Below are positions 1 to 64,000 of a stretch of 64,000 bases of DNA, piece by piece; within the stretch, counting starts at the first letter, position 1, and each line of letters starts with the position of its first letter. Made by a program: the position numbers and the translations under genes. The notes beneath the pieces were generated by a model. That model was not told the DNA's origin, ran no database searches, and was given only the letters and a program-made list of their open reading frames with translations. The stretch spans positions 34,678 to 98,677 of the IMG/VR virus record IMGVR_UViG_3300010396_000007; one strand, written 5' to 3'. This DNA comes from a virus.

Positions 1-260
1 AGTTCGTCAAGGCTTTTGATTCTACTGACTAGTGACAAATCCCATTTATCATCATGGAACGTTTGTTGCACAGACTCATCCGATGTGTGACCAGATGCAG
101 CCGCTACGAAGTCTGTAAATGTAGGAAAATACTTCCGATATAATTCCGGGTATGCCCCTTCTTTTCTATAAAAGTCTCGTGTGACCTTAGTATGTTTAGC
201 TAGAAGCTTTTGCATATCTGCAATCAATGCTTCCTTTGACGTATCGTTTACGCTACTCAT
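1..260 (-). CDS. Hypothetical protein, 3' part outside window
   Basis: The reading frame starts at ATG 260 behind a GGAGGG ribosome site and runs off the left edge, so only about 86 N-terminal residues are visible. A segment reading KVTRDFYRKEG and then YRKYFPTFTDFVAAAS resembles the short 'tRdfYR...y...F.tf.dF..aAg' module seen at the N-terminus of some phage phosphoesterases and endonuclease-associated repeats. That resemblance is from memory and does not establish a function. A good promoter lies just upstream on the same strand. Confidence 0.6.
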   Translation of the reverse strand, partial: MSSVNDTSKEALIADMQKLLAKHTKVTRDFYRKEGAYPELYRKYFPTFTDFVAAASGHTSDESVQQTFHDDKWDLSLVSRIKSLDE

Positions 261-292
261 TACCCTCCGATTGAATTTTTAACTACACACCA

Positions 293-321
293 AGTATACC
301 ACACATGGCTTTGTTTGTCAA
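293..321 (-). promoter_or_regulatory. Sigma70-type promoter
   Basis: Read on the minus strand this is TTGACA, a 17-nt spacer ending GTGTGG, then TATACT. It points at the partial gene starting at 260 and would leave a short leader of about 25 nt carrying GGAGGG. It belongs to the promoter family seen elsewhere in the window. Confidence 0.75.
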
Positions 322-684
322 TTATTTCTTTCGTGCTGCCTTTTTGCGCTTGGCGCGAACGGGCATAAGGGCGGCAGGTTGCTGCATCTGTTGCATTTGT
401 TGCATCATCATTACCGGGGCGTAGAACGTTCTAAAGTCTTGTCTCTGCTCGGATAATGCTGTAGCAATGGTTGATGTTTGACTTTTAATGTCCTCTCTCA
501 AACCTGTAATATGTACATCCATGGAATTTTTTAGCTCTACTACATTATTATCAATACTCGTGAATTTATTCTTAATCCATGTAATCACTTTAAACACTCC
601 AATAATGAACCCAGAGAATGTTGCTATACCACCAGCGATTTTGAGAATCAATAAAATTGTAGCAAGTGAAATAAAATCCGGCAT
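322..684 (-). CDS. Small membrane-anchored coiled-coil protein, possible lysis accessory protein
   Basis: 120 residues. Residues about 5-40 are hydrophobic and form one long or two short membrane segments (LATILLILKIAGGIATFSGF). A polar, probably helical stretch follows, then a Met/Gln-rich segment and a very basic tail (RAKRKKAARKK). It is the last gene before the left-edge gene and lies just downstream of a possible cell-wall hydrolase, a usual place for holin or spanin-like proteins. No family is recognised, so a lysis role is inference from position and topology. Confidence 0.6.
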   Translation of the reverse strand: MPDFISLATILLILKIAGGIATFSGFIIGVFKVITWIKNKFTSIDNNVVELKNSMDVHITGLREDIKSQTSTIATALSEQRQDFRTFYAPVMMMQQMQQMQQPAALMPVRAKRKKAARKK

Positions 685-696
685 TACTTCTCCAAT

Positions 697-1104
697 CTAT
701 CGAAAAAGCATTAAGCTATTCATGTTGCCCACTTTTGGATGAGCAAATGAGTCACTTAAAATTTTATCTTGGAACCACGGGTTATCAATTGGTTTGGCGG
801 TATCGCACCAATATAACGCTCCTTTAGCGTAGTCTTGAGAGCCATCATAGATAGCTTCAACTTCATGGAGGAGTCTTACAAATGCCATATCCCAAATGGA
901 AGGTACACCTGAAGGCTGCTCGATAGTAGCAGAATACTTAGGTATACTATCAACAATATCTAACCAGTTTCCCCATCCTAAACGCTGACGGTTAGCAAGA
1001 CATGACATTATCATGCAACTTGCTAGATGGCCTCCGTACTCACGTCCATGTTTCCATCCCGCGAGTACGAGTTGACCTTTTTGAAAATCATCCTGTCTGA
1101 GCAA
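697..1104 (-). CDS. Hypothetical protein, possible cell-wall hydrolase
   Basis: 135 residues. The start appears to be TTG at 1104, directly behind AAGGAGAGAGA; the nearby ATG is out of frame. The segment SCLANRQRLGWGNWLDIVD, the later GALYWCD and the tail HPKVGNMNSLMLF loosely recall SleB-type cell-wall hydrolases (a conserved NR pair followed by a GA-aromatic motif). This is weak, and endolysin is only a candidate role, supported by position between internal virion protein genes and a membrane protein gene. Confidence 0.55.
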   Translation of the reverse strand: MLRQDDFQKGQLVLAGWKHGREYGGHLASCMIMSCLANRQRLGWGNWLDIVDSIPKYSATIEQPSGVPSIWDMAFVRLLHEVEAIYDGSQDYAKGALYWCDTAKPIDNPWFQDKILSDSFAHPKVGNMNSLMLFR

Positions 1105-1113
1105 TCTCTCTCC

Positions 1114-3216
1114 TTATTGCAATGCACTAGATGTTTGTGAGTAAATATCTCTCAATTTATCTTTACTCTGGGTTGCGTTGAGCGCATCGGTTGCACCTTT
1201 GGCAATAACCTTCGCAGCCGTACCCGGAGCACCACGTTCTGCCATTTGCCCTGCTTTTTGATAAAAGTTCCAAACTTCAGGGTGCGTTGCTATCTTATTC
1301 AGCAAAGCACGTCCAGCAGCGAATCCGCCACCTTCAGCTACAGTTAAACCAAGTAGCGCTCCCAATCCCATATGGGCTATACTAGCGCCCCCTGCCGCAC
1401 CAAGCGGAACAAGAACGCCCGCACGAGTTAGGTGCTGTAACTGTTCGCCTGCGTGAGCATCTTGTGCAAGTTGTTTCAAACCATTTTTAGCATCAGCAAC
1501 ATTGAATAAATCATTCTTGCTATCATCAGTAATTCGGGTCCATGCTTCAGAAAACTTTGCTGGATTAAACTGTCCATCGTCCAGTGAGTCTTTCATCATG
1601 GTTTGAAATACATCTTTGCCAAACGCTTTTACACCATCTGCACCAATTACTCTTTTCAGAACATCTGTATTAAAGTTTGCTTTACCTGCGGACGGCAATG
1701 CCGAACCCGCGCGTTTCAATCCTACGAAAGCCTTTGCTGCATCATCCATCTTACCGTCACGCAGCGCTGCAATAACAGGATTGTCGAATAAATTAACCTT
1801 ATCGCGGTAGCCTGCTCTCAATTCCTTGTAATCATTTAGAGCCGTTGGGTCACCACTTTTCTGAGCCATCTGACCAATTGTGTCATCAAGGGCATTGTTA
1901 ATCTTTCTTAATACACGACCATTGATATCACCAAGCTCATAACTATCACCTAAAGTACGAACCTGCTGACGAAGCGCCACTAAATCATCAATATTGAGAT
2001 TCTTTACTGGTTTCGTTTCAGGAGCTAAATCTTTAGAAGATTGAATAGGCTTACCGGAGGCATCGAGAATTTTAGGCGCTTCCGCAGTTGCTTCTTTCTC
2101 TACAGGTTGTGTGCCTGTTGAAAGTTGCTCTAGCAAGTCCTTAGTACTTTTATCAAGCTTGTCGCCTGTGGCGTTCTTAGCAGTGACAACAAAAGGATGT
2201 TCTTCGGGATTAGGCTTCGCTAGAAGCTCTTTGGCTTTCTTTTGAAGAGGATTGTCTGTTGGGTCAATCTCCTGCCCGCTTAGTCTGTCCTTAATATCCT
2301 TGATACCAGTTTCAAAATCGGTATGCATTTGGGCGTTAGATGCTTTAATACGATTGCCCATTTCTTCTACGATTTCCTGCTTACCTTTCGCGCCCTCGGC
2401 CACTTGAGATAGATTTTTAACCTTACCAGCAACTTGCCCTGCTTTCTGCAAAAGCTCGCCACCAGCTTCTAATGGGACACCTACGGCTGTACCAAATGCG
2501 GTAGCTTCCGCGCCCTGCTTTAAACCTTCTTTAGCTTTATCTTCAATGCTCCCTTGTTCTCGGGCAGCAGATTGCGCACCTTGTACGATGCCACCTTCTG
2601 CACCATGGATACCAGCAAGAGCAAGCATTCTAGCGCCAATGCGGAGAGCATTTACCAGTCTAGGAGAGCCTTCTACAGTCTTAATAGCTTTTGCTGCCGT
2701 CTCAAGTCTCTGAGCAACAGGGAGTGCTTTTAAAGCTTCATCACCCATTAGGAATTCAGCAAGTGTCTCACCGCCATAGCCAATCTTAGCAGCAGGAGGA
2801 AGATTTTCTTCTTTTGCTACATTATCATCGGCAATGTGATGCAGGAATTGTCTTGCTTTATCAGGTAGACCTAGGGTGTCCGCAGCCTTGGACGCCGCTT
2901 GAAAAACACCTTGTCCAACGCCGCCGAGAGTATTTAAAACCCCCGCACCCGCACCTTCTAGCGTTTCTCCGACTCCTACACCTGCATTTCCTACAACTTT
3001 ACCGGCTGTAGTCAGAGCGGAATCTTCTGGCTTAAACTCTAACCCATGCGCCGCTTTTTCAAAACCGTCTTCAGTGTTCTGTTGTGTTGGCGGTTGTCCT
3101 ACAGTTGCGCCTTGTGGGATAGGCGTAGAATACTGATCTTGATTCGAAGCCTGTCCCACAGTTGCGCCTTGAGGCAATGGTGTAGAATATTGGTCCTGCT
3201 GTTGGTTATTTTCCAT
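1114..3216 (-). CDS. Internal virion / DNA ejection protein (probable)
   Basis: 700 residues, next to the transglycosylase-bearing virion protein. The N-terminus contains a tandem repeat of about 16 residues (QDQYSTP.PQGATVGQ twice). Long Gly/Ala-rich amphipathic stretches (about 80-110 and 595-650) could contact membranes, and the rest looks helical (GNRIKASNAQMHTDFETGIKD and similar). Podovirus ejection proteins have this kind of composition and map position (compare T7 gp15/gp16), but no sequence family is recognised. An internal virion role is inference from neighbours and size. Confidence 0.65.
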   Translation of the reverse strand: MENNQQQDQYSTPLPQGATVGQASNQDQYSTPIPQGATVGQPPTQQNTEDGFEKAAHGLEFKPEDSALTTAGKVVGNAGVGVGETLEGAGAGVLNTLGGVGQGVFQAASKAADTLGLPDKARQFLHHIADDNVAKEENLPPAAKIGYGGETLAEFLMGDEALKALPVAQRLETAAKAIKTVEGSPRLVNALRIGARMLALAGIHGAEGGIVQGAQSAAREQGSIEDKAKEGLKQGAEATAFGTAVGVPLEAGGELLQKAGQVAGKVKNLSQVAEGAKGKQEIVEEMGNRIKASNAQMHTDFETGIKDIKDRLSGQEIDPTDNPLQKKAKELLAKPNPEEHPFVVTAKNATGDKLDKSTKDLLEQLSTGTQPVEKEATAEAPKILDASGKPIQSSKDLAPETKPVKNLNIDDLVALRQQVRTLGDSYELGDINGRVLRKINNALDDTIGQMAQKSGDPTALNDYKELRAGYRDKVNLFDNPVIAALRDGKMDDAAKAFVGLKRAGSALPSAGKANFNTDVLKRVIGADGVKAFGKDVFQTMMKDSLDDGQFNPAKFSEAWTRITDDSKNDLFNVADAKNGLKQLAQDAHAGEQLQHLTRAGVLVPLGAAGGASIAHMGLGALLGLTVAEGGGFAAGRALLNKIATHPEVWNFYQKAGQMAERGAPGTAAKVIAKGATDALNATQSKDKLRDIYSQTSSALQ

Positions 3217-3230
3217 GTCCTACCTTTTTA

Positions 3231-6107
3231 TTACTGCGTTTGTAATGCTCGATATCCCTTTGCACCGGGGACAGTAAACCCAAGAACTTGACCATTGTTA
3301 CCGTAAACAGGAACCTCTTGCGGAGTTAACTGTCCGGGTAACATTTGCTGTGTTCCCTGCGCTTGCTGTCTTTGCGACCACGGAGTTTCATAACCGTACT
3401 TCTGGCTTAATGTAGTAAAGCTAGAAGGAATGTTAGCTAGGTGCTTGTCGGCTGCTCCCGACATTTGATTGTATTGTTCGTCGTAAGGAGCAACTTTTCC
3501 ATGCATAACACCTGTGTACAGTCTAGCAAGGTCATCAATTTGCTTCTCTGAGTTTTCAGGAGTCATGTTCTTCATAATAGCTTCAACTTGTCCCTTTTGA
3601 GGAGCGAAGCCACCTGACAGAACCTTACCCATTTCATCGTTTACCGCGCCGGTTAAGGCCGCGAGCCTGCTATAATCACTTCCACCTGTATGATAATTTA
3701 ACTCATTCTCTAATTTATTAATCAGAGGATATTGACCGGCCCCGCTCTTAATGGCGTGTGCCAATTCAGTTAACATATTCAAGTGGTTTGAAACAGCAGC
3801 GGCAGCTTGGAATGTCTGCGCAGGTTTACTATTAGCACTCGTAAAGGAGTGTAAGTCCTTGTAGTTGTCCACATTATATGTTGGATTAAACTGTCTTACC
3901 ACATTCAACATATCCTGCTGTGTAAGTGATTGATCTTTGAACCATAGTTTGTTCGAAGCAACATTAATAGGAGCATCATAACGAGCAATAGCCATAGCAT
4001 CACGAATAGCTTCAGCCGGTAATGTTACGCCTTGGGCTTGTAGACTCTTATATACATCTTTAGGGTCCATCTTCAAAGCATCTTGCGGAACATTAGCTGT
4101 TTCCAACGTATCCAACATAGCTTGTTTCTTAGCATGAGCGGCCTCATCGTTGGCATTCTTAGCGGCTGCTCTTGCTTCAATTGCTTTTGTTTGAACATCA
4201 CTCTTACGTTGTTCTGCTTGTGTGGTTACATAATCGTCATGCGTTTTGATCGCATCGGCACCACCTTGCTGCAAGTAAGCTGCGATGTTATTAGCAGCGT
4301 CCCCTTGTCCTGATTGACGTAGGTGTGCTAATGCCGCGCCAACCTGTCCTTCGGAACCCGGAGGAAGACTGTTGTATGCACCCATGAATTTCTCTACATC
4401 AGAGGCAAACGTCGCGTGCTCTTTAGCAAAGTCTGTTGGCAGAGGATGCTTTTTATCAGTCGCTACATCTGGTGCTTGCAGAAGTCCTACACGTCCCGCA
4501 ACTGAGTCCACATACTTCTGCGTGTCTGCTGCTGAATGGTCTTTTGTGTCCTGAATGGCACCGTTTGGACCGATAGCTCCCGGACCACTATAATACGCCG
4601 CTAGTGCCTTCTTAGGGTCACCTTGGTATTGCTTTAGTAAGTCAGAGAAATAATGAGCCGTGGCATCAGTATTCTTAGCCGGGTCTGTTCTATTGTCATT
4701 ACCATCTGCGTCAATTAATCCATACTGTTTAGCCGTTGTTTTGGTAAACTGTCCGACACCTGTAGCACCTGTAGCACTAATTGCATTTGGATCGCCGCCT
4801 GATTCTTGTGATACAAGGCCGCGAAGCAGCGCTTGAAAGTTATCAGGAGTTATTAATGTTTTAATAGACGGTGCGTACTTCTCTGCTACATTATCAACCA
4901 TGCCTTGAATTTTTGTGTTCTTAACTTCGGGTGAAGTTAGAGTCCCCGGCTTGGTTACATCGGCAGAGATTTGATGGTTCACTCCGGTTGCTTCGTCAAC
5001 AGTGTCAAAGAAGTTGCTAAACATCTGCTCGGCTACACCCAATTGAGTAGCCATCGACTTCTTATTTAGTGCCAAGCGCGCGTTAAGAGGAGCATCTGTA
5101 ATGTTTTGATTGTCCATTCCCGGTTGTCCCCAAGCTGACAAACGTTTAGTGTCTTCAGGACTCAACATTCCTGTAGTCTTAAATGAAGGGTCCAGAATTA
5201 GATAATCCATATCCCATTGTGGTTTACCGTTAATCTCTACTTGCTTTCCCTCACTATCAAGGCGAGGTACGCGTTTATAAGGAATTGCAGTATCCGCAGT
5301 GACATTATACTTAGCCAAATCCTTGTAGGATGCTATTGCTTTAATATAGCCGGGAAATTCAGATTGAATCTTATCGACTAAATCTTTGTACTGCCCAATG
5401 TATGCATCTGCTGCGTCAGCATCCATCTTCCCAATACTGCGAGCATTGTTGTACATGCGCATATTCAATTCAGTGGTCTGTACGCGGCGAGCATAATCCT
5501 GAGTAGCTTGGTCTTTAGCATTCTGTGTGATCTGTTGACTCTGTTTTGCACCAGCAGCAAACCCGGCTGAAGCTGCGCGCCCAAGATTACCCGGACCATT
5601 TTGTACACCAAATCCGGCAGCAGCGCCTGTTAAAGCTTCCATGGCGATAGCAAGAGCTAAGTGTCCGTTACTTATCGGAACTTGCTTCTTTTGCATGTTA
5701 CCCATTGAATCGACAGAATAGGTGTAACGTGGTCCTCCTGCAAGTGCTTCCGCAATATCATGGAACATGCTCGCCTTTTTAACAGCAGGCGGTGGTCCTT
5801 GAGGGGCGGGAATGCCATTAGGCTGCTGCGGCCCCGGAGTCTTAGACAAATCTGAAGGTTTACCGGGTTGCTGTCCGGGACCATTAGAGGTGTTTCCCTG
5901 TACCGGCGAAGAATTGACACCTTGGGGAGCGGTGGCAGTTACAGGTGTGGGAGCAGGAGTAGGAGGAATATTTGGCGCTGCTGTTTGTGAAACGGTAGCA
6001 GCGTCATTCGCCTCTGGATTTGCAATGTCAAGTACCTGTCCTCCATTTGGCGGATTAGAGGTTCCTTCCATTGGTTCCTGATTTTGAGATTGTGTTTGTG
6101 CGTCCAT
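3231..6107 (-). CDS. Internal virion protein with lytic transglycosylase (SLT) domain
   Basis: 958 residues. A proline-rich N-terminus (1-110) is followed by a helical region. At about residues 430-500 is a clear soluble lytic transglycosylase domain: LVSQESGGDPNAIS carries the catalytic Glu, then GATGVGQF and AYYSGPGAI. Such domains in virion proteins cleave peptidoglycan so the genome can cross the wall, as in T7 gp16. The C-terminal third is helical with Gln-rich tails. It sits between two further internal virion candidates in one minus-strand operon with gaps of about 12-14 bp. Confidence 0.88.
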   Translation of the reverse strand: MDAQTQSQNQEPMEGTSNPPNGGQVLDIANPEANDAATVSQTAAPNIPPTPAPTPVTATAPQGVNSSPVQGNTSNGPGQQPGKPSDLSKTPGPQQPNGIPAPQGPPPAVKKASMFHDIAEALAGGPRYTYSVDSMGNMQKKQVPISNGHLALAIAMEALTGAAAGFGVQNGPGNLGRAASAGFAAGAKQSQQITQNAKDQATQDYARRVQTTELNMRMYNNARSIGKMDADAADAYIGQYKDLVDKIQSEFPGYIKAIASYKDLAKYNVTADTAIPYKRVPRLDSEGKQVEINGKPQWDMDYLILDPSFKTTGMLSPEDTKRLSAWGQPGMDNQNITDAPLNARLALNKKSMATQLGVAEQMFSNFFDTVDEATGVNHQISADVTKPGTLTSPEVKNTKIQGMVDNVAEKYAPSIKTLITPDNFQALLRGLVSQESGGDPNAISATGATGVGQFTKTTAKQYGLIDADGNDNRTDPAKNTDATAHYFSDLLKQYQGDPKKALAAYYSGPGAIGPNGAIQDTKDHSAADTQKYVDSVAGRVGLLQAPDVATDKKHPLPTDFAKEHATFASDVEKFMGAYNSLPPGSEGQVGAALAHLRQSGQGDAANNIAAYLQQGGADAIKTHDDYVTTQAEQRKSDVQTKAIEARAAAKNANDEAAHAKKQAMLDTLETANVPQDALKMDPKDVYKSLQAQGVTLPAEAIRDAMAIARYDAPINVASNKLWFKDQSLTQQDMLNVVRQFNPTYNVDNYKDLHSFTSANSKPAQTFQAAAAVSNHLNMLTELAHAIKSGAGQYPLINKLENELNYHTGGSDYSRLAALTGAVNDEMGKVLSGGFAPQKGQVEAIMKNMTPENSEKQIDDLARLYTGVMHGKVAPYDEQYNQMSGAADKHLANIPSSFTTLSQKYGYETPWSQRQQAQGTQQMLPGQLTPQEVPVYGNNGQVLGFTVPGAKGYRALQTQ

Positions 6108-6119
6108 TATTGATACTCC

Positions 6120-6866
6120 TTATCCACCAAAGAATCCTTTTCCTTTCCCGAGATTAGCCATCCCGCCTGTTGCAACAGCACCGCCAATAGAACCGACAGC
6201 GCCAAGAACACCTTGTAAAACACTGTTATCCGCTTGGGCAACATCATTTTGTGATGTGGTAGCGGCTTCACCGGCTTGTGTCCCGGCTCCTGTAGCTCCG
6301 GTTGCCGCACCAAATACGCTTGGTGCTGCTAATTCACCTTGTACAGCAGTGGCCCAGTTTTGTCTTCCTTGGGCATAGTTCTCTGTAGTAATTTCATTAA
6401 GCTGATTTGCAGTTTGTGATGCGCCTGCATTAGCAAGTTGCAATTCTTCATTAGCTGCCACGCCGCTAGGTAATGCGGTGTTACCGCCACCTTGAGCCGC
6501 AAGATTCTCACCAAGAGCTTGTCGTGCGTTCTTAAAGCTTTGACCAGTTGTTGTAATTGCGGCTGATCTTTTAGCAGCAAGTTCCGTAGGAGAAAACCCT
6601 TGTTGATTTGGGCCTGCGTTGACAATTGGCGCGAATGTATTCATCAGCCCTTGAAAGACTTGAGAAGCATCGCCAAAAACAGTCTTAGCTTGATCCTGAG
6701 CTTGTGTCATAAAGCTTGTGGTGCTAGCTGCTACCTGCTTCTGTCCTGAAGTTGCACCACATGCTAATGCGATAGTTCCATTATACTCGAAAGAGGATGA
6801 AGTGTCAAGCACGTAACGACCCATGCCGTCATCCCAGTGATACTCAAGCTTCGTAAATATTCTCAT
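6120..6866 (-). CDS. Internal virion protein (small, Ala/Gly-rich)
   Basis: 248 residues, low complexity, rich in Ala, Gly, Gln and Thr. A helical middle (QAQDQAKTVFGDASQVFQGL) is followed by a Gly-rich hydrophobic C-terminus ending GKGKGFFGG. Size, composition and location immediately before the transglycosylase protein match the small internal core proteins of podoviruses (T7 gp14-like position). No recognisable enzymatic motif. Overlaps the preceding gene end by one base (6866). Confidence 0.65.
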   Translation of the reverse strand: MRIFTKLEYHWDDGMGRYVLDTSSSFEYNGTIALACGATSGQKQVAASTTSFMTQAQDQAKTVFGDASQVFQGLMNTFAPIVNAGPNQQGFSPTELAAKRSAAITTTGQSFKNARQALGENLAAQGGGNTALPSGVAANEELQLANAGASQTANQLNEITTENYAQGRQNWATAVQGELAAPSVFGAATGATGAGTQAGEAATTSQNDVAQADNSVLQGVLGAVGSIGGAVATGGMANLGKGKGFFGG

Positions 6867-7300
6867 TATACCATTTCCTCTTTCGGTGTGTCAATGAAAA
6901 GTTTTCCAAGAACCCCTTCACCGAAGTCCTGAAATCCTAATCGCTTGATGCAAAAATTTCGCAATAACGGGACGGTGCTTATAAAAAAGAAGCCACTGAA
7001 TCCATTGTCTTTAGCTTTATTCTCTAATTCAGGAAAACCCGTTAGCATCGCTTTTAAATTTCGTCTACCATCGTCATTATTTAGATATTGAATGTCTAAC
7101 TGTATAATGCCTACACCTTTTTCAACAATGGGCTTGCCGCGTACAAAACATATCGGCCCTTTCTCATCTTCATACACAGAACACACAGTACCATCTGCGT
7201 AAAAGAAACTAGCGGGTGTATCTTTGTGGTGCTCGTCAAGCATTAAAGAACTTGCTAACAAACTGTAATCATCATCTGTAATGTATCTACTTGTTATCAT
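6866..7300 (-). CDS. GNAT-like phage protein (probable)
   Basis: 144 residues from ATG 7300, which overlaps the stop of the upstream gene as TAATG; a longer reading from 7321 lies inside that gene. The middle (ICFVRGKPIVEKGVGIIQLDIQ) and the end (NKAKDNGFSGFFFIST then IKRLGF) follow the beta4-alpha3-beta5 and lGF ending of N-acetyltransferase folds. Podoviruses often carry such a small acetyltransferase-like protein between tail and internal virion genes, with unknown substrate. The family call is tentative. Confidence 0.6.
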   Translation of the reverse strand: MITSRYITDDDYSLLASSLMLDEHHKDTPASFFYADGTVCSVYEDEKGPICFVRGKPIVEKGVGIIQLDIQYLNNDDGRRNLKAMLTGFPELENKAKDNGFSGFFFISTVPLLRNFCIKRLGFQDFGEGVLGKLFIDTPKEEMV

Positions 7301-7890
7301 TACCTTCCTTTTGCTTCCCAATACGCGAATCCACTTGAGCCGTTGTTAGAGATAGTAAAGCCAGTGATGGACTCAGAACCTTTAACAACAAACGTGATAC
7401 GATCTGTAGGCGACCAAGTTGTTACTAAAATCATTTCAATAGTAGATGGGAAAGGAATTGGGAACGTAACAGCTATTGTACCAGCATTAATATCAGTCGT
7501 TACTGCACCCCATTGTGTTATAATTCCGAGTGGGTCTTTCTCCCAAAACCCATTAGCATTAGACCCTTGACTAAATCCTGCCGTTGGGTCCGTGTTTGTG
7601 ATATTAGTGACTTTAGTTGTGTTCGTAACATTGGTTACAGATTGCACAAGATTATTTGGTGGAGTAGGAGGGATAATTCTATTCTGGGGAACTACCCCTC
7701 CATTGAAATAAGTTCGCAAAGAATCACTTGATGCGTGCCATATAGGAGGTATAGGGGTACGCATATAAACACTCTGCCCCGGTGCTGCTTGGGATGTTTG
7801 TGCAAATCCTGTTAAAGAAGTTACGGGCGCTGTAAGAACAGGCTCGTAACCGCTAGTATCAGCATTTGTTGATTCTTGTAAACTTGGCAT
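7300..7890 (-). CDS. Tail-associated structural protein, hypothetical
   Basis: 196 residues, poor in charged residues, rich in Pro, Thr and Asn. The second half looks like a beta-sandwich (GTIAVTFPIPFPSTIEMILVTT...) ending FAYWEAKGR, as in phage fibre or receptor-associated domains. It sits directly after the large tail protein and is probably a tail accessory or fibre-tip protein. No family recognised. Confidence 0.6.
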   Translation of the reverse strand: MPSLQESTNADTSGYEPVLTAPVTSLTGFAQTSQAAPGQSVYMRTPIPPIWHASSDSLRTYFNGGVVPQNRIIPPTPPNNLVQSVTNVTNTTKVTNITNTDPTAGFSQGSNANGFWEKDPLGIITQWGAVTTDINAGTIAVTFPIPFPSTIEMILVTTWSPTDRITFVVKGSESITGFTISNNGSSGFAYWEAKGR

Positions 7891-10661
7891 TATAACTCCT
7901 GCAAATATGTACCAAATACGGTCATTGTTAGAAGTTCATTCATAACGGTGTCCGCAGGACTAAATATAACCTGTATCTGCATGTGTCTCAGTGTTGCTAA
8001 CACATTTTCGTTATCCGATAAATAGAAACGCTGACTATAAAAAGATTTGCTTGTGGGCAAATTAGGAGGGTCAGATTCCCAATTTTTCAGAATATCAATT
8101 GGACCTGTATAATAAGGCAATGCCTCATCAATGAGTACGCCCAATGAGATAGGACTTCCAACTCTTACAGAATCGGTAACAATATGTGCTACTTGTGCTA
8201 CTTGTCCCGGCTGAGTAAGTACCGCAGAGCCTACAACTGCATATGCCGAATATGGTGTTCCGTTATCTGCATACACACTAAGGTCACGTTGTAAAAGTTC
8301 ACCTGTTGACACAGGACCAAGTAATAGTCTATGTACACCCGGAGATACCTCAATTGATTGAACCGCTTTGACACCGCCACTAATTTGTGCGAACGGTGAC
8401 CATGTATATCCTGTCTCCGGTGCCGGTGTAGTCATCAACCTGTACCAGCCGTTTGCTCCGTCACATACGTACCAAGCTTGATCTTCACCTTGGACATGCC
8501 ATGCAACGTAAGCATTCTTAGGATTCCACGATGTGCCTAATCCGCCATTATTTAAGCGAAGTTGGTCACCAATCGGGAATCCTGCGTATACTGTACCGGC
8601 TGACGGGTCTAGAATGAGGAATTGATTGTCTGTAGTAAACAGACCAATAATTGCTCCATTTACATCTAAAGCATTATAACTAAGTAAACCAATGCCCGGT
8701 AGCAAGGGTTGAGAGCCTTGAATTGGACTTGTTTGTGTTCCTAGTCCTTGTATAATGTATACATCTGAAACGGTAAATACTAACATTCCAGAAGTCGTAG
8801 GAACCAAGCGCGTAACTAAGGATGGCATGGAGTCAAAATTCAAAGGACTTGACCCATTTAGTCCATTGCCTTCCGGCGCATCTGGTCCTGAAGTCCAATA
8901 AACTACGTTTCCGATGCTGTACCAAATTCTATTTAAGTGGTATGTAAGATTAATAGCCCCTGTTGCCGGAACAGTGTTTTCTCCCGCTATCGGTGCAGAA
9001 ATTAGGTTATTCAAACCCGTGTCTTGAGTATTGTCCCAAAATCCGTGTATTAAATAATCACTTAATCTCATAGTCCAAGTCGTACCGTCTTGCCCCGGAA
9101 TTAAAAACGGCGTGGCCTGTCCATCGGTTGTTCTAAAAATAGCAACATAATCAGCTTGGAAATCCAGTGTCGTACCGGGGATAATCGTATGGGGCGCTCG
9201 TACTATAGACGGCAGTCCCATTCCCGGTGCTAGATAAACATTCTGCGCTCCATTGAAATTACCAGTAGGAGGAGATAGGGGCGAAACATTCGAGTAAGTA
9301 TCATCCAGACTGTTTACCAAAGCTACGCAGTATTGATATCCCCCATTGGAAGGACTCAAAGCACTCTGGTAAATCATTGTCCATGTGTTACCACCATCTA
9401 CAGTCGTATCACCAATGATCTTTGACCAATTAGGCTCCGGTCCAGCCGGTGTACCTGCAAATGTCAATTGCTGAAGATTGTTGTTTGAATCAATTACAGT
9501 TTGTCCTGCTATATAAGCTGTGCCCGCTGTCCAATTTGGGAAGGGCAGCGTTCCTACAGAACCTAATCCCGCATAATTCTGGTTAAACACAGTCGAAATA
9601 GGAATCGTGGGAGTATTTGTAATCCCCCAGTTTTTGACTAGAGGACCATGATTCACCCAAAGAACCGTATTATCAACTGTCCAACCGCCTTTATATTTAT
9701 TAGGAGCAATAGCTACCACGCCCGGTTGAACGTTACTGAATGTAGGAATTGTAGCACCAGATTTGGGTGTACCTCCGTTAAAAGCAATTACGTTGCCAGT
9801 AGTTGCAGTTGTTGTAACAGGAAGTGTAAAAGGGCTAATGGTAGGAAAAGGCCAAGTCGTTGTCATACTTGTACCTGAAACCGTAAGTACTGTTACATTT
9901 GCAAAAAGCTCTTGTCCTACTATGATACCAGAATCCCAATATGTAATAAACGGTGCTGCGTCAATTGATACTGTATCCCCTGCTGCAAAAAAGTTGGATA
10001 GAGTTATACTAGATGTTAATGTAATAACAGGCCCGCTAGTGGTAGTGGGGGCAGCAATCGAGTATGACACTAAAGGTGCAATAGTACCAAGAAGCTGTTG
10101 TATATTTCCGTTTGAATCTACAATGAAAGTAGTTAAGAATGGGGTAGTTTGCTGCCCGTACAGAAAGTTAGCCTGCCAAGTCTGCAAGGTTTGCATGTAC
10201 TTTTTATTGTCGATTCCATTTGCAAAGTAGAGAATATTTCCTACCGACTGCATATAAGTTTGACCAGCACCAATACTCTTATCAAAAATATCCGTCTTAA
10301 CTCCACCAGACAATGAGTACAAAGCGTTCGCTTGGTCAACCATCAATATAATTGTTTCTGTATTCTGGTCAAATAGGCGAAATTCATAGAAGCGATCTAC
10401 ACCTGTGTAACTGTTAGAATCGTACACTGATGTACCGGGTCTACGCGCTAGTGTCAATTTATTTGTAATTTCAACGTTCAATCCGGCAATAAGGGCATCC
10501 CCTGCTTGACCATAAAACTTTTCGACAATACGGCTGGTAGTGGCATCTCTTAAAGGGGAACGATTTGTCCATAAACCACTAGACCAACGACCTGTATACA
10601 AAGGCGCAAACTTCGGCTGCTTACTTGGTGTTGCTCCTGCTAGTCCGAGGTTGTTACTCAA
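7890..10661 (-). CDS. Large tail protein (tail tubular B-like position)
   Basis: About 923 residues if started at TTG 10661, behind GAGGAAGG. A longer frame to 10700 lies entirely inside the upstream endonuclease gene, so the internal TTG, overlapping that gene's stop by 8 bp, is preferred. The protein begins LSNNLGLAGATPSK then GRWSSGLWTNRSPLRDA and is almost wholly predicted beta, with few charges. That opening followed by ~900 residues of beta structure is typical of the large nozzle-type tail protein of podoviruses. Assignment rests on size, composition and order. Confidence 0.72.
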   Translation of the reverse strand: MSNNLGLAGATPSKQPKFAPLYTGRWSSGLWTNRSPLRDATTSRIVEKFYGQAGDALIAGLNVEITNKLTLARRPGTSVYDSNSYTGVDRFYEFRLFDQNTETIILMVDQANALYSLSGGVKTDIFDKSIGAGQTYMQSVGNILYFANGIDNKKYMQTLQTWQANFLYGQQTTPFLTTFIVDSNGNIQQLLGTIAPLVSYSIAAPTTTSGPVITLTSSITLSNFFAAGDTVSIDAAPFITYWDSGIIVGQELFANVTVLTVSGTSMTTTWPFPTISPFTLPVTTTATTGNVIAFNGGTPKSGATIPTFSNVQPGVVAIAPNKYKGGWTVDNTVLWVNHGPLVKNWGITNTPTIPISTVFNQNYAGLGSVGTLPFPNWTAGTAYIAGQTVIDSNNNLQQLTFAGTPAGPEPNWSKIIGDTTVDGGNTWTMIYQSALSPSNGGYQYCVALVNSLDDTYSNVSPLSPPTGNFNGAQNVYLAPGMGLPSIVRAPHTIIPGTTLDFQADYVAIFRTTDGQATPFLIPGQDGTTWTMRLSDYLIHGFWDNTQDTGLNNLISAPIAGENTVPATGAINLTYHLNRIWYSIGNVVYWTSGPDAPEGNGLNGSSPLNFDSMPSLVTRLVPTTSGMLVFTVSDVYIIQGLGTQTSPIQGSQPLLPGIGLLSYNALDVNGAIIGLFTTDNQFLILDPSAGTVYAGFPIGDQLRLNNGGLGTSWNPKNAYVAWHVQGEDQAWYVCDGANGWYRLMTTPAPETGYTWSPFAQISGGVKAVQSIEVSPGVHRLLLGPVSTGELLQRDLSVYADNGTPYSAYAVVGSAVLTQPGQVAQVAHIVTDSVRVGSPISLGVLIDEALPYYTGPIDILKNWESDPPNLPTSKSFYSQRFYLSDNENVLATLRHMQIQVIFSPADTVMNELLTMTVFGTYLQEL

Positions 10662-11178
10662 TTTGACCTTCCTCAAGCATAACAACTTTAGCCCACTCAC
10701 CGAGTAAAATAAGTTCTTCTAATGAGGCATTGCTTTTCATTGTGTTAGCTTTATTTGATATTATGTGAATATTACCTTTAACATATCCTCCATTCGGGTC
10801 AATTCTATCTAAGCTAGGAGAATTTGGCAAAGGACCATGAGGCCCAAAGTTTTTCACAATCGGTATATTAAGTATTGGACAATGTGTAGGTATTTCGATA
10901 TCCTCTACTTTTATCGTAAATTCTATACCCCTTTGATTAGCACGCTGTCTAGCAGAGGCATAAACCGCTATACGATTATCTTCCTTGGTTTTTTGAATTC
11001 GGTGTTTATTGGCTTGTTTATTAATTTTTTCTCTAACGCCGGGTTTAGATTTATACAGATCACGAGACTTTTTGTTACACACTTTACAATAAGACCGTCG
11101 CTTTTCACCGCGTCCACATTTGGTGTAACTTGTAAATGTTTTAACTTCTCCGCATTTTGAACATTTCTTAGTTTCCAT
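10654..11178 (-). CDS. HNH homing-type endonuclease
   Basis: 174 residues from ATG 11178 (behind AAGGAAAT). An N-terminal zinc ribbon (CSKCGEVKTF ... YCKVCNKKSR) is followed by basic helices and a C-terminal HNH-like domain: CPILNIPI, then SLDRIDPNGGYVKGNIHIIS and NKANTMKS. Free-standing HNH enzymes of this type cut intergenic or coding DNA and spread by repair. Its last codons contain the ribosome site and TTG start of the large tail gene, so it is inserted precisely between two tail genes. Its C-terminal half is clearly related to the one at 26408-26953. Confidence 0.88.
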   Translation of the reverse strand: METKKCSKCGEVKTFTSYTKCGRGEKRRSYCKVCNKKSRDLYKSKPGVREKINKQANKHRIQKTKEDNRIAVYASARQRANQRGIEFTIKVEDIEIPTHCPILNIPIVKNFGPHGPLPNSPSLDRIDPNGGYVKGNIHIISNKANTMKSNASLEELILLGEWAKVVMLEEGQIE

Positions 11179-11189
11179 AAATATTTCCT

Positions 11190-11534
11190 TTAAGCGTTTG
11201 GCACCCAAGCACCGATATCAAATGGACTAGGTGAGCTTAAAATCTGCTGTACATTCGGTCCCCATACGCGCTCTCCGTTTTTAGTATATGCGGATACAGT
11301 ATAAAAGGAACCGGATGGTGTTATTAAATCGTTGGGCCAAAATGAATGTGCAGGGGACGTTACAACATTACCATTAGAATCTAATGGAACCTTCACCACA
11401 AGCCCTGAGCAAATCAAAGTACTTGTATTCACAACTTCATCTTGATTTAGCTGAAGTAAAAGGTAACCATTAGCTAAAAGGTTACCTTCACTATCGGCAA
11501 AACTTCCTCCAACAATCTGATTAATTGTTGACAT
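11190..11534 (-). CDS. Small tail/fibre-associated protein
   Basis: 114 residues. Related to the protein at 17621-17902: both share G-YLL-LN, a run of beta strands, FWPN, then SPSG-YY/FY-V-AY-NG. Such small beta proteins flank fibre genes in environmental podoviruses and may form a collar or fibre-attachment domain (inference). The two copies flank the exported beta-helix genes and are separated by about 6 kb, suggesting duplication of a fibre module. Confidence 0.6.
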   Translation of the reverse strand: MSTINQIVGGSFADSEGNLLANGYLLLQLNQDEVVNTSTLICSGLVVKVPLDSNGNVVTSPAHSFWPNDLITPSGSFYTVSAYTKNGERVWGPNVQQILSSPSPFDIGAWVPNA

Positions 11535-11913
11535 GTTGATACCTCTTCAAATAATTCTCTATGCCCCTAACCATATCAGGATCATCAAGTAGAAGTCCGA
11601 TAGCGAAATTGCACTGCTTACATAATAAACCACGCACTTCATTTGTAGCATGATCGTGGTCAATATATTCCGCTGGTCTTTTACATTGCTCATTCGCACA
11701 TTTTCCGCCCTGTAATTCATACATTTCTTTATATTATTCAGGGGTTAAACCGTATCGCCATTTGAGCATGTATTTTTGACGAGCCTCACGAGTAGCTTCA
11801 GGATGATCTTTCTTCCACTTAGCTGCTCGCTCGCTCCGTTTTCTTTTACGTTCCGGGTCTTGGTTACGCTTATGTTCGTATTCTTTACGTACTTCCGCAT
11901 CTTTGTGCGACAT
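11521..11913 (-). pseudogene. Endonuclease VII-like gene split by an in-frame stop
   Basis: The minus-strand frame from ATG 11913 encodes a basic N-terminal half ending KYMLKWRYGLTPE, hits TAA at 11736-11734, then continues in the same frame as YKEMYELQGGKCANEQC and a full zinc-finger/nuclease half (DHDH, RGLLCKQCN, LLLDDPDMVRGIENYL) to 11521. Intact relatives read through 'GLT.EEY..M...Q.G.C', so the TAA most simply replaces a GAA codon. A second start at ATG 11724 could express only the nuclease half. The ATG at 11913 overlaps the stop of the upstream membrane gene. Confidence 0.8.
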
Positions 11914-12188
11914 TACGCCCCCGGTTTATTATCTTTATTCTTTAACCAATCAGCAGCTTTATTGGCCCCGTAAAGAGGACCACATGTGGTTACAATAAAA
12001 GTAGCCCCTGAATTAAGAAAGTTATTGAATTGTTCTACTGTGATGCGCTTTTGATAAGTAGCTATACCGAAAGAAATACCTACCCCCAAAATGAACGCAA
12101 CTAGCATTGTTATATGGATACGAGTTGAAGACCCGCTTCCATCAGGTTCGCTCCAAATAGAACGAACCCATGTCCAAAATTGATTCAT
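11913..12188 (-). CDS. Small membrane protein, possible holin
   Basis: 91 residues with two predicted membrane segments (about 28-46, MLVAFILGVGISFGIATY, and a weaker one near 57-73, SGATFIVTTCGPLYGA) and a charged C-terminus (DWLKNKDNKPGA). The topology and size fit class II holins or small phage membrane proteins. It lies between the exported beta-helix gene and the broken endonuclease VII gene. A lysis role is possible but not shown. Confidence 0.6.
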   Translation of the reverse strand: MNQFWTWVRSIWSEPDGSGSSTRIHITMLVAFILGVGISFGIATYQKRITVEQFNNFLNSGATFIVTTCGPLYGANKAADWLKNKDNKPGA

Positions 12189-12196
12189 AAAATCCT

Positions 12197-14221
12197 CTAT
12201 TGTACTACTTGTCCTGATAAACTAAGGACTCCAGAAAATGATGTTCCGGGTGTAACAGGCGATGTTGCCGGATAGCAGGTATTTGCATCAAAAGCGAGCA
12301 CCGTTGACGATCCATTCGTCAGTCCACCCAGGACATTCAGATAGCAGTTAGCCGCAGGGTTCAGCCACGCATGGCCTGCGGTGTTCGCAATGTTGCCGCC
12401 TGTGACTTCCGGGCCGATACCGGGATAGGGAGCCCCCGAGCCCGATGGAAACACCCACCATGGCGGCGTGCCGCTTCGGTAAAGCGATGGGTAGCTTGCA
12501 TACGACGTTGACGGGCTTGCGAGTCCGGGGTACGTCGAGGCGGTTGAGGCTGTTTGGCAGGCATGAATCCCCGCTGTGACCGCATCCCAGTTGCCGCAAA
12601 GCATGGAGGAATCAGACGGCCCAGCGTTCGCCACCACATCGTTAGGCACAGGGCCGGGAGGGCTGAGAGTTCCCCCGTAGCAGGTCGAAGAATACTCGCT
12701 TCCAATCTGGCCGGTATCTCCCAGAAGAAACACCATCCCATTGTTGCCGGTTCCGCAATCAGTAGTCGAAGCCATTGCATAACTGTAAGTCGAGGCATGG
12801 CCTCCGTACCCGAGAACATTCATCACGTAATTCAGGTACCGGGCATAGCCCATCGTGTTCGTGGAAAGAAGATTCTGCGTCTTTGCGGCTGTCGAGGTCG
12901 AAGGATCGAAGCCGGAGAGAGCGTTGCGGAAGATCGTGTTTGCAAACGCTGTGCCGTGGATCGAGTCTTCCGTGTGGCACGTTCCGATGTTGCCTTCCCA
13001 TAGGTTGTAGTAGTCGCCTGCATTGTGGTGGAACTGATCGCATTGCTGCCACGCCGGGTCGCCGTTGTCGTAAAAGTTATCGACGGCATAGTGATAGCCG
13101 AAGACGTTCCCGGCGCCGCCCTCCATGATTTCGCAGGTTGCGATTTTCTGGCAGATGTTGTTCTCTGCCAGCGAATCCGAGGATTGCCAGAAGTCCACCC
13201 CGTAAGCTTCTGACGATGGACTGGACCCATACTCGTAAGAATCTCTGACCGTGATGTGCGAGGAGGCTGCAACCCATACATGCTTGTGCATGGCGGTTGA
13301 AGTCGTCGTCGCGTTGACCATCGCAACATTTTTGATCCATGAGTTTGTGGCCCAAATGTACTGAATCATCGCCGCGTCGGACGTGCTTCCGGTGATTCCC
13401 TGTGTATCTACCGTCAAGTTCTCAAGGCCGAATCCGGTCAAGGGCAGCGACGAAGAAAAGGTCGCGAGAGGGTTTTTAGAGTTCGACCAGTTCGGCGCAT
13501 AGAGAGCCGGGGTAAAGGTGACGGTTGATCCCGAGATTCCCGTCACGGTCACAACCTGAATCTCCGATTGCCCCGGAAAGACGTTCCCGCCGTCACCCTG
13601 CTGCGAGTAGGTTGTGGACCCGTTGAAGAAGGCGTTCCCGGTGTCGGTTGAATCGTCAATTTGATTAAAGGAAATCAGCGAACCGACATGTAGATTCGAG
13701 ATTGAGCCCGAGCACACACTTGACCCCGAGCCGCAGATATTTGAGACAGGAGCCGAGCCTAAAACAACGGAAGTTGAGCCCTGTGCCATGCCGCTTGAAA
13801 CAGTCAGCACGTTGGCTGCGTAGCCAATGGCTCCAGAGTCGCCGTTGTAGAGACACATCGCCACAGGGCCAATGCCGAGGCAGTTGGTTGAGGTTCCAGT
13901 GAAAACCAGCTTGGTTGAGTTTGGCCCCGCACCTCTGAGCGTCACGTTCGATGCTGTCGAGACGAGCGAAGATGACCAGTTGTACGTCCCTGCCGCCAGA
14001 GAGACGGTTTGCCCTGCCGTGCAACTGGAAAGCGCCGACTGCACAGCAGCGGGTGTAGCGGTTGAAGTCAGCGATGCGCAGATCGTAGTACGCGCTGGGA
14101 TGGTTCCCGCGCCTGCGTTCGACCATCCAGCGGAGGGATAGCGATTCGTATTCAGCAGCCCAGAGGGAGACTGTGCCATCGCAGGGAGAGAGACGAGGAG
14201 CAGGATGAGAAGTTTCTTCAT
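12197..14221 (-). CDS. Exported right-handed beta-helix (pectate lyase-like) protein
   Basis: 674 residues with a classical signal peptide (MKKLLILLLVSLPAMAQ). A region of repeated beta-helix rungs begins near CTAGQTVSLAAGTYNW and VTLRGAGPNSTKLVF, the signature of pectate-lyase/P22-tailspike folds, and continues with HITVRDSYEYG and SLAENNICQ type turns. The likely role is polysaccharide binding or cleavage at the host surface. The gene is much richer in G and C than its neighbours. A signal peptide on a phage tailspike-like gene is unusual. Confidence 0.8.
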   Translation of the reverse strand: MKKLLILLLVSLPAMAQSPSGLLNTNRYPSAGWSNAGAGTIPARTTICASLTSTATPAAVQSALSSCTAGQTVSLAAGTYNWSSSLVSTASNVTLRGAGPNSTKLVFTGTSTNCLGIGPVAMCLYNGDSGAIGYAANVLTVSSGMAQGSTSVVLGSAPVSNICGSGSSVCSGSISNLHVGSLISFNQIDDSTDTGNAFFNGSTTYSQQGDGGNVFPGQSEIQVVTVTGISGSTVTFTPALYAPNWSNSKNPLATFSSSLPLTGFGLENLTVDTQGITGSTSDAAMIQYIWATNSWIKNVAMVNATTTSTAMHKHVWVAASSHITVRDSYEYGSSPSSEAYGVDFWQSSDSLAENNICQKIATCEIMEGGAGNVFGYHYAVDNFYDNGDPAWQQCDQFHHNAGDYYNLWEGNIGTCHTEDSIHGTAFANTIFRNALSGFDPSTSTAAKTQNLLSTNTMGYARYLNYVMNVLGYGGHASTYSYAMASTTDCGTGNNGMVFLLGDTGQIGSEYSSTCYGGTLSPPGPVPNDVVANAGPSDSSMLCGNWDAVTAGIHACQTASTASTYPGLASPSTSYASYPSLYRSGTPPWWVFPSGSGAPYPGIGPEVTGGNIANTAGHAWLNPAANCYLNVLGGLTNGSSTVLAFDANTCYPATSPVTPGTSFSGVLSLSGQVVQ

Positions 14222-14224
14222 AAA

Positions 14225-14527
14225 TTATTTACCAATTAAATGCCAGAGTCGTGCTCGCAGCGTTGGGATTGGAAGCGGGCGTAATGGTAGCGACCCGGCG
14301 CCCACCCAGTTCAAGCCCTTGTTGTCCACCACAGTAGAAGGCCATGTTACACTTCCTGAAGTTGAAGGAATGTGTAGCGTGTCACCGGGAGAGGCGGCAG
14401 TGATACAATCCGTTATGTCAGTTTGGGCGGCTGAGGCGGCTGTCCAATTGGGACTCGAACCTCCACATACCGCCATAGCTGATGCAGTACAGAGTAACAT
14501 CAACAGAAGAAGCTGAAGAGTTTTCAT
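14225..14527 (-). pseudogene. Remnant of an exported beta-helix protein, frameshifted at the end
   Basis: The frame starts at ATG 14527 (GGAG seven bases upstream; the earlier ATG at 14539 overlaps the previous stop). It has a signal peptide (MKTLQLLLLMLLCTASAMA) and the opening of a beta-helix (ITDCITAASPGDTLHIPS ... NWVGAGS) like the gene at 12197. It then loses sense. In another frame the same DNA (about 14225-14290) reads VATITPASNPNAASTTLAFNW and stops, a typical fibre-protein ending (the next gene ends VIMAFNY). It looks like an internally deleted, frameshifted paralogue. Confidence 0.65.
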
Positions 14528-14538
14528 GCTTGGCTCCA

Positions 14539-17500
14539 TTAGTAATTAAATGCCATAATCACGTTTTGTCCTATTCCGCCAGAGTTTGTGTAGGGCCAAC
14601 TATTTCCCATTCCGCCAATAAATGTTCCAGCGGCTGGAACAGCATAGGATTCACACGCGTTAGTTGCAATTGATGGACCCACGCCTTGATCGCTCCAATC
14701 CAGATGTGCTAAATTCCCGGCAATCATGCCCGGAAATCTTCCCTGTTGATCCGCCCATCCGCCGCAGAACACGACGAATGTTCGCTGCGTGGTTGTAGTC
14801 GAAGCGGAAGTCATGTACGACGTTCCAGTTCCAATACCGTTAGTTGTTGGAGTTAAATTTGTAGTTGGACTGGCAAGTGAATATTCCACCACCGTCATAG
14901 ACATAAACGTGTCCGCTGAGTTAGGCGTACAAGTGAAAGTAGTTGAACCTGCCGATGTAGCTGCCCATGCGGAACCAGTTGACTGCGACCCTCCTGCTAT
15001 GCCGGTATTTTGATTCCAAGAAAGCGTAGGAGTGCTCGACACTGTAAATGTTCTAGTTGACCCACTACGGCAAAAGACAACAACAGTATGATTCGCTGCC
15101 AGCGTAATCGCAGGACTTGTAATTGATGCGCTAGAAGGTGTGGTCAAGCCGACATTTGTTCCCTGCACAAAGGCAGGTACAGTACTACCTCCTCCACCAG
15201 AACCTAACACAATATGACCACTCACATCAGTAGCCAAAGATGAAAGATTTGCGGCTACAGTGGCGCCATTAACTTCATTTGCGTTGACGATGCCTGTACC
15301 CGTAGGACCAAATGAGCCGCCAGTACCTATATTAAGAGCGTTAGTGTTAGTACCAGATGCGATAGCTGACCAAGCAGTTGAACCGCTTCCCGGACAACCT
15401 GTAGATTGAGTACAGATAAGAGAAAAAGCAGCCCCTGCATTAGACACTTCAGCATTACCCGAAGCATCAACAGCATAAACCGTTGTAGTAGCAGACCCAA
15501 CTACAGGAGCAAACCCTGTAGAATAAGTCATATTCATTTGCGTTGAACTTGTAGTGCATGTACTTACAAATGCACCAGAAGCATTTACTTCCCATCCACA
15601 TCCATTAGCATCAGCTTTGAATGGTATTTCCGTAGAGCCACTGGCAGTATAGACATGGAATAATACTCCCGTTCCGGTATTAGACGTAGTATCAGTCAGG
15701 CCAAATAAGTCACTTGAACCTGTGGCTGCGTTGTATGTAAACAGACTTGTATCTGCTCCCATTGCCAATGAAAGGTTGCCAGTTGGATTTGTTAGTGCAG
15801 ACCAAGCCGAGCTTCCACCAGTATTGCAGTCTGGACCAGTGTTTGTAATATTTCCGGCAGTGTCTATGTGTAAACATGAATGACCTGAGGCGGCTGCTAT
15901 TGCAGTTGCCCTGAGTCCAGCAGAAATCAAGTTGCCACTTGCATCTACATACATTGCACCTGTTACGCAAAACGGGGCGAATGAGGGGCAAATAGCATTC
16001 CCGTTAAACACGCGAAGAGTTGGTACATACATACCAACAGCGTGGATTTCGGCATTTATTGTTCCTAAATCTGGAGAACGAAAATCAAATATAGGATCAC
16101 TTAAAGACCCTGCCCATGTATAACCAGCTACACTCGATCCGGGAGGAGCAGCCCAAACCCAAGGTTGGTAATTGACAGGAGTTCCTGCGCCGTCATTTAT
16201 AGCGGCTGCATTAGCATCAGCGACCCTTCTTTGAGAACCCGTTTGTTGTGGTTGGTTGGAAGGATCAGTTCCGTCCATTGTTGGTGTGGATGTATCCACT
16301 ATAATGTCCCAATATTGACCGCTGGCAGCGTTAGCTACGGTCTTGTACATACCGAATAACGCCTGTCGATTGTAGTTCCAAAGCTGCCAAGCTGTAGCAC
16401 ACCCTATAGTTTGGTTGAACCCTTGTTGCGACACTCCAGCGCCGACAACTACTATGTAACCATCAGCGTGAGCTTGCGCGAACAAACTTTTGTATGCCGC
16501 CTGAACTGTAGCTGTGGCAGTACAAAGCTGGTCGTCGTTTCCGTGGTCATTAATAATCAGGTAAGCGGGACGGCCTCCATTTGCCGCAGGACTGAGCGCG
16601 TGGTAGTTCACGGTATAGTTACTGGCAGCGCCGGGTATTGTTACCGGATTTGGAATAGCTGTATACGTTCTACTTACGGCCCCAGAAGGAAATGTTGCAC
16701 GGTTTGTTGTCATAAATGGTGCGTAGCCCATTGCTGACTCAGCATAACCGCAACTTGAAGAACAAGGACTTTCTGTAAGAGTTCCAATATCTATTTGAAA
16801 TGTAGTACCGCTAAGACCTGTGGATAATACCTTGAAAATGTTGTAACCAGTTCCAAAAAATACTCCGGTGGGAGCGCCAAAAGACCATCCCGTAAGGAAG
16901 CGCGTATTTATCCAGTCTCCCGCTGAGAAGTTGTTAGTTCCGCTGTTGACGAATGAAACAACAGTACCAGTTTGAGTCCAACTGTTAACTGCTACATGTG
17001 GTGCTAGCACTCCTAAATCATCATCGTTTATTGATGTTCCAGTGAATACGAAAATAGCATTAGAAGGTATAGTACCTCCTCCTGTAGATGCAGCTTGTAA
17101 ATTAATTAATCCCGGAGACGGTGTAATTATCACAGAACCATCTGTTGACTGTAAATTAATGGACCCGTTTAGGCCATTTAGAAGCGTAACGCCAGCAACG
17201 CCAGTTCCAATATCAGAAAACATAGTTCTTACGTCTAGGATACTTGTAATATTTCCACCACTAGCTACAACTACTGCGATTGGAAATTGACCAGAAGTAA
17301 AATTAGAAGTGCTAGATGCTAAGGCACCTGTGGTAGAATTAAGGTAAACATAGTTAGTCCCATTTACCATTGTTATTGTTTGCGCACCGTCTGTTCTATA
17401 AGTGGAACCAAAGAATGACGTACCTGCGCTCACATTCAGGGTAAGACCAGTTGATGCGGCAGTAGGCCAATAACCCGGTGCCACGCCGTTTACCAATTTT

Positions 17501-17613
17501 GCATTTGTGGCATAAATAGGCTGTGTTGGGGGTAAATCATTAGCTTGTGGTTGCTGAGAATAAACTAACGATGCCACGGCAAGCGTCAATGATGCAATGA
17601 TCTTTTTAAACAT
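14539..17613 (-). CDS. Exported tail fibre-like protein with probable SGNH hydrolase domain
   Basis: 1024 residues with a signal peptide (MFKKIIASLTLAVASLVYSQ). An N-terminal beta domain (to about 190) is followed by a segment resembling SGNH/GDSL esterases: FVFTGTSINDDDLG near block I (GTS in place of GDS), AYLIINDHGNDDQ as block III (GND), and TINAEIHAVG near the block V His. The rest is low-charge beta structure ending MAFNY. Phage fibres commonly carry such deacetylase domains for decorated polysaccharides. The altered block I makes catalysis uncertain. Confidence 0.7.
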   Translation of the reverse strand: MFKKIIASLTLAVASLVYSQQPQANDLPPTQPIYATNAKLVNGVAPGYWPTAASTGLTLNVSAGTSFFGSTYRTDGAQTITMVNGTNYVYLNSTTGALASSTSNFTSGQFPIAVVVASGGNITSILDVRTMFSDIGTGVAGVTLLNGLNGSINLQSTDGSVIITPSPGLINLQAASTGGGTIPSNAIFVFTGTSINDDDLGVLAPHVAVNSWTQTGTVVSFVNSGTNNFSAGDWINTRFLTGWSFGAPTGVFFGTGYNIFKVLSTGLSGTTFQIDIGTLTESPCSSSCGYAESAMGYAPFMTTNRATFPSGAVSRTYTAIPNPVTIPGAASNYTVNYHALSPAANGGRPAYLIINDHGNDDQLCTATATVQAAYKSLFAQAHADGYIVVVGAGVSQQGFNQTIGCATAWQLWNYNRQALFGMYKTVANAASGQYWDIIVDTSTPTMDGTDPSNQPQQTGSQRRVADANAAAINDGAGTPVNYQPWVWAAPPGSSVAGYTWAGSLSDPIFDFRSPDLGTINAEIHAVGMYVPTLRVFNGNAICPSFAPFCVTGAMYVDASGNLISAGLRATAIAAASGHSCLHIDTAGNITNTGPDCNTGGSSAWSALTNPTGNLSLAMGADTSLFTYNAATGSSDLFGLTDTTSNTGTGVLFHVYTASGSTEIPFKADANGCGWEVNASGAFVSTCTTSSTQMNMTYSTGFAPVVGSATTTVYAVDASGNAEVSNAGAAFSLICTQSTGCPGSGSTAWSAIASGTNTNALNIGTGGSFGPTGTGIVNANEVNGATVAANLSSLATDVSGHIVLGSGGGGSTVPAFVQGTNVGLTTPSSASITSPAITLAANHTVVVFCRSGSTRTFTVSSTPTLSWNQNTGIAGGSQSTGSAWAATSAGSTTFTCTPNSADTFMSMTVVEYSLASPTTNLTPTTNGIGTGTSYMTSASTTTTQRTFVVFCGGWADQQGRFPGMIAGNLAHLDWSDQGVGPSIATNACESYAVPAAGTFIGGMGNSWPYTNSGGIGQNVIMAFNY

Positions 17614-17620
17614 GTGTCTC

Positions 17621-17902
17621 CTAAACTGTGACCTTGCTAGGTCCTGAAATTAATTGCCCATTAGCGCCATAAACTGACTGTATATAATAAGTACCCGATG
17701 GGGATATACTTGAATTGGGCCAAAATGTCGGACTACCTGTTATATTTCCACTTGCATCAAGAAGAATTTTCGTAGTCTGTGAGGATATTTGCGTATCGTT
17801 TACGGAACCATCTGTATTCAATTTAAACAGAAGGTAGCCACTGATAACAGGGCTACCATCGGGGTTCTGAAAATTCGTAACTGTTAGTGGAATTCTAGGC
17901 AT
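17621..17902 (-). CDS. Small tail/fibre-associated protein
   Basis: 93 residues, a shorter relative of the protein at 11190-11534 (shared GYLLFKLN, FWPN and SPSGTYY). It lies immediately upstream of the exported fibre gene and overlaps the previous gene by one base. Probably a structural adaptor of the fibre module; no catalytic motif. Confidence 0.6.
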   Translation of the reverse strand: MPRIPLTVTNFQNPDGSPVISGYLLFKLNTDGSVNDTQISSQTTKILLDASGNITGSPTFWPNSSISPSGTYYIQSVYGANGQLISGPSKVTV

Positions 17903-18825
17903 TAGAGTGCTATTCTCCCCTGTCGTCCTTGGGCAATGTTATCTGTCATAACAGTTGACGCCCCTGTAATCTGCTGCCAATTGTTGAGCATAATATTGAC
18001 TTCTGTTTCCGTCAAACCTTCGCTTGTGCTCAAAAGATTAGCAATGAATTTTTGGTTTGCAAACTGAAAACGAGTATCATCTGCGAACATATACATTAAG
18101 GCTAGAAATCCCCAATTATACAAACGAGAATATTCATCCGGTATTGGTGCCCATGTATCTTGTAAACTAGCAATGACAGGAGGCTTCTGTTGTATCGTAA
18201 TGGACACTGGATACGCCTTGTCAGGGGCAGGCATCAAACGAAATGTGGTATTACCGTTGCCGTCGTCAAATTCTGCTGAAATACTGTGAGGACGTGCTTG
18301 AGCGGAATCCAAAGCTAAGTCAATTTTAGGGCTAATTTGTACCCATGCAAAATTACATGTATTTTGGTTTACATCTCGTACAGATGCATTTTCAATCCAA
18401 CCGAAGTTGTAAGTTGTATTAAAATGAGAAACACCAATGGACCCCATATTTGTCCATACGGCTGTGCCGTCTGCTGTTGTTCCTCCTACAGTCTGGTTGA
18501 ATGTGGGCAGAGAGCTACCAGTTGTACCGGCTGTAGTTACTTGTTGTGAAAAACCATTACTATCTACAAGAACATATCCTACTCTAACCGCTGTGTTAGC
18601 AGTCCAATTAAAAATTGTATAGTCTTGCACGCCTGCTTGTGTAACAAAACCAATGACGGCGCGGTTCCATCTCCATTTGAAAGGAGCGCCAAGGATGGTC
18701 TGTAAGATAATATTCGCACTGGTAATGGCAGGTTCTAAATAATTTCCGATAGCCACGGGGCGCTGAAATATAAAACGCTTAACCCACTCAGTAGACTGTA
18801 ATAATGTATAGGAAGAACTCGCCAT
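17902..18825 (-). CDS. Tail/connector structural protein
   Basis: 307 residues. Its start (PFKWRWNR, then VTQAGVQDYTI) parallels the second connector gene (YNWKWNRYNLPVF ... LQQDYFIPG), so the two are distant paralogues or share a fold. It ends with a helical IPDEYSRLYNWGFLALMYMFADD segment. Position between portal/capsid genes and the tail fits head-tail connector or tail tubular A-like proteins; the exact role is not determined. Confidence 0.65.
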   Translation of the reverse strand: MASSSYTLLQSTEWVKRFIFQRPVAIGNYLEPAITSANIILQTILGAPFKWRWNRAVIGFVTQAGVQDYTIFNWTANTAVRVGYVLVDSNGFSQQVTTAGTTGSSLPTFNQTVGGTTADGTAVWTNMGSIGVSHFNTTYNFGWIENASVRDVNQNTCNFAWVQISPKIDLALDSAQARPHSISAEFDDGNGNTTFRLMPAPDKAYPVSITIQQKPPVIASLQDTWAPIPDEYSRLYNWGFLALMYMFADDTRFQFANQKFIANLLSTSEGLTETEVNIMLNNWQQITGASTVMTDNIAQGRQGRIAL

Positions 18826-18827
18826 TT

Positions 18828-18878
18828 GGCTCCTTAATAAAAAAGACGGCAGGCGGCTAAAATGCCAAAGCCTGCCGT
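18828..18878 (-). terminator. Rho-independent terminator
   Basis: On the minus strand ACGGCAGGC pairs with GCCTGCCGT (18846-18854 and 18870-18878), followed by CTTTTTTATT. It lies between two connector genes and could lower expression of the downstream tail genes. Confidence 0.75.
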
Positions 18879-18885
18879 TAGGTGT

Positions 18886-20241
18886 TTACCAACCTGTCCA
18901 TGGACCCCATGGTTGTGCCGGAGTTACAGGGTTGTAACCAAACCCAGTGTCCATTACCATTCCTCCGGGACCCACGTAGAAACCAAAATCATCTGGTTCT
19001 CTATCGTATTGACGCACCGCTTTATCGAGAGATTCCAACCACCACATTTTCTCTTGCTGATATTTCGCGCGTACTTTTGGGTCTGGATTTCGTCTGAAGC
19101 ATTCTGCAAAAAAGCCCTGTTTAAAAGCCCATTCCATTGCATCAGGGATAGGGTTCAAATATTGTTGTAAATTATAAAAACGCGGTGCTACCATCTGTCC
19201 AACAGCTTGAACTGCCCATACGACGCCGGATTGCGGCGGTACTGGGCTAAGTCTCATGCCTTGTCCTTTAGGATTAATTGCTGTCCATACACATGTTCCA
19301 TCAACCACCGTAGTAGGTAGGATATTTGGATTACGAAGTGTAGGAAATGTTGGATTAGACGGCCACACAGGTTCGGTACTACCACAAACGCCGTATGTCG
19401 TCAAGCACCACAAGTTTCCGTAAGGGTCCGTTATCGCTGTAGTAGCGTTATACGGAGTAACCAACGTTCCCACTGGGTTCGTAAAGATTACACCCGGTCC
19501 CGGATTCTGCAATCCTGTAAGGTCCGGTCCTGCTACCGTTGTCTGCCCCGAAGGGAAGCCAGCAGTAGGGCCTAGAGGCGCTGCACCCCACGTCCCAGTC
19601 TGAAGCATACTATTTGGCAACCATGCGATCTTAGCCATGTATGTGCCCGCCTGATACGTTAGTAAAAGGTCTTTGTCTACTTCTAGAGGGAAGTTCTGTT
19701 TAGGAACAGATGTTTGATTGATATTTACTGCCCATGCCGATTCTAGCCAACCAAGGTTAACCAAACCGGGGATGAAATAATCTTGCTGCAAACTATTAGT
19801 GTAGAACACAGGTAGATTATAACGATTCCATTTCCAGTTGTAGGGCTGCCCTCCGGGTCCTCCGTTAATCAATGCCTGCATTACGTCATTGGCGATTGAT
19901 AAGGCGGGTGCCATAGAGAATCCGCCCGTAGCCAGCGCGGGGGCAACATCCCCTAACGTTGCCGCATCGTCTACAACTTCCTGCAAACGAATAGTTGAAT
20001 TACCATACACCACACACTGAGGAGTCACACTCGCAAAGATAATTGCAAAGCCTGTTATTCCCGCGTCCGACGCTACTAAATAAAGGTTACTTGCATCATA
20101 TTTAAGTGGAGTTTGGAACCAAACGGCACCGCCTGACGTAAATTCAAAGATAACAGAACCGGGCGTAACTCCAAGATTATGTGGTAGAGTAAACGGTCCC
20201 GGTGCCGAAGTTGTGAACGCTACTTGTGTTTGAGATGCCAT
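18886..20241 (-). CDS. Connector/tail structural protein with duplicated N-terminal domain
   Basis: 451 residues from ATG 20241 (AGAGGA upstream). Residues 1-75 form a small beta domain (FTLPHNLGVTPGSVIFEF, ASDAGITGFAIIFA) nearly repeated as the separate gene just upstream. The rest resembles podovirus connector-type proteins (YNWKWNRYNLPVF, then IPDAMEWAFKQGFFAECFRR and a helical tail). It probably assembles at the head-tail junction; substrate or partner unknown. Confidence 0.65.
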   Translation of the reverse strand: MASQTQVAFTTSAPGPFTLPHNLGVTPGSVIFEFTSGGAVWFQTPLKYDASNLYLVASDAGITGFAIIFASVTPQCVVYGNSTIRLQEVVDDAATLGDVAPALATGGFSMAPALSIANDVMQALINGGPGGQPYNWKWNRYNLPVFYTNSLQQDYFIPGLVNLGWLESAWAVNINQTSVPKQNFPLEVDKDLLLTYQAGTYMAKIAWLPNSMLQTGTWGAAPLGPTAGFPSGQTTVAGPDLTGLQNPGPGVIFTNPVGTLVTPYNATTAITDPYGNLWCLTTYGVCGSTEPVWPSNPTFPTLRNPNILPTTVVDGTCVWTAINPKGQGMRLSPVPPQSGVVWAVQAVGQMVAPRFYNLQQYLNPIPDAMEWAFKQGFFAECFRRNPDPKVRAKYQQEKMWWLESLDKAVRQYDREPDDFGFYVGPGGMVMDTGFGYNPVTPAQPWGPWTGW

Positions 20242-20252
20242 TTTTTTTCCTC

Positions 20253-20474
20253 TTAACAACCGCAGTCTGCGAATATGATAACAACCCCGGTAATACCGGC
20301 GTCTGAAGCTACTAGGTAAAGATTTGTTGAATCATAGCGCTGTGGCTGAAACCACACTGTACCGCCATCAGTGAATTCAAAAATAACAGTAGAGGGAACT
20401 ATACCTAGATTGTGAGCTAGAGTAAAGTTCCCCGGTGCTGATGTATTGAATGGGATAGTAGCGTTTGCTTGCAT
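20253..20474 (-). CDS. Single-domain paralogue of the connector N-terminus
   Basis: 73 residues, aligned over its whole length with the first 75 residues of the next gene: NTSAPGNFTLAHNLGIVPS against TTSAPGPFTLPHNLGVTPG, and LYLVASDAGITG identical. It ends in CGC. It is either a duplicated decoration-type domain or a remnant of the duplication that built the larger protein. The ribosome site and spacing look intact, so it is probably expressed. Confidence 0.65.
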   Translation of the reverse strand: MQANATIPFNTSAPGNFTLAHNLGIVPSTVIFEFTDGGTVWFQPQRYDSTNLYLVASDAGITGVVIIFADCGC

Positions 20475-20482
20475 TTTTCCTC

Positions 20483-21082
20483 TTATCGAAGTGTCGTAGC
20501 TTTAGTCACTTCGCGGTAGTATTGTCCGTTGTCGGAGAAGCGGAAAGTTACAGACCCAGAGGGCACATTACGTGTCTGGAAATTAACTGCCGTCTCGTAT
20601 TCTACAACTGCCTTCAGGAACAATGCCTCACTCTCGTAATCTTCCTTAACGGGTGGTTTCCAAGTCTTACCGCAACGCAGACAACGTACCCACATATCGC
20701 CGTTAGCGAACGTGTGCTTCAATACAGCGTACTGAGAGTCGTCTCCCTGTCCTGCAACCACGCCTTGTGCTCCGTTTCCACCTTTACGATGATTGCAACG
20801 TTTCTGAGCAGCAGTATCATTCTGTGCAAGCTGCTTCAATGTTTGACCATTGGTAAGGCTGCGCTGTCTCTTATTCTCACGCTTTAATTCGCGCTCTGCT
20901 AGACGTTCCTCTACGTCCTGTAGGTTAGCGGTACGTTCTTTTAGCTCAAGTTGCTTTGCAGCAAGCTCTGCTTTCTTAATTTCAATATCAAGTAGCTCAC
21001 CCTCTGTGAGTACTTTCTTTTTTTCGGGAGCAGGACTTCCGTTCTGCTTCGGCTCTCCTGCAATGTCATTTAAATTACTCAT
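20483..21082 (-). CDS. Coiled-coil phage protein with zinc-knuckle-like tail
   Basis: 199 residues. Residues about 20-85 form a long Glu/Lys/Leu coiled coil, followed by NHRKGGNG and then VRCLRCGKTWKPP, a CxxC pair of a zinc-ribbon-like turn. Conserved hypothetical proteins of this shape occur in capsid operons of environmental podoviruses. A structural or packaging accessory role is inferred from position. Confidence 0.55.
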   Translation of the reverse strand: MSNLNDIAGEPKQNGSPAPEKKKVLTEGELLDIEIKKAELAAKQLELKERTANLQDVEERLAERELKRENKRQRSLTNGQTLKQLAQNDTAAQKRCNHRKGGNGAQGVVAGQGDDSQYAVLKHTFANGDMWVRCLRCGKTWKPPVKEDYESEALFLKAVVEYETAVNFQTRNVPSGSVTFRFSDNGQYYREVTKATTLR

Positions 21083-21094
21083 AGTCTCCTCTAA

Positions 21095-21754
21095 CTATTC
21101 ATCAAGTCTGCTACCAGCATTACGAAATGCTTTTAGCAACGAATTGTATCTATCGAAAGCTTTATCCTGTCTAGGTCTTCCGAATACCTCAATCGCTTTT
21201 TCCTCTGTGATAATCCCTTTCAGGATAATCTGAAGCAAACAAGTTCTCCATCCTCTGCGTCTTTCAGCTAGAGGAGCACCGTATTGGTCAAAGTTCATAA
21301 TGGACAATTCAGGCATTTGTCCAAACTGTGCCCAACATGCTACTTCAGGTTTCTCTAATCCACGTATTTGATATAATAGAGTAACCTTATCGGCATGTGG
21401 ATGCTGCACATACCAACAATGTACGCCAGCTTGTCTTAGCTTCGTAATGAACTCGGCATGAGACATTACTTTTCCTATTCTGGCTTCAACATCTGCGTAA
21501 TCATTCGGATTCAGCCATTGGTATTGTTTGGCTATTTCCGAGTTGATTTCTTGATTCTCAGCAATAATTTCCTGAGTTTGATTACTAGGTTTAGTATCTT
21601 GGTGACGCTTTGTAGCATACTCAGCAACTTGTGCCGCCAACTCCGGGGTCATTTTCTGCCCGGTTAGTTCTGCATCGTAAGACTCCCACGGAGCGGTTTC
21701 GCTCAAACGTGTGCCTTGCGCTTTCTGAATTTCTTGTGCGCTTGGTTGTGTCAT
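21095..21754 (-). CDS. Hypothetical protein of the capsid operon
   Basis: 219 residues from ATG 21754, preceded by TTGAGGAGAGC; an upstream in-frame ATG at 21790 lacks a ribosome site. Mostly alpha-helical and hydrophilic, with a Gln/Glu/Thr-rich first half and RRRGWRTCLLQIILKGIIT later. No family recognised. It precedes the coiled-coil protein by 12 bp and is probably co-expressed. Confidence 0.55.
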   Translation of the reverse strand: MTQPSAQEIQKAQGTRLSETAPWESYDAELTGQKMTPELAAQVAEYATKRHQDTKPSNQTQEIIAENQEINSEIAKQYQWLNPNDYADVEARIGKVMSHAEFITKLRQAGVHCWYVQHPHADKVTLLYQIRGLEKPEVACWAQFGQMPELSIMNFDQYGAPLAERRRGWRTCLLQIILKGIITEEKAIEVFGRPRQDKAFDRYNSLLKAFRNAGSRLDE

Positions 21755-21920
21755 GCTCTCCTCAAAGCATTCAATAATATGTTCCCCCATCCACCTGAAG
21801 TCTATAACACTCTAACTGGTGAGGGTCTTTTCACCCGGCTGTACACACCTGACAGGAAAAGAAAAACTGTATAGTCTTTCATAATTCAGGTAATCCACCC
21901 TACTATAGTATTCCCTATAC

Positions 21921-21952
21921 AGCAAAAAAGTGCGGCCCCGTAAGGCCGCGAT
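21921..21952 (-). terminator. Rho-independent terminator
   Basis: Minus strand: GCGGCC, loop TTACG, GGGCCGC, then ACTTTTTTG. It lies just after the stop of the 21953-22219 gene and would end transcription from the capsid genes. The following ~160 bp to 21790 hold no gene. Confidence 0.85.
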
Positions 21953-22219
21953 TTAGCTTTGGTCTATGGGGTTAAGTGCTCTCACGCAACTCTCGACTAT
22001 GAAATCATAATCCAATGGACCGCATTCAAATCCCCCAAGCGTCCACAGTTTTTCCAAAGCAATTTCGGCGTCCGATTTTACTTCTAGTATCTGTAGAAAG
22101 TTTTCATCAGCCTGTTCTTGTATTTTTCTATGTGTACTACGGAGAGATTTATTAACTTTCCGTAGTACACGATTGTGATGCCTGATTACCGATACTTGCT
22201 CGTCATCCATTTCTGCCAT
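21953..22219 (-). CDS. Hypothetical helical protein
   Basis: 88 residues, acidic at the start (MAEMDDEQVS) and then basic helical (HHNRVLRKVNKSLRSTHRKI), likely a coiled coil. It is the last gene before a strong terminator in the capsid operon. No recognised domain. Confidence 0.5.
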   Translation of the reverse strand: MAEMDDEQVSVIRHHNRVLRKVNKSLRSTHRKIQEQADENFLQILEVKSDAEIALEKLWTLGGFECGPLDYDFIVESCVRALNPIDQS

Positions 22220-22243
22220 AATACCCTCCCGTATTAAGACTGA

Positions 22244-23188
22244 TTAAGCTACAACAGTTACGCTGTTTTCCGCGTAAATCTTCGCAATTGGAAGACCGTT
22301 CATAGGGTTGCCGCTAGAAACGATATCCCCAATTGAGTTGTTGAACGTTGGATACGAAGTTTCTACAACAGAACCACCTTCTGCAACCGCAGTCACAAGA
22401 CCACTTGAAGAAACAGTAACAACCGCAGTAGAAGTACCTGAGGGCTGATATGTGTTACCTGTTAGAGTCTTAAAACCGTAAGCTACATAGGTAAGAGCGT
22501 TTCCACTCTCCTGTGCAGTAGCAGTTCCAGCATGTGTTTCTGAGGCTCCGTTCGGATTCTCAAGTGTTAGAGTTGTAGTTGTAGATGCTGTAGCAATGAA
22601 CGTTCCATTGTTAGAGGCAGTTGCAAATCCTGCTACTACAAATGTTTCACCCTTGAATGCGTTAGAACCACCACCTGTAATAGTACCAGTGTATACAGTT
22701 GTCCCCTGTTCATCTTGTGCAGTTCCAGCATGTGTTTCTGCAACACCGAATTCGTTAACAAGTGTAAGAGTAGTAGTTGTGCTAGCTACGCAAATAAATG
22801 AACCGTTGTTCGATGCATTTACAAATCCAGCAATGATAAAGCTGTGGCCTTGGAATGCGTTAGAACCACCACCTGTGATTGTTCCGGTATAAACCGTTTG
22901 GTTACCACTTGCTGCTGCTACGGCTGATAGTGTAAGTACAGGAGCGGAACCCGCTGCTGCTGCCGTAAGCACGAACTGTGTTCCGGCTGTTACTTCATTA
23001 CCGGCTACGTCCTCTAGCTGTGGATTTAGTTGAAAGGTTTGAGGCCCATTAAGTCCGCTCAAAGACAGTCTAATCTTATTGTAACCATTGACACCGGCCT
23101 TTGCTTCTTGACCCGGAGGTGTTACGTTACCTTGAGATACAATCTTTGCAGCTACGCCCAAACCTGTAGTTTGACTAGGAAAGCTCAT
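22244..23188 (-). CDS. Head decoration-type protein with Ig-like domains and an internal repeat
   Basis: 314 residues, nearly all beta. Residues 99-157 and 165-223 are a direct repeat of 66-residue period (VYTGTITGGGSNAF, ASNNG-F, STTTTLTL, ETHAGTA in both). The C-terminus resembles a bacterial Ig-like (Big_2) domain (STAVVTVSSSGLVTAVAEGG). Two genes downstream of the capsid gene, it fits a surface decoration or carbohydrate-binding protein. Confidence 0.7.
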   Translation of the reverse strand: MSFPSQTTGLGVAAKIVSQGNVTPPGQEAKAGVNGYNKIRLSLSGLNGPQTFQLNPQLEDVAGNEVTAGTQFVLTAAAAGSAPVLTLSAVAAASGNQTVYTGTITGGGSNAFQGHSFIIAGFVNASNNGSFICVASTTTTLTLVNEFGVAETHAGTAQDEQGTTVYTGTITGGGSNAFKGETFVVAGFATASNNGTFIATASTTTTLTLENPNGASETHAGTATAQESGNALTYVAYGFKTLTGNTYQPSGTSTAVVTVSSSGLVTAVAEGGSVVETSYPTFNNSIGDIVSSGNPMNGLPIAKIYAENSVTVVA

Positions 23189-23206
23189 GTTTTTCTATTC
23201 TCCTTA

Positions 23207-23707
23207 TTAACCTAGGAACTCTACGCGCGCTTTTAGCGTGTAAGTAAGAGTTGCTGCTGCCGCAGATGAAATGACAATATTTGTCCCTGCCTTTGCGTTA
23301 ATTACAAGTGACCCACTCTTGTTGTCACCAGCATTTGTACCCGTGCCAGTTGCCTGAATAGCCGCACCTGTCTCAGCTACGCCAGTATCACCTTCTGTAT
23401 AAGCTGCCGCAGTAGATGGAAGTGTTCCACCTGTTGCAGTCATCTGCACAGCATAAGTAGTTAGGCGGTATAGTCCAGTTGCAGGAACCGCAAATGTCAG
23501 CACATTAGCCTGTGTTGCCGCTGTCTGACTTGACAAAATTGACTTAGCCAGAGCATCGGAAAAAGGTTGCCATCCGTTACCAGCACTGATATATAGTGCA
23601 GCGTTAACAGTATCAACCGCAATATTTGGAGCCTGTTGCGAACCACCAGAAGCTACTGCTCCTAGGGCGTTTGGGTTCCCTTGAAATACTTGATTCAGTA
23701 AACTCAT
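23207..23707 (-). CDS. Structural protein next to the capsid gene
   Basis: 166 residues, low charge, beta-rich, with Ala/Thr/Gly-rich segments (TAAYTEGDTGVAETGAA, NAKAGTNIVISSAAA). No enzymatic motif. It is the first gene downstream of the capsid gene, after a hairpin, a place often used by head decoration or cement proteins. Confidence 0.6.
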   Translation of the reverse strand: MSLLNQVFQGNPNALGAVASGGSQQAPNIAVDTVNAALYISAGNGWQPFSDALAKSILSSQTAATQANVLTFAVPATGLYRLTTYAVQMTATGGTLPSTAAAYTEGDTGVAETGAAIQATGTGTNAGDNKSGSLVINAKAGTNIVISSAAAATLTYTLKARVEFLG

Positions 23708-23745
23708 TATTTCTCCTTGATGAGTGCACCCATCTTAGGATGCGT

Positions 23746-23767
23746 GGGGAGTATATTTCAACTCCCC
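23746..23767 (-). terminator. Hairpin after the capsid gene
   Basis: GGGGAGT and ACTCCCC form a 7-bp stem with a 8-nt loop in the gap after the capsid gene. There is no T-run, so it may be a processing or mRNA-stabilising hairpin rather than a terminator. Confidence 0.5.
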
Positions 23768-23789
23768 TCAGTTGCTTAATCAGCCCTGA

Positions 23790-24824
23790 TTAGCTGATGG
23801 CAGATGCCGCGTCGATTTCACGGATGCGGATTGTGGTATCCGGTCCAAGTGAAGTCGTAAAGTGAACACGGTAGCTAGTCCATCCGGGGATTAGACCTTC
23901 AGGGTCAGCTACAGTTGGTTCTGCGTTCTGCACAATGTTGCACTTGATGTTCTGCCATTCTCCGTCACCGAAGCCTGTATCTCCCTGCGCACCAAGCTTA
24001 ATGCTGAAGATGCCATCACGTCCGAAGATATAAGTACGTAGGGCCGTTAGACCTGTTACGCTCTTATAGTTCGAAGTTGTGGTAACCTGATTGGTCTGGA
24101 AGAAACGAACACCCGTTGAAGGAAGTTCGATCATTTCAGTTAGGTCTACAGAGATAAGGTCTTCCATGCGAGCAAGACCTACCGGGGTGTGCTTCAGAAT
24201 GTCGATAGGTGAGTCGTTGCTGTTGTCAGCAAGAACGTCGCCAAGGGCAAACGGATGAATTACACCGCAGAATGTCTTACTTGCTTCGTCAAACGGACGT
24301 ACCGAACGACCAGCAAGGCTCTGCACAGAGTTACGAATCTGGTTAAGGCTTAGAGTTGTAAAGCTTGTAAGTGAAGTTGCGCCAAGCTGCACAAGTACAC
24401 TTGAGTCAACAGCATTTGCACCGTCAGCAGTTGCACGGACAAGACCGCTTAGAGACTCGCCAAGGCGATACGCAAGTTCACGCGCAACGTTCTCAACAGT
24501 GTTGTCAATTGCGGTAGCAAGAGACAGACTTGAGAAGTTAGCGTAGTCCGCATATTCACCGATTGTTGCTGTGGTTGTAAGCACGTTGATAGCAATACCG
24601 CTTCCAACAGTACCCTCAGTTGTCTGAGTTGTGTTGGCTGCTAGAGGAACGTACATAAACATTTCGTACTGGTTACCAGACTTCATTGGTAGGTCCAGAC
24701 GCTCCGAGCAAGCAACGAACGGAGTTTGCGCCTTCAGGTTCTCACGGAACTTCTTGTCGTAGTAACGAACCGTTGACTGAGGCAAATTTGACTGACTATT
24801 ACTAGATGGGCTATAACCGGCCAT
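23790..24824 (-). CDS. Major capsid protein, N4-gp56 family
   Basis: 344 residues. The start (STVRYYDKKFRENLKAQTPF, then LPMKSGNQYEMFMYVPL and TTEGTVGSG) follows the N4-gp56-type capsid pattern. The middle carries the helical spine (LATAIDNTVENVARELAYRL) and the end the expected beta and domain segments (TYIFGRDGIFSIKLG, WTSYRVHFTTSLG). It forms the HK97-fold head shell. Upstream lie the scaffold-like gene and portal, giving the usual head order. Confidence 0.92.
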   Translation of the reverse strand: MAGYSPSSNSQSNLPQSTVRYYDKKFRENLKAQTPFVACSERLDLPMKSGNQYEMFMYVPLAANTTQTTEGTVGSGIAINVLTTTATIGEYADYANFSSLSLATAIDNTVENVARELAYRLGESLSGLVRATADGANAVDSSVLVQLGATSLTSFTTLSLNQIRNSVQSLAGRSVRPFDEASKTFCGVIHPFALGDVLADNSNDSPIDILKHTPVGLARMEDLISVDLTEMIELPSTGVRFFQTNQVTTTSNYKSVTGLTALRTYIFGRDGIFSIKLGAQGDTGFGDGEWQNIKCNIVQNAEPTVADPEGLIPGWTSYRVHFTTSLGPDTTIRIREIDAASAIS

Positions 24825-24839
24825 GTTGGTTATTCCTTA

Positions 24840-25049
24840 TAAAAGTGGTTGGTTACGCTTCTCCTCCCAGAGAATAAACACCCATGTCCTTATCGCGTCA
24901 CTTACTTCACGCCAGTAATCCGACTGTGTTTTTCAGTGACCAAGGTTAAGACTTCAACCTTAGTTGCCTCACGCTTTTGGTGGCTCTACAGTAATCCGAC
25001 TGTGAATTCCATTTGTATCGTATTGTTTACGCTAGTCTATCTAGGGTCA
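24840..25049. other. Intergenic region with a 15-bp direct repeat and hairpin
   Basis: About 210 bp between the capsid gene and the acetyltransferase gene. AGTAATCCGACTGTG occurs at 24914-24928 and again at 24990-25004. Between them AAGGTT and AACCTT form a short hairpin (24952-24960 area). No gene is seen. It may hold capsid gene leader signals. Confidence 0.5.
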
Positions 25050-25505
25050 CTAAGACGATACGTTCCAGATGGGTCTAGCGCTTTTTGCCATACATATAGC
25101 ATGTTTGCCTTTCCCATAATAATTCTCATCAACCGAGTACACTCTATATCCCAAATCGAAATACAGTTTTTGTGCAGGGTTGTTTGCGTCAACCTGAAGC
25201 CAGAAAAAAATGTTCTCAGGTTTTTGATTCATTCCATAAACTGATTCAAATTGCTTAATCAATTTAGTGGCAATTCCTTTACCGCGATGTGCGGGTTCTA
25301 CAGTAACATTGTTAATGTAAGCCGCTCCATGTTTAATCTTACCAATGATAAAACCGATGACTTCACCATTTTCTTCTGCTACCCATGCGTGTCCTTTTTC
25401 AATAGACTCTAATACAAATGATTTAGGAGCAGGTACGTCTTGGTATTTATCATTTATTTCCATGACTTTCGCAAAGTCTTGCATAACAAAATCGCGTATT
25501 GTCAT
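25050..25505 (-). CDS. GNAT family N-acetyltransferase
   Basis: 151 residues from ATG 25505, one base after the preceding stop and behind GAGAGG. The fold is clear: VAEENGEVIGFIIG, INNVTVEPAHRGKGIATKLI with the acetyl-CoA loop (Q/R-x-x-G-x-G/A as RGKGIA), then FFWLQVDANNPAQKLYFDLGY. It is of the RimI-like small-molecule or N-terminal acetyltransferase type. Located between scaffold and capsid genes, it may modify a virion protein or be cargo; substrate unknown. Confidence 0.88.
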   Translation of the reverse strand: MTIRDFVMQDFAKVMEINDKYQDVPAPKSFVLESIEKGHAWVAEENGEVIGFIIGKIKHGAAYINNVTVEPAHRGKGIATKLIKQFESVYGMNQKPENIFFWLQVDANNPAQKLYFDLGYRVYSVDENYYGKGKHAICMAKSARPIWNVSS

Positions 25506-25506
25506 G

Positions 25507-26430
25507 TTAGCCTCTCGGCTTTCTAGCATCAGCTTCTAGTTTATCTACTAGCTTTCCAAAATTCTTATCACGCAGCAGACGAGTTTTGTACTCTTCTCCC
25601 GGCATAGCTGCAATAGCGGCTAGACCAGTAAGAACCTGTCCGTTTGGCAGCTTATAGGTAATTTCACTACCTGCTTGTAGTGGAACACCAGAGTCCGAAC
25701 TCATTTCACGGGTTAATCCCGATGGAATACGATGTTGCACAACCTGCTCTTGTACAGGTTCTAACGGAGCAATTGGGACTTCAACCACGGGAGCAACTAT
25801 CTCTACTACCGGGGCAGCACCTTCAATTAACAATCCTTGTGCCTTCAACGTATCATATGCTTTCTGGAAGTTAGCTTTTACAGGGGCCAAATCATATCGT
25901 ACCATCCAAGATGTAATAGCTTCGAAATTCTCTTGGCAACGATAATAGTCTGGGTTATCTGCAACGAAAGCATTAGCTTCTAGTTTCGCGCGAAGTGAAA
26001 TTACTTCCTGCTGAGTACTCTGAAGTGTCTTACCGATGGAGTCCAGCGGAGCGCCAACTGAGGCTTCAATTAATTCCTGAGTTGCCTGTGCTGAAGTCGT
26101 AGGGTCTGCTAATCTACGGGCAATATCATAACGTTCTTCGTCTGAAAGGTCGCGCGGGGCAAATTGAATAAATCCATCTGCGTGCTGAATATCTTCCGGT
26201 AATTCTTCCCTTTCTTCGATACCAAGGCGAACTTTCTTAGTCTGTTCGCGCAGCTTGCGTACTAGAAGAACATTCTGCTCAGTAAGCTTGTCGCGTAGTT
26301 CATCTACCGTTGTGTATTTAATTACCTGCGCTCCTCCGATTGGTCTGCCCTCTGCATCGGTAGGCTGATATTTATAAATCTTTTCCTCAACAGGCACAAT
26401 TACCTGTTCAATTTGCTGTGAATTTTCCAC
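25507..26430 (-). CDS. Scaffold-like head assembly protein
   Basis: 307 residues from GTG 26430 behind GGAGGAG. Acidic, helical, with a predicted coiled coil near LDSIGKTLQSTQQEVISLRAKLEA and a basic C-terminus (LLRDKNFGKLVDKLEADARKPRG). Composition and position between portal and capsid are those of podovirus scaffold proteins. The start codon lies inside the 3' end of the HNH gene 26408-26953. Confidence 0.72.
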   Translation of the reverse strand: MENSQQIEQVIVPVEEKIYKYQPTDAEGRPIGGAQVIKYTTVDELRDKLTEQNVLLVRKLREQTKKVRLGIEEREELPEDIQHADGFIQFAPRDLSDEERYDIARRLADPTTSAQATQELIEASVGAPLDSIGKTLQSTQQEVISLRAKLEANAFVADNPDYYRCQENFEAITSWMVRYDLAPVKANFQKAYDTLKAQGLLIEGAAPVVEIVAPVVEVPIAPLEPVQEQVVQHRIPSGLTREMSSDSGVPLQAGSEITYKLPNGQVLTGLAAIAAMPGEEYKTRLLRDKNFGKLVDKLEADARKPRG

Positions 26431-26953
26431 TGTTCTCCTCCAGTCGATTCACAAAACTCTTCCACTCTTGTAGTGTTAGGTTTCGTTTAATTGTGTTAGC
26501 TTTTTGGCTAACTACCCATACATTTCCTTTAACATAACCCAAATTTGGATTAAAACAATCAAGTGATGGGCTATTATTTGTAAGTTTACCACCTTTTTTA
26601 GATATAGGAATATCCAATAAAGGGCATACATCAGGAACTACAATATCCTCAACTTCTATATTAAAAGGAATATCACGTAACTTTGCTCTTGATTTAGCAT
26701 TTTTCCATGTTTTGTATTCGGGAGTTGTGGATAATCCATGGGTAATTCTAGACTCCCCTAACCGTTGTAACCCTATGCAGCCGCAACTTGTTGTATGTCC
26801 GCTCTGAATCGCTGCTCCACGTCCAATAAATTTATTCCCACAAGAACAAACACAGTGCCAAAATGACCCTTGTTTGTTCGAATGACTATAAGACTTAATC
26901 GTTATATGGTTAAATACCATGTCGGATAAGTCTATATACTCTCCTTTTCTCAT
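26408..26953 (-). CDS. HNH homing-type endonuclease
   Basis: 181 residues. An N-terminal DNA-binding zinc module (WHCVCSCGNKFIGRG ... TTSCGC) precedes an HNH domain: CPLLDIPI, then SLDCFNPNLGYVKGNVWVVS and QKANTIKRNLTLQEW. The usual D-R pair is D-C here, so activity may be altered. It overlaps the next gene's GTG start by 23 bp and carries that gene's ribosome site. Related at the C-terminus to 10654-11178. Confidence 0.87.
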   Translation of the reverse strand: MRKGEYIDLSDMVFNHITIKSYSHSNKQGSFWHCVCSCGNKFIGRGAAIQSGHTTSCGCIGLQRLGESRITHGLSTTPEYKTWKNAKSRAKLRDIPFNIEVEDIVVPDVCPLLDIPISKKGGKLTNNSPSLDCFNPNLGYVKGNVWVVSQKANTIKRNLTLQEWKSFVNRLEENSGKFTAN

Positions 26954-26962
26954 GTTTTTCCT

Positions 26963-27310
26963 TTAAAACAAATTTTCCTCTACCGCGTTACCCTCGTGGG
27001 TAAATTCACCAATATCTAGTGATGCTGCTACGTCAACTGGTTTATCTTGTGGTTGTGCGTGTATATATTCATCTACTTGAAGTTTAATTTCACTTATGAA
27101 TGCTGTATAAAGTTGTGCTGCTACTTTTGCATGACGATGTGCACGAAGAATGTCTTCATCTGTTGTCTGATTTATCCATTTCACTACAAATTGGTCTACA
27201 CAGGCTCTGCCAATTTTCTGAATCACAGCAAATCCCGGTTGGGACGTTACTGAGGCCAGTGCCGATTGCTCTGCTCTGTCCAGATTAACTTCTGGATTAA
27301 AATCTTCCAT
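26963..27310 (-). CDS. Hypothetical head-operon protein
   Basis: 115 residues, acidic and helical (DEDILRAHRHAKVAAQLYTAFISE). Small proteins like this often sit between portal and scaffold genes in podoviruses. No recognised domain. ATG 27310 lies behind GGGGAGG. Confidence 0.55.
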   Translation of the reverse strand: MEDFNPEVNLDRAEQSALASVTSQPGFAVIQKIGRACVDQFVVKWINQTTDEDILRAHRHAKVAAQLYTAFISEIKLQVDEYIHAQPQDKPVDVAASLDIGEFTHEGNAVEENLF

Positions 27311-27389
27311 CTCCCCTCCCCTCCCAAGGATTATTGAAGGTATTTCTCACAATGCCACGCCCGTATGGTAACCTTCTGGCATCCTCACA

Positions 27390-27424
27390 ATTTAAGGGCC
27401 TTTTTTAAAGAAGGAGGCCCACAA
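27390..27424 (-). terminator. Terminator-like hairpin after the portal gene
   Basis: Minus strand GGGCC (27416-27420 complement) and GGCCC (27396-27400 complement) enclose an A/T-rich loop and are followed by TTAAATTG. It sits in the 128-bp gap between portal and next gene. The T-run is weak. Confidence 0.5.
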
Positions 27425-27438
27425 CCTCTAGCTGGTGA

Positions 27439-29547
27439 CTACTGTACTTCTGGTTCTCCACCGCCTAAACCAACATCGGTGGCTTGTCCTTCATTAGCTT
27501 CGCCTTTTGCGCTATTCAGAACTGCACCTACAATCAATCTTTCCTTGATGCGAGCATCGGCGGATTCTTGCTGTAACTGAGATTTCTGTTCTGCGTTTTG
27601 CTTACTAATAGCGGATTGTGTTGCTAATTTAGACTGCTGTTGAGCCGCCTGCGACTTAGCTGCCATTCGGTCTTTCATAGCTTGAGTCATAGGCTTCACA
27701 ATATCATTGAAGTCTTTCCATTCACTTGCTTCCATCCACATCTTGAGAATCTGCTTGAAGTCAATATACTCTTCGTTAATTTCGGCAAGATTCTGCTGAA
27801 TTGTTGGGTTCTCGAATATCTGAGTAATCAAGGTCATTGATTGGCTCATAGTTCTCTTAGCGGCTAATGAAGCACCCGCTAGAACCTCGTATTCTACAAC
27901 ACCTTCATGGAATTCTTCTAAGTCAACTTCGAAGTCTTTACCCTTCTCTGCACCTAGAATTCTATAAATTTCAGCATCAGAGAAGAACTCAAATACCAAC
28001 ATATCTAGGATGTACAACCAAGGCTTGAAAACCTGCTCAATAAAATTATCAAGTGGCCCGTCAAGTCGTGTTGCACTAGCTCCTGCCAAGTTGGTAGCAC
28101 CTGTTGCCGTGCGTCCCATTGATGATCTTGGGCCTGCTGTTGAGCCTTGAACAAGCTGTTGATCGGCTCCAGAGCTACTTTCGGTAGCTTTCTCGGACTC
28201 TGCCAGCGCGGACCACACATCGGGTGGAACTTTAGGCGAATCAAGTAATTTATACGCCTTATCAACTTCCGTATCTACGGTCAGGATTTTACCCAATCCG
28301 GTGCGAATCATTTGAGTAGGCGAGTTTGAATCGCGCTTACGCAAATACACAGGATTGACACCAAATGACAGTATTTTCAGGATAGCATTGATTGTTCCCT
28401 GATCTACACGTTGGTTTTGTCCTACAATTAGGCCCAGTCCCATTCCGTAAAATGCTCTTGGTCTATTCCACCAATTAGCTGAAAGGAAAGGGATAACTCC
28501 AAATTGATTTTCCCCTGAGTAAAGCTTTTTCTTTCGTTGGATTACAATGATTTTGCGCTGCTTATCCCAGTACTCAAGAACTTCCAACTTCTTAAATAGA
28601 ATGTCTGGGGTTACTTGAATATTGATATCTTCTGCGTGGTGTACTACGCCTTTAACGTATGCTGCCTGTTGGGTAACTGATTCTCCCATATCGCCAGCAT
28701 TAGAAGGCGGCATGAACCATGATTTTAACTCGGTTTCGCTAGGAAGTTCCCAACCCTTTTTATCAGGATGGCCTGCCGGTAATTCATCAATACCTTTAAT
28801 CAAGGCTTGAAGTTGGTAGAAGTCCATGAATCTCTGGTCAATGGCCCAATCCGCTCTACGAATGTCTCCGTAAGAAGTATGAGGGTCCACAAGTACTCTA
28901 TCAATAGGACGGCTCTCTATATAAGGTCTGGGAGCATATCGTTCCGTAATAGTGATCTTAGGTGCGTCCTCTGTAGGGATCATAGCCTTGTCCTGATAAC
29001 CTTCAGGACCAGCTTCTACTTTTGTAACCGTAGGGGTTCGTTTCTTAGTGATAATTTTCTTGTATTCAATACCCCATTTCCAGATTCCTGTGCCAAAAAG
29101 GGCCATCTGTTCAAGGCCAATTTTAGTTTCCATCTTGAAATTGCACTGATCTAACAGGGCCGAGAATAGCGATGTTTTCGCATCCACTACGTTCTGTGAC
29201 GTTCCGGGACGCGGACGCAACACCATTGGAGGGTCCTGATAGAACAGTCCTTTATATAACTGAGGTACGATAGCATTTACAACTTTTGCGACTGTGAAGC
29301 GTTGTACATTAGGTTCCAAAATGTATGTATTTTCGAATACAGACATTGGACGAGGGCTTTGAAAAAGTAGGTCAGAATCACGCCACAATAGCGCGTATTG
29401 CTTATTCTGAATAAATTGCTCTGCCTTACTTGCTGCTCCTAGAACCAATTTTACTTCGGCGCTTTTATTTGTTAATTCACCTTCAGTATTGTAATCTTTT
29501 GGTGTTAAATCCGCACCTGTTTTTGGGCTATCTGATTCTAGTAGCAT
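27439..29547 (-). CDS. Portal protein
   Basis: 702 residues, typical podovirus portal size. Begins with an acidic, flexible arm, then the helical stem/wing region (VFENTYILEPNVQRFTVAKVVN, DQCNFKMETKIGLEQMALFGTG), a conserved RPRAFYGMGLGL, and TGATNLAGASATRLDGPLD before the crown helices (FKPWLYILDMLVFEFF). The Gln-rich C-terminus fits an internal barrel-like extension. It forms the dodecameric DNA channel and is followed, in transcription order, by scaffold and capsid and preceded by TerL. Confidence 0.88.
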   Translation of the reverse strand: MLLESDSPKTGADLTPKDYNTEGELTNKSAEVKLVLGAASKAEQFIQNKQYALLWRDSDLLFQSPRPMSVFENTYILEPNVQRFTVAKVVNAIVPQLYKGLFYQDPPMVLRPRPGTSQNVVDAKTSLFSALLDQCNFKMETKIGLEQMALFGTGIWKWGIEYKKIITKKRTPTVTKVEAGPEGYQDKAMIPTEDAPKITITERYAPRPYIESRPIDRVLVDPHTSYGDIRRADWAIDQRFMDFYQLQALIKGIDELPAGHPDKKGWELPSETELKSWFMPPSNAGDMGESVTQQAAYVKGVVHHAEDINIQVTPDILFKKLEVLEYWDKQRKIIVIQRKKKLYSGENQFGVIPFLSANWWNRPRAFYGMGLGLIVGQNQRVDQGTINAILKILSFGVNPVYLRKRDSNSPTQMIRTGLGKILTVDTEVDKAYKLLDSPKVPPDVWSALAESEKATESSSGADQQLVQGSTAGPRSSMGRTATGATNLAGASATRLDGPLDNFIEQVFKPWLYILDMLVFEFFSDAEIYRILGAEKGKDFEVDLEEFHEGVVEYEVLAGASLAAKRTMSQSMTLITQIFENPTIQQNLAEINEEYIDFKQILKMWMEASEWKDFNDIVKPMTQAMKDRMAAKSQAAQQQSKLATQSAISKQNAEQKSQLQQESADARIKERLIVGAVLNSAKGEANEGQATDVGLGGGEPEVQ

Positions 29548-29555
29548 TTTAGCTC

Positions 29556-29714
29556 CTACTTCTTTGCTCTCTCATAAATCTTAAACATTAGCGTAGCGTA
29601 CCTATCAAGAAGATATAATGAGAAAACCTTGCCATATACCTTCTCTTCTGGAAAGTCTTTTTCAAATTCTCTAATGATAGACTCTCTAATGGTTTTAATA
29701 GTTTTCTCTGCCAT
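29556..29714 (-). CDS. Small hypothetical protein between TerL and portal
   Basis: 52 residues, MAEKTIKTIRESIIREFEK at the start, ending KIYERAKK; helical and charged. ATG 29714 follows GGAGG, and the gene is tightly packed (8 bp to each neighbour). Function unknown; a packaging accessory role is only suggested by position. Confidence 0.7.
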   Translation of the reverse strand: MAEKTIKTIRESIIREFEKDFPEEKVYGKVFSLYLLDRYATLMFKIYERAKK

Positions 29715-29722
29715 GAAGCCTC

Positions 29723-31774
29723 CTAACCAAGTAAATCGGATAATGGGTCTACAAAAGGCTCGTGTACCTGTTGCGCAATCTGCTGTGCTTGATATTGCGT
29801 TACAGGGTTATCGTCAACTAGCCCTGCTTCATTTAATTTAGCAAATTTACCAAGACAATACATCATATCGTGCGCGGCTTGAGATTGAGCGTTTGCTACA
29901 TATGAGGTTTGTATAGAATTAATTTTGCTATCAACATCGGCATAACCAATAAACTGCTCAACTAATAGAGATATGGCAGACACAATATCATCATGTGCGT
30001 CTTCACCTGTACCTGTAAATTTCTCAAGTTCATTATATATTTCTTCTAAACCTTCACAAGAATTCAGAAAGTACAAACGTTCGTCACCAAGCAATCTTAG
30101 GACGGGCTTGGCTTTAAGCTGTTTTGATCTAAGCTTACTACCTGTTCCTAGAGACACATATTCAACAGGAATGACAATTTTAAGATTGTCCATTTCCCGT
30201 CTAAGTTCTCTGCCCATCCATTTCACGCCTACTGAATCTTCAATTACAATTCGTCTTGGCTTCCACTTGTTGCCTACTTGAGCAATAATCTTCGGTAAAT
30301 CATATTCATTGAATCGTCCTCTTACCATGTTGATAATGTAAAATCTACCACCAAAAATAAGAGCAGTCAAAATGACTGTGTAATCAGCCCAAGATTTAGT
30401 GCTGTACGCGGTATCTACCGCCGTTACAACGATTCCCTGCGGAGGAAACTGATTATGTGGAATTGTGCGACGAGTTAGTAGTTCACGAGGGAACTTAATT
30501 CTATTCGCCTTGCGCGGGTTATTCAGATACTTAATAGCAAAGTATCCAGTGTCCCCCTCCTCGTCATCTAAATCAGAATCATCTTTCTGCTTATTGCGTA
30601 GAAACTCGTAGCTAAGTCTTTCTGGGAACCAAAGAACCCAATCACTCTTAACCATTTCATCTTCAATTTTACCTTCCTTGGTAGCAGCCTCTGTAGGCCA
30701 CCAGCAGGCTCTAAGATAAATCTTGAAGCTAAGGTTTGCGTTGAAACGCCCGCTATCCACACTGCCTATAATCGACCCGGATAGTCCTTCATCCTTGGCA
30801 CGTTTCTCAACCTTTCTGATCGTTACACCGTAATAATCTCGCTCATCATACCACGTACCAATTACGTCATAAAAACCATTCGGGTTCAATAGACCGTTAT
30901 CAATACTAATTTGCTTAATAGTATCTTTGATTCTAGCTTCTGTCTTGGTGTTCTCATTGGTCACAACGTCATCTAACTTCAAGACGTTATAGTGACTACC
31001 CGACAGTGCTTGGTCAATAGATGCGGCTCTTACGCTAGGCTCCTTTGCCTCTTCGGCAGCAGGAGTCTGAAATTCTAACTGGTTGCCTTCTAACGGTGAT
31101 AGACAGTGCTCCGGGAACAGACACTGAAATAAGCTGTCAGACCAGTCTCCGGTTTGTTTATCCATGATCTGTCTAACGCCGTATACTGGCTTGCCTTTTG
31201 TATCTGTTCCAGACTCAACATAAGTAAAGTGCATTTTCACTTCACCTACGAAGTCTTTTGCGAGTTGCAAAACACCTGTTAGAATGGCAATCGTTATAGC
31301 AGGAAAACAAATAACCCATTGTACGCAATCCGCCATGTCGATAGAAGACTTGAATCCGCCTCTTGGGACTAATAGCATTCTCTGCTTCAAGTCAGTATAT
31401 TGATCGGCAAAATGATCGAAGGTAATATAGGTTGGGTCTTTCTGCACAAAAAAAGCGTTACAAATATCTTCATGCGTGTTTAAGGTGGTAGAGTTATAAC
31501 TCTCAAGTAGATGGCAAAGAAAGAACAAATTAGTCTGAGCCATAAATCGGTATAGAACTAAATTGTTAGCGCATTCAACAGAGAAAGGGTCCAAACCTTC
31601 CTTCTGCATCTTTTCGCCCCATTTTGTTACCACTTTGTTCTTTTGTTGCTCCGGTAGTTTGCTAAAGCTTTTCTTAGCCTTAGCCAAATATTCTTCGTCA
31701 CTTAAATCTTTGAAGTGATAATTAGGGTTCGCTTTACACGATGCGTATAGTTGTTGTAGCTTTTCTAGACGCAT
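29723..31774 (-). CDS. Terminase large subunit (TerL)
   Basis: 683 residues. ATPase: Walker A-like PRGGFKSS at 137-144 and the following helix MADCVQW. Nuclease: VTAVDTAYSTKSWADYTVI near 450 (first catalytic Asp) and DAHDDIVSAISLL near 596 (last catalytic Asp). Length and layout match T7/N4-like podovirus terminases that package DNA through the portal. Gln-rich C-terminus. No small terminase subunit is obvious in the window. Confidence 0.9.
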   Translation of the reverse strand: MRLEKLQQLYASCKANPNYHFKDLSDEEYLAKAKKSFSKLPEQQKNKVVTKWGEKMQKEGLDPFSVECANNLVLYRFMAQTNLFFLCHLLESYNSTTLNTHEDICNAFFVQKDPTYITFDHFADQYTDLKQRMLLVPRGGFKSSIDMADCVQWVICFPAITIAILTGVLQLAKDFVGEVKMHFTYVESGTDTKGKPVYGVRQIMDKQTGDWSDSLFQCLFPEHCLSPLEGNQLEFQTPAAEEAKEPSVRAASIDQALSGSHYNVLKLDDVVTNENTKTEARIKDTIKQISIDNGLLNPNGFYDVIGTWYDERDYYGVTIRKVEKRAKDEGLSGSIIGSVDSGRFNANLSFKIYLRACWWPTEAATKEGKIEDEMVKSDWVLWFPERLSYEFLRNKQKDDSDLDDEEGDTGYFAIKYLNNPRKANRIKFPRELLTRRTIPHNQFPPQGIVVTAVDTAYSTKSWADYTVILTALIFGGRFYIINMVRGRFNEYDLPKIIAQVGNKWKPRRIVIEDSVGVKWMGRELRREMDNLKIVIPVEYVSLGTGSKLRSKQLKAKPVLRLLGDERLYFLNSCEGLEEIYNELEKFTGTGEDAHDDIVSAISLLVEQFIGYADVDSKINSIQTSYVANAQSQAAHDMMYCLGKFAKLNEAGLVDDNPVTQYQAQQIAQQVHEPFVDPLSDLLG

Positions 31775-31791
31775 TTACCCTCCCGGTTGCG

Positions 31792-31992
31792 TTAGTGCTT
31801 AAAATGTTCCATTGTAGCTGCGAAGTGTGCCATGTGCGCTACATGAGGATTTTTCGAATTCTTCGCTGCGGCTAACTTTTCAGCAGGAATTGGTTCGTTC
31901 TCTGGTACACCTAGCGCGCGGTGCAAACCTCCTTTATTAAGGTGGTGCATTGCACGATAAAGTGATACGTTATGTTTCTTTTCTGTTGCCAT
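31792..31992 (-). CDS. Small conserved-type hypothetical protein
   Basis: 66 residues, His-rich (MHHLNKGGLHRALGVPENEPI ... HMAHFAATMEHFKH). A conserved 'KGGLHRALGVPxxxPIPAEKL' type stretch is familiar from small proteins near terminase genes of podoviruses. Function unknown. Packed 9 bp from its neighbour. Confidence 0.6.
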   Translation of the reverse strand: MATEKKHNVSLYRAMHHLNKGGLHRALGVPENEPIPAEKLAAAKNSKNPHVAHMAHFAATMEHFKH

Positions 31993-32001
31993 TACTATTC
32001 C

Positions 32002-32679
32002 TCACATTTGAGGAGCCGCTGCTGGTGCAGGAGATGGTGCTCCGCCCGCTGCGCCCGCCGCTACTCCGCTTTGTCCCGCATCTGCGTCTGCTTCTCCGGG
32101 ATTAGGTGTCCCCATGTGCTCCATCATGTGAGCTACCATGCCATCTTGGTCAGGAGTCACATGTTGTTCATCTGGGTGATGCTCTGGATGAGTATGCACA
32201 TGAGTATGGATATATCCACCACTCTTAGCTTTCTCTGTTTTAATATGTTTAATCTCTTTCTTGGGCTTATCAGATTTACCACCAAGGGCATCCTGTGCAC
32301 CACTCATTGCATTGACTTTTGTCATAGTTTTTCCTTTAGCTGCACGATGCTTCGCTGCCTCTTTCGTATCTAAAACCGCCTCACCTTTCTTCAAAACAGC
32401 AGGCCCCGTCTTCGGTACGTAATCCGTTCCTTTGTGATACTTAGGCATTTTCGGTTTAGCCGGTGTTCCTTTTGGTGCCGGTTTTGATGATTCAGATTTC
32501 AAATTAGAATCACGATTATCGTAAGTTGTATCCCCACCAGCTAGGACTTTGTGCAACGGACTTGTATTCCAAGCAGCTTGCGCTCTGCCTGCTATTTTAT
32601 CCATAGCAGAAGAAGCATCAGTTTTGGCATTTGTGATTTTATCACCAAGGTTTTGAAAAGGCGCTTTCAGTGCTTCCAT
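32002..32679 (-). CDS. Hypothetical protein with basic, His-rich, proline-rich regions
   Basis: 225 residues from ATG 32679 (TAATG overlap with the previous stop). The stretch PKYHKGTDYVPKTGPAVLKK followed by GEAVLDTKEA is a recurring module in phage structural proteins. C-terminus is low-complexity Ala/Gly/Pro. Probably virion-associated; no enzymatic motif. Confidence 0.6.
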   Translation of the reverse strand: MEALKAPFQNLGDKITNAKTDASSAMDKIAGRAQAAWNTSPLHKVLAGGDTTYDNRDSNLKSESSKPAPKGTPAKPKMPKYHKGTDYVPKTGPAVLKKGEAVLDTKEAAKHRAAKGKTMTKVNAMSGAQDALGGKSDKPKKEIKHIKTEKAKSGGYIHTHVHTHPEHHPDEQHVTPDQDGMVAHMMEHMGTPNPGEADADAGQSGVAAGAAGGAPSPAPAAAPQM

Positions 32680-33173
32680 TATAACTCCATACGGTCTAAC
32701 TCTGCCCAATGACTTCTAGCCACTTGGCGCATACCCATTCCGGGGTCATATTTATGATACAGGGTTCTATAAATTCGTTCTGACATGTGAAAATTATGTG
32801 GCATGTCACCTATTGCACGCAAAAACATAAGGCCCGTTGTAGGGCCTCTGCTGTGTCCTGAATTGCAGGCAATTAGTATTTTGTAACCTTCATCTAATTT
32901 TTCCTTAGCGTAATTTAGTGCGGTTGTGATGCACTCCCAAGGAATCATGTTGGGGTCTTCCATATCGAGAATGTTGATGGCTATTCGATTTGGCGCTTCT
33001 ACAGAAAGGTAATTTTTACCTTTTGGAGCGCCGGGTGTATCGTACCCAAGAGTTTCTTTGTGCCCTCCGGGTCCATATTTACACATTCTGACTGCTCGCC
33101 AATCTTTTTTATCCTTCACCTTTTCATAATCCGAATCGTCTCCGACCCAGACATTATCATAAATTTCTTGCAT
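32679..33173 (-). CDS. Dual-specificity-type protein phosphatase
   Basis: 164 residues from the Met at 33173; the frame extends to 33209 but that part is the tRNA-Asn gene. The signature loop is ACNSGHSRGPT, giving Cys103-x5-Arg109 of the Cys-based phosphatases, preceded by a hydrophobic strand. An Asp-rich segment (INILDMEDPN) could supply the general acid. It may dephosphorylate host or phage proteins or nucleotides; substrate unknown. In the structural operon this is uncommon. Confidence 0.8.
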   Translation of the reverse strand: MQEIYDNVWVGDDSDYEKVKDKKDWRAVRMCKYGPGGHKETLGYDTPGAPKGKNYLSVEAPNRIAINILDMEDPNMIPWECITTALNYAKEKLDEGYKILIACNSGHSRGPTTGLMFLRAIGDMPHNFHMSERIYRTLYHKYDPGMGMRQVARSHWAELDRMEL

Positions 33174-33176
33174 ATA

Positions 33177-33253
33177 TGGCTCCGCAGATTGGATTCGAAC
33201 CAATATCATTTCGGTTAACAGCCGAAAGCTTTACCAAGTTAAGCTACCGCGAA
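33177..33253 (-). tRNA. tRNA-Asn(GTT)
   Basis: On the minus strand a full cloverleaf: acceptor TTCGCGG/CTGCGGA with wobbles, D arm around TAGCTTAACTTGGTAAAGC, anticodon loop CTGTTAA (GTT), T arm TTGG-TTCGAAT-CCAA, discriminator G and encoded CCA. It lies alone between an endonuclease VII gene and the phosphatase gene, far from the main tRNA cluster. Confidence 0.92.
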
Positions 33254-33263
33254 TTAAAACTTT

Positions 33264-33893
33264 TTATACACCTTCAATAATTAATTTCTTCGGCTTGTTT
33301 AGCTCCGCTTCTTGCTGTGTCTGCTCTTGACACATTTGAATAAAATTACGCAACACAACATTGCTAAAATCTGTAGCAAATTGGCAATCAGCATCACTTA
33401 ATGGGATGTAAACACCTTTGTGAGTCCATATTTTTGAAAACTTTATAGCTTCTTCTAAATTTACTTTAAATGGTTGCATTGCTTTCGATACCTCCAAATA
33501 TCTAGCAGCTTTTCTCAATCTCTCGGGATCGTCGTCAAAAGCACCCAATCCTATATTACATTTTTCATGCAACAACCCTCTTACACATTTTCCACACGTA
33601 TAAATAGTTGGGCAACATGCATGGTCATGGTCTACAGATATTTTACCATTTAAAGGTTTCTCACAAACTAAACATAGTCCATTTTGAGCAGAAATCAATG
33701 CATTATATTGAAATTCTGATAACCCATAGTACATTTTTATATGTGAATATTTATGTTTTCCAGAAGAAATATAATGAGCACTTCTGCATTCTGTTGTGCA
33801 ATAAAAACGCCGTGCTTTATAAGAACGTCCTAGTTTATCCACAGAAATTGCTTCAAATTCTTTATTGCAACCTCTGCAAATTACCAAACTCAT
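33264..33893 (-). CDS. Endonuclease VII-like homing-type nuclease
   Basis: 209 residues. N-terminal CRGCNKEFEA zinc finger, then YYGLSEFQYNALISAQNGLC, the nuclease core CLVCEKPL ... VDHDH and CGKCVRGLLHEKCNIGLGAF with four zinc-binding cysteines, then DDPERLRKAARYLE, all as in the recombination endonuclease VII family. Many phage copies act as free-standing homing enzymes. It overlaps the upstream gene by 4 bp and abuts the lone tRNA-Asn, a plausible invasion target. Confidence 0.9.
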   Translation of the reverse strand: MSLVICRGCNKEFEAISVDKLGRSYKARRFYCTTECRSAHYISSGKHKYSHIKMYYGLSEFQYNALISAQNGLCLVCEKPLNGKISVDHDHACCPTIYTCGKCVRGLLHEKCNIGLGAFDDDPERLRKAARYLEVSKAMQPFKVNLEEAIKFSKIWTHKGVYIPLSDADCQFATDFSNVVLRNFIQMCQEQTQQEAELNKPKKLIIEGV

Positions 33894-34201
33894 TCTTTCT
33901 CCTCTGAAGACAATAACTTTAGCATATTAGCGGCCATGTTATTGATGACTTCATCACCAGACCCGGTTAAATCGGCTTCTGATACTCTGTATCCAATCTT
34001 GGACATACACTTAATCAATCGCTCTAGACGGTGTAAATTCCTGTCAACCACTGTTTCGGCTGAAAGGAACATTAACTTGTCAGTAGCTTCAAGAATCTGT
34101 GCAGGAGTAGAGTCAACGTGTTCGATGACTTTTTTACAATCGCTTTTAAGTAGATTTATCCCTTGATAAAACTCTTTACCTTCTGGCTTCTTAAATGGCA
34201 T
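33890..34201 (-). CDS. Hypothetical helical protein
   Basis: 103 residues from ATG 34201 behind GGGAGGAGG (an upstream extension to 34333 overlaps the JAMM gene and is rejected). Predicted helices around CKKVIEHVDSTPAQILEATDK and a Leu/Ser/Glu tail. No recognised family. Confidence 0.6.
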   Translation of the reverse strand: MPFKKPEGKEFYQGINLLKSDCKKVIEHVDSTPAQILEATDKLMFLSAETVVDRNLHRLERLIKCMSKIGYRVSEADLTGSGDEVINNMAANMLKLLSSEEKE

Positions 34202-34218
34202 AATCCTCCTCCCAGAGT

Positions 34219-34638
34219 TTATGTATATATGATTTCGCAGGGCAATGAAGATGTTGGTGTCCAAAAACGAACGCGCGTCTTCTTGTCGTACACGGAGCAT
34301 ATGCCGCAAATGTTTAGTGAATCTAATATACAAGCTTTATAATCTTGCTCGCTCATCACTGCATCCCAACTGGGATGTGAATGAAGATCACCAACTATAA
34401 GTTTATTAGCTGCCGCTGCTCTTTCTTTCAGATTAGCATATTCATCGGCAGTCCATTGCACACTATTTCCAGTCTGTAAATTGTACTCACGAGGATAACG
34501 AATGTCTGTCACTTCTATCTCATTAACAGATTTAACTTGTCCCAAAAGATAGGCGTGAATCTCTAGTGGAAAGGATTCTCTAGCACGCTGTCTGAAGTTA
34601 TTTAGAGCACCTTTCTTGATACGGACCCTAGAGAACAT
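34219..34638 (-). CDS. JAMM/MPN+ (JAB) metalloprotease
   Basis: 139 residues. The metal motif is complete: Glu26 in PLEIHAYLLG, His86 and His88 in DLHSHPSWDAVMSEQD, Ser96 and Asp99. JAMM proteins hydrolyse isopeptide or peptide bonds; in tailed phages related domains occur in tail-assembly (gpK-type) proteins and in ubiquitin-like systems. Here it lies in the head operon between TerL-side genes and fibre genes, so processing of a virion or host protein is possible. Confidence 0.87.
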   Translation of the reverse strand: MFSRVRIKKGALNNFRQRARESFPLEIHAYLLGQVKSVNEIEVTDIRYPREYNLQTGNSVQWTADEYANLKERAAAANKLIVGDLHSHPSWDAVMSEQDYKACILDSLNICGICSVYDKKTRVRFWTPTSSLPCEIIYT

Positions 34639-34656
34639 GTCATTCTCCCGTTCTCA

Positions 34657-34710
34657 GCGGGGATGATATCTAAACCATCCCCGCACAAAATTACCGGGTC
34701 TTCCCCGGTA
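34657..34710 (-). terminator. Two strong hairpins in a 162-bp gap
   Basis: GCGGGGATG with CATCCCCGC (34657-34665/34676-34684, 9 bp) and TACCGGG with CCCGGTA (34692-34698/34704-34710). On the minus strand the second is followed by ATTTTGT. They lie after the large exported fibre gene and should attenuate or end its transcript. Confidence 0.65.
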
Positions 34711-34800
34711 TGACCACACTGTTAGGTATAATGATTATACGGTGGTCCTTATAAAAACACATTACATTTAGTACGTTACCCAGTTCGTTCCGTTCAATTC

Positions 34801-37458
34801 CTAGTATGGTTGCGCCGTGAATTGAACCACATCTCCGCTTACTACTGTTCCCGTAAGCGTGCAGGTCGTGGTAGACGAGGCGGATTGTGTGATCGTGTCA
34901 GCAGGAGTCGTTAGATCATGCCCGGAGCAATTAAATCCCGTTCCCCGGCTGGTATACCCCGGCGTAATTACAACTGTGACTGTTCCCGAAGTCGAACTCG
35001 TGTAGCTTCCAATCGTCACGCCATTGTTCGTTGCTCCTGCGCTGGCGCTGATTGTTCCCACAGATGCAGCAGCAGAGAATGTCGCGGTGGTTGAAACAGG
35101 AACAAAGATTGTGCCGTTTGAGACCATCTGCCCGGTCCCATAAGTAGCATTGATGTTCTGGATTTGAGAGCCCGCCGGATGTCCAAGACGCGCATTGTCT
35201 ACAGTGACAAACCCGTCAAGCGGGGCAAATAAGTTAAATGTTGGCGTTCCACTTGATGCCCCTATAAACCTATCCGTTCCTGTATTCGAGGTATTGCCTC
35301 CCAGAGAGTTGACCGTGCAAGTGATTGAACCGCCGCAACCGACAAGCCAACCGTGATTTGCCTTATTGTTTGAGAGCAGAAAGGTGGTCGCCGCACTGGC
35401 CTGCAACATGCCTTGCACTGTACCCGATCCGCAATCCCAATAAATGTTGTCGGCCTTGACTTGTGGGCCTGCCGCAGACACATTTACAACGGAACCGCAA
35501 GCCGTATCGGTGCCGTCGTGAACGTGAATGCTTGCCACGCCTGTAGCAGCGGAAGATATAACGTTGGGGAATACACTTCCCGAAGGAGCGGGCACGTAAA
35601 AATGAGAAACATCGATATTGGTTATTACGCTGTTTGCAGGAATGCTAAAAGCCACGTCCCCTGTATTGTGCGGTCTGAAATCCACGCCGTCTGCAATCAG
35701 ATTCTGAATTGTGGTTCCCGAACCGGCGCTGGTAAATAAAGTGACGTTGCTGGAATTGTTGGCCTTTGGACCTGAAATGCGGCGGATATACAAATTAGCG
35801 ACGGTCACTGGACCGATTCCAATACAGGGAGAAGTCCAGTCCATCGTGCAGGTTATATCCTCAAAACTCATAGTCCCCGCGAATCCTCCGCCCGCGAGGG
35901 TAAAGAATCCCGGCGATGCGGTTCCCCCCTCAGAATGACAGTCGCCGTTTTTTACTGTCACCTTATCGAACCAATAACCGGATGGAGCAGCCGTGTTCAA
36001 GCTCACACAGTGGACGCCTGTGATCCCATGCACGCCATCAATGTTGACATTCAAGAAATCTCCGGCCCCAAAGTAATTAGGGCTCAACGTCCAAAACTGA
36101 TAGCCTCCATCGTCAGCATAAAGAGCGAAGATATCGTCAGAACTGTAAGCGTAGGTGTTTTCAAATGAACTATTGGTGACTGGTCCCTGTCCTTGCAGGC
36201 CATCTTTGAACTCGTTAGTCGGATCGTAAAATCCGCGCATGTGGAAATCATCCACGCCAGCGAACATCATCCCGTATCCCGTGGTCAGCGAGCCGTTCAA
36301 GACTTGATATTGCCCGTAGTGCTGAAAGCCATGCACGCCTAAAAACAGGGATGCGTGGGAGTTGAGCCCCACTCCGGTTCCTGAACTATAGTCCAGTGTC
36401 ACGTTCTCAGCTTGCAGGTTCACATCGGCGTGCTTCACGTAATAAGGTCCAGCCAAAGCCGCTGCTGGAATACGGTTTAACTTAATCACGACGTTATTTG
36501 CGTCGGTCACAGATACCACGCGAAATACTCCGCTAAACGCCCCATCCGTATTCACTGTTCCTGTCGCGTTGAATGTTGCCGTTCCAGTGCAGGTTGCTAC
36601 AGTTCCGCTATATGGCGAAGTGAATCCCCATGTCGTTCCGACGTTAGTAAAAGTGATTGTCCCGGTCGGCACTCCACCGCTTACCGTGATCGTGCCAACA
36701 TTCGGAAACGCCACATTTGCCGCGTTTGTCAGAGACACATTCTGTGTGCCATTCGTGCACGCGCTAGCGCCTGACGCATAGGTCGCTACTGTCGAAGTAC
36801 TTATGAACCATTCGCTTGCTTGTGCGTACACCCATTGGCCGCCAAATCCCGTACCGCTACCGATTGGGAAGCCGTGAGCAGGGAAATTCAGCGTACAGGT
36901 ATCCCCACTCGTCCAAGTGCATCCCGTACTCGCAATGAAGGGTTGAGTGTATCCATAGTTCACCCAAACTGTTGTATTGTTGTTGCTCTTTACAATCACT
37001 CCGGGGTCCATCTTGAGTTTGGTATTGGAGTACTGCACCATCGGGCCATTAATGTAATACACCGTTCCCGCTGTGCCGGAGATATAGCACGTTCCCCCGG
37101 AAGTCGAGAGGCAGGTATTTATCACTGCGATATTCGCGGCTGCCGCCCCTGCGGAACTCGGCGTGAGCGGAAGCCCGATACTTCCTACCGCAGATGTTCC
37201 ACTCACCGCCGCTCCATTTCCGGGGTAGTATGCAATCTGCCCTGTCGTGCCTGCGTTGACGGTGCCCGAACCTGCGCCCGTAAATGTACAGGTTGTAGCT
37301 GTGCAATTGACACCTGTTCCATTAAAAATAAATGAACCAGCGGCCCCATTAATACTTTTTACTCCACCTGAAAGTTGAGGGGGACCAATAACAGGAGTTT
37401 GAGCAGAAGCTAGGACTAATCCAAATAAAAACAATAAACTTACAAAAATATTCTTCAT
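34801..37458 (-). CDS. Exported beta-helix / fibre-like protein, chimeric
   Basis: 885 residues with signal peptide (MKNIFVSLLFLFGLVLASAQ). Residues 1 to about 45 are encoded by AT-rich DNA; from about 37310 leftward the DNA becomes GC-rich. The body has beta-helix character (YFKNTYA-like turns such as NSSFENTYAYSSDDIFALYADDG read here as short rungs) and a Cys-containing C-terminal beta domain. Likely binds or cleaves surface glycans. Composition break plus phage-like leader suggests host-derived sequence captured behind a phage signal peptide. Confidence 0.7.
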   Translation of the reverse strand: MKNIFVSLLFLFGLVLASAQTPVIGPPQLSGGVKSINGAAGSFIFNGTGVNCTATTCTFTGAGSGTVNAGTTGQIAYYPGNGAAVSGTSAVGSIGLPLTPSSAGAAAANIAVINTCLSTSGGTCYISGTAGTVYYINGPMVQYSNTKLKMDPGVIVKSNNNTTVWVNYGYTQPFIASTGCTWTSGDTCTLNFPAHGFPIGSGTGFGGQWVYAQASEWFISTSTVATYASGASACTNGTQNVSLTNAANVAFPNVGTITVSGGVPTGTITFTNVGTTWGFTSPYSGTVATCTGTATFNATGTVNTDGAFSGVFRVVSVTDANNVVIKLNRIPAAALAGPYYVKHADVNLQAENVTLDYSSGTGVGLNSHASLFLGVHGFQHYGQYQVLNGSLTTGYGMMFAGVDDFHMRGFYDPTNEFKDGLQGQGPVTNSSFENTYAYSSDDIFALYADDGGYQFWTLSPNYFGAGDFLNVNIDGVHGITGVHCVSLNTAAPSGYWFDKVTVKNGDCHSEGGTASPGFFTLAGGGFAGTMSFEDITCTMDWTSPCIGIGPVTVANLYIRRISGPKANNSSNVTLFTSAGSGTTIQNLIADGVDFRPHNTGDVAFSIPANSVITNIDVSHFYVPAPSGSVFPNVISSAATGVASIHVHDGTDTACGSVVNVSAAGPQVKADNIYWDCGSGTVQGMLQASAATTFLLSNNKANHGWLVGCGGSITCTVNSLGGNTSNTGTDRFIGASSGTPTFNLFAPLDGFVTVDNARLGHPAGSQIQNINATYGTGQMVSNGTIFVPVSTTATFSAAASVGTISASAGATNNGVTIGSYTSSTSGTVTVVITPGYTSRGTGFNCSGHDLTTPADTITQSASSTTTCTLTGTVVSGDVVQFTAQPY

Positions 37459-37880
37459 TATCTGGTCCCTGTAAAATGAAATACTGCTTTTGTCGTTCCA
37501 TCACCAGCAGTCCATGATACAACATTTACACGTAAAAATAAAACAGGCTTGTATACAATACTTTCCATATTAGAAGTTGTACAATCTGTGGTTGCAGGAG
37601 CAGTTGTATCCAACCCAAACCAATTTACACCATCAAAGCTTCCTTCTACGCGGAATGTACACGCGCTAGGAGCAGTTCCAGAAAGACTCCAATCAATAGA
37701 GTAATTATTAGGAGATGGTGAACTAGAATCAAGTGATAAAATAAGATAATTACCTAATTGGCCCGTTGCTGTGGGAGTTTTCCAAGCGTAAAGTAAAGCT
37801 TGGCTTGGTTTATCTTGAGCCTGCAATGTTGTAGCAATTAGCCCAAAAGCCAACATTAATACTGCAAAAATCTTTTTCAT
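37458..37880 (-). CDS. Small exported beta-sandwich protein
   Basis: 140 residues, signal peptide MKKIFAVLMLAFGLIATTLQ followed by Ala-Gln. Mature part looks like a single beta-sandwich (YSIDWSLSG, CTFRVEGSFDGVNWFGLDT, LFLRVNVVSW). It overlaps the next exported fibre gene by one base, so the two are likely translated together. Perhaps a secreted or surface partner of that protein. Confidence 0.65.
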   Translation of the reverse strand: MKKIFAVLMLAFGLIATTLQAQDKPSQALLYAWKTPTATGQLGNYLILSLDSSSPSPNNYSIDWSLSGTAPSACTFRVEGSFDGVNWFGLDTTAPATTDCTTSNMESIVYKPVLFLRVNVVSWTAGDGTTKAVFHFTGTR

Positions 37881-37888
37881 CTTGCTCC

Positions 37889-38206
37889 TTACTTGATAAT
37901 ATTTGAGTCTTTTTCTGTTTCTGAAATTACGTTCGCCCTTGCTTCATCCCCCAGAATTGCCTGTGCTCCGTGATTCTTTTGAAAAATATCTAAAAACTTA
38001 CTCATCCAAATGCCCCAAAGTTTACCTTCCATCGCTGCTCTAGCAGAATGCGCTGATATAGTTTCATCTAGTCTCCCTTTAAAGAAAACCACATTACACA
38101 AAACATCAAATGCTAAAAGACAACGGACAATGTATCCATGCTCAAGTGATTGGGTTTCATACTTTTTTACTTCGGAAGGGTCGATTTGGGTAATTCCGGT
38201 TGACAT
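37889..38206 (-). CDS. Hypothetical protein
   Basis: 105 residues, MSTGITQIDPSEVKKYETQS at the start; helical and mixed charge with VRCLLAFDVLCNVVFFKGRL in the middle. No family recognised. Overlaps the small upstream frame by 40 bp and precedes the exported genes by 8 bp. Confidence 0.6.
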   Translation of the reverse strand: MSTGITQIDPSEVKKYETQSLEHGYIVRCLLAFDVLCNVVFFKGRLDETISAHSARAAMEGKLWGIWMSKFLDIFQKNHGAQAILGDEARANVISETEKDSNIIK

Positions 38207-38295
38207 TGCTTCTCCGTATTCTTTACGCTCTGTTCAAGAACCACTTGGTCGCGGTCTTTACCTTGAAGATTTTTAACGCAATTAGATGCTTTCAT
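38167..38295 (-). CDS. Possible small protein
   Basis: 42 residues (MKASNCVKNLQGKDRDQVVL at the start), ATG 38295 behind GGAAG with short spacing. It overlaps the next gene and may be a short upstream gene or a coincidental open frame. Confidence 0.4.
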   Translation of the reverse strand: MKASNCVKNLQGKDRDQVVLEQSVKNTEKQCQPELPKSTLPK

Positions 38296-38313
38296 TAACT
38301 TCCAAAAACGAAA

Positions 38314-38398
38314 GGGGCTAGCTGCATAACAGTCCTAGCCCCGTCCTCTCAATATCAACAGGGGGAACGTACCGAAGTACGTTGGAGGAGGCCCCCTG
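38314..38398 (-). terminator. Paired hairpins, probable terminator
   Basis: GGGGCTAG with CTAGCCCC (38314-38321/38335-38342) is followed on the minus strand by TTTCGTTTTTGG. Upstream on the transcript is a second stem, CAGGGGG with CCCCCTG (38359-38365/38392-38398), enclosing AACGTAC/GTACGTT. Together they separate the HNH gene from the next operon. Confidence 0.65.
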
Positions 38399-38472
38399 CC
38401 GTTTCTCTATCTATTCTATACTACCCATTATACAGCAGGTTATGCAAAAAAGCAAGCATAAACTTTTACTTA

Positions 38473-39039
38473 CTATTGTAAATCATTGATTTTATTATTT
38501 TTCCATGATTTTATAGTTGTACCTATGGAGAGCCATTCTTCATATGTAAATCTATTTCCTTTAGCCATATTGCATCTGGAACAACATACGACACAATTTT
38601 CCTTTGAATAGCCAAGACTGTTATCCTTTCGATCTAAATAATAAGCACTGCTACGTCCTAACCAGTCGATTTCTGCCCCGCAATAATGACATTCCTTATT
38701 TTCTGACAACTCATGGTATTCATTTAAGGTAAGATTTATGTCATATGCTCCATTTTTTCTATTATGTACTAAAAGATTATATCGAGTAGTAATTTTTTTA
38801 TTAATATACTCATTTGATCTTTTCCGTTTACTAAATTTTATCTTTTTAGGATTATTATGAGCAATACCGCCACAATTAGTCTTATTACCAGATATTAAAT
38901 CTTCTTTGTTCACTTTTAAAAATGATCCACACTGGCACCAGCAATCGCAAAGTACCCCTTTAAAGTACTTATGCTCATCCATTACAAATAATTCTCCAAA
39001 AGATTTATACTCTAAGTCTTTAGCGATAACTTTATTCAT
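38473..39039 (-). CDS. HNH homing-type endonuclease
   Basis: 188 residues. N-terminal module CDCWCQCGSFLKVNKEDLI ... TNCGG (zinc-knuckle DNA-binding type), then a C-terminal HNH: CHYCGAEIDW, YLDRKDNSLGYSKENCVVCC and SRCNMAKGNRFTYEEW. Same architecture as the plus-strand enzyme at 43180-43719, so the DNA polymerase region is flanked by two relatives. Confidence 0.9.
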   Translation of the reverse strand: MNKVIAKDLEYKSFGELFVMDEHKYFKGVLCDCWCQCGSFLKVNKEDLISGNKTNCGGIAHNNPKKIKFSKRKRSNEYINKKITTRYNLLVHNRKNGAYDINLTLNEYHELSENKECHYCGAEIDWLGRSSAYYLDRKDNSLGYSKENCVVCCSRCNMAKGNRFTYEEWLSIGTTIKSWKNNKINDLQ

Positions 39040-39463
39040 TAAATCCTCTATTTGGGTACACCTACGGCTATCCTTATGCCAGTATCTCTATACTTTATAC
39101 TATCCTAATGGTTAGTATACTGTATTTCATGCCTGAATGGGTACTATAGTAACCTATACCCATGAAACACTGTTTAATAGGCTTATCACGAATAAGGCTA
39201 AACATAGCCTTTTCAAGCGGTTAAGATGATACCGGACGGGGCCAACCGTTAGTTCCGGCCACTGTTTACAGACAATAAGACAATCAATCTTATTGACTCC
39301 ATTACTGGTTACATGATTTCTTCGGATACCGGGCGCGATTAAACGCGCAATCAACTAGGACGCTGCCGTAGGATAACAGGATCAAGTACCTGTTCGTTGC
39401 CTAGAAAAGACTCGCTACTAAACACCTTGGCGAGAGAGAAATCATTTTCAACTTTTTTCACCA
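39040..39463. other. 424-bp gene-free region with a hairpin
   Basis: Between the HNH gene and RNase H no open frame of substance is seen. AAGGCTA and TAGCCTT (39194-39200/39205-39211) form a hairpin followed by T bases on the plus strand and TTATT on the minus strand, so it could terminate leftward RNase H transcripts. Several short palindromes (for example near 39335, GCGCGATTAAACGCGC) are present. Confidence 0.55.
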
Positions 39464-39886
39464 CTACTTGCTGTATGCCGTTGATAACGCATCGGCTTGC
39501 GTGTTCATTTCACGAGGAACCCAATCAATCGAAACGAAGATATTCTTACTACGAATTCTAGTAAGCTCTTTTGCTGCATTGAGATACGCAGGATAATAAA
39601 TACCATCCTTTGCTCTCCAACGTTTCGACATGACATTAATGACAAGTTGGGAATCACCACGAATGAATAATCTGTCAGATTGTGTTAAAATAGGACCTAT
39701 GTGTTCAAGACCTTTGTACAAGGCATGGAACTCAGCATAGTTATTACTGAAGGTTGCGTCCTTAAGTTCTCCGCTATCTTTAGCAAAAGAAACACCATCC
39801 TTGGTGGATGTATAGCCGTAACCTGCATGTGGACCGGGGTTTTTAGGACCACACGAACCATCAAAGTGCAAAACAAAGTCTGACAT
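39464..39886 (-). CDS. rnhA: Ribonuclease H (RNase HI type)
   Basis: 140 residues. The acidic active site is complete: Asp9 (LHFDGSCGPKNPG), Glu52 (NNYAEFHALYKGL), Asp78 (LFIRGDSQLV) and Asp132 (MNTQADALS). It removes RNA from RNA-DNA hybrids, for example primers during replication. First gene of the leftward arm, expressed from a promoter facing away from the DNA polymerase gene; the ATG lies only 9 nt beyond the -10. Confidence 0.9.
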   Translation of the reverse strand: MSDFVLHFDGSCGPKNPGPHAGYGYTSTKDGVSFAKDSGELKDATFSNNYAEFHALYKGLEHIGPILTQSDRLFIRGDSQLVINVMSKRWRAKDGIYYPAYLNAAKELTRIRSKNIFVSIDWVPREMNTQADALSTAYSK

Positions 39887-39895
39887 TCAACTACC

Positions 39896-39924
39896 ATTCT
39901 ACCACAAGTCAATTCAAATGTCAA
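39896..39924 (-). promoter_or_regulatory. Sigma70-type promoter, leftward arm
   Basis: Minus strand TTGACA (39919-39924), 17-nt spacer ending TGTGG, TAGAAT (39896-39901). It drives RNase H at 39886. Nearly identical to the rightward promoter 15 bp away. Confidence 0.82.
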
Positions 39925-39939
39925 CAGGTATTTTTATAT

Positions 39940-39968
39940 TTGACAAACTTTTTTTTCCATGGTAGAAT
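39940..39968 (+). promoter_or_regulatory. Sigma70-type promoter, rightward arm
   Basis: TTGACA (39940-39945), 17-nt spacer ending ATGG, TAGAAT (39963-39968). The polymerase ATG at 39976 begins 7 nt after the -10, about where transcription should start, so the mRNA is probably leaderless. Confidence 0.85.
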
Positions 39969-39975
39969 AGGGTTA

Positions 39976-42762
39976 ATGATTATTGCGGAAAGGGAACTTA
40001 CCCCGCTAGTCCTCAACCCTCCTTCAAATATTACTAGAGTAAAGGATACGGAGACAGAAGTCAAGCTTTTTGACTTCTTAGAGAAAACAAAGGACTTCGG
40101 GTTCGACGTAGAAACAAATCCCGTAAAAGACTTCTATTGGCGACGTATGCGCACTATGCAGTTTGGAACTGCACAGGAGCAGTATGTCGTAGATTTGAGA
40201 GATTACTGCGATGGTAACTCTGACATTCTATTTGCATGTCAAGGCAATTTTGGCGAGAAGCTTAGGCTACTAGCTCCACGTCTGTATGAACTACTACAAA
40301 AGCTAACGAAGTACTTATGCTCTAATGCGTGGGTCAAGACTGGTGTAAACCTTGGATTCGAATACATGTGTATGTATTGGCTCTTTGGTATTCGCATCTT
40401 TGGTCTGTATGACTGTATGCTTGCTGAGAAGTGCATCTACGCCGGATTGGGCGGTCATGCGTCTCTGAAGAACTACGACTTCTATTCGATGGAGTCTATG
40501 TTCGAACGTTACTTCGGCATGAGTATTGACAAGTCGCTGCAAATGTCATTTAACCTTGAGGATGATATTTCAGATGCGCAGTACGAATACGCCGCACTTG
40601 ATACGCGCACTCCCCTTGCTATAAAACTATTGCAGACAGTGATTGCTAGTGGTGAAACTCCAAAGAGCTTGAAAGCGAAAGGCAAGCCAAAGCTAGCCGA
40701 TTACCTTTGCTATCTTGATTCAATCATTCTTGGGGACAATCTCCATGAAATCATTGGAATCGAAAATGAAGCAATCTGCGGATTCATTGATATGCACATT
40801 CACGGCGAACGGATTGACCGTGATCGTTGGAAGGCGCGCGTTCAAAAGTCTAAAGACCGATTGGTTATAAATCTAAAAGAGCTTGATAAGATATTCTTAC
40901 CTATTGTCGGTTCAAAGAACGAAGCCATTAATGATAAAGAAATTGAGTTACGAGAGGCTGAGTGGAAAACACTAGGAGCCACACGCACAAATGAAGAAAT
41001 TCAAATGGCAATGGAGATTCGTAATCTCAATAAGTTAATCAAAAAAGATTCAATGAACATGGACCTAGCTCTGCAAAAAGCCGAGTTAGAAATTAAGTTA
41101 GACCAGTGGACACAGGCGCGCAAGGGACAGAAGGACATTCTCAAAGCTCAATGCAATGAGATGAAAAAGAAGCGCACCAAGATTAATAAGCTTAAAGACC
41201 AATGCGAGGGCGAAGCACTTATTAACTATGGTTCGGATGCGCAACTACGTGACGTGTTACAGGACCCTGAGAACGCACATATCTTCCCTCAGTTGTTCCG
41301 AAACGAACGTAAGGAAGGTAAGGCTACTGGCAACAAAGTTTCTCAAATTGAGAACCTTGATGATGACACTCTAGAAGAATATAACCATGTCCCTGTGATG
41401 AAGCTTATTCAGGAATACCACGGTCTGTCAAAAGAAATTGGAACATACGGAGATGCGTGGGCTACGGAGTGGGTAACTCATCCTTGTAAAGAGGAAGGAT
41501 GGCTGCACCCCGGAGATGGCCGCTTACATTCTACATTTAACCAGCTTGATGCTGCAACTGGGCGTTCAAGTTCAAGTCAGCCGAATGGTCAGAACCTCCC
41601 GCAAGATAAGGAAGTTCGCGGTTGCTTTATTGCAGACCCGCCTGATGAGAATATTCGAATAAGCAATTGCTGCGAATCAGAATGTCAGTACATGCCGGGT
41701 ATCAACACTAGGTATACTTATCGTTGTCTTGAGTGCGCAGAGTGGTGTGATACTCATGCCGAAGAATATGTAATCGTTACGGCTGATATGTCTGGTGCCG
41801 AGCTTCGTATCATTGCAGATGACGCGAATGATACATTGTGGATTCAAGCGTTCGCTCGTGGTGAAGATGTTCACTCAGTAGGAACTGAAATTCTTTATGA
41901 AGTAGAGTGGCCTAGGGAAGCTTTACCAGATTGTGCTTACTTCAAACTTCACACTGAAGAAACTGTAGCAAAAAATCCACTGTGTAAAGTAGGAGATGCG
42001 CAAAGACAGAAGTGTAAATGTCCGGGACACAAAGAGCGTCGTGACCATAATAAGGCTACGAACTTTTTGCTCGCGTATGGGGGCGGTCCTGCAACACTAG
42101 CGCTTAACATCAAAAAGAAGCTGAGTGAAGCAAAGCAGTTGATGGCGTTGCATGAAATCAAGAATCCTAACATCTGGGCATATCTTGATAAATCAGGCAA
42201 GCAAGCTGCAATGAATTTCAAAGCGTTCGATTTGTTTGGAAGACGCCGTTTACTTCCAGAACCTACACGCGAGCGCGCGGTAGAGAATTGCAAAGAGTAC
42301 AACGAAAAGAAACTGCGACTTACTGACGAGGCTTGTGAAAAAGCAATTGCTACCTTTGTTACTGTGAAGGGGCGCAAGCCTACTAAGTTAGAAGAATTTG
42401 AACTAACACATAGACCACCAACGGCGAATGAAGTTAGTAACAGTTTCTTTCAAATGTCAAGTAGCATCACGCGCCAAGGAAAGAATCACAGAATTCAAGG
42501 CACTAACGCAACGATTGCTAAGAAGGCTATGGGAGCAGGTTACTGTCCTGATGGGAAACCATTCTTGTTCCACACTCTGCCGCAATATAAGGCAAAGCTT
42601 ATCAAATTCGTGCATGATGAATTAGTCGTACAATGCCCGAAGAGATTTGGTAAGAAAGTTGCAGCGCTTATTGGGGATGCATTCAAGAGAGCAGCAGCAA
42701 TCAAAATGAAGCGTGTTGTCATGGAGTTTGACTACAACATTGACACATACTGGAAAAAGTGA
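39976..42762 (+). CDS. DNA polymerase, family A, with 3'-5' exonuclease
   Basis: 928 residues from ATG 39976; an upstream ATG at 39940 lies inside the promoter. Exonuclease: FDVETN (Asp44, Glu46). Polymerase motif A VTADMSGAELRI near 603, motif B RDHNKATNFLLAYGGG near 688, motif C VHDELVV near 878. A Cys/His insertion (NPLCKVGDAQRQKCKCPGH) sits between motifs A and B, possibly metal-binding. A charged coiled region lies near 330-420. It is the replicative enzyme of the rightward arm. Confidence 0.93.
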   Translation: MIIAERELTPLVLNPPSNITRVKDTETEVKLFDFLEKTKDFGFDVETNPVKDFYWRRMRTMQFGTAQEQYVVDLRDYCDGNSDILFACQGNFGEKLRLLAPRLYELLQKLTKYLCSNAWVKTGVNLGFEYMCMYWLFGIRIFGLYDCMLAEKCIYAGLGGHASLKNYDFYSMESMFERYFGMSIDKSLQMSFNLEDDISDAQYEYAALDTRTPLAIKLLQTVIASGETPKSLKAKGKPKLADYLCYLDSIILGDNLHEIIGIENEAICGFIDMHIHGERIDRDRWKARVQKSKDRLVINLKELDKIFLPIVGSKNEAINDKEIELREAEWKTLGATRTNEEIQMAMEIRNLNKLIKKDSMNMDLALQKAELEIKLDQWTQARKGQKDILKAQCNEMKKKRTKINKLKDQCEGEALINYGSDAQLRDVLQDPENAHIFPQLFRNERKEGKATGNKVSQIENLDDDTLEEYNHVPVMKLIQEYHGLSKEIGTYGDAWATEWVTHPCKEEGWLHPGDGRLHSTFNQLDAATGRSSSSQPNGQNLPQDKEVRGCFIADPPDENIRISNCCESECQYMPGINTRYTYRCLECAEWCDTHAEEYVIVTADMSGAELRIIADDANDTLWIQAFARGEDVHSVGTEILYEVEWPREALPDCAYFKLHTEETVAKNPLCKVGDAQRQKCKCPGHKERRDHNKATNFLLAYGGGPATLALNIKKKLSEAKQLMALHEIKNPNIWAYLDKSGKQAAMNFKAFDLFGRRRLLPEPTRERAVENCKEYNEKKLRLTDEACEKAIATFVTVKGRKPTKLEEFELTHRPPTANEVSNSFFQMSSSITRQGKNHRIQGTNATIAKKAMGAGYCPDGKPFLFHTLPQYKAKLIKFVHDELVVQCPKRFGKKVAALIGDAFKRAAAIKMKRVVMEFDYNIDTYWKK

Positions 42763-42768
42763 GGATAT

Positions 42769-43167
42769 TTGAAAGAGTTTAAAACAATTGTGCCGTTTTC
42801 ACCTTATAGATATCGTGTGTACGTATTGTTTACCGATAGTTTACAAGGATCGGCTGACAATTTAGCTAATCAAGGATTTTTAGCAAAAAACCATGGGATT
42901 TCTAATGACGGAACCACGGGAGGGTTTACTGTACGACTTCCTAACCAAAGTTGTACCTTTGTAGTTTTAAAGTATCGCGCTCCTATAAACGATATAGTCC
43001 ACGAGTGTTACCATGCTGTTTGTAATATGTTTAAATGGATTGGTGCTGAACATGAAGAAGAGGTTTTTGCCTATCACTTGGATTATCTAGTTTATCAAAT
43101 ATTACGTGACCAAGAAAAAACATTAAAAAAGATTGAAAAAAGTCTTGACAAATCAAAAGAAGTGTGA
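42769..43167 (+). CDS. Small HExxH metallopeptidase-like protein
   Basis: 132 residues from TTG 42769 behind GAGG. DIVHECYHAVCNMFKWIGAE carries HExxH with a downstream Glu pair (EHEEEVFAYHLDYLV), the pattern of small SprT/zincin-like phage proteins. Ends with a basic coiled tail. Follows the polymerase by 6 bp; substrate unknown. Confidence 0.65.
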   Translation: MKEFKTIVPFSPYRYRVYVLFTDSLQGSADNLANQGFLAKNHGISNDGTTGGFTVRLPNQSCTFVVLKYRAPINDIVHECYHAVCNMFKWIGAEHEEEVFAYHLDYLVYQILRDQEKTLKKIEKSLDKSKEV

Positions 43168-43173
43168 TAAGAT
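43145..43173 (+). promoter_or_regulatory. Sigma70-type promoter inside a gene end
   Basis: TTGACA (43145-43150), 17-nt spacer, TAAGAT (43168-43173), overlapping the end of the HExxH gene. ATG of the HNH gene follows after 6 nt, again giving a probably leaderless mRNA. Confidence 0.75.
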
Positions 43174-43179
43174 GGTTAT

Positions 43180-43719
43180 ATGCGTGGAAGAAAGATGAAA
43201 ATAAATTTAGAGGGAAAGCGATTCGGACGATGGATTGTTAATAAAAAGAGTCCTCTAAAGAAAAGAGAAATTTTCTGGACATGCACATGCGAATGTGGTA
43301 CAGTAAGAGATGTAAGAGGTAATGATTTAAAAAATGGCGATTCTACTTCATGCGGCTGCAAACGGGATGAAAAAAGAGGACAAAATAGGTTGCGACCATA
43401 TGAATCTATTTACAATCTTATTTTAAAAAATCCAGATAAACATAAAGTTGACTTAACTTATGAGCAATTTGTTAAGTTTACAGAAATTAACGAATGTTCA
43501 TATTGCAAGTCGAGTGTTAACTGGTCTGCATATGATTACAAAAAGAACGGTAGTGCTTATAACCTTGATAGAAAAGACAGCAATTTGGGCTACTCTATCG
43601 AGAATTGTGTAGTATCGTGTAAACGATGTAATAGAGCCAAAAACAATCACTTTACTTATGAAGAATGGGTTAAAATAGGAGAGTTAATACAATCATGGAA
43701 TCTATCATCAAAAGGATAG
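43180..43719 (+). CDS. HNH homing-type endonuclease
   Basis: 179 residues from ATG 43180 (a second ATG at 43195 has a weak ribosome site). N-terminal zinc module CTCECGTVRDVRGNDLKNG ... SCGC and C-terminal HNH: CSYCKSSVNW, NLDRKDSNLGYSIENCVVSC and KRCNRAKNNHFTYEEW. Sister of the enzyme at 38473-39039. It overlaps the next gene start by 25 bp. Confidence 0.9.
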   Translation: MRGRKMKINLEGKRFGRWIVNKKSPLKKREIFWTCTCECGTVRDVRGNDLKNGDSTSCGCKRDEKRGQNRLRPYESIYNLILKNPDKHKVDLTYEQFVKFTEINECSYCKSSVNWSAYDYKKNGSAYNLDRKDSNLGYSIENCVVSCKRCNRAKNNHFTYEEWVKIGELIQSWNLSSKG

Positions 43720-44138
43720 AAATTGATACATGGAAAAGCAGTCATTTAATCTTTATTGATAATGGACCCGTGAGCGTCGGAGCTAAAACACGTCAATTCA
43801 GTGTTTTATCAAGTTCAACCAAAGCGCTACTGGGGTACGTTAAATGGTACACACATTGGAGGAAATATTGTTTTTATCCCCTAAACTCTCTTTTCGATGA
43901 CCAATGCCTTGAAGAAGTTGCACAATTTATGTGGGAAGCAACTGATGCTCATATGGGAAGGTTGCCTAACATCAAGCGTGCCAAGGCTTTAGAGCAAAGA
44001 AAGAGACAACGAAGAATTGAGCAGTTGACAAAGCGAAAGAAAAGTAGTACAATGGTTTCAAAGGTTGAGGTTCCGGCTCCTGAAAAGCCGGTGGTGGAGG
44101 GCGGCGGTTTAGCCCCTGAAATACAAGGAGATGTATGA
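43695..44138 (+). CDS. Conserved-type hypothetical protein
   Basis: 147 residues. The central LLGYVKWYTHWRKYCFYPLN and QCLEEVAQFMW segments look like small phage proteins of unknown function seen near replication genes. Basic C-terminus (KRQRRIEQLTKRKKSS). The start is inside the HNH gene, so that gene was inserted immediately upstream. Confidence 0.65.
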   Translation: MESIIKRIEIDTWKSSHLIFIDNGPVSVGAKTRQFSVLSSSTKALLGYVKWYTHWRKYCFYPLNSLFDDQCLEEVAQFMWEATDAHMGRLPNIKRAKALEQRKRQRRIEQLTKRKKSSTMVSKVEVPAPEKPVVEGGGLAPEIQGDV

Positions 44139-44350
44139 TTCTAGGAATTGTAACTGTAGTGGCAGTAGGCGTTGCGGTATATGAATATTTTACAAATGCC
44201 GCATTCAAAGCGGAAGTAGAATCTTCAATTACAACTGCAAACGCAGAAGTAGCTAATCTTGAAGCAAAGGCAAAGAGTGGCGTAGCTGTAGTTGAAGCAG
44301 ATTTTGCAAAAGTAAAGACAGCAGTGGCAGCAATTATCGCAAAGCTGTAA
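44135..44350 (+). CDS. Membrane-anchored coiled-coil peptide
   Basis: 71 residues: an N-terminal membrane segment (MILGIVTVVAVGVAVYEYF) and an Ala/Val/Glu/Lys heptad helix to the end. Overlaps the previous stop by 4 bp. Directly followed by the RNA-gene region. Role unknown. Confidence 0.65.
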   Translation: MILGIVTVVAVGVAVYEYFTNAAFKAEVESSITTANAEVANLEAKAKSGVAVVEADFAKVKTAVAAIIAKL

Positions 44351-44355
44351 AAGCT

Positions 44356-44431
44356 GTGGAGAGGTTGTTGGTTCGAATCCAATCCGCCGCCCTTTAGTGG
44401 ACGGAGGTAGCTCACTGGTAGAGCGCTCCAC
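44356..44431 (+). ncRNA. tRNA-like element in permuted order (3' half first)
   Basis: From left to right: GTGGAG (44356-44361), variable-loop-like AGGTT, a perfect T arm GTTGG-TTCGAAT-CCAAT (44367-44383), CCGCCGC, a short linker, ACGGAGG, TA, a perfect D arm GCTC-ACTGGTA-GAGC (44410-44424), G, then CTCCAC (44426-44431). CTCCAC and GTGGAG would be the anticodon stem. Joined end to end this gives a near-normal tRNA with an acceptor of 5/7 pairs and no encoded CCA. It may be a permuted tRNA gene or leftovers of two neighbouring tRNAs. Confidence 0.5.
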
Positions 44432-44436
44432 TATAA

Positions 44437-44560
44437 TTTCCCGTAGTGGTAAACACCAAGCCATGACTACTTGCAAAGGTTGTGCAGGTTCGAAAATCCT
44501 GCCGGGAGAGCTTAACTCATATACTTAACATCTGTAGCGGTTCGAATCCGCTCGAACCTT
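44437..44560 (+). other. Two overlapping, imperfect tRNA-like structures
   Basis: Reading 1 (44437-44510): acceptor TTTCCCG/CGGGAGA and a T stem GCAGG/CCTGC but a 9-nt T loop and no good anticodon arm. Reading 2 (44486-44560): acceptor AGGTTCG/CGAACCT and a perfect T arm AGCGG-TTCGAAT-CCGCT, but poor D and anticodon stems. They share 25 nt and cannot both mature from one transcript. CTCATATAC (44516-44524) also pairs perfectly with GTATATGAG (44590-44598). Confidence 0.35.
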
Positions 44561-44609
44561 GGCTTGGGCAGATATAAGGCTAGCTTCTGGTATATGAGTG
44601 ACGTATTGA

Positions 44610-45045
44610 TTACGCACGTTGAAGGTTAGTTTGTTTCCAATAAGACGCGGGTTCGACTCCCGCCTAGTCCACCAATTTATGTAACATTGTTTTTACTATG
44701 GGCTAGTCATGGTTTCGATTGTTGGATGAATGAATTGTAACTTGCTTGCCGATAGCTGACTATCGTAATAAGCAGAAAAACAATAGACGGCAAATCCGTT
44801 TATGACAAGATGGTAGCAGCCCTTTCTGTGGAAACACAGGAAGTTGCTTCCGAACTTGTAATGGCCTAAACAGCCGGGGTCTAGACCACGGACCTAGCAA
44901 CAGAAGTCTCGCAGTGCCTTCACAGGCCGAGAGATAGTGGTATAAGATTGAAGCAGAGGGGATTGTACTGGCGGAAGCTTAAAACCCCGGTTGTGGAACG
45001 GCGCAGCGAATCAACGAAGCATGTACATGACTTTTAGGTGCGTAA
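44610..45045 (+). ncRNA. ssrA: Circularly permuted tmRNA
   Basis: Upstream piece: tmRNA-type T arm GCGGG-TTCGACT-CCCGC, then CTAGTCC-A-CCA ending at 44674. After a 25-nt spacer the 5' piece starts GGGCTAG (44700), pairing 7/7 with CTAGTCC, then the D-arm signature TGGTTTCGAT. P2 pairs 44719-44737 with 44627-44643 (17 bp, 2-nt bulge). PK1 (GCCGATAG...CTATCG) and CAATAGAC precede the resume codon GGC (44789). The tag frame runs to TAA 44867-44869, 26 codons, starting GKSVYDK and ending SELVMA. TTACGCAC (44610-44617) pairs with GTGCGTAA (45038-45045), closing the molecule. Mature ends are estimates. Confidence 0.87.
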
Positions 45046-45082
45046 GACTTTTCAATAGTAAAACTTCGCACAAACATTGACT

Positions 45083-45159
45083 GTGGGGCAGGCAACTATT
45101 GGCTTGTTGCGGAGGATTGTGACTCCTCTTCTGGGCGTTCGATTCGCCGCCTCACCCCA
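45083..45159 (+). tRNA. tRNA-His(GTG)
   Basis: Acceptor GTGGGGC/GCCTCAC, discriminator C as in bacterial tRNA-His, encoded CCA. Anticodon arm GAGGA-TTGTGAC-TCCTC (GTG). D stem GCAAC/GTTGC. T stem is only 4 bp (GGCG/CGCC). The base at -1 is T, so the usual encoded G-1 identity element is absent. Confidence 0.85.
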
Positions 45160-45160
45160 T

Positions 45161-45239
45161 CAGGGACAGGGCCATGAAGCAGGCCACTCGCTTTGGAAGC
45201 GAGAATATCGTCAGAGTGCGAATCTCTGGTCCCTGACCA
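45161..45239 (+). tRNA. tRNA-Pro(TGG)
   Basis: Acceptor CAGGGAC/GTCCCTG, A, CCA. D arm GGCC-ATGAAGCA-GGCC. Anticodon arm CTCGC-TTTGGAA-GCGAG (TGG). T arm CAGAG-TGCGAAT-CTCTG, with TG instead of TT opening the loop. One base separates it from tRNA-His. Confidence 0.88.
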
Positions 45240-45299
45240 TATTGAGCCGCTGGCGTGGGCGTGCATGAGGGACAGAGTGGGGTCCAATATCAGGACCCC
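45239..45299 (+). ncRNA. Stem-closed RNA module after tRNA-Pro
   Basis: ATATTG (45239-45244) pairs with CAATAT (45285-45290); alternatively GGGGTCC pairs with GGACCCC (45279-45285/45293-45299) around a 7-nt loop. The two are mutually exclusive. No T-run follows. It precedes the FmdB-type gene and could be a processing or control hairpin. Confidence 0.4.
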
Positions 45300-45340
45300 T
45301 AGTTGACCACGACAACTGCCCTGCGATTTTAGGAGAAGGA

Positions 45341-45541
45341 ATGCCGCTGTATACATATAAATGTCCCGTATGTGATCGGACAAAAGAGGTTTTGCAAAAA
45401 GCACAAGATGCGGCACCTGAATGTGAAGTACATGATGACGCTCGCGGTGGTAGTCCTGTTTACATGACGCGCGTATTGAGTACGCCAAGCGCACCGCAGT
45501 GGAATTGCCGTACAGCACATTCACGTAGTAAAGGATTCTAA
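45341..45541 (+). CDS. FmdB-type zinc ribbon protein
   Basis: 66 residues starting MPLYTYKCPVCDRTKEVLQ, the N-terminus of FmdB/CxxC small zinc ribbons, with a second metal pair replaced by ECEVHD. Ends TAHSRSKGF. ATG behind AGGAGAAGG. Such proteins are possible regulators; role unknown. TAATG overlap with the next gene. Confidence 0.75.
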   Translation: MPLYTYKCPVCDRTKEVLQKAQDAAPECEVHDDARGGSPVYMTRVLSTPSAPQWNCRTAHSRSKGF

Positions 45542-45741
45542 TGGAAAATATTGATTTCACTAAGGAATTAACAATTGGTATAAACGATCATCCTTCTATT
45601 AAATTTCATTTTGATACCAAGAATTTCCATAGTCCTGATACCGTTTGGTTTTTAGATTCTATTTCATTTGATGGGTGCAACCAAGACTGCCCTAAAGAAT
45701 TTTACCAAGAGATTATCAAATTTTGTCAAGAAAAGATTTAG
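45541..45741 (+). CDS. Hypothetical protein
   Basis: 66 acidic residues (MENIDFTKELTIGINDHPSI at the start), with a Cys pair GCNQDCPKEF. No recognised family. Lies between tRNA-Pro and the tRNA-Met-like gene and is translationally coupled to the zinc ribbon gene. Confidence 0.6.
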   Translation: MENIDFTKELTIGINDHPSIKFHFDTKNFHSPDTVWFLDSISFDGCNQDCPKEFYQEIIKFCQEKI

Positions 45742-45744
45742 TTC

Positions 45745-45816
45745 GCCGGTTCCCGTGGCGTGGAGTGCAGGCTCATACCCTTGCGCTGCTAGGCTCGTTT
45801 CCTAGGACCGGCACCA
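45745..45816 (+). tRNA. Unusual tRNA with CAT anticodon (Met-like)
   Basis: 72 nt with CCA. Acceptor GCCGGTT/GACCGGC, A, CCA. CTCATAC forms the anticodon loop (CAT) with an AGG/CCT-centred stem. T stem CTAGG/CCTAG but loop CTCGTTT instead of TTCGAAT. The D region is about four bases short. It could be Met or Ile2 specific, or a tRNA with altered T-loop contacts. Confidence 0.65.
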
Positions 45817-45824
45817 AGAGGTAA

Positions 45825-45923
45825 GTACGCCACTTAAAAAGTGCAATATACCTTCGCTGTGATGGCGGTAGGGGCAGTGGCTAACTTTGCAAATCCTAGT
45901 GATCCCTGCAAGGAGTGGCGTAC
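45825..45923 (+). ncRNA. Stem-closed RNA module (99 nt)
   Basis: A perfect 10-bp outer stem, GTACGCCACT (45825-45834) with AGTGGCGTAC (45914-45923), encloses smaller hairpins including CGC-TGTGATG-GCG. No T arm and no open frame of note. It sits between the CAT tRNA and tRNA-Val. Resembles the stable small RNAs found inside T4-type tRNA clusters in position only. Confidence 0.5.
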
Positions 45924-45935
45924 ACGGCCTATTTC

Positions 45936-46011
45936 GCGGGATTAACTCAGTGGCTAGAGTATCTGCTTTACACGCAGAGAGTCCGGGGTTCGAATCCCTG
46001 ATCCCGCACCA
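45936..46011 (+). tRNA. tRNA-Val(TAC)
   Basis: Acceptor GCGGGAT/ATCCCGC, A, CCA. D arm ACTC-AGTGGCTA-GAGT. Anticodon arm TCTGC-TTTACAC-GCAGA (TAC). T arm CGGGG-TTCGAAT-CCCTG. Canonical in all parts. Confidence 0.94.
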
Positions 46012-46015
46012 AGCA

Positions 46016-46065
46016 GGTATATCGGGTTGAATTGACAACCTATCAGCGGGGGCACGCGATATACC
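46016..46065 (+). ncRNA. Stem-closed RNA module (50 nt)
   Basis: GGTATATCG (46016-46024) pairs perfectly with CGATATACC (46057-46065). Inside, GGTTG and CAACC form a second hairpin. Begins 5 nt after tRNA-Val. No terminator features. Confidence 0.45.
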
Positions 46066-46072
46066 GTAAGAA

Positions 46073-46141
46073 GGCTCAACGCTTTCACTTGCTGTTTGAT
46101 GAGCCATTCAAATTAAATGCAACAGCAGGGGTTGTGAATGG
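46073..46141 (+). ncRNA. Two adjoining stem-closed RNA modules
   Basis: GGCTCA/TGAGCC (46073-46078/46100-46105) and CCATTCA/TGAATGG (46104-46110/46135-46141), overlapping by two bases. The following ~90 bp to tRNA-Tyr show no gene. Confidence 0.4.
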
Positions 46142-46234
46142 TTTGCCTTAAAATCTTTCTGACTTGCGGCATGAATAGAAACCGATGACTTTTAGCCGGG
46201 TATTTTCAATATGTAAAACCTGGAAACATTTTGT

Positions 46235-46325
46235 GGGGGTTTGGCTCAGTGGCGACGGCAGCAGGCTGTAACCCTGCGACCCTAAGCGGTGAACACCAGA
46301 GGTTCGACTCCTTTAGCCCCCACCA
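46235..46325 (+). tRNA. tRNA-Tyr(GTA)
   Basis: Class II tRNA. Acceptor GGGGGTT/AGCCCCC, A, CCA. Anticodon arm GCAGG-CTGTAAC-CCTGC (GTA). Long variable arm. T loop TTCGACT. Confidence 0.93.
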
Positions 46326-46333
46326 AACGAAGC

Positions 46334-46420
46334 GCCGGTATGGTGGAATTGGCAGACACAGCAGACTTAGAATCTGCCGCCCGTAAGGGCATAGGGGTTC
46401 AAGTCCCTTTACCGGCACCA
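46334..46420 (+). tRNA. tRNA-Leu(TAG)
   Basis: Class II. Acceptor GCCGGTA/TACCGGC, A, CCA. Anticodon arm GCAGA-CTTAGAA-TCTGC (TAG). Long variable arm with GCCC/GGGC. T loop TTCAAGT. Confidence 0.94.
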
Positions 46421-46422
46421 AG

Positions 46423-46507
46423 TTAGGCATACGCGCATCGTAAGCGCATGGGATGTAGTGGTATAGGCCGGTTCGAATCCGGCGCATTCTGTTACGAGTA
46501 TGCCTAA
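46423..46507 (+). ncRNA. tRNA-like minihelix closed by a long stem
   Basis: Outer stem TTAGGCATAC (46423-46432) with GTATGCCTAA (46498-46507), continued by TCGTAA/TTACGA (46438-46443/46492-46497). Inside is acceptor-like GGGATGT/GCATTCT, AGTGGTATA, and a perfect T arm GCCGG-TTCGAAT-CCGGC (46467-46483). There is no anticodon arm in place; GCGC-ATCGTAA-GCGC upstream resembles one. It may be a decayed tRNA or a tRNA mimic. Confidence 0.5.
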
Positions 46508-46512
46508 GTTTT

Positions 46513-46600
46513 GCCCTTGTGATGGAATTGGCAGACATAGCGGACTTAAAATCCGCAGCCCTCAGTGGGCGTAGGGGTTCAAGTCCCTTCAGGGGCACCA
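46513..46600 (+). tRNA. tRNA-Leu(TAA)
   Basis: Class II. Acceptor GCCCTTG/CAGGGGC, A, CCA. Anticodon arm GCGGA-CTTAAAA-TCCGC (TAA). T loop TTCAAGT. Similar in layout to the TAG isoacceptor, suggesting duplication. Confidence 0.94.
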
Positions 46601-46602
46601 GT

Positions 46603-46679
46603 CGCCGTATAGCTCAATCGGCTAGAGCACTTCGCTTATAACGGAGAGGTTAGGAGTTCGATGCTCCTTACGGCCACCA
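46603..46679 (+). tRNA. tRNA-Ile(TAT)
   Basis: D arm TAGCTC...GAGC, anticodon arm CTTCG-CTTATAA-CGGAG (TAT, codon AUA), T arm AGGAG-TTCGATG-CTCCT, A, CCA. Acceptor CGCCGTA/TACGGCC leaves a C1-C72 mismatch, a trait normally linked to bacterial initiator tRNA. Confidence 0.88.
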
Positions 46680-46701
46680 AATTATTAACTTCGTTTTCTT
46701 C

Positions 46702-46730
46702 TTGACTTCCCCAAAAAAATTTAGTATAAT
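46702..46730 (+). promoter_or_regulatory. Sigma70-type promoter inside the tRNA cluster
   Basis: TTGACT (46702-46707), 17-nt A-rich spacer, TATAAT (46725-46730), about 10 bp before tRNA-Ser(GCT). It would restart transcription of the last tRNAs and the following early genes. Confidence 0.82.
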
Positions 46731-46739
46731 GGTGTCAAT

Positions 46740-46829
46740 GGAGCGTTGGGTGAGAGGTTTAAACCAGTGCTTTGCTAAAGCACCGACCCCGAAAGGGGTC
46801 CGCACGTTCGAATCGTGTGCGCTCCTCCA
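46740..46829 (+). tRNA. tRNA-Ser(GCT)
   Basis: Class II. Acceptor GGAGCGT/GCGCTCC, T, CCA. Anticodon arm GTGCT-TTGCTAA-AGCAC (GCT). Variable arm GACCCC-GAAA-GGGGTC. T loop TTCGAAT. Confidence 0.93.
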
Positions 46830-46838
46830 TAGGATTAA

Positions 46839-47231
46839 ATGAGAAATACAAAACGAATTGGAGATGTTTCGACTGCCAAAATTGCGGCAGCTTTATTAGC
46901 AAAAGGATATACGGTTTTATACCCATTCGGAGATAATGAACGTTACGATTTAGTAATAGAAAACCATAATGGATTTGAAAGAGTGCAGTGCAAGACAGGA
47001 AGACGGACAAAATCAGGTAATATTTCATTTAATACAAAAAGTGTTTCCTGTAATGGTAAAACTGTAAAAGATTATAAAGGCCAAATTGAATACTTTGGAG
47101 TCTACTATCCGTTAGACGATAGTTGTTATTTGATACCTCTTGATGTTACTGGAACTAGCGAAACAACACTTCAGTTAACACAATCGAACATGGCTCGCAG
47201 TACTAGATTGGCGAGTGATTTTAAAATTTAG
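46839..47231 (+). CDS. PD-(D/E)XK homing-type endonuclease
   Basis: 130 residues. RIGDVSTAKIAAALLAKGY then VLYPFGDNERYDLVIE and FERVQCKTGR match the small PD-(D/E)XK nucleases (acidic Asp in YDLVIE, Gln-x-Lys in QCKT), a group that includes homing enzymes of cyanobacterial tRNA introns and free-standing phage copies. It is wedged 10 bp and 5 bp from two tRNA-Ser genes, a typical homing site. Confidence 0.83.
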   Translation: MRNTKRIGDVSTAKIAAALLAKGYTVLYPFGDNERYDLVIENHNGFERVQCKTGRRTKSGNISFNTKSVSCNGKTVKDYKGQIEYFGVYYPLDDSCYLIPLDVTGTSETTLQLTQSNMARSTRLASDFKI

Positions 47232-47235
47232 GTTT

Positions 47236-47329
47236 GGAGGGTTGGCAGAGTAGAAATGCTGCGGTCTTGAAAACCGACGACTGCGCCGACAATCGGACAG
47301 CGAGCGTGCAAATCGTTCACCCTCCTCCA
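47236..47329 (+). tRNA. tRNA-Ser(TGA)
   Basis: Class II. Acceptor GGAGGGT/ACCCTCC, T, CCA. Anticodon loop CTTGAAA (TGA) on a CGGT/ACCG stem. Long variable arm. T arm GAGCG-TGCAAAT-CGTTC with TG opening the loop. Confidence 0.9.
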
Positions 47330-47342
47330 CATTAGGAGTATT

Positions 47343-47567
47343 ATGGAAAAAGAATATGTACGAGTTTTAGGGGTAGAATTCCATCAGACAGTTGATGCTC
47401 CTCTAAATCATGTTGAAATTCACCCGCTGTTGTTTAGTGATCTTCTTAACGCTATTCCGGGTACAGATACCATAGATATTTTGATTCACAACGCTATACT
47501 ACCTGAAATCACTATGGAGCAGAAGGTAGAGCAGTTGAAGCAGCAGTACGAAGCGCAGAAAGGATAA
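47343..47567 (+). CDS. Hypothetical protein
   Basis: 74 residues (MEKEYVRVLGVEFHQTVDAP), acidic, with a helical Glu/Gln-rich end. ATG behind TTAGGAG. First of a run of small genes after the tRNAs. No family recognised. Confidence 0.6.
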   Translation: MEKEYVRVLGVEFHQTVDAPLNHVEIHPLLFSDLLNAIPGTDTIDILIHNAILPEITMEQKVEQLKQQYEAQKG

Positions 47568-47568
47568 C

Positions 47569-47802
47569 ATGTCTAGTACAACAACACATACTTGTGACCG
47601 ATGTGGCAATAGTTGCAATGGCGACACCTACATCAAAGAACTTAGACGTAATTACAAAGAATATAGATTAAAGAATACAGTATTTTATTTTGAAATGTGT
47701 GAAACATGTTGGAAAGAGTTTCTAGACTTTATAAAAATTGTGGACCCGAAGCCGGTAGAGAAGCTACCTAGACGTAGTTATCTTAGAGCATTTTGGGGAT
47801 AA
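47569..47802 (+). CDS. Small zinc-ribbon protein
   Basis: 77 residues with two Cys pairs (CDRCGNSCNG and MCETCWKEF), as in treble-clef or rubredoxin-like knuckles. One base from the previous stop. Function unknown. Confidence 0.65.
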   Translation: MSSTTTHTCDRCGNSCNGDTYIKELRRNYKEYRLKNTVFYFEMCETCWKEFLDFIKIVDPKPVEKLPRRSYLRAFWG

Positions 47803-47813
47803 GAAAGGGAAGT

Positions 47814-48491
47814 ATGTCAGATAGAATTTGGTTTACCAGTGACGAGCATTTCGGGCACGCGAACATCATTCAGTTCTGCAACCGTCCATTTAAGGACACC
47901 GTAGAGATGCAAGAAGCACTTATTGACCGCCACAACGAAGTGGTGAAGGCCGGGGACCGTGTGTACCATCTCGGTGACATGTATTGGCGCTCCACTTCAG
48001 AAGAACAGGCTCTAGCTATTAGATACCGTTTGAATGGGCAGCATTATTACATCTATGGCAACCACGATGAAGTCTTCCATAAATCCCAACGGGTTAGAGA
48101 ATCATTCATCTGGTGCAAGGAACGTTTCAACCTGAAGGTGCCGGGATATCCGAACATTGTGCTTGACCATTTTGCCATGGAAACTTGGAATGGCTCCCAC
48201 AAAGGGGCCTATCAGTTATTCGGACACGAGCACGCTGCGCGCTCCATGGATGTTATTTCTGGTTTGAAGCTAGAAGTCGGTGTTGATTGCTGGAATTACT
48301 ATCCTGTATCGTTCGAAACGGTAACGGAGATTCTAGGTAGGAAGGCCGAAGCAACTGTCCACAAGTTTTGGTCCTGCAATAATGTTGAATGCAAACATCG
48401 GTTCAATGCTGTAGATAAGGAACCAAAGATTTGTGCGAAGTGCGGTTCGACTATGAAGTTAATGAGTAGATTTGAGGAGGCAAGACCGTGA
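47814..48491 (+). CDS. Metallophosphoesterase with C-terminal zinc ribbon
   Basis: 225 residues from ATG 47814 behind AAAGGGAAG. Calcineurin-like motifs in order: TSDEHFGHANI (D-x-H), YHLGDMYW (GD), YGNHDE (GNHD), and FGHEHAA. A zinc ribbon follows (CNNVECKHRF ... CAKCGSTM). Phage enzymes of this kind act on nucleotides or phosphodiesters. GTGA overlap with the next gene; a second phosphoesterase lies just downstream. Confidence 0.9.
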   Translation: MSDRIWFTSDEHFGHANIIQFCNRPFKDTVEMQEALIDRHNEVVKAGDRVYHLGDMYWRSTSEEQALAIRYRLNGQHYYIYGNHDEVFHKSQRVRESFIWCKERFNLKVPGYPNIVLDHFAMETWNGSHKGAYQLFGHEHAARSMDVISGLKLEVGVDCWNYYPVSFETVTEILGRKAEATVHKFWSCNNVECKHRFNAVDKEPKICAKCGSTMKLMSRFEEARP

Positions 48492-48619
48492 TAGATGAGG
48501 ATGAAATTTATACGGAAGAATGCCCACTATGCAGTTGGTCTACTCATTGCAACGACCCGATGAAAGCAGATGAGAATTTAGATAAACACATGAAAGAAAA
48601 ACACTCGGAGGTAAAATGA
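48488..48619 (+). CDS. Small zinc-finger protein
   Basis: 43 residues from GTG 48488. CPLCSWSTHCN followed by HMKEKH gives a C2H2-like arrangement. Overlaps both phosphoesterase genes (GTGA and ATGA), so coupled translation is likely. Confidence 0.7.
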   Translation: MIDEDEIYTEECPLCSWSTHCNDPMKADENLDKHMKEKHSEVK

Positions 48620-49257
48620 AGATTGTAGCATTTTCAGACACTCACGCTCACCATCGGGAAGTTACTTTACCTGATGGTGACGTTCTTGTGTTTGCCGGGG
48701 ACTTGATGACGTGTGGGCGAAAGTTCAACGAAGTGGTCAGCTTTGCCGATTGGTTTATGAAGCAGCCTCACAAGCACAAAATCCTTGTGGCAGGCAACCA
48801 TGACCGCTTATTTGAAACGCAGCGCCCTCTCTGTGTCGGTGAATTTCACAACAGAGGCCCGGTTTCATACTTACAGGATAGCGGAACGGCTATTGACGGT
48901 GTTAAGTTCTGGGGTAGTCCAGTGCAGCCGTGGTTTTACGATTGGGCATTTAACGTGCATCGCGGTCCTGAAATTATGAAGCATTGGAATTTGATTCCTC
49001 ACGGAACGGATGTGCTGATTACTCATGGACCGCCAAAGGGACACGGAGATTTGACGGCTAATCATTGGGGAAACGAAAGTGTAGGATGCGAAGACTTACT
49101 CTATCGCATCAACGATGTGAAGCCGAAGATTAGTATCTTTGGGCACATCCACAATGGATATGGAATTACTACAAACGGAGTCACTTCTTTTCATAATGTC
49201 TCCATTTGTGATGAAGAGTACAGCCCTGTTAACGAACCACATGTGATTGAACTATGA
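48616..49257 (+). CDS. Metallophosphoesterase
   Basis: 213 residues. Motifs FSDTHAHH (Asp8, His10), VFAGDLM, VAGNHDRL, ITHGPPKGHGD and FGHIHNGYG fit the calcineurin-like family, close to small phosphodiesterases. It differs from the enzyme at 47814 in lacking a zinc ribbon. Substrate unknown; possible role in nucleotide or RNA end metabolism. Confidence 0.9.
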   Translation: MKIVAFSDTHAHHREVTLPDGDVLVFAGDLMTCGRKFNEVVSFADWFMKQPHKHKILVAGNHDRLFETQRPLCVGEFHNRGPVSYLQDSGTAIDGVKFWGSPVQPWFYDWAFNVHRGPEIMKHWNLIPHGTDVLITHGPPKGHGDLTANHWGNESVGCEDLLYRINDVKPKISIFGHIHNGYGITTNGVTSFHNVSICDEEYSPVNEPHVIEL

Positions 49258-49430
49258 TTTACATGCTTGATAAACAGTGGAGCACACCTATTAGGAACTT
49301 TATTGGGCGAATTAACAGGGTAGTATTTTGGGGTAAACCCGGAAAGGTAATTGAATGGCCGTCGATTTTAGAGCAGGAGCCTACACGGCGCTCCACAAAT
49401 ATATCAGAGCCGGGGGAAACGAAAATATAG
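49254..49430 (+). CDS. Small hypothetical protein overlapping the next gene
   Basis: 58 residues (MIYMLDKQWSTPIRNFIGRI at the start), basic. ATGA overlap with the phosphoesterase stop. Its last 76 bp overlap the next gene in another frame. Real by position, function unknown. Confidence 0.5.
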   Translation: MIYMLDKQWSTPIRNFIGRINRVVFWGKPGKVIEWPSILEQEPTRRSTNISEPGETKI

Positions 49431-50023
49431 TCCTTCACGAAATAATATCAGTCGATGGAGGACCAACACGTTATGCTGTAAGATGCAACGTTTGTAACTA
49501 TTCAGCGGAATGGACGTATAATATCCATGAGCAGTATGGAATCGAGCTTGACCTTGTAAATGGCTTTTGTAAGGCGCACGAACATTTACCGAAACTATCG
49601 CAGCCTATAACCAACGAAACTGTGCTAACGAAGAGTATGGTTCAAAATTATTCTGATATGCTAATACACCCAAAGATGAAAGAGGATATCGAGGCAGACG
49701 GCGACCCGTTCAACCTGCTAGGAGACATTAAAGTACACGTAGCCAAGGCGCGGCAGATAGTTGCAATCTCTTCTACTGGTATTAAGTTTGTAGCAAGAAA
49801 GTCGAACTTCAACGTCGATGTTCAAAATAAGAACGGACTGTATCGAGGATATTGTAACATATGCGGGAAGGATATGTCCCTTACGCGCGAAGAAATTCTT
49901 GACTTGGACAAAGAAAAAGCGTCCTTGGATTTTGATGAGTTCCTAAAAATTCATTTGCACGATGGAAGCGATAGGGAATTACCGAAGGGAAGAAAATTCA
50001 GACATGCGAGCAAACAGGGATGA
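49355..50023 (+). CDS. Hypothetical protein with zinc knuckles and GRKFR motif
   Basis: 222 residues. Two Cys pairs: VRCNVCNYSAEW near 45 and GYCNICGKDM near 168, as in paired zinc fingers. The C-terminus reads ELPKGRKFRHASKQG. That GRKFR peptide recurs at the end of other right-arm proteins. No known family. Confidence 0.65.
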   Translation: MAVDFRAGAYTALHKYIRAGGNENIVLHEIISVDGGPTRYAVRCNVCNYSAEWTYNIHEQYGIELDLVNGFCKAHEHLPKLSQPITNETVLTKSMVQNYSDMLIHPKMKEDIEADGDPFNLLGDIKVHVAKARQIVAISSTGIKFVARKSNFNVDVQNKNGLYRGYCNICGKDMSLTREEILDLDKEKASLDFDEFLKIHLHDGSDRELPKGRKFRHASKQG

Positions 50024-50705
50024 AATACTCAGTCTAGTCAAAGCGAATCTCCCTTTGGGCACGAGCGCAAACATGACAAGCACGGAGCTTGATTATATTG
50101 CGAGTCTGGAAGGGGACTACCGACAGCTTGCGGTTCTTCAGGCGGTGGAGGGTCAGCTTATCCGCAATGGATTACTGAAGGAATCCCAGATTCTCAAGGC
50201 TGAGATAAATTCCCTTGGTGCTCTCATATCCGCACAAGAGGTAAAAGCCTACAACGATAAACAGGCGTGGGCGGATAAATACGGGAACTACCGATACGGA
50301 ACTATTAACAAGGTACACGATAAACTGAAAGCTGCTGTCAGCAATGAACCGATACCTTGGGAAGAGTTTGATTGCGTAAAGTGTAACGACACCGGATGGT
50401 TAGCTAATTACAATACCATCGGGCCAAAGGGAAAGGTTCCTTGTTCTTGTGAGAAGGGACAGGAGAAGACTAAGAAGACTGATTACATGGGGCCGGTTAC
50501 TCCCATTCCGACGAAGCCTAAACCTAATCCTTACGGAGAGGCAGAGAAAAAGCAGAAAGCCGCTCTAGCCGCGTTAGAGAAAAAGATTGCAGCAGAAGAG
50601 GCTAAACTGGCTGACATACAGACAGCAACTGGGATAGCCATGGTAACCCAGATGATTGCACAGGGACCGCCTGAGTTGCCGAGAAAAGGAAGGAAGTTTA
50701 GATGA
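50004..50705 (+). CDS. Hypothetical protein with Cys motif, coiled coil and GRKFR tail
   Basis: 233 residues from ATG 50004, which lies inside the GRKFR region of the previous gene. CVKCNDTGWL and PCSCEKG form a DnaJ-like zinc-binding pair. A charged coiled coil (about 185-215) precedes the terminal PELPRKGRKFR. The start in the earlier in-frame ATG (49962) is rejected because it overlaps more of the upstream gene and lacks a ribosome site. Confidence 0.65.
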   Translation: MRANRDEILSLVKANLPLGTSANMTSTELDYIASLEGDYRQLAVLQAVEGQLIRNGLLKESQILKAEINSLGALISAQEVKAYNDKQAWADKYGNYRYGTINKVHDKLKAAVSNEPIPWEEFDCVKCNDTGWLANYNTIGPKGKVPCSCEKGQEKTKKTDYMGPVTPIPTKPKPNPYGEAEKKQKAALAALEKKIAAEEAKLADIQTATGIAMVTQMIAQGPPELPRKGRKFR

Positions 50706-50872
50706 GGTATAAACCATTACCAGATATACATTGCATGAATTGCTTTAAACTTATAGTAGATAGTGTCAAGAAAGGTTACCTTAAGTACTTCTGCGATACT
50801 TGTCTACAGATAGACACGAAAGAGGAGGAACATGAACAGCAACAACAAACCATGGTCGGCAGACTTCTTTAA
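50702..50872 (+). CDS. Small zinc-ribbon protein
   Basis: 56 residues from ATG 50702 (ATGA overlap). HCMNCFKLIVDSVKKGYL and FCDTCLQI give two CxxC pairs. The Gln-rich tail overlaps the next gene. Function unknown. Confidence 0.65.
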   Translation: MRYKPLPDIHCMNCFKLIVDSVKKGYLKYFCDTCLQIDTKEEEHEQQQQTMVGRLL

Positions 50873-51431
50873 CGCGCAGCTACAGGCAAGCATCGAGCTT
50901 GAGATGTTACGTAGAAACTCTAACCAACACGCCATCGAGACTCTAGTAAAGATGTATACACGAGTGATTGACCAGCTTGAGGAGCAACTTGAGTATGAGA
51001 AGCTGAAGACTGATGCTTATCGGATGGTCTGGTCTGCTAGAGAATACCTGAAATCTCTGCCGCAAACACAAGGCACAGATATTGCCATCCACCAAGTTCT
51101 ATCCCGCGCACTTAATACGCTTGACGCCGAGCGCGTGGACGGTATGGCTATCCGGGAGAAGTATAACCCCAAGGTAGCGAAGCTGAAGAAGAGATGTGCC
51201 TGTACGTATCCCAATCAAGCTTGCTCCGAATGTGTTGATACTAAGGAATGGACAAAGCATTGGCGTCCTTGTGATCTAGTATACCCTGCACCCAAACGTG
51301 ACACAGATACAAAGGTTTATTACGACCAATCTAAGTGTAATACCGGCATGACCCTCTGCAAAGACGAACCGAAGGACCAAGAAGCTGCTCCACAGGAACC
51401 CAAATGGCGTCCTAAAGGTCCGCGCTGCTAA
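50832..51431 (+). CDS. Hypothetical coiled-coil, Cys-rich protein
   Basis: 199 residues from ATG 50832 behind GAGGAGG. A long helical region (IELEMLRRN ... VIDQLEEQLEYEKL) is followed by CACTYPNQACSEC. It ends the operon before a terminator. No family recognised. Confidence 0.6.
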   Translation: MNSNNKPWSADFFNAQLQASIELEMLRRNSNQHAIETLVKMYTRVIDQLEEQLEYEKLKTDAYRMVWSAREYLKSLPQTQGTDIAIHQVLSRALNTLDAERVDGMAIREKYNPKVAKLKKRCACTYPNQACSECVDTKEWTKHWRPCDLVYPAPKRDTDTKVYYDQSKCNTGMTLCKDEPKDQEAAPQEPKWRPKGPRC

Positions 51432-51469
51432 TACAACCCTCCTTCCTGCCCTTCCTAGACAATAAACGA

Positions 51470-51494
51470 GCCTCCGGTCATCCGGGGGCTTTTC
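51470..51494 (+). terminator. Rho-independent terminator
   Basis: GCCTCCGG, loop TCAT, CCGGGGGC, then TTTTCT, 38 bp after the previous stop. Ends the tRNA-to-zinc-ribbon operon. Confidence 0.85.
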
Positions 51495-51496
51495 TG

Positions 51497-52239
51497 TGCC
51501 TCTACGGGGCTAAAATCACATATCCCCTACTACAACTAATAAATTAATAGGTCTATATCCGACTATAGTACTGTGCGCCATACAGTGTATGCCAACTAGT
51601 GTACCATCCTTTTCCCAAGAGGACCCATATGGGACCCTAAAGCCCTTACGTATCTATACGTTATAGGGTCCCCTTTCCCTACTACCATCCTAATAACAAC
51701 CTGTTAACGTGTGGCCGGGTCCGCTTGCACGCGCGAGGCGAAGGGATGGCGAACCCTGCCGGGTAGGGCTAAAAGCAGGGTTGGTTTGGAGTCCCATGAT
51801 TCTAAAGGGTTTAACCTACGATGAGTTTCGTAGACTCACATTCTGTTAGTGAGTGTCGGCAGATATCGGCATCTGTTACCATGTGTCACATTCTGTAAGT
51901 TATTGATTAAATGGAGGGTAACCCTCCGTGTATCCATTACGTAGTATTGAATACAAAATTAATAAACTAGTTGATAACGGCTAATCCTTACCTGTTAACC
52001 TTTGTGCCTAGCCAATCACCGGACATATAATACAGGCAAAGCGTACACGATACGCAAGTAAAGCTATTTATCTCTTCTCTGTTATAGGGTATATTCGCTA
52101 TTCCCATTGCTCGGGATTGGCTCACTTGCGTATAGTATACGTTTAGTAATGGTCTGTTACGCTTCTATTGTCTATCTAGTATATAGGGTATTTCCATTGC
52201 CCCATTACCCCTGTATGGCGAGTTAGAAACGCGTATTGT
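51497..52239. other. Gene-free region rich in hairpins and repeats
   Basis: No gene seen over about 740 bp. GGGACCCTA pairs with TAGGGTCCC (51631-51639/51664-51672). AACCCTGC pairs with GCAGGGTT near 51756-51782. TCACATTCTGT-AGT occurs twice (51836-51850, 51886-51900). The first operator-like repeat (AAGTAAAGCTATTTA) is at 52056-52070. Phrases of the type TATAGGGTAT...CCATTGC recur near 52083 and 52180. Candidate replication or transcription control region. Confidence 0.55.
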
Positions 52240-52593
52240 TTACGCTCGGGATAGATAGGCTATTGCGCTAGTGAGCGTATCTGTACGGTCATTAGATGCC
52301 CCTAGCAGGGTATTGCAGGAATGACACAACAAACCCCGCACACGTCCGGTAATGTGACAATGATCTACCATTAGCCCATTACGTTTTGAACGTCCGGGAA
52401 GCTTGCAATCCTCATGCCATTTACTACATATTGCACATCTATAATCTTGACTCTTAAGTAACGTATTATATACGTCTAAAGTAATCTTGTAATTCTTCCA
52501 AAGGTTAGCGGCAAATCTACATTGAACGCATTTTATATCCCTTGCGCGTTTAGTTCTCTCTGCCGATGCCATGCCACATATTTTACACTTCAT
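52240..52593 (-). CDS. Endonuclease VII-like homing-type nuclease
   Basis: 117 residues, on the opposite strand to its neighbours. CKICGMASAERTKRARDIKC and then CAICSKWHEDC, VDHCHITGRVRGLLCHSCN, LLGASNDRTDTLTSAIAYL follow the endonuclease VII pattern (DHCH, RGLLCxxCN, final helix). An isolated minus-strand gene within a repeat-rich region, typical of a recent mobile insertion. Confidence 0.88.
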   Translation of the reverse strand: MKCKICGMASAERTKRARDIKCVQCRFAANLWKNYKITLDVYNTLLKSQDYRCAICSKWHEDCKLPGRSKRNGLMVDHCHITGRVRGLLCHSCNTLLGASNDRTDTLTSAIAYLSRA

Positions 52594-52717
52594 AGCAATT
52601 TAGATGCCAAATTCAGTAATTCGATTCATTTATTTTAACTATTTTCTATAACTGTATTACACATAGTATGACAATCTACATGTGTTCATTACCGGACAAT
52701 TGTTATAAATATCCCAT

Positions 52718-52866
52718 AGTAAAGCGATTTATCTATTCACTAAAAAACAGTGATTAAGTAAAGCGATTTACTTGAGGGTTTCGTAAGTCCTTTAGAATTG
52801 ATGGTAAATCGGTTTACTGTTCATTTTCGCACATATCCATTGCTCGCGAGATAAATCGCTTTACTT
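52718..52866. repeat. Cluster of near-palindromic operator/iteron repeats
   Basis: Consensus AAGTAAA-kCGm-TTTACTT. Copies: 52718-52731, 52756-52773 (complete, AAGTAAAGCGATTTACTT), 52804-52817 (GTAAATCGGTTTAC) and 52852-52866 (opposite orientation), with an outlier at 52056 and related half-sites at 58107-58160. Spacing 30-50 bp. They probably bind a dimeric phage protein, as repressor sites or origin iterons. Confidence 0.65.
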
Positions 52867-53071
52867 GAATTTGGGCGTTTTTTGGCTAGGGTAGGACGTT
52901 TTTATCGCCCCCGATGCCATACAGAGCTTTATAGGAATTTCCATTCTAATATACTACATAGGGTATTCTAAAGGAGTTATGAGCCATTCTCAAATTGAGA
53001 AAAAAGCGAATAAATAGCGAACGGTTCCAAGCATGGCGAGCGCATCTATATAGAGCATGAAAAAAAAGTTG

Positions 53072-53099
53072 TTGCATTAGAGCTTTTCTATGCTAGACT
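53072..53099 (+). promoter_or_regulatory. Sigma70-type promoter
   Basis: TTGCAT (53072-53077), 16-nt spacer, TAGACT (53094-53099). ATG 53107 begins 7 nt later, so the first gene of this operon is probably leaderless. Confidence 0.65.
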
Positions 53100-53106
53100 C
53101 TGTTAC

Positions 53107-53199
53107 ATGAAATCAATCATCGAATATCGAAACGAGTTAGTAATTGGAATCGGCATGGCTGCATTTATCATCGGATTTGCAATTCAACTAGGATGGTAG
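53107..53199 (+). CDS. 30-residue membrane peptide
   Basis: MKSIIEYRNELVIGIGMAAF then IIGFAIQLGW: one membrane segment with a short charged N-terminus. First frame after the promoter and operator cluster, 3 bp before the next gene. Function unknown. Confidence 0.6.
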   Translation: MKSIIEYRNELVIGIGMAAFIIGFAIQLGW

Positions 53200-53202
53200 A
53201 CA

Positions 53203-53592
53203 ATGAATCAACGTAAACACGTCTCACAGATGAGCCTAGAGGAAAAGCAAGCTCTAGAGAGCTTTGCCCATTCTCTACCCCGGTACAATTGGCAGCATAA
53301 CCCGCATGTGAGTCAACGGATGATCGAAAAGCGTATATCGGAGCATGAGCTAACGTTAGCATTGCGCAAGGGTACAGTAATTGAATGCCATGCCAACAAT
53401 TACCCCGATATACGCTTTGTACTCCGGTACACGATAGGGAATCGCGCTATATGTGCTTGCGCGTCACATCGGGGTAACGTAGTAACGGTTTGGGCTAACA
53501 ATGCATCGGATAACCATAAGACGTTAGATGCGTCACAGTATCAGTGGAAAGCAGATTTAACACGCGTATTGGATACGCTGAAAAGAGGATAA
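53203..53592 (+). CDS. DUF4258-like protein
   Basis: 129 residues. HVSQRMIEKRISEHELTLAL then RKGTVIECH, RFVLRYTIGNRAICACASH and NVVTVWANN follow the DUF4258 pattern (H..rM..R.It..e...a...G..ie ... vvTvw), a small RNase-toxin-like fold of unproven activity. No antitoxin gene is apparent next to it. Confidence 0.7.
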   Translation: MNQRKHVSQMSLEEKQALESFAHSLPRYNWQHNPHVSQRMIEKRISEHELTLALRKGTVIECHANNYPDIRFVLRYTIGNRAICACASHRGNVVTVWANNASDNHKTLDASQYQWKADLTRVLDTLKRG

Positions 53593-53595
53593 CCC

Positions 53596-53754
53596 ATGCT
53601 TTTAACAGGTAACTGGTATAAAATGAACTTTGAGCGTAACGGGGATATTGTTACCATTACGATTAAATCAACCCGTAATTCATGGGGGACAAAGATTAAA
53701 CTAGCCGTTAGCCTAGCCGAAAGAATCAGGGACGGATTAAATCTAACCCTCTAA
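53596..53754 (+). CDS. Small hypothetical protein
   Basis: 52 residues (MLLTGNWYKMNFERNGDIVT at the start), beta then helical (LAVSLAERIRDGLNLTL). Three bases after the previous stop. No family recognised. Confidence 0.6.
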   Translation: MLLTGNWYKMNFERNGDIVTITIKSTRNSWGTKIKLAVSLAERIRDGLNLTL

Positions 53755-53760
53755 CCCATA

Positions 53761-53782
53761 GGGGCATAGTTGCCCCTGATCT
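53761..53782 (+). promoter_or_regulatory. Hairpin-TGATCT element 1
   Basis: GGGGCA/TGCCCC stem, then TGATCT, 16 nt before the next start with its GGAGG. Confidence 0.6.
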
Positions 53783-53798
53783 ATTGGAGGATAGCACT

Positions 53799-54041
53799 AT
53801 GGTCGTTGTTCTAGTAATTCTCGCCTTTATCGCCGTATTTGCTGTAACGGTGATTGCGTTAACCATACACAATGCAAAGCAAGCGGATAAGCTAGCCAAA
53901 CTCGAAGAACAAAAGCAAGCTCTTACATTGCTAGCACATGCAATGGAATATCTCACTAAAGAGGGCATTGGATATAACCTTGAATGGACTAGCGCGCGTG
54001 TGATACTCGAAACCGCTATGTATAACGTATTGTATACATAG
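53799..54041 (+). CDS. Small membrane protein
   Basis: 80 residues from ATG 53799 behind GGAGG (a TTG at 53784 overlaps the ribosome site). One N-terminal membrane segment (VVVLVILAFIAVFAVTVIAL) and a charged helical cytoplasmic part. Function unknown. Confidence 0.62.
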   Translation: MVVVLVILAFIAVFAVTVIALTIHNAKQADKLAKLEEQKQALTLLAHAMEYLTKEGIGYNLEWTSARVILETAMYNVLYT

Positions 54042-54051
54042 GGTTTAAAAT

Positions 54052-54077
54052 GGGGGTTGCATTATGCCCCCTGATCT
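54052..54077 (+). promoter_or_regulatory. Hairpin-TGATCT element 2
   Basis: GGGGG/CCCCC with inner GCAT/ATGC, then TGATCT, 49 nt before the AAA+ gene. Confidence 0.6.
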
Positions 54078-54126
54078 AGTAATCTTGTATGGTATCAATT
54101 TGCAGTAATGAGAGGACGGGGAAAAG

Positions 54127-55689
54127 ATGACGAAATTTGCAAAGCAATTCAAAGCAGCACATGCTGTGAGTACTCCACTGGTAACGGTGCGCACATTTGA
54201 CGCAAAAAGCACCATTGACCATGTTTCTACCATGCCGTTACGCTTTAAGGATAAGGACGATAACCCCATTTTCGCCCCTGCTACAGAGCATGTATCTATC
54301 ATTGTTTGGGATTGTATATACGGCATGGTCGCGAAGAATGATAGGGGCAAAGCTAGCCTTAAACAAGCTTTGAGCACTATTGGTGTGCCAAGCTTGGATG
54401 CTACCGCAGATTTACCCATCGCCTTAAGGGTTGCAGGGGTTATAGGGGAGGACGTGATTCTATTCCTCTCTAATGCACATCTTTGGTGGAGTGAAAGAGA
54501 AATCATTCAAGGGGTTTGGAATTTGCGCGATAGCTTTAAGCTCTGGGGTTCTATGCTTGTTTTGCTTACAGGTAACGGCGCTATTCTACCCTCAGAGCTT
54601 ACAAACGATTTTCTAGTATTAGATGAGCCATTACCCACTAAAGAGGATTTGACGGGCATTATCCGGGATACATTCGAGTTTGCCTCACTTTCTGCCCCGT
54701 CCGATGCCGTTATAAACGATGCCGTTAAAGCTCTTACGGGTTTGCCTGCATTCATCGCAGAGCAGAGCACAGCTATGTGCTTGGATATAGATGCTGCCAA
54801 GCTAGACTTGGATGGGCTATGGGAGCGCAAGCGTACCGCGATTAATCAAACGCGTGGACTCACAGTACTCCAAACCGATGCAAACCTTGATAACATCGGG
54901 GGTTTAGAACAGTTCAAGCAATATCTAGAGCGGATTATGAACGGTAAAAACCGTCCTAACGTGATTTGCCTATGGGATGAAATTGAAAAGAGCTTTGCAG
55001 GCATGGGGACCGATACATCAGGAACAACTACAAAGATGGGTGGAAACATCCTTACATGGTCTAACGATATCGCCATGCAGGGTATTATTGCGCTAGGCGT
55101 ACCGGGGGCAGGTAAAACGGAAATCGTTAAAGCTATCGGCAACAAATACGGGGTTTTAGTTATCGCCGTTAACCCTGCCGATATGGAATCGGGCATTGTC
55201 GGCAGTAGTAACGAATATCTCCGTAATGCACAAGCTATGCTTGACTCCATTTCAGACAAGAAAATTCTATCCATTGCCACATGCAATAAAGCAGAATCAT
55301 TGTCCCCAGAATTGAAAAGACGGTTTGCCAATAAGGGGTTGTTTTTCTTCGATGCGCCTACAGAAACAGAGCGCAAGAGCATTTGGGATATCTACATTTC
55401 GAAGTACAAGCTTGATGCGCAAAACATGCCTAACGATAACGGTTGGACGGGGGCGGAAATTAAAGCATGCGCGATGCAAGCATACGATTTGAATATCTCG
55501 CTTGAAGATGCTAGTAAATATGTCGTGCCCGTTACGGTGTCCGATGCCTCTACAATCGAAGCTTTACGGGTTTACTGCTCGAATCGTATGCTTTCGGCAT
55601 CATACCCCGGAACGTATACGTATAAAGAGCAAGAAACCCCCTTGCAGGGGCAGGAAACCATATCTCATACGGGCCGGAAGATGAGATAA
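54127..55689 (+). CDS. Ycf46-like AAA+ ATPase with rearranged motif order
   Basis: 520 residues. The N-terminal half and the AAA entry (LDNIGGLEQFKQYLERI, 254-270) match Ycf46-type ATPases. In those proteins Walker A precedes Walker B. Here a Walker B-like block VICLWDEIEK (279-288) with its usual follow-on (SFAGMGTD ... GGNILTW) comes first, then Walker A GVPGAGKTE (324-332), then a sensor-1-like ILSIATCNK (380-388) and RRF (398-400). It ends HTGRKMR. The gene heads a trio with DUF1257 and DUF2997 homologues. Likely a remodelling ATPase; substrate unknown. Confidence 0.82.
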   Translation: MTKFAKQFKAAHAVSTPLVTVRTFDAKSTIDHVSTMPLRFKDKDDNPIFAPATEHVSIIVWDCIYGMVAKNDRGKASLKQALSTIGVPSLDATADLPIALRVAGVIGEDVILFLSNAHLWWSEREIIQGVWNLRDSFKLWGSMLVLLTGNGAILPSELTNDFLVLDEPLPTKEDLTGIIRDTFEFASLSAPSDAVINDAVKALTGLPAFIAEQSTAMCLDIDAAKLDLDGLWERKRTAINQTRGLTVLQTDANLDNIGGLEQFKQYLERIMNGKNRPNVICLWDEIEKSFAGMGTDTSGTTTKMGGNILTWSNDIAMQGIIALGVPGAGKTEIVKAIGNKYGVLVIAVNPADMESGIVGSSNEYLRNAQAMLDSISDKKILSIATCNKAESLSPELKRRFANKGLFFFDAPTETERKSIWDIYISKYKLDAQNMPNDNGWTGAEIKACAMQAYDLNISLEDASKYVVPVTVSDASTIEALRVYCSNRMLSASYPGTYTYKEQETPLQGQETISHTGRKMR

Positions 55690-55696
55690 ACCCATT

Positions 55697-55729
55697 CCGG
55701 GGGTTGCAATATTACCCCCGGTATGATCT
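55697..55729 (+). promoter_or_regulatory. Hairpin-TGATCT element 3
   Basis: CCGGGGG/CCCCCGG stem, TA, then TGATCT, 23 nt before the DUF1257 gene. Confidence 0.6.
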
Positions 55730-55752
55730 AATCTAGTGAGATGAGGTAAGCA

Positions 55753-56181
55753 ATGAGCGCATATAGCACAAATCAAACGCAATTCCGGGAATTGCCTTTA
55801 CTGCTGAAAGCATTAGAGGAAATGGGATTTGATGCTTCAAAGGTCGAAGTACACGAAACCGCGCAACCTTTGATAGACTTTCAAGGTCATCGTACACATT
55901 ATGTGGACGCTACCGGGGATAAGGCGGAAATTATCATCCGTCGTAAGTATGTAGGCGGTATGGCTAATGATATCGGGTTTAGGAAAACGGCATCGGGGAC
56001 CTATGAAGCTATCATTTCCGCCTATGATAGCAGCAGGTATTCTCAAGCATGGTTAGGTAAGTTATCTGCTGCATACGCTCGCCATGGGTTGATAGTTAAG
56101 ATGGCTAGCAAGGGTTTTAAGTATGCAGGTAATGGGGTTAAACAGGGAACTAAAACCCAAATGCAATTTGTGAAAGCATAG
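55753..56181 (+). CDS. DUF1257 (Ycf35) family protein
   Basis: 142 residues. The pattern Y-x-T-x-F...L..AL.EMGF, QGHRTHYVDATGDKAEIIIR, NDIGF, then YEAIISAYD and LSAAYARHG matches DUF1257/Ycf35, a small family found in cyanobacteria, plastids and phages, usually beside a Ycf46-like ATPase and DUF2997. Function unknown. ATG behind GAGG. Confidence 0.83.
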   Translation: MSAYSTNQTQFRELPLLLKALEEMGFDASKVEVHETAQPLIDFQGHRTHYVDATGDKAEIIIRRKYVGGMANDIGFRKTASGTYEAIISAYDSSRYSQAWLGKLSAAYARHGLIVKMASKGFKYAGNGVKQGTKTQMQFVKA

Positions 56182-56198
56182 AGAGGACGAGGGCAGGT

Positions 56199-56393
56199 AT
56201 GGCTCAAATTGTAAAAGTGACCGTTGACGATAATACCGGGGAATTCGACGTTGATTTAACGGGGTTCCATGGTAAAGGTTGTGACGCAATCATTGCAGCA
56301 TGTGGGGAGCTTGGAGAGATTAAAACCCATATCCACAAATCCGAGTATAACGAAAAAGAAAAAGTTACCATCGGCAGGGTTGTAAAGCAGTAA
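56199..56393 (+). CDS. DUF2997 family protein
   Basis: 64 residues. VKVTVDDNTGEFDVDLTGF then HGKGCDAII fit DUF2997 (I-x-P-x-G...v.G..G..C), the usual partner of DUF1257. Completes the ATPase-DUF1257-DUF2997 set. Confidence 0.75.
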   Translation: MAQIVKVTVDDNTGEFDVDLTGFHGKGCDAIIAACGELGEIKTHIHKSEYNEKEKVTIGRVVKQ

Positions 56394-56397
56394 ACAT

Positions 56398-56446
56398 TTC
56401 GGCTAGGGACCGTTTACACGGTTTAAACATCCTAGCCGAATGATCT
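56398..56446 (+). promoter_or_regulatory. Hairpin-TGATCT element 4
   Basis: Perfect 10-bp stem TTCGGCTAGG/CCTAGCCGAA with an inner CCGT/ACGG hairpin, then TGATCT, 10 nt before the next ATG. Confidence 0.65.
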
Positions 56447-56456
56447 AGAGGTAAGC

Positions 56457-56786
56457 ATGAATCACGTTACTGTAAGCTTGGATGAGTCTACCGGGGATTA
56501 TACCTTTTTGGTATCTGACGATACACGGAGCTTGCTAGACGCTACCAGTACCGTTAGACGCGCGTCCCATGTAGAACCCGTTAACCCTATCGCGCGCGCT
56601 GCATTCTATACGCTCCGTGCATTGTTTGGCGAGTATGGCAGGGTTGCAAGTTTTACACGGGTTTGGGGTTGTCTATGGCGAGTAAATCTCTCTCCGGTAA
56701 ACGGTCCGATACTCCCCGATACATACCGCGATAGGCAAAAAGCGATAGACGCTGAAATCATATGGTTGGAAAATAACTTTTTATAG
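56457..56786 (+). CDS. Hypothetical protein
   Basis: 109 residues (MNHVTVSLDESTGDYTFLVS at the start): beta N-terminus, then a basic helical middle (RAAFYTLRALFGEYGRVASF). The opening resembles that of the DUF2997 protein (VTVD..TG.). No family recognised. Confidence 0.6.
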   Translation: MNHVTVSLDESTGDYTFLVSDDTRSLLDATSTVRRASHVEPVNPIARAAFYTLRALFGEYGRVASFTRVWGCLWRVNLSPVNGPILPDTYRDRQKAIDAEIIWLENNFL

Positions 56787-56861
56787 CTTGCACGGGGTAA
56801 CGATCATACTGTATATTCGTATACAGTAATAAATTTCGATTTGAGAGGACGGGTTAAACCC

Positions 56862-57907
56862 ATGGAAATAACGGAATTAAGCAGTATGGCAGCATCGTAG
56901 AAAAGACAGTTTTGCTCCGTGTATCATTCCGTACCATCGGCAATTCTCGCAAAGTGAATACACGGAGCTTACTAAAGCTCTCCCCTGCCGCTAATGGGGC
57001 ATTACTGAAAATTCAGAAAACCCTTTTTGAATCAAAAGAATTACAGGCAATTACCAAAGCAGATAACGAATTGCGCGCAACCCTGCATAATATGTGCGTC
57101 CCCTATGATATGGGGTTAGATTTACTTCCCCGTCAAAGCGTAGACAATGCGCGCGCGATTATGATTGAATACCGGGGAACCCGTAAGGAGCTTGTCAACG
57201 TATTTGTGGCAGCATACCCCGAATTGCAAAAAGCTACAGAGGATAGGTGCATTATCCTTGCCTCAGAGCTTGGAATTCCCGTGGAATACCTTTATAACCC
57301 TGCCGATTATCCCCCGGTTGAGTATGTTGCAGGCAAATTCGGGTTTGATTGGGATTTCCTTGAATTGACGGTCCCTGATGAGCTTAAGATGAGCGGAAAA
57401 TTCCAAGAGGCATCTGAGGAATTAGCGTCTAAGATTTCGAACGTTACCGAGGAAATCACGCTGGTAATGCGTCAAAGCTTGCTAGAGCTTGTAACGCACC
57501 TTAAGCAAGCATTGGAACCCTCTACCGATGGCAAGCAAAAAAGGTTGCACGCCACTACGGTCACTAACTTGCAAGATTTTCTCGCAACCCTCCCAAGCAG
57601 AAACATTACCGGGGATACAGAGCTTGAAAAGCTTGCAGGGGAGGTTAGCAAGCTCATTACCCCCGGAGTCAATACGGATATCCTCAAAAAGGATGAAGCT
57701 TTCAAAGCTAGCGTTATTGAGTCCATGGGCAATGTAGCAGGGGAACTAACTAAACTGGTAGAGATAGTACCGGGAAGAAAATTTAGGGGGGCAGGGGCGA
57801 AACCCATTACCCCCGTCTCTACCCCGGTAGAGTCTACCCCAGAGATACCCCTGCAAGATTTGCTTATCCCGTCCGATGAAACCCTTGCGCAAGTAATGCA
57901 GGGGTAA
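56862..57907 (+). CDS. DUF3150-like phage protein, start uncertain (frameshift)
   Basis: The main frame gives 331 residues from TTG 56912 (LLRVSFRTIGNSRKV ...). In the same frame the sequence is coding-like further up (IVEKTVLLRVSF) to a stop at 56855-56857, with no ATG. The only ribosome site (GAGAGGACGGG) serves ATG 56862, which is out of frame and stops at 56900. So either a frameshift joins them or a base is wrong. The protein is helical with PYDMGLDLLPRQSVDNARAI and GRKFR at 288-292. DUF3150 likeness is weak. Confidence 0.6.
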
Positions 57908-57930
57908 ATTCTCTCAATTGCAGTACCTAA

Positions 57931-57959
57931 CCCCCGGATAATACCGGGGGTTGTTTTTT
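57931..57959 (+). terminator. Rho-independent terminator
   Basis: CCCCCGG, loop ATAATA, CCGGGGG, then TTGTTTTTT. Ends the ATPase operon. Confidence 0.9.
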
Positions 57960-58268
57960 GTGCTAACAATGCCCCTAGAAACGCGCGCTGTAAAAAAGTG
58001 ATACCTAGGTATCACCCATGCCCTATCGACGCAAATAAACCGTTTTATCTTGCGAAGAATTCACGCTATTTGGAATAGGTTTTATGCAATGGGCAGGGTT
58101 GAATCTAGTAAAGCGATTCAGTAAAGACTTTACTAAATACTTTACTAAAACGATTTTCTAATTCTAATCGGATTCCGGGGTTTGCTAGGGTAATTCCTTA
58201 TACAGTAATGTCACATGGAACATGCTGGTACTAGTGTGGTACTCATGGTACTACCCAGAAAGTTGTAT
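57960..58268. other. Gene-free control region with operator half-sites
   Basis: AGTAAAGCGATTCAGTAAAGACTTTACT (given here only as position 58107-58134) continues the 52.7-kb repeat family, with further CTTTACTAAA units to 58160. GGTACT occurs three times near 58225-58250. No gene seen. Confidence 0.5.
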
Positions 58269-58297
58269 TTGCATTCTGTAAAAGCTCATGGTACTCT
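58269..58297 (+). promoter_or_regulatory. Promoter, TTGCAT-N17-TACTCT
   Basis: TTGCAT (58269-58274), 17-nt spacer ending ATGG, TACTCT (58292-58297). The next gene at 58319 has GAGG. Nearly the same layout recurs at 58649. Confidence 0.7.
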
Positions 58298-58318
58298 GAT
58301 TATGCAAGTGAGGACAGC

Positions 58319-58489
58319 ATGAGCAAAACGGAAAAGCTAATCGTATTGGATACGCTAGCGAGCACACTAGGGTTGCTCAATAGCCTAAATATGGAAGATT
58401 TAACCCCGTTGCAGCAAGTAATGCTGCCGATTGTTCGTCTCGACTTGGAAACTTCGCACAAGATTGTATTGGAAGAGGTAATAACATGA
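58319..58489 (+). CDS. Small hypothetical helical protein
   Basis: 56 residues (MSKTEKLIVLDTLASTLGLL at the start), Leu-rich amphipathic. ATG behind GAGGACAGC; overlaps the next gene as ATGA. Confidence 0.62.
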   Translation: MSKTEKLIVLDTLASTLGLLNSLNMEDLTPLQQVMLPIVRLDLETSHKIVLEEVIT

Positions 58490-58635
58490 CTCCTAAAAAG
58501 TTTAGCGCAGTAACGCAAGTTAAAATGATTAGCAGGCAAGTTATCGGGGTTGTCCCTGCTACAACCTTTGTACCTAACAAGAAGCGCAAGCCTCTCAAAC
58601 ATGTGAAACGCGAGCGCGATTCATGGCAGTACTAA
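58486..58635 (+). CDS. Small basic hypothetical protein
   Basis: 49 residues, starting MTPKKFSAVTQVKM; the second half is very basic (NKKRKPLKHVKRERD), suggesting nucleic-acid binding. Coupled to the previous gene. Confidence 0.58.
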   Translation: MTPKKFSAVTQVKMISRQVIGVVPATTFVPNKKRKPLKHVKRERDSWQY

Positions 58636-58648
58636 CTCGAAAGTTGTA

Positions 58649-58677
58649 TTGAGTACCGGGGAACATTCTGGTACTCT
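58649..58677 (+). promoter_or_regulatory. Promoter, TTGAGT-N17-TACTCT
   Basis: TTGAGT (58649-58654), 17-nt spacer ending CTGG, TACTCT (58672-58677), then GATC. Sequence around it (AAAGTTGTATT ... GGTACTCTGAT) repeats that of the promoter at 58269. Confidence 0.68.
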
Positions 58678-58695
58678 GATCGAAAGTGAGGACAC

Positions 58696-58899
58696 ATGGA
58701 AGCTACAATGATTGCCCGTAAGGTCACAAAGAACTTTACGACCTATGGCGAAGCGGTTTCTTTTCAGGATGGCGTTAATGCCGCACTGGGGTTGCTTGGA
58801 AGTGACGCGACAGTGACGTTAGGTAATATTCTTCCATTGGAAGTATCAGGTTACACCACAACTATTACCGCAGAGCAGGATTTCCGGGAGGACTTGTGA
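58696..58899 (+). CDS. Small hypothetical protein
   Basis: 67 residues (MEATMIARKVTKNFTTYGEA), mixed alpha/beta. GAGGAC ribosome site. ATGA-type overlap with the next gene. Confidence 0.6.
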   Translation: MEATMIARKVTKNFTTYGEAVSFQDGVNAALGLLGSDATVTLGNILPLEVSGYTTTITAEQDFREDL

Positions 58900-59081
58900 C
58901 ATACGAATTAGCACGAGTGAGGGCGCAGGTACTAGCGAATAGGTTACAGCGTAAGGTTTCCGTGTATCGCTCCGACTATGGTACAAACCCTTATCATGCA
59001 TCGCACATTATCCCAGTATGGGGCAAGCCTACCGGGGACCATTTTACCCCGGAGCCTCAGAAAGGCATGGATGGACTGTGA
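58896..59081 (+). CDS. Small hypothetical protein
   Basis: 61 residues (MTYELARVRAQVLANRLQRK), basic start and Pro/His-rich end. Coupled on both sides. Confidence 0.58.
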   Translation: MTYELARVRAQVLANRLQRKVSVYRSDYGTNPYHASHIIPVWGKPTGDHFTPEPQKGMDGL

Positions 59082-59191
59082 AAGCTCAAACTGTCAAAAC
59101 AGAAATCATGGGTATTCCTGTGGTACTTAAGGTACTGGGAAATACGACCAAACTGGTACGAGTGGAGGGTAAAAAACCTTATGCCCGATGA
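59078..59191 (+). CDS. Small hypothetical protein
   Basis: 37 residues from GTG 59078 overlapping the previous stop (GTGA): KAQTVKTEIMGIPVVLKVLG then a basic end. Looks like a tiny beta protein. Function unknown. Confidence 0.5.
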   Translation: MKAQTVKTEIMGIPVVLKVLGNTTKLVRVEGKKPYAR

Positions 59192-59242
59192 TGAAGATTT
59201 CACGAGAGAGGACGGCGATGACCCAGACTTCAACGAAATTTG
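59180..59242 (+). CDS. Possible acidic micro-protein
   Basis: 20 residues (MPDDEDFTREDGDDPDFNEI), very acidic. GGAGG lies 11 nt upstream. Overlaps both neighbours, so it may be incidental. Confidence 0.3.
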
Positions 59243-59505
59243 ACCGTGTAACATGGTTAGCCGAAATCCTTGCTATCCTTGATGAGTCACAGGGAATTCG
59301 AGAGCGCTTGGATGAACTTAATAAGCGCGTGCAACGTTGTTCTCCGGTATTATCTTTAGGTCCTTCTATTAGGAATCTTCTGTTAGTAGAAAAGATTCTG
59401 GGGGATGCAGTGGATAATGATTTAGCAGAAACGGCCAAAAATCTTTCAAAGATTTCCACAGAAAAAAGCAAAAAAGTAGTTGACAATCAACCAGAAGATT
59501 GGTAA
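59218..59505 (+). CDS. Hypothetical helical protein
   Basis: 95 residues from ATG 59218 behind GAGAGGACGGC (an earlier ATG at 59188 is possible). Helical (FDRVTWLAEILAILDESQGI) with a charged C-terminus whose codons hold the next promoter's -35. Confidence 0.6.
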   Translation: MTQTSTKFDRVTWLAEILAILDESQGIRERLDELNKRVQRCSPVLSLGPSIRNLLLVEKILGDAVDNDLAETAKNLSKISTEKSKKVVDNQPEDW

Positions 59506-59508
59506 AGT
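59480..59508 (+). promoter_or_regulatory. Sigma70-type promoter
   Basis: TTGACA (59480-59485), 17-nt spacer ending TTGG, TAAAGT (59503-59508). Transcription should begin near 59515, 165 nt before the next well-supported gene. Confidence 0.78.
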
Positions 59509-59514
59509 TAGGAC

Positions 59515-59680
59515 ATCAAAGGAGAGGAAACCTAGAGCATCCCGGAGATAGGGACCGAACCTAATAACTATGCACTGTAGCCAAGCAATCGACAGCTATG
59601 GAGGGGTTATGATACCGAGCAGGGAAAGCCTGCTGATGGGGACAGACGGAATTAGTCCCCTGATCTGAAAGAGAGGGAAT
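59515..59680 (+). ncRNA. Transcribed leader or small RNA, with a possible 32-codon frame
   Basis: The promoter at 59480 leads into 165 nt without a supported gene. A frame from ATG 59570 (MHCSQAIDSYGGVMIPSR...) ends at TGA 59668 but has no ribosome site. It closes with the hairpin-TGATCT element 5 (GGGGAC/GTCCCC, TGATCT 59661-59666) before ATG 59681. Either a structured 5' leader or a small RNA. Confidence 0.45.
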
Positions 59681-59797
59681 ATGGGCTGGAAAGAAACGTT
59701 GTATCGTGGCACACTCCACGTACTCTATTCGCTCGCAGGGTTGAGCTTGATATACGGGTTGCTCTTACCTGCAATCTTTACACATGGAGGGCGGTAA
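59681..59797 (+). CDS. 38-residue membrane peptide
   Basis: MGWKETLYRGTLHVLYSLAG then a hydrophobic LSLIYGLLLPAIF segment. GAGAGGGA ribosome site. TAATG overlap with the next gene. Confidence 0.65.
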   Translation: MGWKETLYRGTLHVLYSLAGLSLIYGLLLPAIFTHGGR

Positions 59798-60102
59798 TGC
59801 CGAGTCTTACAGGACAAACATTAGTAGCATTGATAGAATCATCTGGATTTGAGCCAAGCTCTTACAGTGGGGGCGGAATGTATGGTAAGGAATGCGTATC
59901 TGTACGGGGAGTACGGGGAGATGTTACTCCATGGGATGTGGCGTGGAATCTTGCCATGACGGTGCAGGATGAGCACGAGGGCAGCATTTATATACCAGAG
60001 CCGCGCATTGACTCTCTTGGACTGGGAGTAATTATATACTGGCCTAGTGTCGAATGGCCTAAAGAAACCGGGAACGATAATGCGGAGGGTGGCAATGGCT
60101 AA
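59797..60102 (+). CDS. Hypothetical protein
   Basis: 101 residues (MPSLTGQTLVALIESSGFEP at the start), Gly-rich loop GGGMYGKECVSVRG, acidic end. No family recognised. Confidence 0.6.
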   Translation: MPSLTGQTLVALIESSGFEPSSYSGGGMYGKECVSVRGVRGDVTPWDVAWNLAMTVQDEHEGSIYIPEPRIDSLGLGVIIYWPSVEWPKETGNDNAEGGNG

Positions 60103-60271
60103 CGTGTACGCAGTACTCAGAACCCGTTTGCAGGATGTGAACCGTCCTATCGTGTGCTCGCTAGATGATGAAGAGGACGAACCCAGAGAGGCTAACCCGG
60201 AGCATGATTGGGTTGCATTGGAACTTTTTGTAGGATTCATTATCGTTCTAACCATGCTCTGTAACGTGTAA
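60095..60271 (+). CDS. Small C-terminally anchored membrane protein
   Basis: 58 residues from ATG 60095 behind GGAGGG. Charged, acidic first part (DDEEDEPREANPEHD) and a terminal membrane segment (LELFVGFIIVLTMLCNV), tail-anchored topology. Confidence 0.62.
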   Translation: MANVYAVLRTRLQDVNRPIVCSLDDEEDEPREANPEHDWVALELFVGFIIVLTMLCNV

Positions 60272-60387
60272 CACTAAAAGGGGATTGTCCCGAGAGGGTA
60301 ATGAGACTAGGATGCTTCCTAGACAGTCCCCGACAAAAACAAACTCTGGTACTAGCGATCTGTAAAAATCTTTCTAGGAGAATGACC

Positions 60388-60585
60388 ATGGATAAGACAG
60401 CATTGGAAACGACAGAGAGCATCTTGGGGCATATCGTGGCGAGTGGCAAAGGTGAGGACAGTGACCCACGCGGGGATTACTCTAAGGCATACAGCGAGGC
60501 TTTTACCCTTGTCGCAGCCGCGCAGAGTGTGGTGAGGGCAGAGCAAAACCTGCAACACATTGTCAGCGCATACAAGGCGCTGTAA
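60388..60585 (+). CDS. Small hypothetical helical protein
   Basis: 65 residues from ATG 60388, 8 nt after AGGAG (ATG 60382 is nearer but too close). Helical (FTLVAAAQSVVRAEQNLQHIV). The 116-bp gap before it holds a GGGGA...TCCCC hairpin. Confidence 0.6.
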   Translation: MDKTALETTESILGHIVASGKGEDSDPRGDYSKAYSEAFTLVAAAQSVVRAEQNLQHIVSAYKAL

Positions 60586-60590
60586 AACCT

Positions 60591-60612
60591 AGGGGCGCAA
60601 TGCCCCTGATCT
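60591..60612 (+). promoter_or_regulatory. Hairpin-TGATCT element 6
   Basis: AGGGGC/GCCCCT stem running into TGATCT, one base before the next ATG, so the element could mask the start. Confidence 0.6.
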
Positions 60613-60613
60613 T

Positions 60614-60856
60614 ATGCTAACCTGCATTCATTGTGAGCAAGCGATACGTCCACCGGAGCCGAACACGGATGAGACTTACTATCGCCACATCGAAACAAAT
60701 CAAATAGGCTGCTATGAGTGGGGACAGGAGCCATATGCAGAACCGAGTGAGGGAGCTTTCACGGATTATGTTGCAGAGCTTCCTATTAGTAAGACTAAGG
60801 ACGTAAAGGTTGCAGTAAAAGTTATTACCCCAAGCAAAGGACGGAAATTCAGATGA
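60614..60856 (+). CDS. Small zinc-binding protein ending GRKFR
   Basis: 80 residues. CIHCEQAIRPP at the N-terminus and GCYEW later suggest a zinc knuckle. The C-terminus is TPSKGRKFR, the motif shared with other right-arm proteins. ATGA overlap with the next gene. Confidence 0.65.
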   Translation: MLTCIHCEQAIRPPEPNTDETYYRHIETNQIGCYEWGQEPYAEPSEGAFTDYVAELPISKTKDVKVAVKVITPSKGRKFR

Positions 60857-61014
60857 GCAGTGAAGTAATCCAAGCATTCTTGGACAGCGATTACAGCGAT
60901 GCTATTGATATTGTGGAGCATCTTGACAACGACCAGCGTTTAGCCCTATCGCTTGCTCTGGAAAGATTTAGCGAAGCGCTAGACGAAACCAGACGCGAGA
61001 GAGGGGTTGCGTGA
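60853..61014 (+). CDS. Small acidic helical protein
   Basis: 53 residues (MSSEVIQAFLDSDYSDAIDI at the start), Asp/Glu/Leu-rich helices. Coupled to the previous gene. Confidence 0.6.
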   Translation: MSSEVIQAFLDSDYSDAIDIVEHLDNDQRLALSLALERFSEALDETRRERGVA

Positions 61015-61076
61015 GAATACTTTACGAGTTTCGCATCGGCAGTGATAAGGTAATTGTTTTTAAACCGAGCAAGTAA
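61011..61076 (+). CDS. Possible 21-residue peptide
   Basis: GTG 61011 overlaps the previous stop (GTGA): RILYEFRIGSDKVIVFKPSK. Beta-like. May be a genuine micro-protein. Confidence 0.4.
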   Translation: MRILYEFRIGSDKVIVFKPSK

Positions 61077-61084
61077 CTTTTCAC

Positions 61085-61114
61085 TTGACACTCAACAAAT
61101 CCATGTGGTACTAA
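61085..61114 (+). promoter_or_regulatory. Sigma70-type promoter
   Basis: TTGACA (61085-61090), 18-nt spacer ending TGTGG, TACTAA (61109-61114). Precedes the GTG at 61137 with its GGAGG. Confidence 0.7.
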
Positions 61115-61136
61115 TAGTAATGAATGGAGGATACAA

Positions 61137-61418
61137 GTGTTTGTAGGAATTGATTTTCCAAGTTTGTTTGACAAGGATAACTTTACACTGCGTCGTACTA
61201 CCGGGCATAACATGCACGACCCGGAAAGCTTTATCACAGGTAAGGAACTTGCGCAGGGTTATACCTATACAAATTCCCGCAGGAATTGGGCAAATGAGAA
61301 ACATTATCTTGCGGCAGTTGTCGGATTCCTTACCCTTGAGGAGATAGCAAAGACCGCTCCGCGCATCTCCTATATGCCTGAATGGATTTCAACGGCAGTA
61401 CCGGAGAGTGCGCTGTGA
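61137..61418 (+). CDS. Hypothetical protein
   Basis: 93 residues from GTG 61137 behind GGAGG (MFVGIDFPSLFDKDNFTLRR). No recognised domain. GTGA overlap with the next. Confidence 0.6.
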   Translation: MFVGIDFPSLFDKDNFTLRRTTGHNMHDPESFITGKELAQGYTYTNSRRNWANEKHYLAAVVGFLTLEEIAKTAPRISYMPEWISTAVPESAL

Positions 61419-61519
61419 CCGTCGAAACGTTAGTACATGGTCCCAAAGAGTTTGCAGTAACCTTGCAGTATAAGGAACTTGCGCAACCTATCACCGAAAC
61501 CTTTTATACGGAGGATTGA
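61415..61519 (+). CDS. Small hypothetical protein
   Basis: 34 residues from GTG 61415 (TVETLVHGPKEFAVTLQYKE). Coupled to the previous gene. A short frame without a standard start (ELEAFLKGIEIASHYMGA...) follows in the gap to 61598. Confidence 0.48.
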   Translation: MTVETLVHGPKEFAVTLQYKELAQPITETFYTED

Positions 61520-61597
61520 GTTAGAAGCATTCCTCAAAGGCATCGAAATTGCTTCGCATTATATGGGAGCACCAACCCTAATACACAAGGTATTTCC

Positions 61598-61849
61598 ATG
61601 ATTCGAATTATCACCGAGGACAAAAACCGGGAAGGAATATATCGTATCCTTAGTAACCATGCGGCAGATAGCTTTACAGTAATCCCTGCCGTGGGGTTTT
61701 GGAAAGGCGAAAAAGAGAATGCGCTTGTTATCGAGATAGTAGGCGCATCTCTTGAGACTGGTACTGCCATCGCGCAATCCATCAAAGGATGGAACCAACA
61801 GGAAACTGTACTGGTACAGTATATACCAGTAGAATCGAGATTCGTGTGA
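61598..61849 (+). CDS. Hypothetical protein
   Basis: 83 residues (MIRIITEDKNREGIYRILSN), alpha/beta, acidic. No family recognised. Confidence 0.6.
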   Translation: MIRIITEDKNREGIYRILSNHAADSFTVIPAVGFWKGEKENALVIEIVGASLETGTAIAQSIKGWNQQETVLVQYIPVESRFV

Positions 61850-62007
61850 AAGTGTATCAAGTACGCATTGGCGGCAGTGGGTCAATCCAAGAGCAGATTT
61901 ACCGTCTCATTGCCGAGAGTCTGGACGCAGCCGAGCAGTCAGCAGTATTCGGCCACGATGTAGCTATTCACGGACCTATCAGCTATATTGCAGTTAGTGT
62001 AGCCTAG
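61846..62007 (+). CDS. Small hypothetical protein
   Basis: 53 residues from GTG 61846 overlapping the previous stop (KVYQVRIGGSGSIQEQIYRL). Longer frame from 61789 is rejected as overlapping. Confidence 0.58.
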   Translation: MKVYQVRIGGSGSIQEQIYRLIAESLDAAEQSAVFGHDVAIHGPISYIAVSVA

Positions 62008-62016
62008 AGGTAGAGA

Positions 62017-62187
62017 ATGGAAAAACCTTGTAATTGTGGCGTATCAACGAATATTGCCGACGAGATTTCATGTGGTACTGGGGAACTGGACTTTAATGGA
62101 TTCTGGGAATTCCCGTGTACTCATGGTCTAGAGGAATATTTCGAAGCTAAGTTGAAAGAAGACAAAGAAAATAAAACGGGGCAGTAA
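62017..62187 (+). CDS. Small Cys-containing hypothetical protein
   Basis: 56 residues (MEKPCNCGVSTNIADEISCG), three to four Cys, acidic end. ATG behind AGAGGTAGAG. Confidence 0.6.
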   Translation: MEKPCNCGVSTNIADEISCGTGELDFNGFWEFPCTHGLEEYFEAKLKEDKENKTGQ

Positions 62188-62198
62188 TGCCCTGATCT
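62179..62198 (+). promoter_or_regulatory. Hairpin-TGATCT element 7
   Basis: GGGCA/TGCCC overlapping the stop of the previous gene, then TGATCT. A second perfect hairpin, CTATGGGTTGC/GCAACCCATAG (62217-62227/62242-62252), follows. Confidence 0.55.
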
Positions 62199-62265
62199 GC
62201 CGAGCAAGGCGCTTCCCTATGGGTTGCGCGAGACTACAACCAGCAACCCATAGAGAGGAGCAGTG

Positions 62266-62463
62266 ATGACCGTTAAGCGTCCAAAGATTCATTGGAAGAA
62301 GTACCTTACCCGCAAGATGTTTATTCTTGCAGTGTTCGCGGTGGCGGGTTATACCATCGAACACTTTTTCCACATTTGGTTTCTTGGCAAGGGTGCGGAG
62401 TTTGCAGTTGCTACCATTGTCGAGCACACCATTTTCGATATCCCAATGGAAGGTGTAAGCTAA
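62266..62463 (+). CDS. Small membrane protein
   Basis: 65 residues from ATG 62266 behind GAGAGGAGC. Basic N-terminus, one membrane segment (MFILAVFAVAGYTIEHFF) and a second weaker one. TAATG overlap with the next gene. Confidence 0.62.
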   Translation: MTVKRPKIHWKKYLTRKMFILAVFAVAGYTIEHFFHIWFLGKGAEFAVATIVEHTIFDIPMEGVS

Positions 62464-62727
62464 TGCACATCGACCATCTGGAATTCGCGGAGCCTACAGA
62501 TATGTGCGAAATCCATGCGGGGACGTTCTACTGGACTTCCCCGCAAGGACAAGACACTGTGACGCAGAGTTTTACGTTAAGACGTTAAGACTTGCGCCGA
62601 TGATACGAACAAATCCAAGCGCGTTGATGACTTGAATGAGCAGATGACGGATGAGTGGTCTAACCTCATCTGTGAGGGTAACACTAACATTCGGTACGTT
62701 GAAATCGTACCTAACCCTATCTTCTAG
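62463..62727 (+). CDS. Hypothetical protein with apparent +1 frameshift
   Basis: The first frame (MHIDHLEFAEPTDMCEIHAG) ends at TAA 62586-62588. A coding-like frame in +1 (KTCADDTNKSKRVDDLNEQM ... VEIVPNPIF) runs from about 62581 to TAG 62725-62727 without its own start. The junction is CGT-TAA-GAC inside an ACGTTAAG tandem duplication (62574-62589). It could be a programmed +1 shift, a recent mutation or a sequence error. Confidence 0.55.
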
Positions 62728-62735
62728 GAGGACTC

Positions 62736-63206
62736 GTGGAAAAGTATTTTTACCATGGAACCATCGACAAGTTTGTCCCGGAAATTCTGTCCGAGGGATT
62801 GCAGCCAAAGAAGCAAAACGGATGGAATGCTTACATGGAAACGTTTTTCGGCAGCAAGATTAACCCTGCAAAAGATGATGTACCGGGGTTCGTGTATATG
62901 ACTTCTGACGAAGCGTGGGCTAACCGTTACGCTGAAGGGAAAGCAGCATACTTTCGTGCTAAACCGGGAACCCGTTTTACCATTGGGAGCCTTGAAATGC
63001 AAAAAGCATTAGATGCCCCGGTTATACCTGATGCAGTTGGTACTATCCTACGCATCAAAGCCGAGCCACAGATTTACTTTAATTTGGTGCGAGATGAGCG
63101 TGATTCTATGGGCCGCAAACTACACGGACACGTACCCCCGGAGCTAATCGAAGTGGACAAAAACCCGACTAAGCAGTTAGAGGGACTTGCAGCAGAGCTT
63201 TCCTAG
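62736..63206 (+). CDS. ADP-ribosyltransferase-like protein
   Basis: 156 residues from GTG 62736 behind TAGGAGG. YFYHGTIDKFVPEILSEGL, then VYMTSDEAWANRYAEG and later RIKAEPQIYFNL follow the layout of ART-fold enzymes (H-G-T, eGL, t-x-A...YA, final Glu region), as in tRNA 2'-phosphotransferase/PARP-like phage proteins. It may modify host proteins or nucleic acids with NAD. Specific catalytic residues are not certain. Confidence 0.62.
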   Translation: MEKYFYHGTIDKFVPEILSEGLQPKKQNGWNAYMETFFGSKINPAKDDVPGFVYMTSDEAWANRYAEGKAAYFRAKPGTRFTIGSLEMQKALDAPVIPDAVGTILRIKAEPQIYFNLVRDERDSMGRKLHGHVPPELIEVDKNPTKQLEGLAAELS

Positions 63207-63211
63207 CACTA

Positions 63212-63249
63212 CAGACTATAGCGCCCGACACAGGGTAGCAGTCTGATCT
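63212..63249 (+). promoter_or_regulatory. Hairpin-TGATCT element 8
   Basis: CAGACT/AGTCTG stem (63212-63217/63240-63245) running into TGATCT, 14 nt before the next ATG. Confidence 0.5.
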
Positions 63250-63263
63250 GAAAGGAATTAAGA

Positions 63264-63484
63264 ATGAACAACGTGAGGGTAAACACAAATCAAGGCAATG
63301 TAGAGTTGAAATGGGACAATAACGGCAGAGGTATTATTGATTCCGACGCTATCACAGCGTTCGAATGGGGGCATTGCCATAGCTTCGCCTAGAAGACACT
63401 GATATAGCAGCGGCTAAAGAATTTGCCGAGCAGTGTATATGCGCTGGAAAAGAAAAAATCGTCGCAGTGCTAGAAAGTGCTTGA
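63264..63484 (+). CDS. Hypothetical protein with apparent -1 frameshift
   Basis: ATG 63264 (MNNVRVNTNQGNVELKWDNN) reads to TAG 63390-63392. A coding-like frame (LRLEDTDIAAAKEFAEQ ... VAVLESA) runs from 63383 to TGA 63482-63484 in the -1 frame with no start of its own. The two parts together resemble one ~73-residue protein. Mutation, programmed shift or sequence error are all possible. Confidence 0.5.
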
Positions 63485-63509
63485 CAAAACGTAGCACATT
63501 TGGTACTAT
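63481..63509 (+). promoter_or_regulatory. Sigma70-type promoter
   Basis: TTGACA (63481-63486), overlapping the previous stop, 17-nt spacer ending TTGG, TACTAT (63504-63509). Confidence 0.8.
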
Positions 63510-63542
63510 AGAAAGCGTACAAGATACGCAGAAGGAAAGAGA

Positions 63543-63875
63543 ATGAAGCAAACCAGCAAAGCTTTTACAGATACGGATTTTGTAGTCAGGCCGCAGGACC
63601 CGCCCGCGTTCGAAGAGGATATTGACGCCGCAGAGGATACAGGTGGGTTCAAGATTGAGCAGGTAGAGATTCCCAAACGTAGTAACGTTAAGAAGACTCT
63701 AGCCTATCCGATTGGTACTCTCAAAGCAGGCAGCAAAGATTCGTTCTTTGTTCCTACAACCCCGGAAACTGCAAAGGCGATTACTTCGAGTATTCGAACC
63801 TTTGCTTATCGAAATGGATTTAAAGCAATCATACGCCAAGAGAAACTTGGTGTAAGAGTTTGGAGAAAGGAATAA
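63543..63875 (+). CDS. Hypothetical protein
   Basis: 110 residues (MKQTSKAFTDTDFVVRPQDP at the start), acidic then basic, with a small alpha/beta end (KAITSSIRTFAYRNGFKAII) resembling nucleic-acid-binding mini-domains. No family recognised. Confidence 0.58.
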   Translation: MKQTSKAFTDTDFVVRPQDPPAFEEDIDAAEDTGGFKIEQVEIPKRSNVKKTLAYPIGTLKAGSKDSFFVPTTPETAKAITSSIRTFAYRNGFKAIIRQEKLGVRVWRKE

Positions 63876-63877
63876 TC

Positions 63878-64000
63878 ATGGAACTGAAAGATAAAAATGG
63901 TGCAGTAGTTTTTGCATCGGAAGATTTTAGCTTGGTGGAAACATTAGTCAAAGCCGCTAAAAGTAAGTATAATTTTGACTTTAGTCGAATTGTATTGAAT
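63878..64000 (+). CDS. Hypothetical protein, cut by the window end
   Basis: 41 residues visible (MELKDKNGAVVFASEDFSLV). The opening 'lk..nG.vvf......tlv.A' is like the start of some pentapeptide-repeat proteins, but no repeat is visible before the edge. Confidence 0.55.
   Translation, partial: MELKDKNGAVVFASEDFSLVETLVKAAKSKYNFDFSRIVLN

Follow-up and report, generated by a model that had tools for sequence, protein, structure and literature searches.

A permuted tmRNA gene downstream of DNA polymerase I

The window, by which we mean the whole 64,000-nucleotide stretch analysed, corresponds to bases 34678-98677 of a 98,677 bp IMG/VR virus record. Downstream of a DNA polymerase I gene it holds a tmRNA gene in which, as the first-pass annotation had claimed with correct coordinates, the 3' half precedes the 5' half: the T arm, the acceptor strand CTAGTCC and the ACCA end lie upstream, 25 nt before the GGGCTAG (44700-44706) of the 5' half, which is followed by TCATGGTTTCGAT (Table 1). 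ARAGORN called the locus as a permuted tmRNA (tmRNA*) with the 26-codon tag GKSVYDKMVAALSVETQEVASELVMA, in the frame already proposed. The Rfam model of permuted tmRNA, RF04321, whose cut-off is 47 bits, scored 72.8 bits over 44614-44869. The betaproteobacterial type RF01850 reached 49.9 bits, under its cut-off of 84; in the same Rfam search the window sequence was not listed above cut-off for the alphaproteobacterial type RF01849, and RF00023, the standard tmRNA in one-piece order, gave nothing above cut-off at the locus. The permuted covariance model was thus preferred over the standard one, and a standard tmRNA with a downstream T arm was called by neither Rfam nor ARAGORN.

Table 1. Positions in the window of the tmRNA gene parts and of neighbouring features.
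Feature	Position	Strand	Evidence
DNA polymerase I gene, 940 aa	39940-42762	+	Pfam DNA_pol_A; precedes the tmRNA in relatives
Promoter-like site TTGACA-17-TACAAT, 11/12	44025-44053	+	consensus scan only
ORF of 71 codons, immediately before the tRNA-like/tmRNA block	44135-44350	+	
Distal helix 5' strand GCACGTT, acceptor piece	44614-44620	+	pairs 6/7 with 44739-44745; RF04321 match starts at 44614
P2 3' strand, on upstream acceptor piece	44627-44643	+	complementary to 44719-44737; own-partner preference, 0/5000 permutations
T arm GCGGG-TTCGACT-CCCGC	44647-44663	+	sequence, RF04321 alignment
3' acceptor strand CTAGTCC (44664-44670) and ACCA (44671-44674)	44664-44674	+	7/7 pairing with 44700-44706, G3-U70
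Intervening sequence, 25 nt	44675-44699	+	between ACCA and 5' acceptor strand; presumably removed in maturation, as in known permuted tmRNAs
5' acceptor strand GGGCTAG (44700-44706) and D-loop-like TCATGGTTTCGA	44700-44718	+	sequence, RF04321 alignment
P2 5' strand, on downstream coding piece	44719-44737	+	complementary to 44627-44643; own-partner preference, 0/5000 permutations
PK1 region, hairpin CGATAG/CTATCG (44750-44755, 44760-44765)	44741-44775	+	fold, RF04321 alignment
Tag frame GKSVYDKMVAALSVETQEVASELVMA, 26 codons (44789-44866), stop 44867-44869	44789-44869	+	ARAGORN; pN < pS against four relatives
PK2-like element: ACCAC (44885-44889)/GTGGT (44937-44941), conserved CCTAGCAACAGAA (44893-44905), inserted hairpin TCTCG/CGAGA	44885-44941	+	

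Two of the three pairings that had been proposed to join the halves can be read from the sequence as claimed. The acceptor stem (44664-44670 with 44700-44706) is paired in all seven positions and has G3-U70, the identity pair for alanine. The 17-bp P2 consists of 8 pairs (44719-44726/44636-44643) and 9 pairs (44729-44737/44627-44635), several of them G-U, on either side of a 2-nt bulge. The third, an 8-bp closing helix (44610-44617/45038-45045), is complementary as stated and in the fold can be extended by 6 further pairs beyond a 6-nt bulge, but helices as long occurred in 6% of shuffles, and we no longer regard it as a conserved part. Among 22 relatives no consistent counterpart was found (21 were at shuffle level; L393 had a 9-bp match at about 4%), and bases 44614-44617 are needed instead for the distal helix 44614-44620/44739-44745. 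The latter has one mismatch in the window, and its GCACGT/ACGTGC equivalent is visible, with changed letters, in most relatives.

Conservation of the permuted arrangement in related phages

A polymerase search with a single protein gave one relative only, and an alignment of the upstream DNA polymerase gene was therefore used. It provided 41 loci, and a pairing scan together with Rfam then identified 23 distinct permuted tmRNAs, including those of the window and of the phage Tunturi_3. Terminase relatives led to 24 whole records, 9 of which contained an RF04321 match above cut-off. At the DNA level, matches in the phage collection were mostly of the tRNA-Leu type, and none of those listed lay over the tmRNA.

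Tunturi_3 (PP885686), a 97.6-kb podovirus of Tunturiibacter psychrotolerans (PMC11924767), is the closest cultured phage. Much of its genome matches the source record in tblastn in a similar order, with identities of 89% for the major head protein, 65% for the portal, 55% for the terminase and 48% for the polymerase, and both genomes have the gene order polymerase-ORF-tmRNA-phosphoesterase. In several relatives, Tunturi_3 among them, a short ORF ends just ahead of the tmRNA. The Tunturi_3 gene (RF04321, 63.3 bits) belongs to the same phage group and occupies the same place as that of the window; its tag differs, having 29 residues and ending in MLAA. It is neither annotated in PP885686 nor mentioned in the accompanying paper (PMC11924767), and since it was overlooked there, the number of permuted tmRNAs in phages from other than aquatic samples is probably underestimated. 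Judged by sequence comparison, the permuted tmRNA gene, located near DNA polymerase I, belongs to the conserved gene content of this lineage of ~98-kb podoviruses.

Across the 23 sequences we found 13 different acceptor stems, all with 7/7 pairs and all with G3-U70, although the 7/7 count is partly by construction, as the pattern scan demanded full acceptor pairing for part of the set. P2 pairing was not demanded. Each P2 strand preferred its own partner, with a mean of -26.5 kcal/mol compared to -20.4 kcal/mol for cross-phage combinations, and none of 5000 permutations was as good. The P2 of the window is weaker than that of the majority of relatives: with 12 of the 22 partner strands taken from other phages, pairing was equally good or better. 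The intervening sequence is 11-219 nt long in relatives, the upper value coming from L388 (10764-11163), where it includes extra T-arm-like stretches; the others have 11-118 nt. At L193, L384 and L366 TTCGANT is replaced by the T loop TAGCATAT or TAGCATAA and the D loop is likewise changed (AGATTCGA), the stems still being paired.

RF04321 scores of the phage relatives ranged from 52 to 84 bits versus 97-162 bits for cellular permuted tmRNAs, with genes of Pseudomonadota as positive control. The 72.8 bits of the window are well under the cellular range, which counts against the reading that we favour, as do the comparatively weak P2 and the mismatch in the distal helix. Despite this, the locus is very probably an ssrA gene in circularly permuted form, carried by a ~98-kb podovirus to which Tunturi_3 is related, an assessment that covers the two-piece processing and host-dependent tagging proposed below.

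The tag is a long and variable reading frame

The shortest tag in the 23 phage sequences has 12 residues and the longest 37, and 16 of the tags have 26-37. The tag of the window groups with four others, all five sharing YDKM or YDEM close to the N-terminus and a C-terminal LVMA or LVLA. Tunturi_3 falls into a second set, of basic tags ending in LAA or MAA, and a third consists of short tags (12-15 residues) ending in AAAA or AGR. The phage tags are unlike those of the host lineage, and synonymous changes exceed nonsynonymous ones: pooled pS was 0.59 and pN 0.34 for the five homologous tags of the window's set, and pS was higher than pN in all four sets tested, which supports translation. To judge by these substitution patterns, the tag frame is under selection. 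Part of the YD conservation may be due to a hairpin around the resume codon. In most relatives a CCTNGNAACAGAA-type motif with flanking complementary strands follows the stop codon, and it is on this basis that a PK2-like element is listed for the window.

The presumed host lineage uses a standard tmRNA

From the host of Tunturi_3 we infer that the host of the window phage is a member of the Acidobacteriota; a terminase search of Acidobacteriota genomes gave no match and was uninformative as to the host. A standard tmRNA was present in 97 of 120 Acidobacteriaceae genomes and in four named strains, of Edaphobacter lichenicola, Granulicella mallensis, Terriglobus albidus and Occallatibacter savannae, with tags such as AEPQFALAA. 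No permuted tmRNA gene was found among 396 Acidobacteriota genomes. Thirteen of these had matches above the RF04321 cut-off, 12 of which are standard tmRNAs according to ARAGORN; the thirteenth (L341) runs off its contig inside the downstream T arm and is a standard gene cut by the contig end. A tRNA just upstream, as at L340 and L341, seems to be the shared explanation of these matches. As Acidobacteriota use the standard one-piece tmRNA, the phage and host forms differ, and so do the tag C-termini (VMA in the window phage versus LAA in the host lineage).

Proposed function and alternatives

The most likely function, deduced from sequence features, is trans-translation during infection with the help of host AlaRS and SmpB. 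tRNA-processing enzymes would cut the transcript at the ACCA end and before the GGG, whereby the 25-nt spacer would be lost, and the product would be a two-piece RNA held together by the acceptor stem, P2 and the distal helix. Host AlaRS would charge it via G3-U70, and host SmpB and EF-Tu would bring it to stalled ribosomes, where the nascent protein would gain the 26-residue phage tag. The phage would thereby have a ribosome-rescue channel of its own beside the one-piece tmRNA of the host, and rescued products would be marked with the phage-specific C-terminus VMA in place of LAA. The observation in the first-pass annotation that SmpB is missing extends to the whole 98.7-kb source record, and the records of the phage relatives likewise yielded no SmpB gene; since the mechanism needs only host SmpB, this is compatible with it. 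A permuted phage tmRNA gene that would depend on host SmpB, as originally suggested, remains the best reading, the two halves co-occurring in 23 related phage sequences. Tunturi_3 gp125 (L204 34861-35199, minus strand) is annotated as an RF-1 domain release factor and is possibly a second rescue factor of the ArfB type; no match to it was found in the source record.

Among the alternatives, the one that survives best is that the two-piece RNA serves mainly a purpose other than proteolytic tagging, for instance by competing with host tmRNA or because the tag redirects or stabilises proteins. We consider this unlikely, yet it draws on the long tags, many of which end in VMA, VLA, AGR, VKV or ASA and not in the LAA of the host lineage, and on phage DS6A, whose tag-less tmRNA reportedly inhibits the endogenous one (PMC11915505); on the other hand, the tags of some relatives end in LAA or AAAA. 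Similarly speculative is the idea of a phage-owned rescue channel whose long, fast-changing tags alter what happens to rescued proteins rather than just mark them for the usual proteases of the host. A decaying or passively carried bacterial ssrA copy without function in the phage would fit the G-U-rich P2, the mismatch in the distal helix and the missing SmpB, but it is very improbable given that 23 distinct sequences have retained the gene close to that of the polymerase, that acceptor stems vary with full pairing and that tags evolve with pN < pS. One can practically dismiss a reading that assigns the upstream T arm to a tRNA of its own and takes the downstream half for an incomplete standard tmRNA: CTAGTCC would also have a 6/7 partner in AGGCTAG (44577-44583) and there are tRNA-like pieces upstream, but neither a tRNA nor a downstream T arm was called at the locus, relatives keep the arrangement without those pieces, and P2 joins the halves.

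Relation to known permuted tmRNAs

The first-pass annotation had considered a phage copy with a long 26-codon tag unusual, but permuted tmRNAs in phages are already documented: by 2022 a total of 53 two-piece tmRNAs had been reported in 18,146 phage genomes, 50 of the 53 from marine or aquatic samples (PMC9004378), so the kind of gene seen in the window is not new. The tmRNA database holds 79 bacteriophage sequences (PMC11915505), and huge phages carry both tmRNA and SmpB (PMC7162821). With the permuted tmRNAs of RF04321 and RF01849-RF01851 the window gene has in common the gene order, a CCA before the 5' half, acceptor and P2 pairing, PK1 and a tag frame; in contrast to them, the phage clade scores lower, its host phylum uses the standard form and its tags mostly have 26-37 residues. 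Melnitz and other phages (PMC9004378) also carry a two-piece tmRNA, the type of which was likewise mismatched to the host lineage. However, Melnitz, a myophage of marine origin, has a gene of the alphaproteobacterial type and a glutamine riboswitch, whereas the window represents a clade of soil podoviruses with a presumed Acidobacteriota host. What is new is a clade-wide permuted tmRNA in ~98-kb podoviruses whose host phylum has the standard form, together with long phage-specific tags; we found no description of this in the open-licence literature.

A pattern scan of viral contigs returned at least 119 stretches; the majority are permuted tmRNA genes, and a few are a tRNA beside a standard tmRNA. 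In trees of the paired domain, the phage sequences are close neighbours and are separated from most of the other permuted tmRNAs of viruses; a single origin was neither proved nor rejected (AU p 0.37), the branches being long and the sequence short. L371, L384 and L375 pass the cut-off of RF01849, and the T loops of L371 and L375 are GGCGGCA and GGCAGAA, compared to GGCGGTA and GGCAGAA in alphaproteobacterial cellular permuted tmRNAs; the bacterial reference T loop is GGCGGTA, not TTCGA. These passes and alpha-like T loops hint at an alpha-type source of the phage tmRNAs.

These phages bear on the question of why phages carry tmRNA. In Acidobacteriota phages the phage RNA, predicted to consist of two pieces and to encode a long tag, can be distinguished by size and tag mass from the one-piece host RNA with its short LAA tag, and with Tunturi_3 and T. 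psychrotolerans a cultured pair is on hand, so that it can be asked directly which tmRNA acts in infection and on which proteins.

Other RNA elements near the tmRNA gene

Upstream of the tmRNA, a T-arm-first, D-arm-later element at 44344-44447 matches the Rfam family YrlA (Y RNA-like, a permuted-tRNA mimic) with 31.9 bits, below the cut-off of 69. Its outer stem GTGGAG/CTCCAC holds, relatives gave one weak match only, and no Ro60/TROVE gene was found in the source record. Two overlapping noncanonical tRNA-like pieces occupy 44435-44560: the T loop of the first (TTCGAAAAT) is 9 nt long, and the second, at 20.4 bits and below cut-off, would take the same T-loop bases as acceptor strand. Downstream of the tmRNA, ARAGORN found nine tRNA genes at 45083-47329 (His, Pro, Val, Tyr, two Leu, Ile and two Ser). 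At 46450-46490 lies an acceptor-T-arm minihelix without anticodon arm, with GGGATGT/GCATTCT paired 7/7 including G3-U70, a GGTATAG-type linker and no CCA; a search of the window, of the 41 loci of relatives and of 571 kb of shuffled sequence gave no further minihelix of this kind.
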